Below are positions 1-41,640 of a stretch of 41,640 nucleotides of DNA, piece after piece. Position 1 is the stretch's first letter. Every line of letters starts with the position of its first letter. The DNA is from Selenomonadaceae bacterium (GTDB taxonomy: Bacteria; Bacillota; Negativicutes; Selenomonadales; Selenomonadaceae), in NCBI GenBank assembly GCA_017406175.1, contig JAFQZB010000251.1:1-41640 (forward strand). Reading direction: 5' to 3'. Position numbers and translations under genes: made by a program. The notes under the pieces were generated by a model, which was not told the origin of the DNA, did not search any database, and saw only the letters and a program-made list of their open reading frames with translations.

Positions 1-120
1 CAGCCTGTTGACACTCAGCAACCTGTCGAACAGCCTGCCGACGCTTCGCAACCGACTGAACAGCCTGTTGACGCTCCGCAACCGACTGAAAAACCTGCCG
101 ACGCTCCGCAACCAGTCGAA
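1..120 (+). repeat. Four 30-bp in-frame tandem repeats in the Omp85 gene
   Basis: Four consecutive 30-bp units (1-30, 31-60, 61-90, 91-120) each encode a ten-residue proline/acid-rich unit of the form QPVDxxQPxE (fourth copy begins KP). The array probably continues to the left of the window. Because the unit is a multiple of three, copy-number change would alter linker length without a frameshift. It lies just before the first POTRA-like segment, so it is probably a flexible periplasmic spacer. Confidence 0.9.
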
Positions 121-1815
121 CCTTATCGTTCAAAAGTCGATACGACGCTCCTTGAGTATATGAAACAATTCGAGGGCAAGACGATTGTCGATATTGTCTT
201 CGAGGGCGCGAGCGATACGACTCTTCCCACGGTCAAAGTTGCAGTCCTTGAACACGTCGGCGACACCTTCAGCGGGGCGGCGGCTCTTCGGGATAGGAAC
301 GCTTTGATTAATACGGGCTACTTCTACGAGGCTTATCAGACGTTCGAGGAGATACCCGAAGGCATCGTTATTACCTTCCACGTGCTGGAGAATCCTATAC
401 TTAAGGACGTTGTCTACACGGGCAACACGCTTTACACCAAAGAAGAGCTTGATAACATCATGACAATCAAGCGGGGCGAGATTCTAAACAGCAACACTCT
501 GCACGATAACATTGCGGCGATTCAAGAGGATTACCGCAACGAAGGTTTTATCCTCATGAAGGTAACCGACATGAACATTGACAACGACGGCATCCTTACC
601 TTGAAGATTAACGAAGGCATTTTGGAAGGCTACGCCGTAAAGGGCAACAAGAAGACCAAAGATAAGGTTATCCTCCGCGAGATGCGTCAAGAGGTCGGCA
701 CGCCTTTTAACGCTAAGCTTGCTAGGCGCAGTATGCAACGCGTCTATAATCTGGGCTTCTTCGAGGACGTTAATATCAAGATGAATCCCGGCGTTGAACC
801 CAATGCGATTATTATGGAAGTCAACGTTAAGGAGAAACGCACGGGCACATTTGGTATCGGCGCGGGCTATTCGACTTCAGATGGTATCATCGGTATGGTT
901 AGCGTGACTGATACGAACTTCCGCGGGCGTGGCGATTTGATTTCCGTTATGTACGAGAAGAGCGGCGACGAGACGGATGCTCACGGCTACAGCTTCACGT
1001 TCCGTCACCCGTGGATGGATCGTCACGAGACCGCCTTTAGGATTCAACTTTACAACCGCACCTACGCTTATAACGATTACGATACCCGCGGACATTTCAA
1101 AGAAGAGTATATGCGCAAATATTCTGGCGGCGAGATCACGTTGAGCCGACCTGTCAGCGAATACTCGACGAACTTTATAACCTTCCGTAGCCGCAAAGAT
1201 CAATACGTTCGTCACGTCTCAAGCGGCAACATGGGCGACCGCTCCACTGAGGAATTTGCTGATTGGCGGCATGATAATTTCGGCTTGACGCGCAGTATCA
1301 TCTTGGAGCACATAACCGACACCCGCGACAACATCTACAATCCGACGACGGGTAGCAAGGTCAATCTCTCCTTGGAGGCAGGCGGTCTTTGGGGCGGCGA
1401 CTTCCATTATCAGAAGGCGTCGATTGATCATCAGCATTTCCGCGTTGCCGGCGACCACGATCAAATTTGGGCGTTCCGTGCCATGGCTGGCTATGGGCGC
1501 GGCGATATGACGGAGTTTAACCAGTTCCGACTCGGCGGGCAAGGCTCCTTGCGTGGCTATCGTGACGACCAATTCCGCGGCAACAGAATGCTTCTCGGCT
1601 CGATAGAATATCGCTTCCCGCTTTACAAGAAAATTCAAGGCGCACTCTTCACGGACTTTGGCGGCGTCTGGGATACGGGCTTCAGACCAAAGAACTTTAA
1701 AGGCAGTGTAGGCATCGGCGTCGCGTTGAATACTCCGTTTGGCCCTATGCGTTTGGATTACGGGCGCGGCTCTCAGGGCGGACGCTTCCATTTCACGGTT
1801 GGCACCTCCTTTTAA
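1..1815 (+). CDS. bamA: BamA/Omp85-family outer-membrane assembly protein (5' end outside window)
   Basis: The frame is open from base 1, so the N-terminus is missing; the ATG at 160 is internal. After a Pro/Glu-rich repeat linker come POTRA-like segments with the typical short motifs (for example 'VYTGNTLYTKEEL' and 'VKGNKKTKDKVI', each followed by an amphipathic helix). A C-terminal 16-strand-type barrel then starts near the 'GIGAGYSTSDG' strand. The loop-6 signature LRGY (consensus VRGF/Y) lies near 1549-1560, and the chain ends in an aromatic residue (GTSF), as expected for an outer-membrane barrel. BamA inserts barrel proteins into the outer membrane, so the host is diderm. TamA or another Omp85 paralogue cannot be excluded without the N-terminus. 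The gene is convergent with the next one across a shared terminator. Confidence 0.88.
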   Translation, partial: QPVDTQQPVEQPADASQPTEQPVDAPQPTEKPADAPQPVEPYRSKVDTTLLEYMKQFEGKTIVDIVFEGASDTTLPTVKVAVLEHVGDTFSGAAALRDRNALINTGYFYEAYQTFEEIPEGIVITFHVLENPILKDVVYTGNTLYTKEELDNIMTIKRGEILNSNTLHDNIAAIQEDYRNEGFILMKVTDMNIDNDGILTLKINEGILEGYAVKGNKKTKDKVILREMRQEVGTPFNAKLARRSMQRVYNLGFFEDVNIKMNPGVEPNAIIMEVNVKEKRTGTFGIGAGYSTSDGIIGMVSVTDTNFRGRGDLISVMYEKSGDETDAHGYSFTFRHPWMDRHETAFRIQLYNRTYAYNDYDTRGHFKEEYMRKYSGGEITLSRPVSEYSTNFITFRSRKDQYVRHVSSGNMGDRSTEEFADWRHDNFGLTRSIILEHITDTRDNIYNPTTGSKVNLSLEAGGLWGGDFHYQKASIDHQHFRVAGDHDQIWAFRAMAGYGRGDMTEFNQFRLGGQGSLRGYRDDQFRGNRMLLGSIEYRFPLYKKIQGALFTDFGGVWDTGFRPKNFKGSVGIGVALNTPFGPMRLDYGRGSQGGRFHFTVGTSF

Positions 1816-1832
1816 CAAACAGCGAACAAAAA

Positions 1833-1861
1833 ATCCCCCACGGGCTTGGGGGATAATTTTT
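1833..1861. terminator. Bidirectional terminator between convergent genes
   Basis: ATCCCCCA (1833-1840) pairs with TGGGGGAT (1847-1854) around a 6-nt loop, with an A-run on the left and a T-run on the right. It can end both the Omp85 transcript and the leftward 993-aa gene's transcript. Confidence 0.85.
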
Positions 1862-1868
1862 TTGCGCC

Positions 1869-4850
1869 TTATTTAAGCGAACCGTCCTGGAATTTTTCGT
1901 TAAGGTATTGATAGTATTCAAAGCTCGTGACGGCGATTTCATTACTAATATTCGCGAAGTCAGGCTGAATATACGCTTCAAAAATTTTCAAGTCGTAAGC
2001 GTCGCCGTTCCTCTGAATGCAAACATCAAGCCCCATTTCAAAGAGCGTACCTTTAAGGAACGATTGATAGGATTCGGGGAAATCTTGTCCTAAATTCATC
2101 AGCTTATCGCGAAGGGTCTTCCAGTCCTTGCCGAACTCCGCCTTGAGAAAGTCTTCAAAGTCCATAGTGTAGCTTACTGCGGGAACGAGGTCTTTTTGTC
2201 TGCCGATTTGCGGATAGGCAAAGACTTTAGCTTGACCCTCTGCGCCGCGCCGCGTGTGCAATCTTATCGTGAATGGGTTGCCTTGCCGAGTCCGCGACAT
2301 GCAATAGGGCTGGACAATGTAATTCTTCTGGCTGGAAATCTCCTCGTAAAACTGCAATAGACTATTGATGCTCTTTAGGGTAATCGTTTCGCCGTTGACA
2401 GTCGCAACATACCTTCCGTTATCGAAGTGTATCCTTACTAAGCTTTTATTTCCTCCGCCGGTTGTCGGCTTCAAAATAACATCGTCTTGATACTTATCGA
2501 GCAACGACAAGAGCTGATTAAAGTCCCGGACTGCTTGCGTATCGATTAGAAGGTCTTTAAAGTGTTCGTCCTTAGAGATCATCGCGGAGAAGGGCTGACT
2601 TTTAATAATGCTTGCGGGGCGAATCAGATAGCTTTGCTTTCCTAGTTGCTCCATGATAGCGGCGGTCTCACCATGGAAATAAGCTATGTCGTTGTCTATG
2701 ATTCGCGGCAACGGGGCGACCTTCTCGACTTTGGAATTGTTTTCTAGCGCAATAGCTTTAACCGTCTTGTCTTTGAAGTCAATGTCCTCCGGCTCAAAAA
2801 GTAGCAGCTCAATGTTGAAATGCTTAGCCATGCAGAACAGCGGATACCGAGGATTGGATAGCTCCCAAAATTTACAGGTGCCCTTCTTCATGATTCCGAC
2901 TTGCAACAGAGGATTTTCTTGCCAAATGGGTTGCGGAAAATTGCTAGCGGGTTGCGGCGGTCGTTCGGGTTGCTCGGATTCGATTGTTATACGCACGGAG
3001 CCGACTTGAATTACCTTGCGTGTCATTTGTCCTAGTTCAATCTCCTCGGCAGGCTGAAGGTCTTCAACGGGCTTAGAAGTTTCTTTGGCGGTCTGAAGGT
3101 CTTCAACGGGTTTAGCAGTTTCTTCGGTGGTCTGAAGGTCTTCAACGGGCTTAGAAGTTTCTTTGGCGGGCTGGAGGTCTTCAACAGGCTTATCGAAGTC
3201 GAATTCGCCTTTAAGATACGCGGCATAAGCAAGGAAACCTGATATGGTGTGCTGCACGTCGTCGATACGGACGCGGAAGGAGTCATCGCGAACGAAGAAG
3301 CTGTTCAAAATGCGTGCGGGGTTTTGGAAGTACATCGCCACTTCCGGAAAGAAATACGCGTTCAAGAGCTGGTCGGCGCGGAACTTCACCGTTGAATAAA
3401 AAGTTTCCTCGTCCACGCGTTCCAAAAGCGGTTTCATTTCGGGCAAGGACTTCATGCGCTCAATCATTTTCGCCGTCGCCATGACTTGTTCAAGTCTTAT
3501 CGGGCTGTTGGCGTGGGCATTGACCAGCTTTGGCAGATAAGGTAGCGTGTTATTAAGTCCTAGCTCGAAATATTTTTCTTCGGGGCGATAAAGCGTGAAC
3601 TCATTGGTAGCATAGGCGAGCCAGTGGTCGTAGTTCTTCCAATACTCCGTCTCGATTAGCCGGTTTAGAATGCGTTCGCAGGATTCGAGGAGTTCAGGGG
3701 CTTTGGTTATGGCGTAAAGGCGCAACATGCCGTAGATAGCCTCGCCGTCGTAATAGGGAACGGCAAAATCTTTCCGAACAGAGAAATCGCTTAGGTTCAA
3801 GGCATGTATGAGCGTGCCGTCCGCCTTCTGCACGGAAAAGATACTGCGGGCAATCGAATTCATCAGCGGGATATATTTCCTCGTGCCGGTCGCAGTCGTC
3901 CACTTAGTCAAAGCCAACAACGCTAGACCACTCATGCCGACAGTCGACCGCTTGCCGTCGTTTAGATAAGCGATGTCCTCGCCGTCGGGAGCCTTGCGAT
4001 AGACGATGTGATTGTTTATCGCATATTCCAAGCCGCGTTCGATTGCCTTGCCGAGTTCCTCCTTGTCGTCGCCAGCGTCACTTATGGAATAGACTTCCGC
4101 CATAGCAAAGAGCGTTCCCAAATGCCGGTGAATGTTGTAGCCGTCAATCACCTCGTCATTGCAGGGATAAAAGCCGTAGACAAAAAGTCCGTCGTCCTGA
4201 CATTGAGCAACCAGATACTTTGCCGCCGCCTTAGCCATGCTGATAAAAAGTTCTGGCTCGTCCTGGTTAAGGGGTCGCCTCTCCGCGAAGTCGCCATTGC
4301 TAATCAGCTTTAACGGCTCGTCCATTCCGTCTTGAATAAAGATTGCCGACGTGTTGAACAGCTCAATCTTATCCTTGCGCTTCATCTTCGGAAAGGCTCG
4401 TTCAAAGCGTTGCCGGCAGTAAATGTCCGCATTTCTCGGTTGGAACTCACATTTAGTCTTCTCCTCTTTGGACGAGTAAATAATTGAGTTAGCGTTAAGC
4501 TCCTGTTCCGTGAAAGCCAGCTTATAATCCTTGTCGATTGCTAATCCGTGCCTGAACCAGCCGCGCTTCCTAGTCTGTATCTTGTCGACGTACTCCGCCC
4601 AACGCATACTCGCCGTAGACGTTACCCAATCCACGCGCAGGACGGTCGGTTGCTCCTTGTCGGCGAAAAATTTTTCCAACGCGGCTATGGCTACTTCCCA
4701 AGCTTGCTCTGGCGTGGTGCGCACGGCATGACGCACGACGGCTCGTTCCTTCATCGTCGAGGCGGAAAGGAACAGGCGACACAGCTTTGACCCTTTGAAC
4801 GATTCTATAAATGCTGGATAAAGTTTCTCAGATAACTCCTTTAAAGCCAA
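1869..4850 (-). CDS. Six-hairpin-like domain fused to a YheC/YheD-type ATP-grasp ligase
   Basis: A 993-aa protein with no signal peptide, starting at TTG (4850-4848) behind GGGAG. Three parts are visible. Residues 1 to about 180 form an unassigned N-domain. Residues of about 200-560 have repeated helical hairpins with aromatic/Gly-rich turns ('DGLFVYGFYP', 'YYDGEAIYGMLRLYA') resembling (alpha/alpha)6 six-hairpin glycosidase-like folds. After four 13-residue KPVEDLQ repeats, the C-terminal 340 residues resemble YheC/YheD ATP-grasp proteins: 'VGIMKKG' start, glycine-rich 'TTGGGNKSLVRI' loop, and acidic metal-binding end 'DLKIFEAYIQPDF'. ATP-grasp enzymes make amide-type bonds; the substrate is unknown. 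It is the last gene of a leftward set, 16 bp after the HAD phosphatase. The ATP-grasp call is fairly secure; the barrel call is tentative. Confidence 0.75.
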   Translation of the reverse strand: MALKELSEKLYPAFIESFKGSKLCRLFLSASTMKERAVVRHAVRTTPEQAWEVAIAALEKFFADKEQPTVLRVDWVTSTASMRWAEYVDKIQTRKRGWFRHGLAIDKDYKLAFTEQELNANSIIYSSKEEKTKCEFQPRNADIYCRQRFERAFPKMKRKDKIELFNTSAIFIQDGMDEPLKLISNGDFAERRPLNQDEPELFISMAKAAAKYLVAQCQDDGLFVYGFYPCNDEVIDGYNIHRHLGTLFAMAEVYSISDAGDDKEELGKAIERGLEYAINNHIVYRKAPDGEDIAYLNDGKRSTVGMSGLALLALTKWTTATGTRKYIPLMNSIARSIFSVQKADGTLIHALNLSDFSVRKDFAVPYYDGEAIYGMLRLYAITKAPELLESCERILNRLIETEYWKNYDHWLAYATNEFTLYRPEEKYFELGLNNTLPYLPKLVNAHANSPIRLEQVMATAKMIERMKSLPEMKPLLERVDEETFYSTVKFRADQLLNAYFFPEVAMYFQNPARILNSFFVRDDSFRVRIDDVQHTISGFLAYAAYLKGEFDFDKPVEDLQPAKETSKPVEDLQTTEETAKPVEDLQTAKETSKPVEDLQPAEEIELGQMTRKVIQVGSVRITIESEQPERPPQPASNFPQPIWQENPLLQVGIMKKGTCKFWELSNPRYPLFCMAKHFNIELLLFEPEDIDFKDKTVKAIALENNSKVEKVAPLPRIIDNDIAYFHGETAAIMEQLGKQSYLIRPASIIKSQPFSAMISKDEHFKDLLIDTQAVRDFNQLLSLLDKYQDDVILKPTTGGGNKSLVRIHFDNGRYVATVNGETITLKSINSLLQFYEEISSQKNYIVQPYCMSRTRQGNPFTIRLHTRRGAEGQAKVFAYPQIGRQKDLVPAVSYTMDFEDFLKAEFGKDWKTLRDKLMNLGQDFPESYQSFLKGTLFEMGLDVCIQRNGDAYDLKIFEAYIQPDFANISNEIAVTSFEYYQYLNEKFQDGSLK
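3054..3192 (-). repeat. 39-bp tandem repeat encoding an interdomain linker
   Basis: The motif CTGAAGGTCTTCAAC recurs at 3054, 3093, 3132 and 3171, a period of 39 bp. On the minus strand each unit encodes KPVEDLQ plus six variable residues (such as TAKETS), giving four linker copies between the helical and ATP-grasp domains. The period keeps frame, so slippage would change only linker length. Confidence 0.92.
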
Positions 4851-4866
4851 TCAAACCAACTCCCTT

Positions 4867-5649
4867 TTAGACAAAATGATTGAGCATGTCGCCGACCGAG
4901 TCAAAGACCTCTGACGCCTCCCGCTTGACGAAATCTTTTGCACTGTAGACCGTGTAGCCTCCGAAATGTTTTATCATAGGCAAATCGTTCGACTCGTCGC
5001 CGATAACAAAAACTCTCGCGCCTTCCCAATTCATGACGCGCAACAGATTTTCCACGCCTTGAGCCTTATTTATGCCCGCCGCCACGATGTCAAGGCTGTG
5101 AGTGTTCTTTTGAGCGTAAATCTCCGTGCCGTACTTCCGATTGATAATCTCCGCCGCCTGCGCGGTGTCTTCGGGCGTCGTGAAGTCCAATGCCAGCTGA
5201 TTTATCTTCTTCGGCAGCGTGGCGACCTGTTCATCATTAATTTTCGTCAAAGCGAACGACCATTTATCATATTCGCGGAACATCCAGGATTGCTCGTTCG
5301 TTCGGCAATAAAAGACCTCGTCCGCCGCCTCAAACGCAAAATGCAAGCTTTTATTCGCGCACGGCTCGTTCATCAGCTCCAATAAAACTTTTCGCGGGAC
5401 TTCCGTCTCAAAAATGACTTTGCCCGCCTTATCGTGAATTATCGCCCCATTACAGCAAATCGCGAAGTCAACTTCCAAATTAAACTCCTCAAGGTGCCTC
5501 TCAAGCATGACAAACGAACGCCCCGTTACTATTCCGAATTTATTGCCCGCCGCCCGCCAATTTTTTATCGCCCAAAGCTCGTCAGCGGGTATTTTTAAAT
5601 TTCTGTACAGCGTGCCGTCAAAATCCGTCGCCGCTACCTTAATTGCCAT
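4867..5649 (-). CDS. Cof-type HAD-superfamily sugar-phosphate phosphatase
   Basis: A 260-aa protein with HAD motif I 'DFDGTLY' at residues 9-15 (nucleophile Asp and acid/base Asp), motif II 'IVTGR', a Lys in the cap-adjacent region, and motif IV 'VIGDESNDLPM' near residue 217. The length and the large C2-type cap between motifs II and III fit the Cof/YidA (type IIB) subfamily, cytoplasmic phosphatases acting on sugar phosphates or flavin-type substrates. Its ATG (5649-5647) overlaps the stop of the GH13 gene by 11 bp, indicating translational coupling. Context suggests a role in sugar metabolism; the exact substrate is unknown. Confidence 0.9.
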   Translation of the reverse strand: MAIKVAATDFDGTLYRNLKIPADELWAIKNWRAAGNKFGIVTGRSFVMLERHLEEFNLEVDFAICCNGAIIHDKAGKVIFETEVPRKVLLELMNEPCANKSLHFAFEAADEVFYCRTNEQSWMFREYDKWSFALTKINDEQVATLPKKINQLALDFTTPEDTAQAAEIINRKYGTEIYAQKNTHSLDIVAAGINKAQGVENLLRVMNWEGARVFVIGDESNDLPMIKHFGGYTVYSAKDFVKREASEVFDSVGDMLNHFV

Positions 5650-7345
5650 AAATTACTGCCTCCGTCGCCCGTAAATAATTTTTCTCGTCGGGATAGTTGC
5701 CTAAAATCTTTTTCCCTCCTGAAATCGGCATTTTAACTTCGTGCGTCGTGAAATTTACCGCAACTGTTATCTTTTTGCCGCCGAACGTCCGCTTGAAGAT
5801 ATAAAGCTCCTCATTCTCCGGATAAAGTTCCTCGTACTCGCCGCGAAGTAAAATTTCACTCGAATTACGCAACTTGCTGAGCTTGCGATAGTAATTCAAC
5901 ACCGAATCGGCTTCCCGCTCCTCAATCTCGACATTGCAACGCTTAAAATCCTCATGCACAGGCAACCACGGCTTGCCACTCGTGAATCCCGCGTTTTTTG
6001 TCGAATTCCACTGCATTGGCGTCCGCGCATTGTCCCGACTGAACTTTTGCGCAAATCTTAACGCCTCTTTATCGCTTAATCCGTCCGCTCGCGCCAAATT
6101 ATAATTTCCCCGCGTCGATATGTCATCAAAATCATCAATCGAATCAAATTTCGCGTTCCCGAAGCCTAATTCCTCGCCTTGATAGATAAACGGCGTCCCG
6201 CGCAAGGTAAAAAGTATCGTCGCTAACGCCTTCGCAGCCAAAATTTTATCACTGCCACTCGGAAAAAACGTATCTATCGAACGCGGGCGGTCGTGATTCT
6301 CAAAATATATCGGATACCAACTATCAAGCGTCGCAATCTGGCTTTCCGTCAAAGTTTTTTTCCATTCGCTCAATTTATACAGCCGCGCACGGTGCCAAAT
6401 CTCAATCCCATTACTAAACATAATATTCACGTGGCTAAACTCAAAAAGCGTATTAAAAACGCCATTGTCGCCGACCCACGCGCTTAAATCGTCCGGTTTT
6501 ACCCCATTTGCCTCCGCTACCGTGAATATATCCTTTCCTGCGAAGACTTTTTCCTTAAATTCGCGCAGATAATCTAAAATGCCAGGAGTCGCCGCCGTCA
6601 TGTTGTGAATCGAACTCAAGCCGTCCTCCGAATCAACTTTCCCGTCCAAAAACTCGCTCGGTTTCTTGATATAAACAATCGCGTCGATACGAAAGCCGCT
6701 TGCCCCCTTTTTTAACCAAAAATTCGCCGCGTCATACAATGCTTGCCGAACTTCGGGATTTTCCCAATTTAAATCCGGCTGAGCCTTCGCGAACGTGTGC
6801 AAATAATATTGTTGCCGCTCATCGCACCATTCCCAAGCACTTCCGCCAAAAATCGAACGCCAATTATTTTTTTCGTCCCGCCAAATATACCAATCGGATT
6901 TCGGATTATTTCTACTTGATTTCGACTCCAAAAACCATTTATGTTGGTCAGACGTGTGATTAAATACCAAATCAACGATAATTTTAATGTCGCGGGCGCG
7001 TGATTCGGCAATTAATTCGTCAAAATCAGCCATATTTCCGAATTTCGGGTCAATGTCAGTGTAATTAGCAATGTCATAGCCATTATCGACCATTGGCGAG
7101 ACATAAAACGGCGTCAACCAGATTGCCCCAACGCCTAAACTCTTAATATAGTCCAATTTTTGAGTAACGCCGCGCAAATCGCCAGTGCCGGTGCCGTTTG
7201 TGTCCAAAAAACTTTTCGGATAGATTTGATAGATAGATTTTTTCTGCCACCAACGCAAATTTTCGGCTCCAAACGCGATAACCGGTGAAAAATAAGTTGC
7301 CGCCGCCATTGCAATCGCTCCTTTGATAAAAGTCCTCCTGTTCAT
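5639..7345 (-). CDS. GH13 alpha-glucosidase with Tat signal peptide
   Basis: A 568-aa protein. Residues 1-26 look like a twin-arginine signal (N-RR-TFIKG, then an Ala-rich hydrophobic stretch), so the enzyme is probably exported folded to the periplasm. The mature part is a complete GH13 (beta/alpha)8 alpha-glucosidase of the oligo-1,6-glucosidase/trehalose-6-phosphate-hydrolase type: 'YQIYPKSF' start, region I 'DLVFNHTS', nucleophile Asp221 in 'GFRIDAI', acid/base Glu278 in 'FTVAEAN', and Asp352 in 'FENHDRPRS'. Relatives are normally cytoplasmic, so the export signal is notable. The SD lies in a hairpin just upstream (7351-7369). The gene ends overlapping the HAD phosphatase. Substrate is probably an alpha-1,6- or alpha-1,4-glucoside; phosphorylated substrates seem unlikely if it is periplasmic (inference). 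Confidence 0.9.
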   Translation of the reverse strand: MNRRTFIKGAIAMAAATYFSPVIAFGAENLRWWQKKSIYQIYPKSFLDTNGTGTGDLRGVTQKLDYIKSLGVGAIWLTPFYVSPMVDNGYDIANYTDIDPKFGNMADFDELIAESRARDIKIIVDLVFNHTSDQHKWFLESKSSRNNPKSDWYIWRDEKNNWRSIFGGSAWEWCDERQQYYLHTFAKAQPDLNWENPEVRQALYDAANFWLKKGASGFRIDAIVYIKKPSEFLDGKVDSEDGLSSIHNMTAATPGILDYLREFKEKVFAGKDIFTVAEANGVKPDDLSAWVGDNGVFNTLFEFSHVNIMFSNGIEIWHRARLYKLSEWKKTLTESQIATLDSWYPIYFENHDRPRSIDTFFPSGSDKILAAKALATILFTLRGTPFIYQGEELGFGNAKFDSIDDFDDISTRGNYNLARADGLSDKEALRFAQKFSRDNARTPMQWNSTKNAGFTSGKPWLPVHEDFKRCNVEIEEREADSVLNYYRKLSKLRNSSEILLRGEYEELYPENEELYIFKRTFGGKKITVAVNFTTHEVKMPISGGKKILGNYPDEKNYLRATEAVIYGN

Positions 7346-7350
7346 AAAAA

Positions 7351-7369
7351 AACCTCCTTGCGGAGGATT
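7351..7369 (-). terminator. Hairpin that combines a terminator shape with the SD of the GH13 gene
   Basis: On the minus strand CCTCC, a GCAA (GNRA-type) tetraloop and GGAGG are followed by seven T and then the ATG at 7345. The 3' arm GGAGG is the SD of the GH13 gene and the T-run forms its spacer. The element follows the DUF1850 stop by only about 10 bp, so it can act as a weak intrinsic terminator and as SD occlusion. Confidence 0.7.
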
Positions 7370-7378
7370 TTAACTTAT

Positions 7379-7813
7379 TCAAAAGGTCTTGACAATGATT
7401 TTAGTGCCGATAGGGAAAATTTTATAAAGCTCGTAGGTTTTGCCGTCCAAAATGATAGTAAGTTGGGTACCTTTTCCGGTTCGCAATTCCAAATCGTGAA
7501 ATTTGCGATTCATATCGAAGATAAACCAATTTCCGTCTCGATGAAAGGTTCCGTCAGCCGCGTCGAAGGGCAAACCGACGCCTTGAGACTGATATTTTGT
7601 TCTGACTAGGACGAATTCGCCTTTTTTAAGTTCCAACTCTTCTATGACTGGCGTTTTTTGCACTGAGTGGATAAATTTAATGGTGACAGGAAGATTTTCT
7701 CTGGAATTTATGACTGCGACGGCTTGATTATCAGTTCCGACGAAGATTTTAGGCTGATGAGTTAATGTAAGCAAACAAATCGACGCGAGAACGGCTAAAA
7801 GGATATTTTTCAT
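7379..7813 (-). CDS. DUF1850-family exported protein
   Basis: A 144-aa protein with an N-terminal signal sequence (residues 1-18, 'MKNILLAVLASICLLTLT'). The body matches the DUF1850 pattern: 'KFIHSVQKTPVIEEL' (HSV-x-tPv-E), then 'QSQGVGLPFDA'. DUF1850 genes are often next to TRAP/TAXI-type transporters for small acids, but none is seen here; function is unknown. It has a good SD (GGAGG, 9 nt from ATG) and an extended -10 promoter, and is the first gene of the leftward set with the GH13 glucosidase, from which it is separated by 33 bp containing a hairpin. Confidence 0.75.
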   Translation of the reverse strand: MKNILLAVLASICLLTLTHQPKIFVGTDNQAVAVINSRENLPVTIKFIHSVQKTPVIEELELKKGEFVLVRTKYQSQGVGLPFDAADGTFHRDGNWFIFDMNRKFHDLELRTGKGTQLTIILDGKTYELYKIFPIGTKIIVKTF

Positions 7814-7845
7814 GATTGAGAGCCTCCGAAAAGAAATTTAGGAAG

Positions 7846-7854
7846 ATTATAGCA
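7846..7854 (-). promoter_or_regulatory. Extended -10 promoter for the DUF1850 gene
   Basis: The minus strand reads TGcTATAAT, about 33 bp before the ATG at 7813. No good -35 is visible, as is common for extended -10 promoters. Confidence 0.6.
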
Positions 7855-7895
7855 CGAAAACTGATTTGAGAGGCGTTTTGAGCGTGTAAATTACG

Positions 7896-8002
7896 AAATC
7901 CACCCACATGGATTTTGTATCGCGCCATAATGCGGTTTTTTCAGCATGTACAAAAATCAGGGGTGATTTGGAGGTGTGATTTACATTTTCCAATATATTG
8001 GA
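7896..8002. promoter_or_regulatory. Cluster of three inverted repeats in a divergent intergenic region
   Basis: Three dyads lie between the divergent promoters: AAATCCA/TGGATTT (7896-7902 with 7909-7915), AAATCA/TGATTT (7954-7959 with 7964-7969) and the perfect 14-bp palindrome TCCAATATATTGGA (7989-8002). Their shared AATCCA/TGGATT core suggests binding sites for a dimeric regulator. Because the rightward gene is a metal-type ABC permease, a metal-sensing repressor is conceivable, but no canonical Fur/Zur box is present. Confidence 0.45.
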
Positions 8003-8044
8003 TTTTGTCATTTGAGCCGTTGAGCTTTATTTTTGGGCGTTGTG

Positions 8045-8053
8045 TGCTATAAT
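8045..8053 (+). promoter_or_regulatory. Extended -10 promoter for the ABC permease gene
   Basis: TGcTATAAT ends only 8 bp before the GTG codon at 8062. A transcript starting at the usual distance would be leaderless or nearly so. No SD is present before the GTG. Confidence 0.6.
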
Positions 8054-8061
8054 CTGGCGCG

Positions 8062-8868
8062 GTGATTAAATTGTTTGAATATGAATTCATGCGCAACGCC
8101 CTAATCGCAGTCCTATTGGTTACGCCGCTGTTCGGATTGCTGTCGACGATGGTCGTCTCGAATCGAATGGCATTTTTTTCGGACTCGTTAGGGCACGGGG
8201 CGTTCACGGGAATAGCAATCGGGGCGTTAATCGGGGTCGGCTCGGAAATTTTCGGGCTGCTAGGGTTTTCGATAGGCTTTGCCCTGCTGATAACGTACAT
8301 AAAGAACAAAACGCACGCGGGAGCCGATACGGTGATTGGGGTATTCAGTTCAACGGCGATAGCTTTAGGGCTAATGTTGATGTCGGCGGGCGGGCAGTTC
8401 AATAAATTTTCGCGATTCCTAATCGGCGACTTGCTAAGCATAACGCAAGAAGATTTAATCGGGCTGACGATAATTTTTCTAGTCGTCGTGATAAGTTGGG
8501 CGTTGCTGTTCAATCGGCTGTTGATAATTTCGGTGAATCAGACGCTGGCACGCAGTCGCGGGATAAAAACTCAAGCCGTCGAGTCGATATTTGCGGTGAT
8601 GTTGGCGGTCGTGGTGGCATTAAGTATTCAATGGGTCGGAATTTTGATAATCAACGCGCTATTAGTGTTACCGGCGGCGGCAAGTCGCAACGTGACTAAT
8701 TCTGTTAAAAGCTATCACGTTTTGAGCGTAATAATTGCGTTGAGTTCGGGCTTAGCGGGATTAATCACGGCTTACGAGATAAATTCGGCGGCGGGAGCAA
8801 CAATCGTAGTATTTGCGGCGGTAATTTACTTTTTAACCTTGATATTGAAGCCGCGGTTCATAAAATAG
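8062..8868 (+). CDS. Metal-type ABC transporter permease (ABC-3/ZnuB family)
   Basis: A 268-aa integral membrane protein with about eight hydrophobic segments. It matches the ABC-3 family that imports Zn2+ or Mn2+: the early 'FFSDSLGHGAFTGIAIG' motif (consensus D-x-xSHa-x-lpGia), 'GADTVIGVFSSTAIALG' near residue 90 and 'WVGILIINALLVLPAAAS' near residue 195. The GTG start has no SD but follows closely on a -10 element; ATG at 8089 is an alternative but also lacks an SD. Normally the permease travels with a solute-binding lipoprotein and an ATPase; neither is next to it, so partners must lie elsewhere. The stop overlaps the SD of the downstream EamA gene. Confidence 0.85.
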   Translation: MIKLFEYEFMRNALIAVLLVTPLFGLLSTMVVSNRMAFFSDSLGHGAFTGIAIGALIGVGSEIFGLLGFSIGFALLITYIKNKTHAGADTVIGVFSSTAIALGLMLMSAGGQFNKFSRFLIGDLLSITQEDLIGLTIIFLVVVISWALLFNRLLIISVNQTLARSRGIKTQAVESIFAVMLAVVVALSIQWVGILIINALLVLPAAASRNVTNSVKSYHVLSVIIALSSGLAGLITAYEINSAAGATIVVFAAVIYFLTLILKPRFIK

Positions 8869-8880
8869 GAGGCATTTTGA

Positions 8881-9774
8881 TTGAAAAGGGGCTTAGCGTT
8901 AATATTTATAGGGTTAGCGGGAATTTTATGGGCGAGTTCGGGCGTAGCGGTGCAAGATTTCTTTTCGCACTCGGAAAAGTCCGCAATGGAGCTAACGAAT
9001 ATCCGAATGTGCATTGCGGGCTTGATTTTAATAATAATGGCGGCTCGGCGGAAAAGTTTTCGGTTGTCAGTAAAAAAATTGAATGACAGCCCGAAATTAT
9101 GGTTGGACGTGACGATTTACGGCGTGATAGGCGTGATGTTCATGCAATTTACGTATTTTGCGGGAATATCAATCGGCGGAGCGGCGGCTACGACTGTAAT
9201 TTGTTACGCGTGCCCTGCAATGGTAGTTTTATGGGAAAGTTGCTACCACAGACGATTTCCGAAGCTCGGCGAGGTATTAGCGGTGATTTTAGCGATGAGC
9301 GGAGTATTTTTGCTCGTGACGGGCGGAAATTCTACTAAATTGCTCGTGCCAATGGGTTGCGTGGTCTGGAGCCTGCTAAGCGGGGCGGCGTTCGCCTTCA
9401 GCGCGATATATCCGAAGCATTTGTTTGCCAAAAAAATAGACCCGTACTTTTTGACGGGTGTTGGAATGTTTATCGGCGGGCTGTCGACGTTTCTATTGAT
9501 TAACGATTGGAATTGGCTACCGTTCCTTGCAGCGGACGTTCTCTTTGACGTGAGCTGGATAATCATTTTCGGGACGATTGGTGCGTTCCTTAGTTTCAAC
9601 GCGGGCTTGAGGTTCCTAACGCCGGAGGAAGCGTCAATCACGTCTACGACGGAGCCTGCGGCGTCAGTTATCATCAGTTGGATAATCTTCGGGACGGCTT
9701 TTGGTCTGGTCGAGTCCTTCGGGATAATCTTAGTCCTTCTTGCAATCGTTATGCCGTCCATCGTCAAGCGGTGA
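8881..9774 (+). CDS. EamA/DMT-superfamily transporter
   Basis: A 297-aa protein with ten predicted membrane segments in two five-helix EamA halves (starts near residues 5 and 150). Typical motifs are 'LAGILWASSGVAVQ' at the N-terminus and 'LTPEEASITSTTEPAASVIISWI', the conserved helix 9 'E-P' region, near residue 245. DMT/EamA proteins export or import small metabolites such as amino acids; no substrate can be assigned. TTG start (8881) follows AGGAGG by about 9 nt, 12 bp after the ABC permease, so the two are probably co-transcribed. It ends one base from the convergent cbiG stop, with no terminator between them. Confidence 0.88.
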   Translation: MKRGLALIFIGLAGILWASSGVAVQDFFSHSEKSAMELTNIRMCIAGLILIIMAARRKSFRLSVKKLNDSPKLWLDVTIYGVIGVMFMQFTYFAGISIGGAAATTVICYACPAMVVLWESCYHRRFPKLGEVLAVILAMSGVFLLVTGGNSTKLLVPMGCVVWSLLSGAAFAFSAIYPKHLFAKKIDPYFLTGVGMFIGGLSTFLLINDWNWLPFLAADVLFDVSWIIIFGTIGAFLSFNAGLRFLTPEEASITSTTEPAASVIISWIIFGTAFGLVESFGIILVLLAIVMPSIVKR

Positions 9775-9775
9775 A

Positions 9776-10666
9776 TCATCTTTCCCAAAGCAGAGCAACC
9801 GTCACGCCCTTAAACGCGGTCTTCGGCAGGGCAAAACGTGCCTCCTCCACGCAACAGAGAGCCGCCGCCTCACAGACATTGCCCACGCCCACCGAACGCG
9901 TAACGAACTTTGACTCTTCGAGCTGATACGCGTCGATTTTTTTTTGCAGTTCCGTCGGCGAGAAGAATTTTATTTCAAGCCCCATGACCTCCGCCAACGA
10001 TACCAGTCCGGCTTCGTTCTTCTTTAGGTCGACGCTTGCCAGAAGTTTCACGCGTTCAATCGGCTGATGAATCATTGCGCACGCCCGCTGAATTGCCTCG
10101 AAAATTTTTAGCGAAGATGTTCCCCGCCTGCACCCGACGCCCGCGATTAGGTTCTGCGGAATAAGATTCAAGCGCACATCGCCCGCTGTAACGAAGACAT
10201 CTTCCCCGCGAAGGATTGCCGCATTAATCGCCTTGATAACCTCTTTAGGTTCGGGAAGGAGTCCGAGCCGTGATATAACCGCGTCGACGGAGAATTTGCC
10301 TTCAACGTCCGTTGCCGTCGTGATAACTGGGTTTGCGTCAATCGCCGAGGCAATCTCCACCGCCAGTTCATTCGCCCGCCCGACGTGCCCGCTTAACAGG
10401 CTGATGACATTGTGCCCGCCCTCGTCGATGACCAAAACTGCTGGGTCGCTGAGCTTGCTTACAATATGCGGCGCAATCATTCGTACGGCAATCCCCGCCG
10501 CACAGATAAAGATAAGTCCATCGAACTTGCCGAAAATCCCCGTGACTAGGTCGGCAAGCTTATTAAAGTTCTTTCCCTTGGCAAAAGTCTGTCCGCCGAC
10601 CTTCGCCGAAATTTTCTCGGCAAGCCGTGCGCCTTTCGCCGTCAATGATATAATTGCTGTTCTCAA
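9776..10666 (-). CDS. cbiG: Cobalt-precorrin 5A hydrolase
   Basis: A 296-aa protein of the anaerobic cobalamin pathway; CbiG opens the delta-lactone of cobalt-precorrin 5A, releasing the C2 fragment as acetaldehyde. Visible regions are the N-domain 'FICAAGIAVRMIAPHI..KLSDPAVLVIDEGG', the central 'ISLLSGHVGRANELA..IA', and the C-terminal CbiG domain 'LIAGVGCRRGTSS' with 'ASVDLKKNEAGLV'. All three are standard for full-length CbiG. The start is TTG at 10666, 4 bp after the cbiF stop; the SD is weak, so translation may be coupled to cbiF. Confidence 0.93.
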   Translation of the reverse strand: MRTAIISLTAKGARLAEKISAKVGGQTFAKGKNFNKLADLVTGIFGKFDGLIFICAAGIAVRMIAPHIVSKLSDPAVLVIDEGGHNVISLLSGHVGRANELAVEIASAIDANPVITTATDVEGKFSVDAVISRLGLLPEPKEVIKAINAAILRGEDVFVTAGDVRLNLIPQNLIAGVGCRRGTSSLKIFEAIQRACAMIHQPIERVKLLASVDLKKNEAGLVSLAEVMGLEIKFFSPTELQKKIDAYQLEESKFVTRSVGVGNVCEAAALCCVEEARFALPKTAFKGVTVALLWER

Positions 10667-10670
10667 TTTA

Positions 10671-11429
10671 TTATCTCGCCTGCCTGAACATATGACTAAA
10701 CATTGGTGAATACAGATTGGACTTTGGATGACTCTTTGAACTTAAGCAATGCCCAACGACAATCATAGCCGTGCGGTCAATCTTAGCCTCCTTGACTTGC
10801 TCAACGATTGTATCGAGGCGTCCGCGGATAATTTTTTCTTCGCCCGGCCACGACGCCTTATAAACCACAGCAACGGGAGTTGAGGACTTGAAGCCCGCCG
10901 ACATTAAGTCTTGCTTTATCTCCGATAGCAGATTGACTGATAGGAATATGCAAAGCGTCGTTTGGTGTTGGGCGAGCTTTTTGAGGGATTCGGAATCAGG
11001 CACGGGAGTGCGTCCGCCGCGTCGCGTGATGATGACTGTCTGGGTTACGCTCGGCAATGTGTATTCCTGCTTGAGAGCCGCCGCCGCCGCTAGGACCGAG
11101 CTTACCCCCGGCGTCACGTCGAATTCTATTCCGCGTTCCCTCATTGCGTCCATCTGTTCTTGCGTTGCGCCGTAAATTGACGGGTCGCCCGTGTGCAGTC
11201 GGACGGTCGTCTTGCCAGCCTTCTCCGCCAGCGCGATGACGTGGAGGATTTCTTCAAGCATCATCTGGGCGGAGTTATAGATTTCGGCTTCGGGCTTGCA
11301 ATATCTAAGAATTTCTTCGTTGACGAGTGAGCCAGCAAAAATCACAACATCAGCCTCGCTAAGGAGCCGCTTACCTTTGACGGTGATTAGTTCCGGGTCG
11401 CCTGGTCCCGCTCCGACTATATGAACCAT
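10671..11429 (-). CDS. cbiF: Cobalt-precorrin-4 C11-methyltransferase
   Basis: A 252-aa SAM-dependent tetrapyrrole methyltransferase. It starts with the family's 'VHIVGAGPGDPELITVKG' SAM-binding motif, has 'VRLHTGDPSIYGA' and 'PGVSSVLAAAA' in the usual places, and 'VVYKASWPGEEKIIRG' near the end. This pattern (fourth-position TGDP, 'KASWPdE') fits CbiF/CobM, which adds the C11 methyl group during anaerobic corrin ring contraction. ATG at 11429 has an AGGTGG-type SD. cbiF and cbiG form a two-gene unit; the other cbi genes are not in the window and no cobalamin riboswitch is recognised upstream. Confidence 0.93.
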   Translation of the reverse strand: MVHIVGAGPGDPELITVKGKRLLSEADVVIFAGSLVNEEILRYCKPEAEIYNSAQMMLEEILHVIALAEKAGKTTVRLHTGDPSIYGATQEQMDAMRERGIEFDVTPGVSSVLAAAAALKQEYTLPSVTQTVIITRRGGRTPVPDSESLKKLAQHQTTLCIFLSVNLLSEIKQDLMSAGFKSSTPVAVVYKASWPGEEKIIRGRLDTIVEQVKEAKIDRTAMIVVGHCLSSKSHPKSNLYSPMFSHMFRQAR

Positions 11430-11534
11430 TGCCTATACCACCTTTACAAAAAATTTCTGCGCACGGCAATTTTATCACGCGGCGCAGATTCAAGCAACGC
11501 GCCAAAAAAATTTTTGCCTTTCAGAAAAAAAATC

Positions 11535-11563
11535 TTGTACAGGAAAAAAAATTATGCTATCAT
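11535..11563 (+). promoter_or_regulatory. Promoter of the flagellin gene
   Basis: TTGTAC (11535-11540), a 17-bp spacer and TATCAT (11558-11563) with an extended TGc. This is a housekeeping-type promoter; no sigma-28 flagellar consensus (TAAA...GCCGATAA) is evident. The 5' UTR is about 45 nt, with GGAAGGG before the ATG. Confidence 0.7.
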
Positions 11564-11614
11564 GCGACAAAACAAACGGAAGGAATTTCTCGAATCAAGG
11601 AAGGGTGAAACAAA

Positions 11615-12499
11615 ATGGCTATGACAGTGGGCGGCGTGAATTCTTACGTAAGCAATTACAATAGAATCAACAGCGCGACGCAGAAAACAATTCAAAGAAT
11701 CTCGACGGGACAAAAATTCCCGACGGCCTCGGCGGGCGCATCCGAATACGCGATAGCCGCTCGCCTGACAAGCAATATCGGAGCAACATCGCAATCGATT
11801 AGGAACACGCAGACTATCAGTTCGGCAATTAAAATTTCCGAAGGCGCGATAAACAATACTATCCAAAACTTGACGACGATTAAGGAACGCCTTATCAATG
11901 CGGCGAACGATACGAACGAAACTATTGACCGCCAAGCCATGCAAAAGGAAATTAATCAACTTATCTCGGAAATCAACTCGAATGCTTATGTTGAATATAA
12001 CGGCAAAACACTCCTCGACGGTTCACAAAACGGCTTGATGTTCGCGGGCATTGATGGCTATGAGAACTTCCAAGCGGGCGACTTGCGCGCCTCAACTCTT
12101 GGTTTGACGGACGATCAAGGCAATGTTGCAATCGACGTGTCGACGCGTGAAGCGGCTAGTGATTCGTTAAAGATTGTCGACCAGGCGATGACAGTTACGG
12201 GAGATATTCTCGACAGTATGCATGTTTTGGGCGATTATGTCTCCGATGGCTTTGACTTTGAAAGCGCACTCGACGAGGCAACAACTCAGGGCGCACAGCT
12301 CCAGCGTCTCGAATTCCAAGAAGCAAATTACATGACTATGGAAGAAAATCAACTCGGTGCGCTGTCTACTATAAGCGACGCCGACATCGCAAGACAAGTG
12401 GTGGAAATGCGTAATCAGCAGACGTTAGAACAGTTCGCACTCTTCGGCATGAAGATGTTCAACCAAAATCGTGAAAGTATTAGGAGCTTGTTACCTTAA
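11615..12499 (+). CDS. Short flagellin
   Basis: A 294-aa flagellin consisting almost only of the conserved D0/D1 regions. The N-terminal part has 'RISTGQKFPTASAGASEYAIAARLTSNI' in the position of the usual '[21 protein letters not shown]' and 'ISSAIKISEGAINN' further on. The C-terminal part has 'LGALSTISDADIARQVVEMRNQQTLEQFALFGMKMFNQN'. The surface-exposed D2/D3 region is replaced by about 60 residues. Flagellins are secreted through the flagellar export apparatus and polymerise into the filament. No other flagellar gene is nearby. It could be a minor filament variant; the sequence is divergent from typical Firmicutes Hag but the fold call is safe. Confidence 0.9.
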   Translation: MAMTVGGVNSYVSNYNRINSATQKTIQRISTGQKFPTASAGASEYAIAARLTSNIGATSQSIRNTQTISSAIKISEGAINNTIQNLTTIKERLINAANDTNETIDRQAMQKEINQLISEINSNAYVEYNGKTLLDGSQNGLMFAGIDGYENFQAGDLRASTLGLTDDQGNVAIDVSTREAASDSLKIVDQAMTVTGDILDSMHVLGDYVSDGFDFESALDEATTQGAQLQRLEFQEANYMTMEENQLGALSTISDADIARQVVEMRNQQTLEQFALFGMKMFNQNRESIRSLLP

Positions 12500-12558
12500 A
12501 GCAAGAACGCGGCAACTTACTCCGACTGATTAAAGAGCTAAGGCACGACCGCTGTTTG

Positions 12559-12576
12559 CTACTTTTCCAAAAGTAG
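12559..12576 (+). repeat. 18-bp palindrome abutting tRNA-Gly
   Basis: CTACTTTT-CC-AAAAGTAG is a perfect inverted repeat whose last base directly precedes the first base of tRNA-Gly at 12577. It lacks a T-run, so it is not a simple terminator for flagellin. It may be a processing or stability hairpin on the tRNA precursor. Confidence 0.6.
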
Positions 12577-12650
12577 GCGGGCATAGTTCATCGGTAGAAC
12601 GAGAGCTTCCCAAGCTTTAGAGGTGGGTTCGATTCCCATTGCCCGCTCCA
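12577..12650 (+). tRNA. tRNA-Gly (CCC)
   Basis: A complete 74-nt cloverleaf with encoded CCA. Acceptor GCGGGCA pairs with TGCCCGC, D-stem GTTC/GAAC, anticodon stem AGAGC/GCTTT with loop TTCCCAA (anticodon CCC at 12609-12611), T-arm GGGTTCGATTCCC. It decodes GGG. It has no clear promoter of its own and may be read through from the flagellin gene. Confidence 0.95.
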
Positions 12651-12661
12651 ATAGAAATCTC

Positions 12662-12708
12662 AAGAGGCACGCCTTCGGGGGGTGTCTCTTTTAGCTTGCT
12701 TTTTTTAT
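12662..12708 (+). terminator. Terminator after tRNA-Gly
   Basis: AAGAGGCAC pairs imperfectly with GTGTCTCTT around an inner C(TTCG)G tetraloop (12673-12678), followed by T-rich sequence. Confidence 0.75.
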
Positions 12709-12723
12709 GAAGCGTGATATAAT
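12696..12723 (+). promoter_or_regulatory. Promoter of the zinc-ribbon gene
   Basis: TTGCTT (12696-12701), a 16-bp spacer and TATAAT (12718-12723) preceded by an extended TGa. Confidence 0.7.
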
Positions 12724-12801
12724 CTGCGCGTGTCGTTTCGGGGCGTGAGGTTCCGAGGCGAACGAGAAGAATTTTTTTAAGTTGTAAGGAGATTTATCTA
12801 C

Positions 12802-13104
12802 ATGGCTTTTGAAGACAAAACCCTCGTGTGCAAGGACTGCGGCAAAGAATTCATCTTCAGTGCGGGCGAACAGGAATTCTATCATGAACGCGGCTTTGAG
12901 AATGAACCCGTGCGGTGTCGTGAATGCCGCGACAAACGCAAACGCCATCGCGAAGGCGGCGAGCAACGGCAAATGTTCACTGTGACCTGCGCCGAATGCG
13001 GCAAGGAAACGGAAGTCCCGTTCGAGCCGAGAAACGACCGCCCGATTTACTGCCGCGATTGCTTTAACAAACATCGTCCTGCGCGGCGAGCTCAATTCCA
13101 ATAA
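12802..13104 (+). CDS. Double zinc-ribbon protein
   Basis: A 100-aa, charged, soluble protein with two zinc-binding modules. Module one is 'CKDCGKEF' (residues 10-17) with 'CRECRDKRKRHR' near residue 38; module two is 'CAECGKETEVPF' near residue 63 with 'YCRDCF' near residue 83, giving four CxxC pairs. This matches the probable zinc-ribbon (zinc-trcl) family plus a second CxxC...CxxC ribbon, widespread in anaerobic Firmicutes. The basic segment after the second CxxC suggests nucleic-acid contact, but no function is established. It is monocistronic, with its own promoter, an AAGGAG SD and a strong terminator. Confidence 0.85.
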   Translation: MAFEDKTLVCKDCGKEFIFSAGEQEFYHERGFENEPVRCRECRDKRKRHREGGEQRQMFTVTCAECGKETEVPFEPRNDRPIYCRDCFNKHRPARRAQFQ

Positions 13105-13126
13105 AGCTCAGACGAACGAACCTTTT

Positions 13127-13158
13127 AAGCCTGAAGACATTTCAGGCTTTATTTTTTT
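13127..13158 (+). terminator. Intrinsic terminator
   Basis: AAGCCTGAA (13127-13135) pairs with TTCAGGCTT (13141-13149) around a 5-nt loop, followed by TATTTTTTTT. It ends the zinc-ribbon transcript. Confidence 0.9.
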
Positions 13159-13204
13159 TCGGCGGCATGATAAACTGTGCAAAATTTTTTAAGGAGGAGT
13201 CCCC

Positions 13205-13666
13205 ATGAAAATTGCAATGGCGAACGACCACGCCGGCACCGCGCTCAAGAATCAGATTAAAGCCTATCTCGAAGAGCAAGGACACGAGGTTAAAGACTTC
13301 GGCACCTACGACGAGGAAGGTTGCGACCTGTCAGACTTCGTTTATCCGGCGGCTTTGGCGGTTGCTAAGGGCGAATGCGAACGCGGGATTTTCGTTGACG
13401 GCGTCGGCTACGGCTCGGCACTTATCGCCAACAAAATCTACGGCATTTATGCGGCGGTTTGCCAAGACCCGTTCTGCGCTCAGCTGTCCCGCGAGCATAC
13501 CGATTCCAACGTCCTTTGCATTGGCGGCAAGATTATCGGCTCGGCTATCGCAATGGAAATTGTCAAGACGTGGCTCAAGACCGAACCTCTGACGGCAGAA
13601 AAATATCGCCGCCGCGTCAAGAAGGTTGCCGACATTAACAACAAACACTGCGTCCCCGTCAAATAA
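13205..13666 (+). CDS. RpiB/LacA/LacB-family isomerase with substituted catalytic residue
   Basis: A 153-aa protein with the RpiB fold: 'MKIAMANDHAGTALKNQI' start (substrate-binding DHAG), 'GYGSALIANKI' phosphate loop and 'SREHTDSNVLCIGG' (ring-opening His). Members interconvert ribose-5-phosphate and ribulose-5-phosphate or related sugar phosphates. In RpiB the catalytic Cys lies in 'GxxxCGTGIG'; here the aligned residue is Asp65 ('GIFVDGVGYG'). Mycobacterial RpiB enzymes also lack this Cys, so activity is possible, but a different substrate must be considered. It has an AAGGAGGAG SD and is flanked by terminators on both sides, so it is monocistronic. A leader TGa-TAAACT near 13168-13176 is a weak promoter candidate. 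Confidence 0.85.
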   Translation: MKIAMANDHAGTALKNQIKAYLEEQGHEVKDFGTYDEEGCDLSDFVYPAALAVAKGECERGIFVDGVGYGSALIANKIYGIYAAVCQDPFCAQLSREHTDSNVLCIGGKIIGSAIAMEIVKTWLKTEPLTAEKYRRRVKKVADINNKHCVPVK

Positions 13667-13682
13667 AATTTCTCATGACAAT

Positions 13683-13719
13683 AAAAAGACCTCCTGCGGA
13701 AATGCGGGAGGTTTTGTGT
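13683..13719. terminator. Bidirectional terminator
   Basis: ACCTCCTGC (13689-13697) pairs with GCGGGAGGT (13704-13712), one G-T pair, loop GGAAAT, with A-run on the left and T-rich sequence on the right. It separates the convergent isomerase gene and the secreted coiled-coil gene. Confidence 0.85.
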
Positions 13720-13731
13720 TTATAAGCTTAG

Positions 13732-14748
13732 TCAGCCGTTCGATTCAAGATATTTTTTCAGCTCGTCTACGTCTTCGGGGCGGAGACGCATTTTAACTTT
13801 AAAAACGTCATCTTCAAGCCTTGTCGTTTCCGTAATTATAGCGTTTCTAACCGCCGTATCAATCAACTGTTTAGCCTGTTCGTCGTTTGAACTGCCGGGA
13901 CGTCTGCGCTCGACGTATTCGCATAAATATTCGTAAAGCTGAGCTTGTGCGTGAACTGTAGCGGCTCTTTTTGCTTGCTTAATATAAATATCGCGTTTAT
14001 TTCTGTACGACGACATACCTATGCCAAATCCTTCGACTTCAAATTCCTTGAGCTTGAGAACGTCGGAATAACTATTGATGGCGGCAGAATAATTGCCCTC
14101 GTAGTAAGCTTGATTGCCCTCTGCGGTCTTTTCGATTATCCGCGTGTCGTTGTCTAGCTTGGAGAGTTCTTGTTTAACTTTTGCCTTGTCTTTAGTTTCG
14201 GCGATAGTATGTTCCAATTCTTTGATACGCTTTGCCTGTTGGTCAACGAGTTGCCGCAAGTCTTTGTCCTGTTCGACGATATTTGAACGGTCGCGAGAAT
14301 TTCTTTGGAGCCAAGCATTAATCTGATTAGTTAAATCGTTGGTATCAATCGTCACGACGACTGTCGCTCGATATTTCATTGTTCCTAAGTCATCGCCCAA
14401 GGCAATAGGTTCGTACTTAACATTGTCGCTGACTTTCACTATGCCCGCCGTGAACGCAATAACCTCGTCCATTTCGATTTCATGGTCTCGCATGACGGAA
14501 TAGCTACTAATGAAAACGCCCGCCTTCTCTTGAGCGTTGCGTATCGCCTGCAACTTAGCACCTTGCTTGCCAATGTCAAGGGTCTCGCGGTCGCTAACAA
14601 TAGATTCGCCGACGCCGACATATTCTTTAACCTCCGCATGAACAATCGCCGCACTTGAGGGCAAGCCGTAAATTTCTGGCGTGAAAATCAAACTGCCCGT
14701 CGCTAACGAAGCGATTAAGAGTCTTATCAAAAATTTTTTCCTGCGCAT
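13732..14748 (-). CDS. Secreted protein with LPP20/FlgT-N-like domain and coiled coil
   Basis: A 338-aa protein with a signal peptide (basic MRRKK, hydrophobic residues 7-35, Ala-rich cleavage region near 38). Residues of about 40-140 ('GVGESIVSDRETLDIGKQGAKLQAIRNAQEKAG', then 'YRATVVVTIDTNDL') resemble the LPP20/FlgT N-terminal fold, in which an Ala-rich helix follows a two-strand unit. Residues of about 150-210 are a heptad-rich coiled coil, then a TPR-like 'GNQAYYEGNYSAAINSYSDVLKL'. The C-terminal third repeats the LPP20-like pattern. It is likely periplasmic or envelope-associated; its partner is unknown. SD AAAGGAG, own promoter. Confidence 0.7.
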   Translation of the reverse strand: MRRKKFLIRLLIASLATGSLIFTPEIYGLPSSAAIVHAEVKEYVGVGESIVSDRETLDIGKQGAKLQAIRNAQEKAGVFISSYSVMRDHEIEMDEVIAFTAGIVKVSDNVKYEPIALGDDLGTMKYRATVVVTIDTNDLTNQINAWLQRNSRDRSNIVEQDKDLRQLVDQQAKRIKELEHTIAETKDKAKVKQELSKLDNDTRIIEKTAEGNQAYYEGNYSAAINSYSDVLKLKEFEVEGFGIGMSSYRNKRDIYIKQAKRAATVHAQAQLYEYLCEYVERRRPGSSNDEQAKQLIDTAVRNAIITETTRLEDDVFKVKMRLRPEDVDELKKYLESNG

Positions 14749-14770
14749 GTACTCATCTCCTTTCGGGAAA

Positions 14771-14799
14771 ATTTTAGCACGCGGGCTATCGCTTGTAAA
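14771..14799 (-). promoter_or_regulatory. Promoter of the secreted coiled-coil gene
   Basis: On the minus strand TTTACA (14799-14794), a 17-bp spacer and TAAAAT (14776-14771) with extended TGc, about 20 bp before the ATG at 14748. Confidence 0.75.
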
Positions 14800-14967
14800 T
14801 AAAATCAGCGTGGCGTTTTTTATAGTCGGCGTTCAACATCGGGCAGGATTTACAAGAACTTTGGCGAAAAGTTGTTGCCAATACCGCATTAATATTTTAC
14901 AGGGCGTGTTAAAATCTTTTGGAACTCATTATGCGTATCATTGCCAATCACTAAGGAGGGGCGAAAA

Positions 14968-16050
14968 TTGGAAAAAAGGGAGAGTTTATGGGAAGCATAT
15001 CTAAGGCGCGGTCTCAGTCGTCGGAGCTTCTTAAAGGGCTGTGTCGCGTTGACATCGCTTATGGGCTTCAGCACGGATATGTTCTCGAAGGTCGTGGAGG
15101 CGGCGGAGTCTAAGCCGTTGCCGGTAGTCATCTGGATTCACGGGCATGAGTGCACGGGTTGCGACGAATCGTTTATACGTTCGGGTGCGCCGCTCGCCTC
15201 GGACGTGGTGCTTTCGTCAATCGCTTTGGAGTACGACCATCTTTTAAGCGCGGCTTGCGGGGCTCCGTTTGAGGCTCACCTTGACGAGACCATTGCCAAA
15301 TACAACGGGCAATACATTCTGGCGGTCGAGGGCGCGATTGCAACCAAGGATAGCGGCGTTTACTGCATGAGCGGCGGGCACACGTTCACGCATCTTTTGG
15401 AGAAGGCTGCTAAGGGGGCGGCGGCGATTATCGCTTATGGCTCTTGCTCGGCTTACGGCGGCATTCAAGCGGCTAAACCTAATCCGACTGGCTCGGCTGG
15501 CATTGAACGGTTCGTCGGCGGAAAACCTGTCGTCAAAGTTCCGGGCTGTCCGCCTATTCCCGAAGTCATGACGGGCGTTGTTATGCATGTCGCGTTGTTT
15601 GGAACGTTGCCGCCCGTTGACGCTGACGGTCGTCCGAAGCAGTTCTACGGCAACAGAATTCATGACACTTGTTATCGGCGTCCGTTCTTTGATGCGGGCA
15701 TGTTCGCGGAGAATTTCGACGACGCGGGCGCAAAGGCTGGTTGGTGCCTTTATAAGCTCGGCTGTCGTGGTCCTGAAACTTACAACTCCTGCGGCAATCT
15801 GCGTTGGTGGCAGGGCATGAGCTATCCTATCCAGTCGGGTGCGCCGTGTATCGGTTGCTCCAATTCGAATTTCTGGGACGAAGACCCATTCACAGACCGT
15901 TTGCCCAAGTATGGCAAGCTCGGCGACGTGGACAAAATCGGCGTCGGGCTAGGTGTCTTGACGGCGGCTGGCGTTGGTGCTCATGCGGTGGCTAGTATCG
16001 TTCAGCGCAACCAACGCGAAAATCTTTTGGAAGAAGATCATCACGAATAA
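14968..16050 (+). CDS. hyaA: [NiFe]-hydrogenase small subunit (group 1, membrane-bound)
   Basis: A 360-aa protein starting at TTG (14968) placed by AAGGAGG; an in-frame TTG at 14941 lies upstream of this SD. It has a twin-arginine signal 'SRRSFLKG' (residues 17-24), so the folded heterodimer is exported. Proximal [4Fe-4S] ligands lie in 'ECTGCDES', 'GSCSAYGG' and 'PGCPP'. Distal cluster ligands are 'HDTCYRR' plus 'GWCLYKLGCRGP', and the medial cluster involves 'YNSC' and 'PCIGC'. A C-terminal hydrophobic helix ('VGLGVLTAAGVGAHAVASIV') anchors it in the membrane. The subunit relays electrons from the NiFe site to the cytochrome b encoded downstream. First gene of a three-gene operon. Confidence 0.95.
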   Translation: MEKRESLWEAYLRRGLSRRSFLKGCVALTSLMGFSTDMFSKVVEAAESKPLPVVIWIHGHECTGCDESFIRSGAPLASDVVLSSIALEYDHLLSAACGAPFEAHLDETIAKYNGQYILAVEGAIATKDSGVYCMSGGHTFTHLLEKAAKGAAAIIAYGSCSAYGGIQAAKPNPTGSAGIERFVGGKPVVKVPGCPPIPEVMTGVVMHVALFGTLPPVDADGRPKQFYGNRIHDTCYRRPFFDAGMFAENFDDAGAKAGWCLYKLGCRGPETYNSCGNLRWWQGMSYPIQSGAPCIGCSNSNFWDEDPFTDRLPKYGKLGDVDKIGVGLGVLTAAGVGAHAVASIVQRNQRENLLEEDHHE

Positions 16051-16065
16051 ACGAGGTGAAATTAA

Positions 16066-17964
16066 ATGCAACACGTTGTAGTAGACCCTATCACCAGAAT
16101 TGAAGGGCACTTGCGCGTTGAAGTTACTGTGGACGAGACCAATGGCACTGTCACCGACGCAATCTCAAGCGGTACGGCATGGCGCGGACTTGAACTTATC
16201 TTGAGAGACCGCGACCCCCGCGACGCTTGGGCTTATATCCAACGTATCTGCGGCGTCTGCACCACGGCTCATGCGCTTGCCTCCGTCCGTGCAGTCGAGG
16301 ACGCGCTCGGCATTGGCATTCCGCTTAACGCAAATTATATCCGCAACATCATGGCGGCAACGCTCACGGTTCAAGATCATCTGATTCATTTCTATCATCT
16401 GCACGCGCTCGATTGGGTTAGTCCTGTCGAAGCTCTTGCCGCAGACCCCGCTAAGACTGCTGAACTGCAAGTCGCCGTCCTCAATGCCTATCGCGTCGAT
16501 TTGAAAGTTCCCGAAGAAGTCAATACCGAAGCTTATCCGCACGACTTCCCCGCCGCCACGCCGCAATACTTCGCGGGCATTAAGGCTAAAGTTCAAGCAA
16601 TCGTTCAAAGCGGGCAGCTCGGTATCTTCTCGGCTCACTGGTGGGATCATCCCGATTACAAGCTCCTGCCTCCCGAAGTTCATCTTATGGCGGTCGCTCA
16701 CTATCTCGAAATGCTCGACAAGCAACGCGAAATCATAACGCCGCATGTCGTCTTTGGTGGCAAGAATCCTCACCCGCATTACGTCGTTGGCGGTATGCCC
16801 TGTTCAATCAGCCTGACGGACGGCAACGCCCCGATTAACACTGCACGCCTTGCAATCGTCGACCGGGCAATCAATATGGCTCGCGACCTCGTCAACAACT
16901 ATTATCTGCCTGACCTCGTGGCAATCGGCGTTATCTACGCTAAGGCGGGACGCGTCGACGGCGGCGGCTTGGCTCGTGAACGCGTGCTTGCCTTCGGCGA
17001 TTATCCGCTGACTGGTTATAAGGGCACTTCGACCGGCGGCTACTTTGAAAATCTTTTGGTTCGTTCAAATGGCGTCGTCGAAAACTTCGCAAGCGGCGTT
17101 AATAAGGCTGTCTTTACTCCCGTGACGGCGGAGGACTTGAAAGCCCCCGACATCATAACCGAGGGCGTCGAGCACGCTTGGTACGAATATCCTGAGACCG
17201 CCGGTAAGAACCTTCACCCGTGGAAAGGCGTTACCAAAGACAAATACACCGGACCGAAGACCGGAACGCCGACAATGTGGGAAACGCTCAACGAGGCGGG
17301 CAAATATTCCTGGCTGAAAACTCCTAAGTGGAAAGGCAAACTCTGCGAAGTTGGACCGCTGGCGCATTACATTGTTATCTACACCAAAGCCGCCAAAGGT
17401 TTGCTCCCCGAACCGACTTGGGCTGAACAAATGATGCTTAAGCAAATCGAAGTCGTTTCTAAGGTGCTGGGCGTCTCTGCTGAAGTTTGGATGCCGACGA
17501 TGCTCGGACGCACGGCTTGCCGTTGCCTCGACGCTCAACTTGCCGCAGAGATTAATAAGTTCTTCTTCGACAAGCTCATTGCCAATATCAAAATGGGCGA
17601 TACCGCCGTTATGAACAACGAGAAATGGACGCCTGACACCTGGGCAACTGATTGCATGGGCGTCGGTTTGTATGAGGCTCCTCGCGGCGGCTTAAGTCAT
17701 TGGGTTTGCATTAAGAACGGCAAGATAAGCAACTATCAATGTATCGTCCCGACGACGTGGAATGCTTGCCCACGTGACGACCAAGCCGGGCATGGTGCTT
17801 ACGAATTGGCTATGATGACGACGCATGTCGCCGTTCCCGATAAGCCGCTTGAAATTGCAAAAGTTATCCGCTCGTTCGACCCGTGCATGGCTTGCGCTAC
17901 TCACATGTTCAACGCCAAGGGGGAAGAGATTAACATAATTTCGACCGACCCCTACGGGAGGTGA
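16066..17964 (+). CDS. hyaB: [NiFe]-hydrogenase large subunit
   Basis: A 632-aa catalytic subunit. The N-terminal L1 motif 'RICGVCTTAH' and the C-terminal L5 motif 'DPCMACATH' supply the four Cys ligands of the Ni-Fe centre. After the His come 19 more residues (starting MFNAK), the C-terminal extension that a HyaD/HybD-type endopeptidase removes after nickel insertion. The group 1 pattern and the adjacent cytochrome b indicate H2 oxidation linked to the quinone pool. It lies 15 bp after the small subunit, with AGGTGA as SD. No maturation protease or hyp genes are present in the window, so they must be elsewhere. Confidence 0.96.
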   Translation: MQHVVVDPITRIEGHLRVEVTVDETNGTVTDAISSGTAWRGLELILRDRDPRDAWAYIQRICGVCTTAHALASVRAVEDALGIGIPLNANYIRNIMAATLTVQDHLIHFYHLHALDWVSPVEALAADPAKTAELQVAVLNAYRVDLKVPEEVNTEAYPHDFPAATPQYFAGIKAKVQAIVQSGQLGIFSAHWWDHPDYKLLPPEVHLMAVAHYLEMLDKQREIITPHVVFGGKNPHPHYVVGGMPCSISLTDGNAPINTARLAIVDRAINMARDLVNNYYLPDLVAIGVIYAKAGRVDGGGLARERVLAFGDYPLTGYKGTSTGGYFENLLVRSNGVVENFASGVNKAVFTPVTAEDLKAPDIITEGVEHAWYEYPETAGKNLHPWKGVTKDKYTGPKTGTPTMWETLNEAGKYSWLKTPKWKGKLCEVGPLAHYIVIYTKAAKGLLPEPTWAEQMMLKQIEVVSKVLGVSAEVWMPTMLGRTACRCLDAQLAAEINKFFFDKLIANIKMGDTAVMNNEKWTPDTWATDCMGVGLYEAPRGGLSHWVCIKNGKISNYQCIVPTTWNACPRDDQAGHGAYELAMMTTHVAVPDKPLEIAKVIRSFDPCMACATHMFNAKGEEINIISTDPYGR

Positions 17965-17970
17965 GCTATC

Positions 17971-18669
17971 ATGGCGATTAAATCTGTCAAAGACGTTAAG
18001 CGCAAAGAGTATTACATCTTTAGCCCGTTTCTTAGGTTCTTCCATTGGATTATGGCTTCGCAAATCGTTGTCCTGTTCGCGACGGGCTTGCTTATTACCA
18101 AACCTATGAACGTCGGCGCGGTGGAACCTGTCTTTACGAATACTTCAATGGATTTGGTTCGCGACATTCACTTCACGGCGGCTTTTATCCTCTGTGCGGC
18201 GTTGATTCTTCGTGTCTACGGCTTCATCATCAATAAGGGCGATAGATTGTTCCCGCGTGTTTGGGAAGGGCACTTCTACGAAGAGACCGTTGACGTTGCG
18301 TTGCACTACATGCTTTTGAGAGGGCACCACGCTTCGTTCTTGCGCAATCCTTTGGCTCGCGGCTCCTATGCGGCACTTTATGTCCTGCTCGCGATTGAAA
18401 TCTTCACGGGCTTTGCAATGTATTGCGCGGCGAATCCGGCGGGAACTGGCTACTTGCTCTTTGGCTGGGTAAATACTCTCGTCGGCTCCGAGATGATGAG
18501 CCATTACATTCATCATTACGTTGCCTGGTTTATAATCCTGTTCGCTATCGGGCATTTGTACATGGTTATTCGCGCCGAGTTCATGGAAGGCGAAAGCGAA
18601 ATTTCTAGCATGTTCTCCGGCAAAAAAATTCTCGCACACACGCCCAAGGACGCTAACGAACTCGATTGA
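17971..18669 (+). CDS. hyaC: Ni/Fe-hydrogenase b-type cytochrome subunit
   Basis: A 232-aa integral membrane protein with four hydrophobic helices. It has the HyaC/CybH/HupC features: 'SPFLRFFHWIMASQIVVLFATGLLI' (first helix, His ligand), 'DIHFTAAFIL' (second His), and 'MMSHYIHHYVAWFIILFAIGHLYMV' (third and fourth His ligands). It anchors the hydrogenase on the periplasmic face and passes electrons through two b hemes to the quinone pool. It begins 6 bp after the large subunit stop, behind GGGAGGTGA. Last gene of the operon, ended by a strong terminator. Confidence 0.95.
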   Translation: MAIKSVKDVKRKEYYIFSPFLRFFHWIMASQIVVLFATGLLITKPMNVGAVEPVFTNTSMDLVRDIHFTAAFILCAALILRVYGFIINKGDRLFPRVWEGHFYEETVDVALHYMLLRGHHASFLRNPLARGSYAALYVLLAIEIFTGFAMYCAANPAGTGYLLFGWVNTLVGSEMMSHYIHHYVAWFIILFAIGHLYMVIRAEFMEGESEISSMFSGKKILAHTPKDANELD

Positions 18670-18691
18670 AGATATATGACGCAAAAAAATT

Positions 18692-18720
18692 CTCCCGGCA
18701 AAGTCGTCGGGAGTTTTTTT
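18692..18720. terminator. Bidirectional terminator
   Basis: CTCCCGGC (18692-18699) pairs with GTCGGGAG (18706-18713) around a 6-nt loop, followed by seven T and preceded by an A-run. It ends the hydrogenase operon and the convergent phosphoethanolamine-transferase gene, whose stop codon begins in the T-run. Confidence 0.92.
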
Positions 18721-20419
18721 ATTTGCTGTAAGGCTCGCCGTTGTAAATCCTCGGTCGCGTCTTAAATTTTTCGTTGATGATACTTTTGCTCGCGTCAAAG
18801 GAAGTTGTGCGAATGTCCATGAGGTCAAGCAACGCATGAATCAAATAATCTGTGCGGTACGGGCGGTCAAGAGCGGCATTGATTGCGGAAATCTTTTCGG
18901 GATAACGTTCACGAAACTCTTTCGACGCCCAAATCAACGCGGGAATCTCAATCATGTGAACGTTGCCTTCCTCCTCCATAGAATGCCCGAAAAAGTCTCG
19001 ACCTTCGCATACCTCTTCGCCGTGGTCGGAAATGTAAATCAGCACAGCGTTTTTATCCTCAAAGCGGCGGATAATCTCATCGACAATGAAGTCGTTGTAA
19101 AGAACGGCGTTATCGTATTCGGCGGTTATCTCTCTCCAAGATTCGTAAGGCTTATCCTCGTCGCGAGAGGAAAATTTTTCAAACTTAGCGGGATAACGTT
19201 CTTCGTAAATGCCGTGCGTACCGTAAAGGTGAATCAGATAGAAATTTTTCTCGGCAGTCGGTGCAGCAAGAAACTTATCAAGCACGGGAAGCAATACGCC
19301 GTCAACCTGTCGTTGCTGTGCAATTTTATCTTCAGCCTCGATAAAAAATTTTTCATCGCAACGTGCGGAAAAATATTTGTCGAAGTTGCCCCACAAGCCG
19401 AGCGGACTTTGATTCGATAGCCACACCGTGTGATAATCCGTGCGCCGTAGAATGTCAAAGAGATTCGCCTTGAAGTACCAATCGTTTTGCGGCTCGTCCT
19501 TCTCCGCGAAAGTAAAAATTCTCGCCATAGCAGGGGCAGTATTATTTGCGCAAGCGATTGTATCGTTGAAACGAAAAATTTCTCCTTGTTCAAAGCGGGC
19601 AGTCAAACGCGGCGTGGTCGGCAGGTTGTAGCCGTAAAGTTGCATGTGATTTCTATCTGTCGACTCGCCCAAGACAAAGACCACCCACGGAATATTCGAG
19701 GCGTCGGTAAGAATTTTTTCGGTCTTTAGTTGCTGGTTCATTGCCGCGAAAATTTTTTCTTCACTTCCGATTGGAGCAGTCTTAATGAGTTCATGAATAG
19801 CACTCATTGTGAACCAAGGCATCGTGTTTAAGAAAAGATTGTTTGTTGCGTTAAAGGGAACATTTATAGCATCGCATACGTAAATCATCACTGGTGGGAA
19901 TAGAAATATTATTAATTCAATCGCTAGGCGTTTTAGTCTTTCTTCTGAACGAGTCGCGAAAAGTTTTTTCAGCCCAAAGCTTAACGCCGTCAACAAAGCT
20001 ATGAACGCCGCTAGGCTACCGAGGATTTTGAAGTTTAGGATGTACTCTTGAAGAAAAGCCTTTGCTGTCAAAGGATTGGTGCCGAGCAAAATTTGCAGTG
20101 TATCGAGGTTCAATGGCACGGAGAACTTTTGGAACAAAAAAATATTTGTCACGAAAATTATCGCGGACAAAATTATCAAGACTGTTTGTAAGGGTCGACG
20201 AACTTTTATCGGCAGAAGATGAATCGTCGCTGTGAAGATGAATAGCGCGAATGCCCCAATCCAAAATTTTATTATGCTTTCTTGAAAATCTTCTACTAAT
20301 AAAATTATCGGCCAGTTCAAAATCGTGAGGACGACAAAAAAGAATCCGTCCTCTTTAATTAAACGTCCGCCCCTCGAAGCAACGTAAGAGAAGACTTTTT
20401 TAATCGGCGTAAACAGAAT
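18719..20419 (-). CDS. Phosphoethanolamine-transferase-like sulfatase-family membrane enzyme
   Basis: The N-terminal third holds about five membrane helices; the C-terminal periplasmic domain has the sulfatase/alkaline-phosphatase fold of EptA/OpgE-type enzymes. Visible metal and catalytic motifs are 'VLGESTDRNHMQLYGY', 'CANNTAPAMARI' (nucleophile Thr) and 'YISDHGE'. Such enzymes add phosphoethanolamine to lipid A or periplasmic glycans. The start is uncertain: the first ATG/GTG/TTG in frame is TTG at 20320, which has no SD and would cut the first helix ('GFFFVVLTILNWPIILLV') in half. The frame is open up to 20422, and GAGAGGTGA lies just ahead of in-frame ATT (20419-20417) and CTG (20416-20414). 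I place the start at ATT, with CTG as an alternative. Confidence 0.82.
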   Translation of the reverse strand: MLFTPIKKVFSYVASRGGRLIKEDGFFFVVLTILNWPIILLVEDFQESIIKFWIGAFALFIFTATIHLLPIKVRRPLQTVLIILSAIIFVTNIFLFQKFSVPLNLDTLQILLGTNPLTAKAFLQEYILNFKILGSLAAFIALLTALSFGLKKLFATRSEERLKRLAIELIIFLFPPVMIYVCDAINVPFNATNNLFLNTMPWFTMSAIHELIKTAPIGSEEKIFAAMNQQLKTEKILTDASNIPWVVFVLGESTDRNHMQLYGYNLPTTPRLTARFEQGEIFRFNDTIACANNTAPAMARIFTFAEKDEPQNDWYFKANLFDILRRTDYHTVWLSNQSPLGLWGNFDKYFSARCDEKFFIEAEDKIAQQRQVDGVLLPVLDKFLAAPTAEKNFYLIHLYGTHGIYEERYPAKFEKFSSRDEDKPYESWREITAEYDNAVLYNDFIVDEIIRRFEDKNAVLIYISDHGEEVCEGRDFFGHSMEEEGNVHMIEIPALIWASKEFRERYPEKISAINAALDRPYRTDYLIHALLDLMDIRTTSFDASKSIINEKFKTRPRIYNGEPYSK

Positions 20420-20432
20420 AAATCACCTCTCG

Positions 20433-20467
20433 AAAAAAAATAACCGCTCGGCAAAATCGAACGGGTT
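20433..20467 (-). terminator. Terminator after the thymidylate kinase gene
   Basis: On the minus strand AACCCGTTCG pairs with CGAGCGGTT (one bulged C), loop of about 7 nt, followed by ATTTTTTTT. The T-run directly adjoins the SD of the next gene, the phosphoethanolamine-transferase-like enzyme. Confidence 0.8.
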
Positions 20468-20496
20468 CTTTGGATTCGTCAGAGTAAGTCTTTCAA

Positions 20497-21168
20497 TTAA
20501 TCGGTTGGCTCGAACTTCTTAATCAACAGCTCCTCAACCAACGCTAAAATATTTTCGTGAATATCCGTCGTGCTCCGTGCGAAGTTTTTATCCGCACACG
20601 GGACGACCTTCCAATCAAACCGCTGAGCAATCTCCTTGTAAGCGTTGTAAGTCTTCTCCATGTAATCGGCGTCGTTCTCGTGAATGTCCTCGCGCCCGCG
20701 CTCCTTGCGAAGGATGGCACTGATAGCCGGCGGCATATCCAAAAAAATCGTCATGTCGGGGCGCGGCAACTTGAAGCGTTCATACTCCAAATCGTCCAGC
20801 CACGTCAAAAACTTTGTGCGGTCAGTTTTCTTTTTGAACTTCGCCGCCTGATATGCCATGTTCGAGCCGACGTAACGATCACTCAAGACAAGTCCGCCAC
20901 GTTCATAAAACTTTTTCCACTCGCCGAAGCCCGCAAATCTATCGACGGCATAAAACGCCGCCGCCGCGTAGGGGTTGACAGCCTCCGCATCTCCGCCGAA
21001 GTCGCCGCGAAGATACATTTTAATCAACGCGGACGATTCGGACTCGTAGTTGGGAAAGCTCACACGCCTCACATTAACTTCCAAGTCCCGCAGACGTTCA
21101 TAAAGTTTGCGCGTCTGCGTCGCCTTGCCGGAGCCGTCCGAGCCTTCGATAACGACCAACTTTCCCAT
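20497..21168 (-). CDS. tmk: Thymidylate kinase
   Basis: A 223-aa cytoplasmic enzyme that phosphorylates dTMP to dTDP with ATP. It has the P-loop 'IEGSDGSGKATQT', the substrate 'FPNYESESS' and 'SDRYVGSNMAYQ' (DRY/DRF-type) motifs, and a LID segment 'KERGREDIHENDADY'. The start is ATG at 21168, placed by AGGGGGTG 7 nt upstream; longer in-frame starts exist but run into the regulator gene and add a non-conserved tail. It lies downstream of the LysR gene on the same strand, 83 bp away. Confidence 0.92.
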   Translation of the reverse strand: MGKLVVIEGSDGSGKATQTRKLYERLRDLEVNVRRVSFPNYESESSALIKMYLRGDFGGDAEAVNPYAAAAFYAVDRFAGFGEWKKFYERGGLVLSDRYVGSNMAYQAAKFKKKTDRTKFLTWLDDLEYERFKLPRPDMTIFLDMPPAISAILRKERGREDIHENDADYMEKTYNAYKEIAQRFDWKVVPCADKNFARSTTDIHENILALVEELLIKKFEPTD

Positions 21169-21251
21169 AACTGCACACCCCCTGTAAAAATTTTTGTTGC
21201 GAAAGTGACTGTATCTATTAGACAATCCATTGCTATTTCCTGCCGAAGAAT

Positions 21252-22121
21252 TCAAAGCGGCTCTTTGCAAAAATCGATGAACGCCTGCGCCGCCTTGGAG
21301 ACGTATTTTTCCTTTTTCCACGCAAGCCCAATATCGACGAATATCGGCTCGTAAAATGGAATGGCTTTTATGTCGTGCGAGTCTTCGCAGATGAAATCCA
21401 ACAGAAAAGCTATCCCGACTTGATGAGCGACAAGCCCCTTTATCGTGACGATTTGCCCCGACTCAAGCACGGTTCGCGGCGTAATCCTAAGCGCGGACAA
21501 TTTGTTTTGAACGACTTCGCGCAGGTAGGAGCCTTCCTTCATCATGATTAAATCGGAAGAGGCGATGTCTCGTGGCGTTATCCACTCCTTGCGGGCGAGT
21601 GAACTCCGTTGCGACACACAGACCATAAGCTGATTGCGGCTCATCTTAAGAACGTTCAAATTCGGCGTGGAGTCGGGGACGATTATAATTCCAAAGTCCA
21701 GCTCGTCGCTTTCGAGTTTCTCACGGATTGACAGCGAGCCTTCCTCAAAAAGTAGCACGTCAAGGTTCGGGTGCAGATGCCGGAAGACGGAAAAGACTTT
21801 CGGGAAGAGGTACGCGCCCATCATCGGCGGAATTCCAATCTTAATCGTGCCCTTCTGCAGTTGCTTGTAATCGTTGACTTCCAAAATGGCTTCATCGATA
21901 TTGCGCAGGGCAAGTTCGATTCGCTTCAAGAAGACGTTGCCTTCAGGCGTCAAGGTCAGTTGTTTTTGGCTACGGTCGAAGAGTTGAACGTCAAGTTCGG
22001 TTTCCAGTTTCCTTATCGCTACGGTGATATTCGGCTGTGAGACTTTGAGGCGTTGCGCGGCGCGGGTGATGTTCTTTAAACGGCTCGCCATCTGAAAGTA
22101 TTTAAGCTGTCGCAACTCCAT
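21252..22121 (-). CDS. LysR-family transcriptional regulator
   Basis: A 289-aa regulator. N-terminal winged HTH: 'MELRQLKYFQMASRLKNITRAAQRLKVSQPNITVAIRKLE' with 'LFDRSQKQLTLTPEG', followed by a two-lobed effector domain ('IKIGIPPMMGAYLFPKVFSVF', 'LVAHQVGIAFLLDFI'). ATG at 22121 is preferred because AAAGGAAG lies 8 nt upstream; an in-frame GTG at 22130 would overlap that SD. The effector is unknown. The target may be the divergent ABC ATPase gene, the usual arrangement for this family. Confidence 0.92.
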   Translation of the reverse strand: MELRQLKYFQMASRLKNITRAAQRLKVSQPNITVAIRKLETELDVQLFDRSQKQLTLTPEGNVFLKRIELALRNIDEAILEVNDYKQLQKGTIKIGIPPMMGAYLFPKVFSVFRHLHPNLDVLLFEEGSLSIREKLESDELDFGIIIVPDSTPNLNVLKMSRNQLMVCVSQRSSLARKEWITPRDIASSDLIMMKEGSYLREVVQNKLSALRITPRTVLESGQIVTIKGLVAHQVGIAFLLDFICEDSHDIKAIPFYEPIFVDIGLAWKKEKYVSKAAQAFIDFCKEPL

Positions 22122-22153
22122 TGTAATCACTTCCTTTGATTTAAGAGGTATCT

Positions 22154-22168
22154 ATAATTGCGATTTAT
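22154..22168. promoter_or_regulatory. Putative LysR-type operator (T-N11-A)
   Basis: ATAATTGCGATTTAT is a near-perfect dyad (ATAA-N7-TTAT) containing T-N11-A, the usual LysR core. It sits between the LysR gene and the divergent ABC ATPase gene, where an autoregulatory site would be expected. Confidence 0.5.
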
Positions 22169-22221
22169 ATTTTACACTGCTAAAATTTGCCTTGCAACTT
22201 TTATTTCAAGGAGGCTCAAAA

Positions 22222-22926
22222 GTGATTGAACTTAGGAGCGTGGAAAAAGTTTTCGGCTCGGTGCGTGCGGTCGACGGGATAAGCTTTGACATTAAACGCG
22301 GCGAGGTCTTCGGGCTACTCGGCAAGAACGGCGCGGGCAAGACGACTACGATTAAAATGCTGACTCTTCAGCTTAAGCCGACGGCGGGAGAAATCTTCTT
22401 CGAGGGGCGAACGATTCAAGGCAATGAAATTTTTATCAAGAGCCTAATCGGACTCGTGCCGCAACATTTGAATTTCGACCAAGATTTGACGGTTGAGTAG
22501 AACTTAGAACTGCACGCGAGACTTCATCACCTGCCGAAGGTTGAACGACGCGAACGCATTGACGAGCTTTTAAAGTTCGTGGAGCTGGGGAGGGTTCGTC
22601 AATCGTTCGTGCGGGAGCTGTCCGGCGGCATGAAGCGTCGATTGCTAATCGTCCGGGCATTAATTCATCGCCCGAAGATTTTATTCCTCGACGAACCGAC
22701 CGTTGCCCTTGACCCGCAAGTCCGCCATAAGATTTGGGAGCTGATAACCGACTTGAAGGCGCAAGGAATCACAATCCTATTGACGACGCATTACATTGAG
22801 GAGGCGCAGGCTCTGTGCGACCGCGTGGCAATCTTGAATCGCGGACGGCTCGTGGCACTCGACACGACGGCTAATCTTTGCGCGGGGCGTTCTCTGGAAG
22901 AAACCTTCATCGCGCTGACCAAATAA
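22222..22926 (+). pseudogene. ABC transporter ATPase interrupted by one in-frame TAG
   Basis: The frame starts at GTG 22222 behind AAGGAGG. It encodes a complete drug/export-type ABC ATPase except for TAG at 22498-22500. Before it are the Walker A 'GKNGAGKTTT' and Q-loop region 'LIGLVPQHLNFD'; after it, in the same frame, are signature 'LSGGMKRR', Walker B 'ILFLDEPT' and H-loop 'TTHYIEEA'. Family members have a 'LTVxENLELHARL'-like stretch at this point, so the TAG most likely replaced a Glu codon (GAG to TAG). Everything else is intact, so the mutation is recent, or a sequencing error. No permease is adjacent. Two truncated products would lack nucleotide-binding completeness. Confidence 0.85.
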
Positions 22927-22957
22927 AAAATCCCCGCCGCTTGACGGGGAATTTTTT
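22926..22957. terminator. Bidirectional terminator
   Basis: TCCCCG (22931-22936) pairs with CGGGGA (22945-22950), with A-run before and ATTTTTT after, between the ABC pseudogene and the convergent prephenate dehydratase gene. Confidence 0.82.
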
Positions 22958-23807
22958 AAGCCTGTATGACGGGGAAGGCTCCTAAGTTCTTCAGCCAAAT
23001 GCTTTTATCGTAAACGGCTCGGATTGCGTCCCTCAAGGCGGCGTCGCCAGCGTCGGTCTCCAGTTCAAAGAAGAAGATATACGCGCCTAAAATCGTTCGA
23101 GCGGGGCGAGACTCAATCCGCGTCATGTTCACGTTGCGTTTAGCGAACTCTTCCAAGACGGAGCAAAGGGAGCCAGCGCGGGAACCGTCAATCTGACAGA
23201 TAATCAGAACCTTGTCGCCGTCGAAGGTCTCGATAGGTGCGGCATCGCGTGGACGGTAGCTAATCTCGAAAAAGCGCGTGAAGTTGTTCGGGTTGTCTTG
23301 AATGTCTTTGGCGGCGATTGTAAGCCCGTGGAGTTTGCCGGCGCGTTCAGTACATATGGCGGCGAAGTTTTCGTTGGCGGAGGCTACAATCTCGGCGGCG
23401 CGGGCAGTCGAAGTCGTAGCGACAATCTCGACGTCGGGAAAGTTTTTGTGCAAGAACTTCCTGCACTGCGCAAGCGGCTGAGCGTGCGAGAAAATCTTTT
23501 TGACTGCCTTAACGTCGGCGAGCGGTTTTGTCATCAAGAAGTTCTTGACTTGCCAGACGAGTTCGCGGCTTATCGTCAAGGTGTCGGAGCGTGCCAGAGT
23601 ATCGAGCGTGATATTTATCGACCCTTCCAAAGAATTTTCCACCGGCACAAGTCCTGCGTCCAATCGTCGTTCCTTGACGGCGTTTAATACGTCGAAGATG
23701 TCCGCGCATATTTCTACCGTAAAATTTTCCCGTGAATGTTTCTTGAGCCAAAGAGCCGCCTCCTCCGAGTGCGTGCCCTTCGGTCCGAGGATTCCTAGCG
23801 TCTTCAT
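22956..23807 (-). CDS. pheA: Prephenate dehydratase
   Basis: A 283-aa monofunctional enzyme that converts prephenate to phenylpyruvate in phenylalanine synthesis. The N-terminal PDT domain has 'GILGPKGTHSEEAA', 'GLVPVENSLEGSINITLD' and the catalytic 'NNFTRFFEI' (T-R-F). The C-terminal ACT domain, which binds Phe for feedback inhibition, has 'GSRAGSLCSVLEEFAKRNVNMTRIESRPAR'. ATG at 23807 is preferred (AGGTGA 8 nt upstream) over in-frame GTG 23816. The start is 1 bp after the stop of the exonuclease gene, so the two are co-transcribed. No chorismate mutase domain is fused. Confidence 0.94.
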   Translation of the reverse strand: MKTLGILGPKGTHSEEAALWLKKHSRENFTVEICADIFDVLNAVKERRLDAGLVPVENSLEGSINITLDTLARSDTLTISRELVWQVKNFLMTKPLADVKAVKKIFSHAQPLAQCRKFLHKNFPDVEIVATTSTARAAEIVASANENFAAICTERAGKLHGLTIAAKDIQDNPNNFTRFFEISYRPRDAAPIETFDGDKVLIICQIDGSRAGSLCSVLEEFAKRNVNMTRIESRPARTILGAYIFFFELETDAGDAALRDAIRAVYDKSIWLKNLGAFPVIQA

Positions 23808-23808
23808 G

Positions 23809-24465
23809 TCAATCACCTAACTTCAGTTTGCTTAATTCGGGGAAGAGGTCGCCGATTGATTGCGATAACTCCTTTGGGCGGAGCAAGTCGATAACGGGTT
23901 GCATGACGCGGAAGAACTCATCATCGTCTTGAAGGAGCGCGAGGATTGCGGCAGTGTTTGCGGCGTCGGCAAGGGCGGTGTGTTGCGTGCCTTCGAAGTC
24001 ACGGTTCATCGCGCCGATTGCGTGCTTAAGTGCCAAAGAGCTATGCAATCCGATTCTCTCGTCGAAAGCCTTCTGCAAGTCCCGCCATTGCCTTTCGAGC
24101 TTGCTGACGTCATAGCCTGGAATCTTGAAGCGGCATTCGTCGCGGAGCTGATTAATATCCGAGTTGCTCCACGAGTAAAGCGTCATGTCCCAAGTTCCAA
24201 TCCAATCCATGAAGTTTTGGAACGCTTCAGGGAACAGCGGCTTATCGGCGACGGTCTCTTGAGTTATGCCGGTCAGCTTGGTTATGTGCTTAGTAATCTC
24301 GCCGTATTGCGGGCGGACGTAGCATTGAAATTCGTCAATCATGTTATAATCTGCGTCGAGCTTCACCGCACCAATCTCAATGACCTCGTCGGTAGTAAAT
24401 CGTCGTACGTCTTTGAGAGTCTTATTGACGGGATTCATTTCCAAATCAATCACAATGTGAACCAA
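23809..24465 (-). CDS. DEDDh-type 3'-5' exonuclease
   Basis: A 218-aa protein of the RNase T/DNA polymerase III epsilon superfamily (KapD-like). ExoI motif 'VIDLEMN' (residues 5-11) gives the first D and E; 'WSNSDINQL' supplies the second Asp; 'HTALADAANTA' gives the His-x4-Asp of the DEDDh class. Such enzymes trim RNA or DNA 3' ends; the substrate here is unknown. TTG start with AGGAGG 8 nt upstream. It heads a two-gene unit with pheA and is divergent from the tRNA/ribosomal block. Confidence 0.88.
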   Translation of the reverse strand: MVHIVIDLEMNPVNKTLKDVRRFTTDEVIEIGAVKLDADYNMIDEFQCYVRPQYGEITKHITKLTGITQETVADKPLFPEAFQNFMDWIGTWDMTLYSWSNSDINQLRDECRFKIPGYDVSKLERQWRDLQKAFDERIGLHSSLALKHAIGAMNRDFEGTQHTALADAANTAAILALLQDDDEFFRVMQPVIDLLRPKELSQSIGDLFPELSKLKLGD

Positions 24466-24540
24466 ATTATCAACCTCCTAATAGCTTTGTTAGTTGATAA
24501 TTCTGGTTGCGTCTGAAAATATCCTGCTAGAAAGTTTTTA

Positions 24541-24569
24541 TTGACAAAATTAAAGACGTATGATAACAT
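24541..24569 (+). promoter_or_regulatory. Strong promoter of the tRNA-rpmG-secE-nusG block
   Basis: TTGACA (24541-24546), a 17-bp spacer and TAACAT (24564-24569) with an extended TGa, 35 bp before the initiator tRNA. Confidence 0.88.
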
Positions 24570-24604
24570 GCGCGTCGTTGTGGGCAAGAGTTCATGACAA
24601 GAGT

Positions 24605-24680
<76 letters not shown>

Positions 24681-24682
24681 AC

Positions 24683-24758
24683 GCTGATGTAGCTCAGTCG
24701 GTAGAGCGTATCCTTGGTAAGGATAAGGTCACCAGTTCAATCCTGGTCATCAGCTCCA
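24683..24758 (+). tRNA. tRNA-Thr (GGT)
   Basis: 76 nt with CCA. Acceptor GCTGATG/CATCAGC, anticodon loop TTGGTAA (GGT at 24716-24718), T-arm CCAGTTCAATCCTGG. It decodes ACC/ACU. Confidence 0.97.
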
Positions 24759-24760
24759 GC

Positions 24761-24837
24761 GGCGGCGTAGCTCAGTTGGCTAGAGCATTCGGTTCATACC
24801 CGGAGTGTCACTGGTTCAAATCCAGTCGCCGCCACCA
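24761..24837 (+). tRNA. Elongator tRNA-Met (CAT)
   Basis: 77 nt with CCA. Acceptor GGCGGCG/CGCCGCC is fully paired, so it is not an initiator. Anticodon CAT at 24795-24797. A tRNA-Ile2 with a lysidine-modified CAU cannot be excluded from sequence alone. Confidence 0.93.
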
Positions 24838-24849
24838 CTTGAGATTAAC

Positions 24850-24870
24850 GCCCCTGCAAAGGGGCTTTAT
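24850..24870 (+). terminator. Attenuator-like hairpin between tRNAs and rpmG
   Basis: GCCCCT-GCAA-AGGGGC (24850-24865) with a short TTTAT tail. The weak T-run suggests partial termination or a processing signal that lowers expression of the protein genes relative to the tRNAs. Confidence 0.65.
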
Positions 24871-24896
24871 TCAATTAATAAACAGGAGGGCGAATC

Positions 24897-25046
24897 ATGA
24901 GGACAAATATAACCCTGTCCTGCACCGAATGCAAGAACCGCAACTACAGGACAAACAAGAACAAGAAGAATACTCCCGACCGAATCGAAATGAAGAAGTA
25001 TTGCCGTTTCTGCAAGAAGCACACCCTGCATAAGGAAACCAAATAA
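24897..25046 (+). CDS. rpmG: 50S ribosomal protein L33
   Basis: A 49-aa protein beginning '[17 protein letters not shown]' and containing the L33 pattern '[15 protein letters not shown]'. The two CxxC pairs make it the zinc-binding (C+) form. It is located right before secE, as in many Firmicutes. SD AGGAGGG lies upstream, and its TAA stop overlaps the secE ATG (TAATG), so translation is coupled. Confidence 0.96.
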
Positions 25047-25249
25047 TGACGGAGCAAAAGGGCGAAAAAAAGGGCGTCATTCAGTTTATTAGGGAAGTCC
25101 GCACCGAACTAAAAAAAGTTTCTTGGCCAACTAATAAAGAGCTTGTCTCTTATACAGGCGTTGTGGGGCTTGCGGTTGTAATCGTCTGCGTACTGATTTG
25201 GATTTGTGATACGGCTTTTGCTAAGCTGTTCCGACTTATTCTCGGCTGA
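25046..25249 (+). CDS. secE: Preprotein translocase subunit SecE
   Basis: A 67-aa protein with a short cytoplasmic amphipathic helix ('VIQFIREVRTELKKVSWPTNKEL', the conserved SecE motif with WP) and one C-terminal membrane helix ('YTGVVGLAVVIVCVLIWICDTAF'). It clamps SecY in the translocon. The single-helix form is normal for bacteria other than enterics. It overlaps rpmG by one base and is followed by nusG after 14 bp. Confidence 0.96.
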   Translation: MTEQKGEKKGVIQFIREVRTELKKVSWPTNKELVSYTGVVGLAVVIVCVLIWICDTAFAKLFRLILG

Positions 25250-25263
25250 AAGGAAAAGTTACA

Positions 25264-25812
25264 ATGGATAAGAACATAACGAATTTGGAACGCATTCCCG
25301 GACGTGCTTGGTACGTTGTTCATACCTATTCTGGCTATGAAAAGAAGGTTAAAGCCACCCTTGAAAGCAAAGTCGCCGCACAGGGTCTTGAAGACGTTAT
25401 CTTTGATGTTATAGTGCCCATGCACGATGAATCCGAATTCAAAGACGGCAGAAGACGCATTGTTAAGAAAAAAGTTTTCCCTGGCTACGTCCTTGTTGAT
25501 ATGATTGTCGATGATAATTCTTGGTTCGTTGTCCGCAATACGCAAGGCGTGACGGGCTTTGTCGGCTCCGAAAAAAATCCTATTCCGCTGAGCGAGGAAG
25601 AAGCGCAAAAAATTTTGACAGAGCTGATTGACGGACATGTCGTTGATGACACCCTCGGCTTTAATGTCAATGACAACGTGCGAATTATTGACGGCATCTT
25701 TGAGAATCGGCTCGCAACCATCAAATCAATCGATGCGGAGAAACAACGCCTTAAAGTTCTGGTTGAGGATATGCCCGTTGATTTAGACGTCAGCCAGGTT
25801 GAAAAGCTTTAA
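25264..25812 (+). CDS. nusG: Transcription termination/antitermination factor NusG
   Basis: A 182-aa protein with the NGN domain ('RAWYVVHTYSGYEKKVKATLESK', 'KVFPGYVLVDMIVDDNSWFVVRNTQGVTGFVG') and a C-terminal KOW domain ('DNVRIIDGIFENRLATIKSID'). It binds RNA polymerase and couples it to ribosomes or Rho. Length and gene order secE-nusG-rplK are canonical. SD AAAGG before the ATG. Confidence 0.97.
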   Translation: MDKNITNLERIPGRAWYVVHTYSGYEKKVKATLESKVAAQGLEDVIFDVIVPMHDESEFKDGRRRIVKKKVFPGYVLVDMIVDDNSWFVVRNTQGVTGFVGSEKNPIPLSEEEAQKILTELIDGHVVDDTLGFNVNDNVRIIDGIFENRLATIKSIDAEKQRLKVLVEDMPVDLDVSQVEKL

Positions 25813-25833
25813 TCACTGAAAGGAGGTGCACCA

Positions 25834-26259
25834 ATGGCAAAGAAAGTTACCAAAGTCGTCAAGCTTCAAGTTCCAGCGGGTAAGGCAACGCCTGCGCCGC
25901 CAGTCGGTCCGGCACTCGGTCAAGCGGGCGTCAATATTATGGCGTTCGTCAAAGAGTTCAACGACCGCACAGCACAGCAGGCAGGCTTGATTATCCCCGT
26001 CGAAATTTCGGTTTATGAAGACCGTTCCTTTACGTTCATAACCAAGACACCGCCTGCGGCAGTCCTTTTGAAAAAGGCGGCGGGCATTGAGAAGGCTTCG
26101 GGCGAACCCAACAAAAACAAAGTCGCTAAACTGCCCCGCGCCAAAGCTCAAGAAATTGCCGAACTCAAGATGAAAGACCTCAACGCTGGTTCAGTCGAGG
26201 CGGCAACGCGTATGATTGAAGGCACAGCGCGTAGCATGGGCATTGAGATTGTCGCTTAA
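25834..26259 (+). CDS. rplK: 50S ribosomal protein L11
   Basis: A 141-aa protein with '[34 protein letters not shown]' (N-domain) and a C-terminal rRNA-binding domain ending '[33 protein letters not shown]'. It forms the GTPase-associated centre with L10/L12. A strong AAAGGAGGTG SD lies 21 bp after nusG. Usual length. Confidence 0.98.
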
Positions 26260-26308
26260 GCAGGCAAGGCGGGAGAGTTAATCGTTTGTACCGCAAGGAG
26301 GAAATTTA

Positions 26309-26989
26309 ATGGCAAAGCAAAGCAAAAGATTCCGCGAGGCTCAAGCCCTCGTCGAGAATGGGAAGTTTTACACCGCTGACGAAGCTGTTGCCCTGGTGAA
26401 GAAGACTGCAACGGCTAAGTTCGATGAGACGATTGAATTGCATGTGCGCTTGGGCGTCGACCCGAAATACGCTGACCAGCAGGTTCGCGGCGCAATCGTC
26501 CTTCCAAACGGCATTGGCAAGACAAAAAGAGTTTTGGCATTCGTCGCGGGCGAGAAGGCTAAAGAGGCTGAAGCGGCAGGCGCGGATTATGTCGGCACTG
26601 ATGATTTGGTCGCGAAGATTCAAGGCGGTTGGTTTGATTTCGATGTAGCAGTTGCTACGCCCGACATGATGCGCATTATCGGTCGCTTAGGTAAGCTCTT
26701 GGGTCCGCGTGGACTTATGCCTAACCCGAAGCTCGGTACTGTCACCAACGACATTGCTAAGGCTATCGGCGAGCAAAAGGCTGGTAAGGTCGAATACCGC
26801 ACCGACAAGCAGGGCAACATTCACTGCCCGATTGGCAAGAAGTCTTTCGAGGAAGACAAGCTCAAGGAAAACTATCAGACGCTTATCGATACGTTAATCC
26901 GTGTCAAACCGGCGGCGGCGAAGGGTCAATATATCCGCTCAATCACGTTGGCGGCGGCAATGGGTCCTGGCGTCCCGATTCAAATCTAA
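26309..26989 (+). CDS. rplA: 50S ribosomal protein L1
   Basis: A 226-aa protein of the L1 stalk that moves deacylated tRNA out of the E site. It has the L1 signature '[25 protein letters not shown]' and '[26 protein letters not shown]'. In bacteria L1 also represses the L11 operon by binding its mRNA. AAGGAGG SD; a 49-bp spacer follows rplK. Confidence 0.98.
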
Positions 26990-26997
26990 AACTGAAT

Positions 26998-27108
26998 ATC
27001 TCAGACCATAGACGGCAAGTTCGGCACGCCGATTAAAGTGCTTGCTCAGGTCGAAAGCAACTTTGACGTTAAAGTTTCCTTCGGTCTGTGTGGTCGAAGG
27101 ATTTTTAC
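26998..27108 (+). ncRNA. Ribosomal protein L10 leader with attenuator
   Basis: Between rplA and rplJ lies a structured leader. The region 'AGACGGCAAG...GGCACGCCGATTAAAGTGC' fits the L10-leader kink-turn element that binds the L10(L12)4 complex. Near its end TCCTTCG (27077-27083) pairs with CGAAGGA (27095-27101), followed by TTTTT, an intrinsic attenuator. Excess L10/L12 would favour termination before rplJ. Assignment rests on position and motif, not a covariance search. Confidence 0.7.
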
Positions 27109-27130
27109 TTTGTGTGGGGAGGTGAAATTT

Positions 27131-27688
27131 ATGGCAGTTACGAGTAAGGTTACACCCAAAAAAGAGGCGGTCGTCGCCGAAATTAAAGGCTGGCTGACTT
27201 CTGCTAAAGGCGTCGTCATCACGAGCTACAGAGGTCTGAACGTGGCGACTGATACCCAACTGCGTCGCGAGCTCCGTGCGGCGGGCGTCCAATATAAAGT
27301 CGTCAAAAACACCATGCTCCGTATCGCGGCTAAGCAGGCGGGCATTGAAGGTCTTGACGTGCATTTGGAAGGCACAACGGCGATGGCATTCTCCGCTGAA
27401 GACGCGGTTGCTCCAGCGAAGGTTATCTGCGACTTCATGAAGAAAAACAAGCTTGAAGACCCCGGCATTTTGACGATTAAGGTTGGCATGGTCGAGGGCA
27501 AAGTTATCGACATGGCAGGCGTCAAAGCTCTGGCGAACTTGCCGAGCCGTGAACAACTCGTCGCGAAACTCCTTGGCAGCATGAACGCTCCGATTGCAAA
27601 CTGCGTTGGCGTCTTGAGTGCAGTTATTCGCAATTTCGTCGGCGTCGTTGATGCTATTCGCGAGAAGAAGGAAAAAGAAGCGGCTTAA
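27131..27688 (+). CDS. rplJ: 50S ribosomal protein L10
   Basis: A 185-aa protein starting at ATG 27131 behind GGGGAGGTG; the open frame extends upstream to a TTG at 27038 but that lies inside the leader. It has 'EIKGWLTSAKGVVITSYRGLNVATDTQLRRELRAAGVQYKVVKNTM' and the C-terminal helix that carries L7/L12 dimers ('VGVLSAVIRNFVGVVDAIREKKEKE'). It is the base of the ribosomal stalk. Confidence 0.97.
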   Translation: MAVTSKVTPKKEAVVAEIKGWLTSAKGVVITSYRGLNVATDTQLRRELRAAGVQYKVVKNTMLRIAAKQAGIEGLDVHLEGTTAMAFSAEDAVAPAKVICDFMKKNKLEDPGILTIKVGMVEGKVIDMAGVKALANLPSREQLVAKLLGSMNAPIANCVGVLSAVIRNFVGVVDAIREKKEKEAA

Positions 27689-27730
27689 TCCGTGTGAAGT
27701 TTTTGTTTAGAAAATGGAGGCTGAAATATA

Positions 27731-28105
27731 ATGACTAGAGAAGAAATTATGCAAGCGATTGAAAGCATGACGGTTTTGGAACTTAGCGAACTCGTCAAAG
27801 CTATGGAAGAACGTTTCGGCGTGAGTGCGGCGGCTCCGGTAGCAGTAGCAGCGGCAGGTCCTGCGGCAGCAGCGGCTGAACCCGAAGAGGAGAAAACCGA
27901 ATTTGATGTTGTTCTTGCCAATGTCGGTCAAGAGAAAATTAAAGTCATCAAGGCAGTCCGCGAGGCAACTGGTCTTGGACTTAAGGAAGCAAAAGCTCTC
28001 GTCGACGGCGCACCCGCTCCAGTCAAAGAGAAAATCTCGAAGGCTGACGCTGAAGCTCTCAAAGCTAAACTCGAAGAGGTCGGCGCAACAGTCGAGATTA
28101 AGTAA
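27731..28105 (+). CDS. rplL: 50S ribosomal protein L7/L12
   Basis: A 124-aa protein with an N-terminal dimerisation helix ('[31 protein letters not shown]'), an Ala/Pro/Val hinge and the C-terminal factor-binding domain ('[41 protein letters not shown]'). It recruits translational GTPases. SD GGAGG. In most bacteria rpoB and rpoC follow; here two tRNA-Val genes with their own promoter follow instead, and no terminator lies between. Confidence 0.98.
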
Positions 28106-28113
28106 AAAACTTC

Positions 28114-28142
28114 TTGACAGCTTAAACCGTAGCAGTTATAAT
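28114..28142 (+). promoter_or_regulatory. Full-consensus promoter for the tRNA-Val pair
   Basis: TTGACA (28114-28119), exactly 17 bp, TATAAT (28137-28142), 24 bp before the first tRNA-Val. A small GTCTT/AAGAC hairpin (28150-28163) lies just before the tRNA. Confidence 0.93.
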
Positions 28143-28165
28143 TGCGCCTGTCTTGATAAAGACGT

Positions 28166-28242
28166 GGGGTTGTAGCTCAGATGGTTAGAGTGCCTCGTTG
28201 ACATCGAGGAGGTCACAGATTCGAGTTCTGTCAGCCCCACCA
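28166..28242 (+). tRNA. tRNA-Val (GAC)
   Basis: 77 nt with CCA. Acceptor GGGGTTG/CAGCCCC (one T-G pair), anticodon loop TTGACAT with GAC at 28200-28202, T-arm ACAGATTCGAGTTCTGT. It decodes GUC/GUU. Confidence 0.96.
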
Positions 28243-28256
28243 TTTGATTTTCTAGG

Positions 28257-28332
28257 GCTCGCTTAACTCAGTTGGTAGAGTATCTCCGTCACATGGAGGA
28301 AGTCGTGGGTTCGAGTCCCTCAGCGAGCACCA
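28257..28332 (+). tRNA. tRNA-Val (CAC)
   Basis: 76 nt with CCA. Acceptor GCTCGCT/AGCGAGC, anticodon stem TCTCC/GGAGG (one T-G pair) with loop GTCACAT, anticodon CAC at 28290-28292. It decodes GUG. The loop carries G at position 32, slightly unusual. Confidence 0.93.
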
Positions 28333-28353
28333 CACTTAATACGAAATTAACAG

Positions 28354-28386
28354 GTTGCCTCCCAAATTCGGGAGGTAACTTTTTTT
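28354..28386 (+). terminator. Terminator of the rplL/tRNA-Val transcript
   Basis: GTTGCCTCCC (28354-28363) pairs with GGGAGGTAAC (28370-28379), loop AAATTC, followed by seven T. Confidence 0.95.
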
Positions 28387-28486
28387 GCAACGTGGACGTT
28401 GCATCCAGTGGTCGCGCTTCAGTCATCAATGATTCGGAGTTCATGCCCGCGTTCGTACGAAATGCTTGCGCATTTCTAGTTTCGTA
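28387..28486 (+). repeat. Inverted repeats upstream of the NAGPA-like gene
   Basis: Two structures fill this 130-bp spacer: GCAACGT-GG-ACGTTGC (28387-28402) and GAAATGC-TTGC-GCATTTC (28459-28476), the latter competing with TACGAAA (28456-28462)/TTTCGTA (28480-28486). They may form alternative RNA folds or protein sites before the SD at about 28503. No clear promoter is seen. Confidence 0.5.
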
Positions 28487-28516
28487 AAAAAAATGTTTTA
28501 ACAGGAGTAAGTTTCA

Positions 28517-29746
28517 ATGATAAAGAAAATTGCCGCGCTATTGACGGCGGGAATATTTTTCCTAACGTCGCCGAGCCTAGCTTGGGCTGAAAAAAATTTG
28601 CCAGAAGAATCTTCCGAGACAAAATCAGTTGAAGAACCATTTACAACGCCCGAAGATGAAATAACACATCCACCGCTAGACCCCGCATATCACGACCCGC
28701 CAGTTTATGAAGAAGGGCAAGAGCCTCCGCAAACCGTTGAGCCGCCGCCCGTAGATGACGGCGAAGGCTTGGAGTTTTTAGTTTATCATAAGGACGGAGT
28801 GATGGCGTTTGCGATTATCGCCGACCACGAGAAATATCAACTGCGCCCCGTCGTCGCTAAGAATCAAATTCCGGGACGTGCGACGGTTTCGCAGATGAAT
28901 TCGCCCGACGCAATCGCCACGATTAATGCAAGCTACTTCGCGACCAATGGAGTTATCCTAGGCAACACAAAGATTGACGGACTGACGGCGGGCACGACTT
29001 ACTTTATCCGCTCGGCGATTGGAATCAGGGCGGATGGCTCCACGATTTTTGCGCGGCAGAGTTATCGCGGCGTCTTGCAATTCAACGGGGAAGAAGTCGT
29101 AGTCGACGGCGTCAACTGTGAACGCAATCCCGATTCCGTCATCGTTTACAACAGCTGGCAGGGTGCGACGACTGGCACGAATAATTTCGGCGTGGAATTC
29201 GTCGTGCAGGACGGAGTCGTTGTGAATATCTTCCGCGACAAAGGCAACAACTACATTCCGCCGAACGGATTTATCGTCAGTGTTCACGGCACGGCGGCGG
29301 AGGCTTTCAAGGGGGTTTACGTCGGCGACGCGATGACTTTCGACGAGGATTATATTAACGTGGAGCACGGCGACGACTTCAACGAGGCAATCCATATCGT
29401 CGGCGCGGGTCCCACTCTCGTTAAAGACGGGGAAGTTTACGTGACGGCGGACGCCGAGCAATTCCCAAATGATATTCGTATCGGGCGTGCGCCGCGTTCG
29501 GCAGTTGGCATCACGCAATATGGCGATTATATCTTTGCAGTCGTCGACGGGCGGCAAGCTCACAGCAAAGGTTGCACGCTCACCGAGTGGGCACGGATTC
29601 TTAAGGAAAGTTTCGGGGCGGTTGAGGCGATTAACTTGGACGGCGGCGGCTCCACGGAATTGTTTTTCAAAGGCAGTCTAGTAAATAAGCCTAGCGACGG
29701 CAGGGAACGACTTATAGCGGACGCGTTGACGATTCTGCCGAAATGA
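28517..29746 (+). CDS. Secreted phosphodiester glycosidase (NAGPA-domain) protein
   Basis: A 409-aa protein with a signal peptide (residues 1-24, 'MIKKIAALLTAGIFFLTSPS' plus Ala-Trp-Ala). A Pro/Glu-rich stretch to about residue 85 is followed by an NAGPA domain (phosphodiester glycosidase fold): 'IATINASYFATNGVILGNTKIDG', 'RAPRSAVGITQYGDYIFAVVDGR' and 'AINLDGGGSTELFFKG'. NAGPA-type enzymes remove sugars from phosphodiester-linked glycans; in bacteria they act on envelope or wall teichoic-type polymers (family knowledge). Substrate here is unknown. First gene of a set with the S55 peptidase and murA. Confidence 0.88.
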   Translation: MIKKIAALLTAGIFFLTSPSLAWAEKNLPEESSETKSVEEPFTTPEDEITHPPLDPAYHDPPVYEEGQEPPQTVEPPPVDDGEGLEFLVYHKDGVMAFAIIADHEKYQLRPVVAKNQIPGRATVSQMNSPDAIATINASYFATNGVILGNTKIDGLTAGTTYFIRSAIGIRADGSTIFARQSYRGVLQFNGEEVVVDGVNCERNPDSVIVYNSWQGATTGTNNFGVEFVVQDGVVVNIFRDKGNNYIPPNGFIVSVHGTAAEAFKGVYVGDAMTFDEDYINVEHGDDFNEAIHIVGAGPTLVKDGEVYVTADAEQFPNDIRIGRAPRSAVGITQYGDYIFAVVDGRQAHSKGCTLTEWARILKESFGAVEAINLDGGGSTELFFKGSLVNKPSDGRERLIADALTILPK

Positions 29747-29783
29747 TTTATTATTCATGCGTTATTATTGATTGCAATCGGGA

Positions 29784-31622
29784 ATGGAGTTGAAAGACTT
29801 GCAAAGGTTGTTTGTGAAATTATTTTTAATCGTCGTGCTGATAATCTTCGTCACGCCGCTGAAGGTCTCAGCTATGCCAGAGATTGTACCGTTCGACCAG
29901 CTCAAAAGCGGCATGAGTGGCAAGGCTTATACGGTCGTTGACGGCTCCGGCAAGATAGAATCCTTCGACGTGAAGATTATCGGCTTGACGGACGAGGGCA
30001 AAGGCTCCAAACGCATTATCATTGCGCAGACCTCTGGCGAAGTCATAAAGCGCACGGGCGGTATCTTGCAGGGCATGAGCGGTTCTCCCGTTTACATTGA
30101 CGGCAAACTTATCGGGGCATTGTCCGCCACGCTTAAGGAAATGGATCCTTACACCGCCTTTATCACGCCGATTGAAAGTATGTTGGAGCTGTGGACCCTT
30201 CCCGACCCCAAGGCGCAAGTGAATTACTTCAAAACTGCCAAGGCGGCGGAGGAAGAAAATAAATCCAACGAGTCAGAGAAAGTCGAGCCTGAGAGCAAAG
30301 ACGCTTCCACTGACGAAGTTACAGAAGACATAGAAGACGCGGAGCAAGTCGAAGAATTGGACGCATTGTATATCAGCGGCTTCGACGCAAGCGGCATGAG
30401 ATTTTTACAACGGGAGCTTGGCTTAAAGAATTTGCAAACGTCATCAGCAACGAAACCTGAACGCGGAATTCAACTTGATGCAACCCTTGAGCCTGGCTCG
30501 GCATTGGGCGTGGCGATTATCTATGGCGATTTCTCGTTGGGGGCGACGGGCACGGTTACTGCTGTGGACGGCAAGAGGCTTTTGGCGTTCGGGCATTCGT
30601 TCACGCATTCGGGCAACGTCAACTACTTCATGACGGACGCATCAGTTATCGGCTCGGTCAGCGGCGTCACGGGTAACGGCGTAAAGCTCGCGGGTATCGG
30701 TCATATTATAGGGCGCGTCAATCAGGATAGGGATTCGGGCATTGCGGGTATCCTCGGCACGTTCCCGGCAGTCGTCCCAATCACCGTGACCATTCACGAC
30801 ACCGCCCTTAACAAAGAAGAGACTTACACCGCGACGATTGCTTACAACGAAAACTTAATCCCGAAACTCGGCGCGGCGGTTGCTTATACTGCTCTTAGCA
30901 AGATGGCTGACACGACGGCGGAAAGTACTGTCGAAATTGATTTCAACATCAAGACTAATGCGGTTGCTGACGGTGAGTTGGCTCGCAAGAACATGTTCTA
31001 CAACACAACGGACGTCGGGCAAGTCGCAATCCTTGAACTTATGCAAGCACTTAATCTCGTCTGTTCTAATACTAAAGAGGAGTCGAATATCTTCGGCGTG
31101 GACGTGAACATTTCATTCGAGGCGGAGCGGCGCACGGCGTCAATTATCTCCGTCACGCCCGAAAAGAAATCCGTTAAGCCCGGCGAAACAGTCAATCTTA
31201 CAGTCGAGTTGCAACCCTATCGCAAGCCCGTCGAGAAAGTCACCCTGCCTTATACCGTACCTTTGACGGCGCGGCAAGGTAATCTGGCTTTGGAAATTCA
31301 CGGCGGCGCACTCGTTCCAGTCAATCAGGCAATGGCAATGGCTAACGCGGGACTTGTCACGGCTGATTCAAACAAGAGCTACGAAGACAAGATAAAAGAG
31401 TTCCTCAAGACTGGCAAGAACAATCAGCTTGTCGTGGATGTCGGCGGGGCGAATGAACCTAAGACAGAAAAACAAATCCGCCAAGAGATTGCTCAAGCTA
31501 AACGGGCGCAGGCTCGGCTCAAGAAGGCGGGCATATCCTCAAAGAAAGTCGACAACAAGGTTGACACGAACTACATCATCGATAACGTCATGCGCACAAC
31601 CCTTAGCGTCGAGAAGGTTTGA
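29784..31622 (+). CDS. SpoIVB-type S55 serine peptidase family protein
   Basis: About 612 aa. An N-terminal hydrophobic segment ('[22 protein letters not shown]') acts as signal or anchor. The S55 domain begins '[24 protein letters not shown]' and contains the catalytic-Ser motif '[21 protein letters not shown]'. After a Glu-rich linker comes '[23 protein letters not shown]', a second family motif. SpoIVB cleaves SpoIVFA in sporulating Bacillus to activate pro-sigmaK processing; in diderm Firmicutes related proteins occur outside sporulation loci. The start is ambiguous: ATG 29784, or TTG 29799, which has GGAG 9 nt upstream. No PDZ domain is obvious. It is 25-40 bp after the NAGPA gene and followed by murA. 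Confidence 0.82.
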
Positions 31623-31638
31623 CGGGAGGATTGAGATT

Positions 31639-32904
31639 TTGGAAAGATTGATTATAAAAGGCGGCAAACGATTGAGCGGCACCGTTAAAATCAGCGGGGC
31701 AAAAAATGCAGTGCTTCCAGTCATTGCGGCGACGCTCCTCGGTCAAGATAGGGCAACTTGCTTGGACGAAGTGCCGAACCTCGACGACGTGCGCACGATT
31801 AGCGAAGTCTTGCGCTCGCTCGGCGTCAAGGTTACTCACGAACCGCAGAACAATAAACTTCACGTCGACGCCACGTCGATTGAAAATATAACCGCGCCAT
31901 ATGATTTAGTTCGGAGGATGCGGGCGTCCTTCCTGATAATGGGACCGCTCTTAGCTCGACTGGGCAGGGCGAAGATTTCATTGCCGGGCGGCTGTGCGAT
32001 TGGTACTCGTCCGATTGATTTGCACCTTAAAGGCTTCGAGGCTCTCGGCGCGAAAATTTCTATCGGGCACGGCTACATTGAGGCGATTGCCCCCGAAGGC
32101 TTGAAGGGTGCGCAGATTTATCTGGACTTCCCCTCAGTCGGCGCGACGGAAAATATTTTAATGGCGGCGTCAATGGCTCAAGGGCAAACGATTATCGAGA
32201 ACCCTGCGCAAGAGCCGGAGATTGTCGACTTAGCAAACTACCTAAACATCATGGGGGCGAAAATTCGCGGCGCAGGGACGAACGTTATTAAGGTCGAAGG
32301 CGTGCCGAAGTTGATTGCCCGCGATTATACGATTATCCCAGACCGAATCGAGGCGGGAACCTACATGATTGCCGCCGCAATGACGCAAGGCGACGTTTAC
32401 ATTGCCAACGCCATCAGCGAACATCTAAAGCCAGTTATCGCTAAGCTAAAGGAGGCGGGCGTTAAAGTCGTCGAGGACGTGGACGGAATCAGAGTTATCT
32501 GCGACCGCCGCCCGCGTGCCGTAGACATAAAGACTTTGCCCTATCCCGGCTTCCCGACCGATATGCAAGCTCAATTCATGGCGATGCTTACCATTGCAAA
32601 CGGGACGAGCGTCGTAACCGAGACTGTCTTTGAGAATCGGTTCATGCACGTCGACGAACTGCGGCGCATGGGTGCACGGATTAAAATTGATGGGCGAACC
32701 TCCATCGTCGAAGGGCAGGAGCGGTTGACTGGCTGTCAAGTCAAGGCAACGGACTTGCGGGCGGGCGCGGCGATTGTCTTAGCGGCTCTCGTGGCGGAGG
32801 GTGAAACTCAAGTCGGCTACATTCACCACATCGACCGCGGCTACGATAACCTAGTTCAAAAGCTCGTGAGCCTCGGCGCGGACATCAGGCGCATTGATAA
32901 TTAA
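31639..32904 (+). CDS. murA: UDP-N-acetylglucosamine 1-carboxyvinyltransferase
   Basis: A 421-aa enzyme that transfers enolpyruvate from PEP to UDP-GlcNAc, the first committed step of peptidoglycan synthesis. The fold's '[23 protein letters not shown]' start is present, as are the catalytic/fosfomycin-binding Cys in '[16 protein letters not shown]' and '[12 protein letters not shown]'. TTG start at 31639, placed by GGGAGGA 8-9 nt upstream; the open frame runs further left inside the peptidase gene but is not coding there. Last gene of the rightward set, ended by a strong terminator. Confidence 0.96.
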
Positions 32905-32911
32905 CGCAAAT

Positions 32912-32948
32912 AAAAAACGGCTGTCATTAACGATAGCCGATTTTTTTT
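32912..32948. terminator. Bidirectional terminator overlapping the end of a convergent gene
   Basis: CGGCTGTC (32918-32925) pairs with GATAGCCG (32932-32939), followed by eight T and preceded by an A-run. The stop codon and last four codons of the convergent gene lie inside the hairpin. Confidence 0.93.
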
Positions 32949-33769
32949 GTCTGTAGGGAGAACTCTGGGAAGTCATGAGCAATCCTCTTGGCGCAGTCTT
33001 GGCAAAATTTATCTGCCGCCGCTCTGTTCTCGCGGAAGACTTTCTTATAGCCCCAAACGTGTGTGAAAGTCTTTTGCTTGCCGCCGAACAGCTCCGATAA
33101 GTCAGACAGGCTCTTGACTTCGACGCCGCAAAGCTCCGCGCACATGGCAAGCCACCTCTGCTCGACGAAGACCATATACGGCAACAAATCCCAACCGCTT
33201 TGATTGGGCAGAGGCTCCGCCGCCCGCATGAAGTCAAACGCAAAGTCAACGTATCGCCGCACGAAATTTTCATCGCCGAAGTAAACTAACGCCGCGTTGC
33301 ACGGGTCAAGCGTCCAATTCAATTCGGCGGGCAACGTGAAGTCTTTAAGCCGGAAGTAGTTCGCGTCGGGGTAGCAGGGCAAATCGCGGCTCTCGCGGTG
33401 AATGACGGCAAGTTTTGAATCGAACGTCAGCGGCTGCCAAACGATAAAATCCAAATCAATCATCACGCACGGCAACGGCTGCTTCGACAGCGCAAAGAGT
33501 TTCGCGCCCGCCCAGAAAATTTTTTCGTCAATGCCGAGCCGCCCCCACTCGTCAAGGGAAGTGTCGACGCCGTCCCACAGCTCAAGCAGTCCCGCCTCGT
33601 CGAAGAACTTCTTGCCTGCCGTGTCCGTGTACAAAAAGATTTCGCCGTTATGTCGTCGCCACTCAAGCGCGGAAAGTATCAGCGTAAATATCTCGAAGTC
33701 GTCAAGCTTGCCCCGCGTCCGCAATGTATGAAAGGCTCTTATACTCACCAACAACACCCGCAATGACAT
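32927..33769 (-). CDS. Putative DxD glycosyltransferase-like protein
   Basis: A 280-aa cytoplasmic protein. 'PCVMIDLDFIVWQPL' near residue 101 has the DxD arrangement (DLD) of GT-A glycosyltransferases, preceded by 'EIFLYTDTAGKKFF', resembling the sugar-nucleotide-binding half. The later 'LDPCNAALVYFGDENFVRRYVDFAF' matches the acceptor side of capsule-type or DUF6734-like glycosyltransferases. The ATG at 33769 overlaps the HPr-fusion gene's 3' end by 25 bp; no good SD, so translation is probably coupled. The C-terminal residues (IGYR-stop) are encoded in a terminator arm. Donor and acceptor are unknown. Confidence 0.65.
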   Translation of the reverse strand: MSLRVLLVSIRAFHTLRTRGKLDDFEIFTLILSALEWRRHNGEIFLYTDTAGKKFFDEAGLLELWDGVDTSLDEWGRLGIDEKIFWAGAKLFALSKQPLPCVMIDLDFIVWQPLTFDSKLAVIHRESRDLPCYPDANYFRLKDFTLPAELNWTLDPCNAALVYFGDENFVRRYVDFAFDFMRAAEPLPNQSGWDLLPYMVFVEQRWLAMCAELCGVEVKSLSDLSELFGGKQKTFTHVWGYKKVFRENRAAADKFCQDCAKRIAHDFPEFSLQTKKIGYR

Positions 33770-35094
33770 CTGTCGTCAACGAATTCTATAAGGGTTTTAA
33801 CATCCTCTTTAGCATTTGCTCCGACAGCACCGATTGTAATTTCAGTTCCCTTAGCTAATCCCAGATTCATAACCATAAGAATACTTTTTCCGTCAATCAT
33901 TCTTCCTTTAGCCTTGATGTAAATTCTTGATTTTAACGAAGAAGCTTTTTGCACGAACAATGAACATGGACGCGCATGCATGCCGAATTTGTTTTGAATT
34001 GTAGTTGTCGCCTCCGCATAATAGGTATCTGCCACATAGTCATTGATAATATCCAAGCCGTAGCCGAGACCGCCCGAACTCATCGATGAGACTTCCTCCG
34101 CAGGCAACGAGCCTTCAATCAAGACCTTGCCGCGAGTCTTCGGCGCGAAGTAGAGATTACGAATCGTGAGCTTGCCGCCTTGATAAGTGAAGTCCGCGAA
34201 GAGTTGAAGCTTGCGTTCGTTGTTGTAGAGTGATTCGGCATCGTGCGGCTGGAGCTTGACGGAAAACTTTTTATCGGCGGCGAAGTCCTTAACGATTGGA
34301 ATATAATCGAAGTTCCAACGCGGCTTGAAGTTGAATTGCGCGGCGTCAATGTCATAATCCTTATCGTCAAGCAGGACAGAGCCGACCGCCACGCCGCAAA
34401 TCTTTTCCACACGCGCTTTGAAGTCTTCGGGCGTCTCGAATGCATTTTTCCCGCGAAGAACTTCGGCAATCTCCTTGAGCGTCGGGCGTTCGCCGAGAAT
34501 TTTTTTAGAGCCGTCGATAATCTTAATGTTGTGCGACTGCTCAGCTTTAATGTTAATCGGGTGGTGCAGATAAAGTTGCACGTCCTCAAGGAAAATCTCG
34601 CACGCGTCAAAGTCAACGTCAAGTTCCTCGTCCAAGTCGATAACGGCATTATCGCACCCGACGTAAGTCACGCCATTGCGATTAAGCGGTATCCTGAACT
34701 CGCCGCCACAAAGATAAATCTTTTTATCGCCGTCTTTAATGGCGCGGACAAGTTCCTTTTGCGTTTTGACGAGCTTATTTTCCTTAGGCGTCTTCGCGAA
34801 AAGTTTTTGCTCGGCAAGTGCAGAGATTTCCTCCACGTCCTCCGCCGACAAAGTATCAAGCGGCAAGTCGAACAGCTTGCAAATTAGAATTTTTAACTCC
34901 GCGTCGCTTGCTTCGTTGCTGATTGCCGTCGCGACCTTCTTTGCCTCTGTCGTGTAAAAGTTTTCCTCGAACCACTCCTGCAAGTTCCGCTGTTGTGCAA
35001 AGTCGACCAGTTCCGCCAATGAAAAGTTTTCGACGAGCTCGCGCTTTGAATAGAACTCGAATATCGGTTTCTCAATGCTGTTCGTTGTTTCCAT
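33745..35094 (-). CDS. Large protein with C-terminal HPr domain and Cys-rich tail
   Basis: A 449-aa soluble protein. Residues 1-355 are unrecognised: an acidic helical N-part, then beta-rich segments ('KKIYLCGGEFRIPLNRNGVTYVGCDNAVIDL'). Residues of about 360-440 are an HPr (PTS phosphocarrier) domain: 'GMHARP' with His373 at the His15 position, and 'DGKSILMVMNLG' with Ser404 at the Ser46 position. The 31-residue spacing is exactly that of HPr. The chain ends RCHCGCCW, a possible metal or redox tail encoded in the overlap with the next gene. HPr normally is a free 85-90 aa protein; here it may sense PTS phosphorylation state for the attached domain. SD GGAGGG. The function of the N-part is unknown. 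Confidence 0.85.
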   Translation of the reverse strand: METTNSIEKPIFEFYSKRELVENFSLAELVDFAQQRNLQEWFEENFYTTEAKKVATAISNEASDAELKILICKLFDLPLDTLSAEDVEEISALAEQKLFAKTPKENKLVKTQKELVRAIKDGDKKIYLCGGEFRIPLNRNGVTYVGCDNAVIDLDEELDVDFDACEIFLEDVQLYLHHPINIKAEQSHNIKIIDGSKKILGERPTLKEIAEVLRGKNAFETPEDFKARVEKICGVAVGSVLLDDKDYDIDAAQFNFKPRWNFDYIPIVKDFAADKKFSVKLQPHDAESLYNNERKLQLFADFTYQGGKLTIRNLYFAPKTRGKVLIEGSLPAEEVSSMSSGGLGYGLDIINDYVADTYYAEATTTIQNKFGMHARPCSLFVQKASSLKSRIYIKAKGRMIDGKSILMVMNLGLAKGTEITIGAVGANAKEDVKTLIEFVDDRCHCGCCW

Positions 35095-35123
35095 GTCTTG
35101 CCCTCCAACAAAAAATTAATCGC

Positions 35124-35151
35124 TTTACAACGATTGACCTTATGCTATAAT
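35124..35151 (+). promoter_or_regulatory. Promoter of small-peptide module 1
   Basis: TTTACA (35124-35129), a 16-bp spacer and TATAAT (35146-35151) with extended TGc. Expected transcript start is near 35158, giving a 5' UTR of about 49 nt. Confidence 0.78.
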
Positions 35152-35170
35152 CGTTGCCAAGCGATAGATG

Positions 35171-35199
35171 GTCGGCTCTCTCCTCAATGAGGGGAGGTG
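35171..35199 (+). promoter_or_regulatory. SD-sequestering hairpin of module 1
   Basis: The 5' UTR run 35177-35185 (TCTCTCCTC) pairs with GAGGGGAGG (35189-35197), which is the SD of the peptide at 35207, with G-T pairs and a 3-nt loop. In addition GTCGGCTCTCTCC (35171-35183) is perfectly complementary to GGAGAGAGCCGAC (35349-35361) in the 3' UTR. The two pairings of the same segment are mutually exclusive, a potential translation switch. Confidence 0.75.
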
Positions 35200-35206
35200 A
35201 CGCACC

Positions 35207-35284
35207 ATGACGAAATACGAAATCGCATCTCTGATTCTCCAGGGTCTCAATCTGGTTGTGTCAGTGCTCGCGTACCTCGACTAA
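35207..35284 (+). CDS. TxpA/BsrG-like type I toxin peptide (module 1)
   Basis: A 25-aa peptide beginning 'MTKYEIASLILQGLNLVV' and ending VLAYLD: a polar Met-Thr-x-Tyr-Glu start then one hydrophobic helix. The start resembles the TxpA/BsrG and holin-like-toxin family of Firmicutes (M-x-x-YE-x-L-hydrophobic), membrane toxins controlled by antisense RNA. It is too short for ordinary gene finders. Supporting evidence: own promoter, strong SD (GGGGAGGTG) locked in a hairpin, a long structured 3' UTR, an intrinsic terminator at 35398-35441, and a convergent promoter for an antisense RNA. It lacks the basic C-terminal tail of Bacillus members. Confidence 0.7.
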   Translation: MTKYEIASLILQGLNLVVSVLAYLD

Positions 35285-35307
35285 GTCGGGTAGCGGGTTT
35301 GCCACCG

Positions 35308-35409
35308 CAAAACGGCTCTTGACCTAAATCCACACGTTTCTAACTACGGGAGAGAGCCGACGCGCCAACATCGACTCGCTCGCGCTCCGTTCATGACGGG
35401 GCGTTTTCG
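35308..35409 (-). ncRNA. Putative antisense antitoxin RNA, module 1
   Basis: Predicted from a minus-strand promoter (TTGAAA-17-TATAAT) with start near 35409. A terminator-like stem CGGCTCT (35359-35353) / AGAGCCG (35319-35313), loop 33 nt, is followed by TTTT. The RNA of about 100 nt is fully complementary to the toxin mRNA 3' UTR. Its 3' arm AGAGCCG can also pair with CGGCTCT in the toxin 5' UTR (35173-35179), because that heptamer is repeated. Confidence 0.6.
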
Positions 35410-35441
35410 ATTGCAATTATAAGCAATGCCCCACTATTTTT
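35398..35441 (+). terminator. Terminator of the module 1 toxin mRNA
   Basis: GGGGC (35398-35402) with GCCCC (35428-35432), and inner ATTGC (35410-35414) with GCAAT (35423-35427), followed by ACTATTTTT. It overlaps the antisense -10 element. Confidence 0.7.
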
Positions 35442-35444
35442 CAA
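35416..35444 (-). promoter_or_regulatory. Antisense promoter of module 1
   Basis: On the minus strand TTGAAA (35444-35439), 17-bp spacer, TATAAT (35421-35416). It lies just downstream of rlmH and points at the toxin gene. Confidence 0.78.
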
Positions 35445-35455
35445 GAAAAAGTTTT

Positions 35456-35899
35456 CTACCAGTGATAGGGTTCGTTGCGATTGATTTTGAATGCACGGTA
35501 GATTTGTTCGACGAGGACGAGCCGCGCCATTTGATGAGTAAGCGTCATCTTGGACAAAGATAATCGGAAGGACGCCGCCTGCCTGAGTTCCTCGCTCAAG
35601 CCGAACGCCCCTCCGATTGCAAATGTCAGATTGCTAACGCCGCCTAAGTTCAGCGCGGCGATTTTCTTTGCGAAGTCCTCCGAAGTCAATTCCACGCCTG
35701 AAACGTCCAATACACAAAGCCACGAATCCTTTGGCACGAGCGATAAGATTTTCTGTCCTTCCTCTTCGACCGTGCGACATTCGGGCACCTCGCGGACTTC
35801 AAGCCGTGCGAACTTCTGCAGACGCTTTACATATTCCGCCACGCCCTCGACTAAGAATCTTTCCTTGAGCTTGCCGACTACGATTAGATTTATCTTCAT
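35456..35899 (-). CDS. rlmH: 23S rRNA (pseudouridine1915-N3)-methyltransferase
   Basis: A 147-aa SPOUT methyltransferase that modifies pseudouridine 1915 in helix 69 of 23S rRNA. It starts 'MKINLIVVGKLKERFLVEG' and has the SAM-knot 'LTFAIGGAFGLSEELRQAA' and 'LSLSKMTLTHQMARLVLVEQIYRAF', ending in the characteristic NEPYHW (usually YHK). It overlaps the htrA stop by 4 bp (ATGA), so the two are translationally coupled. Confidence 0.97.
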   Translation of the reverse strand: MKINLIVVGKLKERFLVEGVAEYVKRLQKFARLEVREVPECRTVEEEGQKILSLVPKDSWLCVLDVSGVELTSEDFAKKIAALNLGGVSNLTFAIGGAFGLSEELRQAASFRLSLSKMTLTHQMARLVLVEQIYRAFKINRNEPYHW

Positions 35900-37032
35900 T
35901 GATTGGAAGGCTGAGGCATTTCTTCTAGCGTGACCTCAACAGTCTCTTCGCGTCCCTCTCTGTCGTAGCGAACTTTGACCTTATCGCCGACCTTGTGAGC
36001 CGCGACCCCGTTGCGAACGTCCGCCACAGAGTTTACGTCCTTGCCGTCAATGCTAAGGATAATGTCGCCGCGTTGGAAACCTGCACGACCTGCGGGCGAA
36101 TCAATCGCGACCTGGAAGACGTAGACGCCCTTTTCAATCGACAGCTGATAACCGTAGCGGGCGGCAGTGGGCTTATCAAAAATCGTAACGCCCAGATAAG
36201 GACGAGCCACGTAGCCTTTTTCCATTAGCTCATTGACAATCGTTTTGACGGTATTAATCGGGATTGCAAAGCCCATACCCTCTACGCCGGTCGTTGCGAG
36301 CTTTATGCTGTTGATTCCGATAACTTCTCCGTCCGCGTTCGCAAGTGCGCCGCCCGAATTGCCAGGACTAATCGCCGCGTCGGTCTGCAGGAGCTTAACT
36401 CGTCTATCATTCAAGTCCAGCGTGCGATTGAGCGCACTTATAACGCCGACCGTCACCGAGCCTTGAAACTCCAAGCCCATAGGGTTGCCGATAGCGATTG
36501 CCGGTTCGCCTACGACGACTTCATCAGAGTCGCCCAGTTCAGCTGTGGGCAAGTCCTTCGCGTCGACTTTGACAACTGCAATATCCGTCATCTCGTCAGT
36601 TCCGATTAAGGTTCCGTTTATCGTGTTGCCGTCCGAGAGCGAAACGATAATCTCCTTTGCCCCCGCGATAACGTGATTGTTCGTGATGATGTAACCGTCG
36701 CTCTTGAAAATGACGCCTGAGCCGACGCCTTCGGTCTCAAACGTCCTGTCGAAGAAGTCACGAGCAATCGCTTTATTGGTTATGCCGACGACCGCCGGAC
36801 CAACAGTCCTAGCCACGCGCACGGCGGGAGTATTCCTCGCGTCAGAAATTTTTGCACTGCTCTCCGGTTGATTGGGCGTCTTCGGAGCCGCTTCCGTGTG
36901 TGCCGTCTGGGTTACCGTGGACTTATCGCCCGCCGACTTATCATCGGTATCAGAGCCGCTACACCCTCCAAACGTCAACGCCGTCGCGACCGCCGCCGCA
37001 CAGATTATCTTTGCTATTTTCTTAGACCTCAT
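35896..37032 (-). CDS. htrA: HtrA/DegP-type periplasmic serine protease
   Basis: A 378-aa protein; ATG 37032 is placed by GGAGGTG (the frame is open further upstream, across the promoter). Residues 1-22 are a signal with a lipobox-like FGGC, so it is probably a lipoprotein tethered to a membrane. The trypsin-like domain has His in 'ITNNHVIAGAKE', Asp in 'DEMTDIAVVKV' and Ser in 'ISPGNSGGAL'. One C-terminal PDZ domain follows ('PYLGVTIFDKP', 'GRAGFQRGDIILSIDGKDV'). HtrA degrades or refolds damaged envelope proteins. Its promoter is nearly identical to that of the module 2 toxin. Confidence 0.95.
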   Translation of the reverse strand: MRSKKIAKIICAAAVATALTFGGCSGSDTDDKSAGDKSTVTQTAHTEAAPKTPNQPESSAKISDARNTPAVRVARTVGPAVVGITNKAIARDFFDRTFETEGVGSGVIFKSDGYIITNNHVIAGAKEIIVSLSDGNTINGTLIGTDEMTDIAVVKVDAKDLPTAELGDSDEVVVGEPAIAIGNPMGLEFQGSVTVGVISALNRTLDLNDRRVKLLQTDAAISPGNSGGALANADGEVIGINSIKLATTGVEGMGFAIPINTVKTIVNELMEKGYVARPYLGVTIFDKPTAARYGYQLSIEKGVYVFQVAIDSPAGRAGFQRGDIILSIDGKDVNSVADVRNGVAAHKVGDKVKVRYDREGREETVEVTLEEMPQPSNQ

Positions 37033-37053
37033 GCTTAACGCACCTCCGCAGTC

Positions 37054-37082
37054 ATTGTAAATTTTGAGCCGCCGATTGTCAA
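37054..37082 (-). promoter_or_regulatory. Promoter of htrA
   Basis: On the minus strand TTGACA (37082-37077), 17-bp spacer, TACAAT (37059-37054), about 20 bp before the htrA ATG. Confidence 0.82.
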
Positions 37083-37101
37083 TTTTTATTTCGGTTAGAA
37101 A
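37062..37101. repeat. 40-bp promoter repeat, copy A (htrA); copy B at 37428-37467
   Basis: This 40-bp segment and 37428-37467 are identical at 36 positions. Both include TGTCAA, the reverse complement of the -35 TTGACA, plus the flanking A/T-rich upstream region. Copy A drives htrA and copy B drives the module 2 peptide, both leftward. Confidence 0.92.
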
Positions 37102-37107
37102 ATTTCC

Positions 37108-37136
37108 TTGCAAAGAGGCTCTGCGTCAATTATAAT
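37108..37136 (+). promoter_or_regulatory. Antisense promoter of module 2
   Basis: TTGCAA (37108-37113), 17-bp spacer, TATAAT (37131-37136), pointing right into the 3' UTR of the module 2 peptide mRNA. Confidence 0.8.
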
Positions 37137-37142
37137 TTGCCC

Positions 37143-37232
37143 GGCAAAACAAAATGCCCCGCGAAGTTTGCGAGGCGAGATTGCTTGAAAGCGGTTTTGC
37201 CCCTCGTATCTAGGTTTTGAAGCAAGTTTTTT
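37143..37232 (+). ncRNA. Putative antisense antitoxin RNA, module 2
   Basis: Predicted start near 37143. TTGCTT (37181-37186) pairs with AAGCAA (37220-37225) across a 33-nt loop, followed by GTTTTTT. The RNA of about 90 nt is complementary to the module 2 peptide mRNA 3' UTR and stops before the peptide ORF, as in module 1. Confidence 0.6.
37147..37176 (-). terminator. Terminator of the module 2 peptide mRNA
   Basis: On the minus strand GCCTCGC (37176-37170) pairs with GCGGGGC (37062-type arm at 37062 is unrelated; the arm here is 37162-37156) with one mismatch, followed by ATTTTGTTTT. Confidence 0.7.
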
Positions 37233-37265
37233 GAAACGATGCTCAGCCGCTAGCCGGGTCAGGGC

Positions 37266-37346
37266 TTAGGCGGCTGTTTTGCTGAGGAGGAGTAAAATCG
37301 CTCCGGTCAACAATGTCACGCGGACAATGAACTTAATCACGCGCAT
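37266..37346 (-). CDS. Small hydrophobic peptide, putative type I toxin (module 2)
   Basis: A 26-aa peptide beginning 'MRVIKFIVRVTLLTGAILLL' and ending LSKTAA: basic N-terminus and a single membrane helix. No family recognised. Evidence for expression: a full-consensus promoter 74 bp upstream, SD GGGGTGAG 7 nt before ATG and partly paired with CCCC (37366-37369) in a small hairpin, a long 3' UTR, and a terminator. The 5' UTR segments GCTTGAA (37413-37407) and GCGGTTTT (37391-37384) are complementary to AAAACCGC (37198-37191) and TTCAAGC (37189-37183) in the 3' UTR. A strong convergent promoter would make an antisense RNA. The layout mirrors module 1, so a toxin-antitoxin role is inferred. Confidence 0.65.
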   Translation of the reverse strand: MRVIKFIVRVTLLTGAILLLLSKTAA

Positions 37347-37419
37347 AATCTCACCCCACTTTCCGGGGGCTTCGATTTATATTAAAACCGCCTGTGCCGC
37401 GAAGGCTTCAAGCAAGCGG

Positions 37420-37448
37420 ATTATAGGTTTTGAGCCGTTGATTGTCAA
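37420..37448 (-). promoter_or_regulatory. Full-consensus promoter of the module 2 peptide
   Basis: On the minus strand TTGACA (37448-37443), exactly 17 bp, TATAAT (37425-37420). Expected start near 37413, 67 nt before the ATG. Confidence 0.9.
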
Positions 37449-37467
37449 TTTTAATTTCGGTTAGAAT
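37428..37467. repeat. 40-bp promoter repeat, copy B (module 2 peptide)
   Basis: Partner of 37062-37101 (36 of 40 positions identical). The downstream -10 regions differ: TATAAT here versus TACAAT at htrA. Confidence 0.92.
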
Positions 37468-37496
37468 TGACTTGACGGGCGGCGACTTGCTATAAT
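37467..37496 (+). promoter_or_regulatory. Promoter of the DUF6033-like gene
   Basis: TTGACT (37467-37472), 18-bp spacer, TATAAT (37491-37496) with extended TGc. It is back to back with the leftward module 2 promoter. Confidence 0.82.
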
Positions 37497-37546
37497 GAAT
37501 CAGCTTCAAACAACGGAATGATTTTTTTGTTAGGGAGGGACACATC

Positions 37547-38281
37547 ATGTTGAACACAATCAGCGCGAGTTTTCTAAAGTCTTATCAAAGCGTCGTGCAG
37601 TTAGGCAATCAATCGACGACTTCAACTAAACCTGCCACCGAGCAAAATCCCGTCGCGAACTTTATGGGCGATACGACCGTTGAAATCTCCGACGAGGGCT
37701 TGAATGCTTTGGAGAACTCCAAAAACAATGACGAGGCGCAGCTTTCCGACAAGGCAAAGAGTTTCTTAGATAACCTGCGCAAGAAGTACGGCGACTACGA
37801 CTTCATCGTCTCCAATGACATGGACACTTCAAAGACCGTCGGCAGCACCAAAGAGTATTCGGTTATGTTCACCGCCGAGGAGATTGAGAAGATGGCAGTC
37901 GACGAAGATTACGCCGAAAAAATGATGGGGCAAGTCGGCAGTGCCGTCGATATGCTCAAGAATCTTTCGGAAAAGGATTTGGGCGAGGGCGTGCAGTTCT
38001 CTCAACTCAGCGTCTCATTTGACAGCGAAGGCAACATGACACTCTTTGCACAGCTGGAGAAACTCTCCGCCGAACAGCAAGAACGCTTGGAGGAGGCTAA
38101 GGAGAAACGCGCCGAGGAACAGAAAGCTAACGACGAGGCCACAACCGAAAAGACGCCTGAAGACGGTATGCCAGTTGTCTTCAAGAGCGCGGACGTTGAA
38201 GCGTCGAACGAAGAAGAATTGCTCGCTAAGATTTTCGGAATCAACTGGGACGAAATTCCCGAAGAGGAAGCTCTCATCTAA
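37547..38281 (+). CDS. DUF6033-like acidic protein
   Basis: A 244-aa, very acidic soluble protein without signal peptide. The Ser/Thr-rich N-terminus ('MLNTISASFLKSYQS...') is followed by 'VEISDEGLNAL', then 'LSDKAKSFLDNLRKKYGDYDFIVSNDMD', the pattern I associate with DUF6033 proteins of Firmicutes. The middle is helical and Glu-rich ('LSAEQQERLEEAKEKRAEEQ', likely coiled coil) and the C-terminus ends with a short 'LLAKIFGINWDEIPEEE' motif. Function unknown; such short-motif proteins often resemble secretion or flagellar accessory proteins, but that is not shown here. Own promoter, GGAGGG SD and terminator: monocistronic. Confidence 0.7.
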   Translation: MLNTISASFLKSYQSVVQLGNQSTTSTKPATEQNPVANFMGDTTVEISDEGLNALENSKNNDEAQLSDKAKSFLDNLRKKYGDYDFIVSNDMDTSKTVGSTKEYSVMFTAEEIEKMAVDEDYAEKMMGQVGSAVDMLKNLSEKDLGEGVQFSQLSVSFDSEGNMTLFAQLEKLSAEQQERLEEAKEKRAEEQKANDEATTEKTPEDGMPVVFKSADVEASNEEELLAKIFGINWDEIPEEEALI

Positions 38282-38306
38282 TCGAACATTAAACAAGAAT
38301 AATTGC

Positions 38307-38333
38307 CGCCTCATTCTTGGGGCGTTTTTTTAT
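38307..38333 (+). terminator. Intrinsic terminator
   Basis: CGCCTC (38307-38312) pairs with GGGGCG (38319-38324; one T-G pair), followed by seven T. Confidence 0.88.
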
Positions 38334-38385
38334 ATAGTTTTCATAAGCTCGTGATATTCTGTCGTCGGAAAGGGGAGTGGTTAAT

Positions 38386-38889
38386 TTGCAAGGAGTGAGG
38401 CTTTTAGCGGCAGTGGCGGCGGCGATTATCTTGGCGACAAGTGCTAGCGGTGAATGCGCCTCGGCAAGCGTGCATGTCGATGTTCAAGTTGATACGGAAT
38501 CTTCTACGCCCGTCAAGCCGAAAAAAAGAATGGTTTCCGACTATGCGGAGATGGCTGAAGGCATCTACACGGGCTTAATCGTCGATTGCAGAGGTTTGGG
38601 GCTAAAAACCGCAATGTCGCCCGTCATTGAGAATATCAACGGCACGAAGATTTATGGACACAAGAACCTTGACGTTGATAAGATTATCGAAATGGGCATG
38701 GTCGATTACATTGATAACCCCGAAGCCGTCGACCGCGCAGGGACAAACCCTCTTATCGTCAAGGCGGTTGCTCTGAAAAATTTCAACTGTGACCCCGTCG
38801 TATCGCTGGAGGATTCCAATCGGATTTTGGTTGAAAACTACGCGACGAAATTTTTAAAGGCTTTGAAAGTCGTTTTCCTCTACGATTAA
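38386..38889 (+). CDS. Small secreted LPP20/FlgP-like protein
   Basis: A 167-aa protein with a signal peptide ('MQGVRLLAAVAAAIILATSASG', cleavage near residue 26). TTG at 38386 is chosen because AGGGGAG lies 8 nt upstream; GTG 38377 would sit on that SD. The mature part contains 'YTGLIVDCRGLGLKTAMSPVIENINGTKIYG', which resembles the 'GLIIDARGLGlxPxMSPxI' motif of LPP20/FlgP-type envelope proteins in diderm Firmicutes and epsilonproteobacteria. Role unknown; a related secreted protein is at 13732-14748 but shares only the family resemblance. Single gene, followed by a bidirectional terminator. Confidence 0.7.
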   Translation: MQGVRLLAAVAAAIILATSASGECASASVHVDVQVDTESSTPVKPKKRMVSDYAEMAEGIYTGLIVDCRGLGLKTAMSPVIENINGTKIYGHKNLDVDKIIEMGMVDYIDNPEAVDRAGTNPLIVKAVALKNFNCDPVVSLEDSNRILVENYATKFLKALKVVFLYD

Positions 38890-38938
38890 AAAAATCCCCG
38901 TCACTCGCGAAGAGCGGCGGGGCAATTTTTTTATGGTA
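38889..38938. terminator. Bidirectional terminator
   Basis: CCCCG (38896-38900) pairs with CGGGG (38918-38922), enclosing a smaller CTC/GAG hairpin, with an A-run before and ATTTTTTT after. It separates the secreted protein gene from convergent mtlD. Confidence 0.85.
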
Positions 38939-38955
38939 AGGTAAGTGCCAGAGGA

Positions 38956-40089
38956 TTACAGATTAGCTTTGATGAGCGCGAAGAGTTTGGAATCGGGGGT
39001 TACGCCCGTGAAATGAGTTATCGCGGCGTCGATACCGTTTGCTTTGATGAAGTCCTGAACTTCGACGGCTTCTTTGTCCTCGACGTAATCGAACTTGAGA
39101 GCGGCGGCGATGACCTTAGCCAAAGCAACAGGAGTTTTGCCGCGTTCAATCAGTTGCATAGCCGGACTTACAAGACGGTCGCCGGCAGAGAGCTTGCGCT
39201 TGGGACCACGAGCCACGCGGGTAACTTCGTCGCTGATTTCAGGGTTCTTAAAACGGGCTTCGGTCGTCGCGACGTACTTTTGATGGACGATGGGGTCGAA
39301 GTTGTATTTATCAATCAGCAAAGCGGAAGTTTCAGCCCAGACAGCGCGGGCGGCGGCAACAATGTTCTCGTCGCGCATTGCGGAGCTTATATCGGGCAAG
39401 CCTTTCTGATACGCAAGGTAAGCAATGGAGGCGTGCCCCGTGTTTACGGTAAAGAGTTTGCGTTCAATGTACGCGCCGAGGTTGTCGACGAGCGTCATGC
39501 CTTTAATCGGGGGCAATTCACCGACGACGCCTTTTGAATCAACGTCCCATTCGGCGTAGGGTTCGACCTTGACCAAAAGTTTTTCGTCATTCTTCTGCAG
39601 GGGAACGATTCTATCAACCGCCGCGTCGGGGAAGCCAATCAGCTTATCGACTTCGGGTTTAACTTCATCCGCCAGGTTCTGATAGACGAAACCTTTAAGC
39701 ACCGTGGAGCCGCCGACCATGTTTTCGCAAGCGATGATATTAAGCGGCGTCTTGTTGACGGCAATGCGTTTGGTTAGACCCTTAGCGATGTTCGGGGCGA
39801 TGAACTTTAGGATATTCGGACCAATGGCAGTCGTGACAATATCAGCCTCAACGATTGCATCAAGGAGCGCGTCGAGGTTTTCGTTGCTGTTAATCGCGCT
39901 GACGTTCTCGACGAGAGTTTTTTCAGCCTCGCCGAAGATTTGCACGTTGTACTTGCCGAGCGTATTAATATCGTCGACCAAAGGAGCCGCCACGTCAACA
40001 AACGTCACGTGATAACCCGCCTGACTTAAGAGCAGTCCGATAAAGCCGCGTCCGATATTGCCCGCGCCGAAGTGTACAGCCTTCTTCAT
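38956..40089 (-). CDS. mtlD: Mannitol-1-phosphate 5-dehydrogenase
   Basis: A 377-aa enzyme that oxidises mannitol-1-phosphate to fructose-6-phosphate with NAD+. It has the N-terminal Rossmann motif 'HFGAGNIGRGFIG' (GxGxxGRG) and the long-chain polyol dehydrogenase signature 'KLFTVNTGHASIAYLAYQKG' (catalytic Lys, Asn and His). 'FPDAAVDRIVP' matches the substrate-binding region. ATG 40089 with an AGGAGG SD. Third gene of a leftward set with mtlA and a cupin gene. Confidence 0.97.
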   Translation of the reverse strand: MKKAVHFGAGNIGRGFIGLLLSQAGYHVTFVDVAAPLVDDINTLGKYNVQIFGEAEKTLVENVSAINSNENLDALLDAIVEADIVTTAIGPNILKFIAPNIAKGLTKRIAVNKTPLNIIACENMVGGSTVLKGFVYQNLADEVKPEVDKLIGFPDAAVDRIVPLQKNDEKLLVKVEPYAEWDVDSKGVVGELPPIKGMTLVDNLGAYIERKLFTVNTGHASIAYLAYQKGLPDISSAMRDENIVAAARAVWAETSALLIDKYNFDPIVHQKYVATTEARFKNPEISDEVTRVARGPKRKLSAGDRLVSPAMQLIERGKTPVALAKVIAAALKFDYVEDKEAVEVQDFIKANGIDAAITHFTGVTPDSKLFALIKANL

Positions 40090-40100
40090 GTGATTACCTC

Positions 40101-40607
40101 CTACTTTAGACTTCTAAAAAATTTCTCGTCGACGGGTTCAAGCCATTCCGTCGAGACTTCCGAGCTTGCTTGCATGATTGATAAGTGTTGCATCATCTTG
40201 CCGGGTGCCGCGCCGTGCCAATGCTTGACGCCTTCGGGAACGGTGAACACCACGCCTGGTATCAACTTGACGGGTTCTTGTCCCCAGATTTGAACGTAAC
40301 CTGCGCCCGCCTCCGTAACTAGGATTTGGCATGAGCCGTGGTGGATATGCCAAAAGGTATGCGCCCCGTCGATGAAGGTGACGTTTCCGACGTTCATTGA
40401 TTGTCCTGACGTGAGCGGCGCAAGGAACGTTCGCCCCGTGAAATATTTTTCGTAAGCGACGTTCGGATTGCCAATCGGGAAAATTGTTCCGCCGGAGTTG
40501 GCGACCTTCACCGCGACTTCATCTGCCGACGGATAATCTGCCGCTTGAGCCTGTGCTCCGAACGCTACGAACATTGCCGCGATTAGTGTTGCAAAGAATT
40601 TCTTCAT
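40101..40607 (-). CDS. Exported cupin-domain protein in the mannitol operon
   Basis: A 168-aa protein; ATG 40607 with AAAGG upstream. Signal peptide of about 22 residues ('MKKFFATLIAAMFVAFGAQA'-QA). A single cupin_2 domain with metal-binding motif 1 'HTFWHIHHGSCQILVTEAGAGYVQIWG' and motif 2 'PGVVFTVPEGVKHWHGAAPG' supplies the His ligands. Similar cupins are often annotated as carboxymuconolactone-decarboxylase-like or quercetinase-like, but the activity is unknown. It starts 4 bp after the mtlA stop and lies 11 bp before mtlD, so it is co-transcribed with mannitol genes although it is periplasmic. It might bind or modify a sugar. Confidence 0.88.
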   Translation of the reverse strand: MKKFFATLIAAMFVAFGAQAQAADYPSADEVAVKVANSGGTIFPIGNPNVAYEKYFTGRTFLAPLTSGQSMNVGNVTFIDGAHTFWHIHHGSCQILVTEAGAGYVQIWGQEPVKLIPGVVFTVPEGVKHWHGAAPGKMMQHLSIMQASSEVSTEWLEPVDEKFFRSLK

Positions 40608-40611
40608 GGGC

Positions 40612-41640
40612 TTAGCCTTTCGTGAACATGTCGAAGAGTACTTGCGGGTCTTTGGTCGTGTAAGCCTTCTGCAAATCTTCTTCGGAGTATTCCATAGTAA
40701 TCGTCGCGAGGTTCGCGATAATCGCCAAATGGTCGTCGCCCTTGCCCGCGATACCAACAATCAAATGCGCGGTGTTTTCGTCGGAGAACTTGACGCCCTG
40801 CGGATATTGCATGACAACCAAGCCAGTCTTGATGACGTGCTTTTTAACAGCGTTTTCGCCGTGAGGAATCGCAATGCCTTGACCGATATAAGTTGAGATG
40901 TCGCGTTCACGAGCCAACATGCCTTCGATATACGGCTTTTCAACGTAGCCGCTCTTGAAGAGGAGCTCGCCCGCCGCCTTGATAGCCTCTTCCTTGCTAA
41001 CGGACTTCAAACCGACTTTGACATTTTCTTTGAGCAAGACGCCTTCTTTGAGAGTTGCGGCAGGTTCTTCTTCTGCGCCGCCAGCCTCAGGAGCCGGAGC
41101 CGATACGCCGCCGCCTTTCAGACGTTCGCTGATAATGTCGTAAACGTTGTTGTTGGTGAAGTCCTTAACCCAAATGTGCTCGGCTTGCGGAGAGTCCGCG
41201 CTTGCACGCTCGGCAAGTTTCTCGTGGCTGACGACGATTTGCGCGTCCTTAGGAATGTTGCCGATTGCAAAGTTCTTAACCGTGATGTTTTTGTAGCCGT
41301 CCTTCTGAAGTTTCTTACGAAGAGCCGCCGCACCTAAAGCTGAAGAACCCATGCCCGCATCGCAAGCGTAGACGATGAACTTAATGTCTTTGCCTTCGAC
41401 CTGCTTTTCGCCGGCTTGACCTTTGCTAGCCGCCTTCATTGCCTTCATATTGGCTTGAGCGGCTTCGAGTGCGTCTTCCTTCTCAGCATCAGCCGCCGCA
41501 GTCGCCTTGATAAAGATTGAACTGATTGCAAAGCTTACGCCCGCCGCCGCCGCGACAGCCGCCACGTTAGCGAAGTACGCGCCGGGAGCCGTCATAGCCA
41601 TAATCGCGATAAAGGAACCGGGAGCCGCAGGAGCTACGAG
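40612..41640 (-). CDS. mtlA: PTS mannitol transporter EIICBA (5' end outside window)
   Basis: The frame is open to the window edge, so the N-terminal EIIC membrane part is mostly missing. What remains: the last EIIC helices ('SFIAIMAMTAPGAYFANVAAVAAAAGVSFAIS'-type), the EIIB domain with phospho-Cys in 'IVYACDAGMGSSALGAAALR', a Pro/Ala/Glu linker, and the EIIA domain with phospho-His in 'IGQGIAIPHGENAVKKHV'. It imports mannitol and phosphorylates it to mannitol-1-phosphate, the substrate of MtlD. Single-chain CBA order as in E. coli MtlA. Confidence 0.95.
   Translation of the reverse strand, partial: LVAPAAPGSFIAIMAMTAPGAYFANVAAVAAAAGVSFAISSIFIKATAAADAEKEDALEAAQANMKAMKAASKGQAGEKQVEGKDIKFIVYACDAGMGSSALGAAALRKKLQKDGYKNITVKNFAIGNIPKDAQIVVSHEKLAERASADSPQAEHIWVKDFTNNNVYDIISERLKGGGVSAPAPEAGGAEEEPAATLKEGVLLKENVKVGLKSVSKEEAIKAAGELLFKSGYVEKPYIEGMLARERDISTYIGQGIAIPHGENAVKKHVIKTGLVVMQYPQGVKFSDENTAHLIVGIAGKGDDHLAIIANLATITMEYSEEDLQKAYTTKDPQVLFDMFTKG

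Follow-up and report, generated by a model that had tools for sequence, protein, structure and literature searches.

The window analysed here is a stretch of 41,640 nucleotides from the genome of an uncultured rumen bacterium of the family Selenomonadaceae. Within it, a compact locus on the minus strand, referred to below as module 2, sits upstream of htrA. The gene downstream of the module encodes a trypsin-PDZ protease of the HtrA type, the divergent neighbour encodes a DUF6033 domain, and a leader of about 70 nt on the minus strand connects the promoter of the module with its short ORF. The features of the locus are the following:

37420-37448, minus strand: promoter of the putative toxin mRNA, TTGACA-17-TATAAT (12/12 consensus positions; predicted start at about 37413)
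37420-37466, minus strand: 47-nt block with a second copy (37054-37100, 87% identical) at the htrA promoter, likewise in G055 and G049
37407-37413, minus strand: outer helix, 5' fold-back strand GCTTGAA (partner 37183-37189)
37384-37392, minus strand: middle helix, 5' fold-back strand GGCGGTTTT (partner 37191-37198)
37365-37370, minus strand: anti-Shine-Dalgarno (anti-SD) arm GCCCCC; its two possible partners are the Shine-Dalgarno (SD) sequence and the SD mimic in the 3' UTR
37351-37357, minus strand: SD sequence GGGGTGA, enclosed by a small hairpin whose pairs are formed in 91% of the cells tabulated
37266-37346, minus strand: ORF of a 26-aa basic-hydrophobic peptide, MRVIKFIVRVTLLTGAILLLLSKTAA (about 118 distinct homologues)
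37244-37276, minus strand: stop-codon hairpin CAGCCGC...GCGGCTG, followed by TTTTGC on the plus strand; likely the antisense terminator
37199-37203, minus strand: SD mimic GGGGC in the 3' UTR, partner of the anti-SD arm
37191-37198, minus strand: middle helix, 3' fold-back strand AAAACCGC (covariation)
37183-37189, minus strand: outer helix, 3' fold-back strand TTCAAGC (covariation)
37145-37176, minus strand: intrinsic terminator of the putative toxin mRNA; its stem covaries (73 two-sided changes vs 19 in shuffled data)
37108-37136, plus strand: promoter of the antisense RNA, TTGCAA-17-TATAAT (10/12 consensus positions; recurs in homologues)
37143-37283, plus strand: predicted antisense (antitoxin) RNA of about 140 nt, deduced from its promoter and the stop-hairpin terminator

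Most of these elements had been read from the sequence by a first-pass annotation and were recovered here, namely both promoters, the peptide ORF, the hairpin in which the SD sequence pairs with GCCCCC, the outer complementarity between GCTTGAA and TTCAAGC, a second one between GCGGTTTT (37391-37384) and AAAACCGC (37198-37191), and an mRNA terminator expected near 37150-37176. The GCAAAACSGCT motif reported at the same time occurs twice in the window against 0.11 by chance, and the module 2 copy lies within the fold-back strand. Additional to that annotation are a third fold-back helix, formed by the anti-SD arm with the SD mimic of the 3' UTR, the stop-codon hairpin, and the 47-nt block duplicated at the htrA promoter. 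Seven promoter-like sites were counted in the stretch, where 1.3 were expected. An Rfam search gave no match for module 2. Elsewhere in the window, an ordinary cis-regulatory RNA, the leader of ribosomal protein L10 (Rfam RF00557), lies at positions 26988-27116.

The search for relatives yielded about 118 distinct homologous modules with the whole arrangement, all in one genus of ruminant-gut Selenomonadaceae. The genomes compared were nearly all metagenome-assembled. Homologues of the peptide are encoded in 45 of the 66 genomes of this genus, with up to eight copies per genome and frequent tandem arrays, and the peptide was found neither in the genomes sampled from 29 other genera of the family nor in a phylum-level sample of 397 further genomes. 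Exact matches to a 3' UTR pattern in named genomes all came from Selenomonadaceae or Selenomonadales metagenome bins (27/27) and, where a source was given, mostly from ruminant gut. Plasmid and phage collections, searched both by DNA and by protein, contained no match to the toxin; a 16-mer of the 3' UTR had 23 exact matches in viral contigs, which by our estimate is about the chance level for a collection of this size. The genome of module 2 itself holds a second intact copy of the module (C147:27868), a copy with a destroyed ORF and intact flanks (C147:16194), and a third copy of the peptide (C300:10413). A diverged peptide type, e.g., MDKIFVMIVVIIIVLVLTSGNAA, which the module 2 profile misses, was seen in G058 and G032 (L276, L277, L279, L298, and L307), with up to 14 matches to the RNA shell per genome.

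The first-pass annotation had named an ORF gathering stops and indels without constraint as the result that would speak against its reading. The opposite pattern was found: across the homologues the peptides remain in frame at 24-28 aa, pN was lower than pS in 53 of 56 independent close pairs (codons 2-19), and the median dN/dS was 0.33. The ORF is thus a real gene and, judging from these substitution patterns, the peptide is under purifying selection. The common core of the peptides is close to IIRV-x(4)-TG-x-ILL-x-LS-K-TAA. Searches of Pfam and NCBIfam placed the module 2 peptide in no curated family, and PDB sequences gave no match. The peptide presumably acts at the membrane.

The promoters were scored in the 117 modules with enough flanking sequence. 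With up to two mismatches allowed, 98 of them have a sense promoter located 45-125 nt ahead of the ATG (shuffle mean 1.2). An antisense promoter lies beyond the stop codon in 94 (shuffle mean again 1.2), within a range of 100-200 nt and at a median distance of 122 nt. In the antisense promoter, the TTG of the -35 element and nearly the whole -10 hexamer are invariant or almost so, and the spacer is much freer. This invariance is in part due to the selection exerted by the scan itself, and an alignment made independently of the scan agrees with it.

The predicted fold of the module 2 RNA is unusually stable (z = -3.7; none of 200 shuffled sequences was equally stable). An unbiased covariation scan of the alignment of leader and 3' UTR returned as its top pair one that joins the 5' and 3' parts of the fold-back, within the middle helix, which is TA in 75 modules, CG in 27, TG in three, and nothing else. 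The named helices were then counted in 116 modules against 500 shuffles. The outer helix showed 81 two-sided changes over seven pairs (shuffle mean 26), the middle helix 41 (16 shuffled), and the inner helix, made of the anti-SD arm and the SD mimic, 42 (10 shuffled), and in each case none of the 500 shuffles scored as high. The pairing was lost when the helix partner was slid, and at least 36 compensatory events, summed over eight pairs, were counted on a tree built without those columns. On these comparative data, all three fold-back helices are maintained through compensatory changes.

The anti-SD arm deserves separate attention due to its two potential partners. It shows 42 two-sided changes with the 3' UTR vs 12 with the SD sequence, and where columns 79 and 81 of the arm have T instead of C, the opposing SD base remains G, forming a wobble pair, whereas the 3' UTR partner is mostly A. 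As the 3' UTR partner mostly tracks the changes in the arm and the SD does not, the 3' pairing appears to be selected in its own right. In folding models, the outer and middle helices are almost always formed in the full-length mRNA (median P 1.0), the energies of the two anti-SD pairings are close to each other (0.8 kcal/mol apart in the median), and without a forced inner helix the SD sequence is for the most part occluded. The near-equal energies of the two states make a switch plausible but favour neither direction, and the one preferred below is inferred. A simple thermodynamic switch operated by 3' trimming received no support, as the SD is occluded in both trimmed and full-length mRNA (median unpaired probability of 0.00 and 0.04, respectively).

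The 3' end of the antisense RNA required a revision. An RNA of about 90 nt stopping short of the ORF, with a terminator stem enclosing a 33-nt loop, had been proposed initially; no plus-strand intrinsic-terminator-like site was found between 36400 and 38200, and few relatives have a terminator in that region, so a terminator before the ORF is neither present in the window nor conserved in relatives. On the plus strand at 37244-37283, the hairpin over the stop codon of the toxin is terminator-like in 109 of 116 modules vs 24 when shuffled. The TTTTGC that follows it corresponds to the codons of the S-K-T stretch in reverse, and some members of the family have only a weak T-tract here (three T out of seven in 40 modules). 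In the G000:C300 copy, the hairpin has been rebuilt as GGTCAG/CTGACC and the peptide C-terminus now reads TVS, which argues that a constraint on the RNA accounts for at least part of the C-terminal conservation. The antisense RNA thus probably ends at the stop-codon hairpin, at a length of about 140 nt and with a short overlap with the ORF.

Very probably, then, module 2 is a chromosomal type I toxin-antitoxin module and belongs to a new, lineage-specific, multi-copy family. The comparative data establish, at the level of sequence conservation, the coding constraint, both promoters, the three fold-back helices, and the terminator, and they strongly back the type I reading that had been drawn from the fold-back and the convergent antisense promoter; we infer transcription, toxicity, the membrane target, and the mode of antitoxin action. 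The minus strand would yield an mRNA of about 270 nt for the 26-aa basic-hydrophobic peptide, with the 5' leader folded onto the 3' UTR and the SD held in its hairpin. The convergent promoter would give rise to an antisense transcript about 140 nt long, which would have perfect complementarity to the 3' UTR and end at the terminator hairpin over the stop codon. This RNA may compete with the leader and take the 3' strand of the fold-back, its binding leading to a block of translation and/or to destruction of the mRNA, probably by RNase III, as for SR4 acting on bsrG (PMC5848175). The anti-SD arm placed on the SD would represent the off state, and placed on the SD mimic of the 3' UTR, possibly the on state. 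In the preferred, though least certain, step the antisense RNA would capture the mimic, so that the anti-SD arm returns to the SD.

A variant of the type I reading differs in the switch alone: the fold-back would be purely inhibitory, as in AapA/IsoA, so that the mRNA would be inert at full length and activated by 3' trimming, and the antisense RNA would bind the trimmed form. This is possible, if somewhat doubtful. The variant accords with a fold-back that is predicted to form nearly always and with an SD occluded in the full-length mRNA, and it has the AapA precedent (PMC6733600). However, trimming leaves the SD paired in the models, and what the 3' UTR contains is an SD mimic changing in step with the anti-SD arm, rather than an anti-SD sequence that pairs with the SD.

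Module copies devoid of the toxin ORF bear on the role of the antisense RNA. Sixteen such copies were found with a profile that excluded the antisense promoter, and the promoter is kept in 16/16. Nineteen copies had been flagged; L048 and L125, in which the ORF is present, and L209, with a different ORF, were left out. The toxin was lost by frameshift, deletion, or replacement, or the copy consists of a solo 3' UTR that follows an intact module. Recency could explain part of the complete retention of the antisense promoter. The solo 3' UTR copies (L010, L011, L055, L201, and L020) comprise the stop hairpin, the fold-back strand, the terminator, and the antisense promoter directly after an intact module, and look as if unequal recombination had excised the leader and the ORF alone. 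In several decayed modules, an interspersed repeat, GGTCGCTTTRAAAGCGACGGAACAGY, stands in place of the toxin start region; it occurs at L006, L062, L287, and more than 100 further places in the genus, with up to 16 copies per genome and in 24 of the 66 genomes, and a control pattern gave 0 occurrences.

The RNA shell of module 2 is also found around other peptides. Two modules lying in tandem in G043:C17 (L209) have 88% identity across 110 nt spanning promoter and leader, as well as near-identical antisense promoters; their middle helices differ by a compensatory change of TT/AA to TC/GA, and the peptides they encode, MDDYGFMAWLVTIIAIVAIFFKR and MRIMKIIIRVVIITGIIMVLCTKVAA, are unrelated. In G025:C102 (L296), both promoters are common to a Hol_Tox-like module and a module with the module 2 peptide, and Hol_Tox-like ORFs in G026 and G011 lie behind module-2-like leaders. 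The 3' halves of the tested cargo types outscored shuffled sequences, by a narrow margin for G026 and G032. Loci of the module 1 type are also detected by a covariance model built on the 3' half, as are, weakly, MDNMTLQLLLILLIIFAVNNRKK modules in another genus, in which the 3' half alone scores above chance. Module 1 itself (35140-35460 in the window) encodes MTKYEIASLILQGLNLVVSVLAYLD, with near-identical copies in G031 and G027 only among 60 genomes searched; it has a long fold-back, GTCGGCTCTCTC / GAGAGAGCCGAC, and an antisense promoter TTGAAA-17-TATAAT. Its peptide resembles Hol_Tox (PF16935) weakly, below the cut-off (E 0.033), and a relative in L285 exceeds that cut-off. The initial idea of a regulatory chassis carrying interchangeable toxins is thus supported within the genus by shared shells with unrelated peptides and is suggestive beyond it, where the signal is confined to the 3' half. 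A broader proposal, which we put forward tentatively, is that the RNA shell (fold-back, SD/anti-SD/SD-mimic switch, stop hairpin as antisense terminator, and convergent promoter) may be an evolutionary unit in Selenomonadaceae that receives unrelated membrane-peptide ORFs, that the antisense RNA may hand the anti-SD from the mimic to the SD, and that the toxin-less copies may act as free-standing antitoxins.

The position upstream of htrA raises the question of another role for the peptide. The promoter block of the module is a near-copy of the htrA promoter in G000, G055, and G049, and in the latter two each module promoter matches the htrA promoter of its own genome (L239 and L038). Modules or remnants lie immediately upstream of htrA in 8 of the 20 htrA loci examined, and G031:C84 (L227) is an htrA site without a module. 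Taken together, this suggests capture of a promoter, and the module may be co-expressed with the envelope protease. The same association, together with the conservation of the peptide, would be expected of a small regulatory or signalling peptide, e.g., a partner of HtrA or of a membrane protein, encoded by an antisense-tuned mRNA and not a toxin. We consider this unlikely: most copies, up to eight per genome, are not beside htrA, the same shell holds unrelated hydrophobic peptides, and the antisense promoter retained in toxin-less copies is a better fit to an antitoxin. A dispersed non-coding repeat of the MITE or REP type with incidental promoters and ORF would account for the multiple dispersed and tandem copies per genome, but is highly improbable in view of the dN/dS of 0.33, of promoters that stay fixed as spacers diverge, of helices maintained through compensatory changes, and of sequences in which neither terminal inverted repeats nor a target-site pattern was noticed.

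Type I toxins are usually classified by their peptide. If module 2 is a type I toxin-antitoxin module, the RNA control shell here can outlast a change of cargo. The tandem pairs of G043:C17 and G025:C102, with near-identical promoters and unrelated peptides, are natural adjacent controls and make it testable whether the RNA alone sets antitoxin specificity, whether one toxin can replace another with no need for control to evolve anew, and whether the antisense RNA of toxin-less copies serves as an anti-addiction antitoxin. The 3' SD mimic, if true, would allow an antisense RNA on the 3' UTR to close a ribosome binding site at a distance of about 150 nt, an unusual mode of control.

Searches of the open-access full-text literature turned up no account of modules like these from Selenomonadaceae. 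Small hydrophobic peptides in multiple copies, controlled by RNA antitoxins, are known from Fst/Ldr and Ibs/Sib. Module 2 shares with them the multi-copy small hydrophobic peptide, and its peptide matches no Pfam or NCBIfam family, searches in which short peptides are easily missed. The Hol_Tox loci of the module 1 type likewise combine a fold-back and a terminator with a similar antisense promoter, and the module 2 RNA model detects some of them, whereas module 2 has an unrelated peptide, a different fold-back sequence, and usually a different sense promoter. The BsrG/SR4, BsrE/SR5, YonT/SR6, and TxpA/RatA systems of Bacillus subtilis combine, like module 2, a small hydrophobic peptide with a convergent antisense RNA over the 3' end of the mRNA, and SR4 both recruits RNase III and alters the structure around the bsrG ribosome binding site (PMC5848175). 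In contrast to them, module 2 has a three-helix fold-back with an SD mimic, an antisense terminator over the stop codon, and an unrelated peptide, as module 2 peptides do not match the Hol_Tox/TxpA-BsrG profile (PF16935).

AapA/IsoA of Helicobacter pylori is encoded at multi-copy chromosomal loci and uses a long-distance 5'-3' interaction, an SD-sequestering hairpin, and a cis antisense RNA (PMC6733600). Module 2 is likewise multi-copy, with a 5'-3' fold-back, an SD hairpin, and a predicted cis antisense RNA. In AapA, however, the fold-back itself masks the SD (aSD3), while the 3' strand of module 2 contains an SD mimic as the partner of the anti-SD; pairing of an anti-SD at the 3' end with the SD was not found in module 2. 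The AapA host belongs to a different phylum, and Pfam, NCBIfam, and PDB searches revealed no homology of the module 2 peptide to AapA. One defining feature each of AapA and Hol_Tox was examined and found absent, so membership in them is not claimed. The best reading is that the module 2 family works like BsrG/SR4 and AapA/IsoA and is a member of neither, with the modular shell and the putative 3' SD-mimic switch as its possibly novel aspects.
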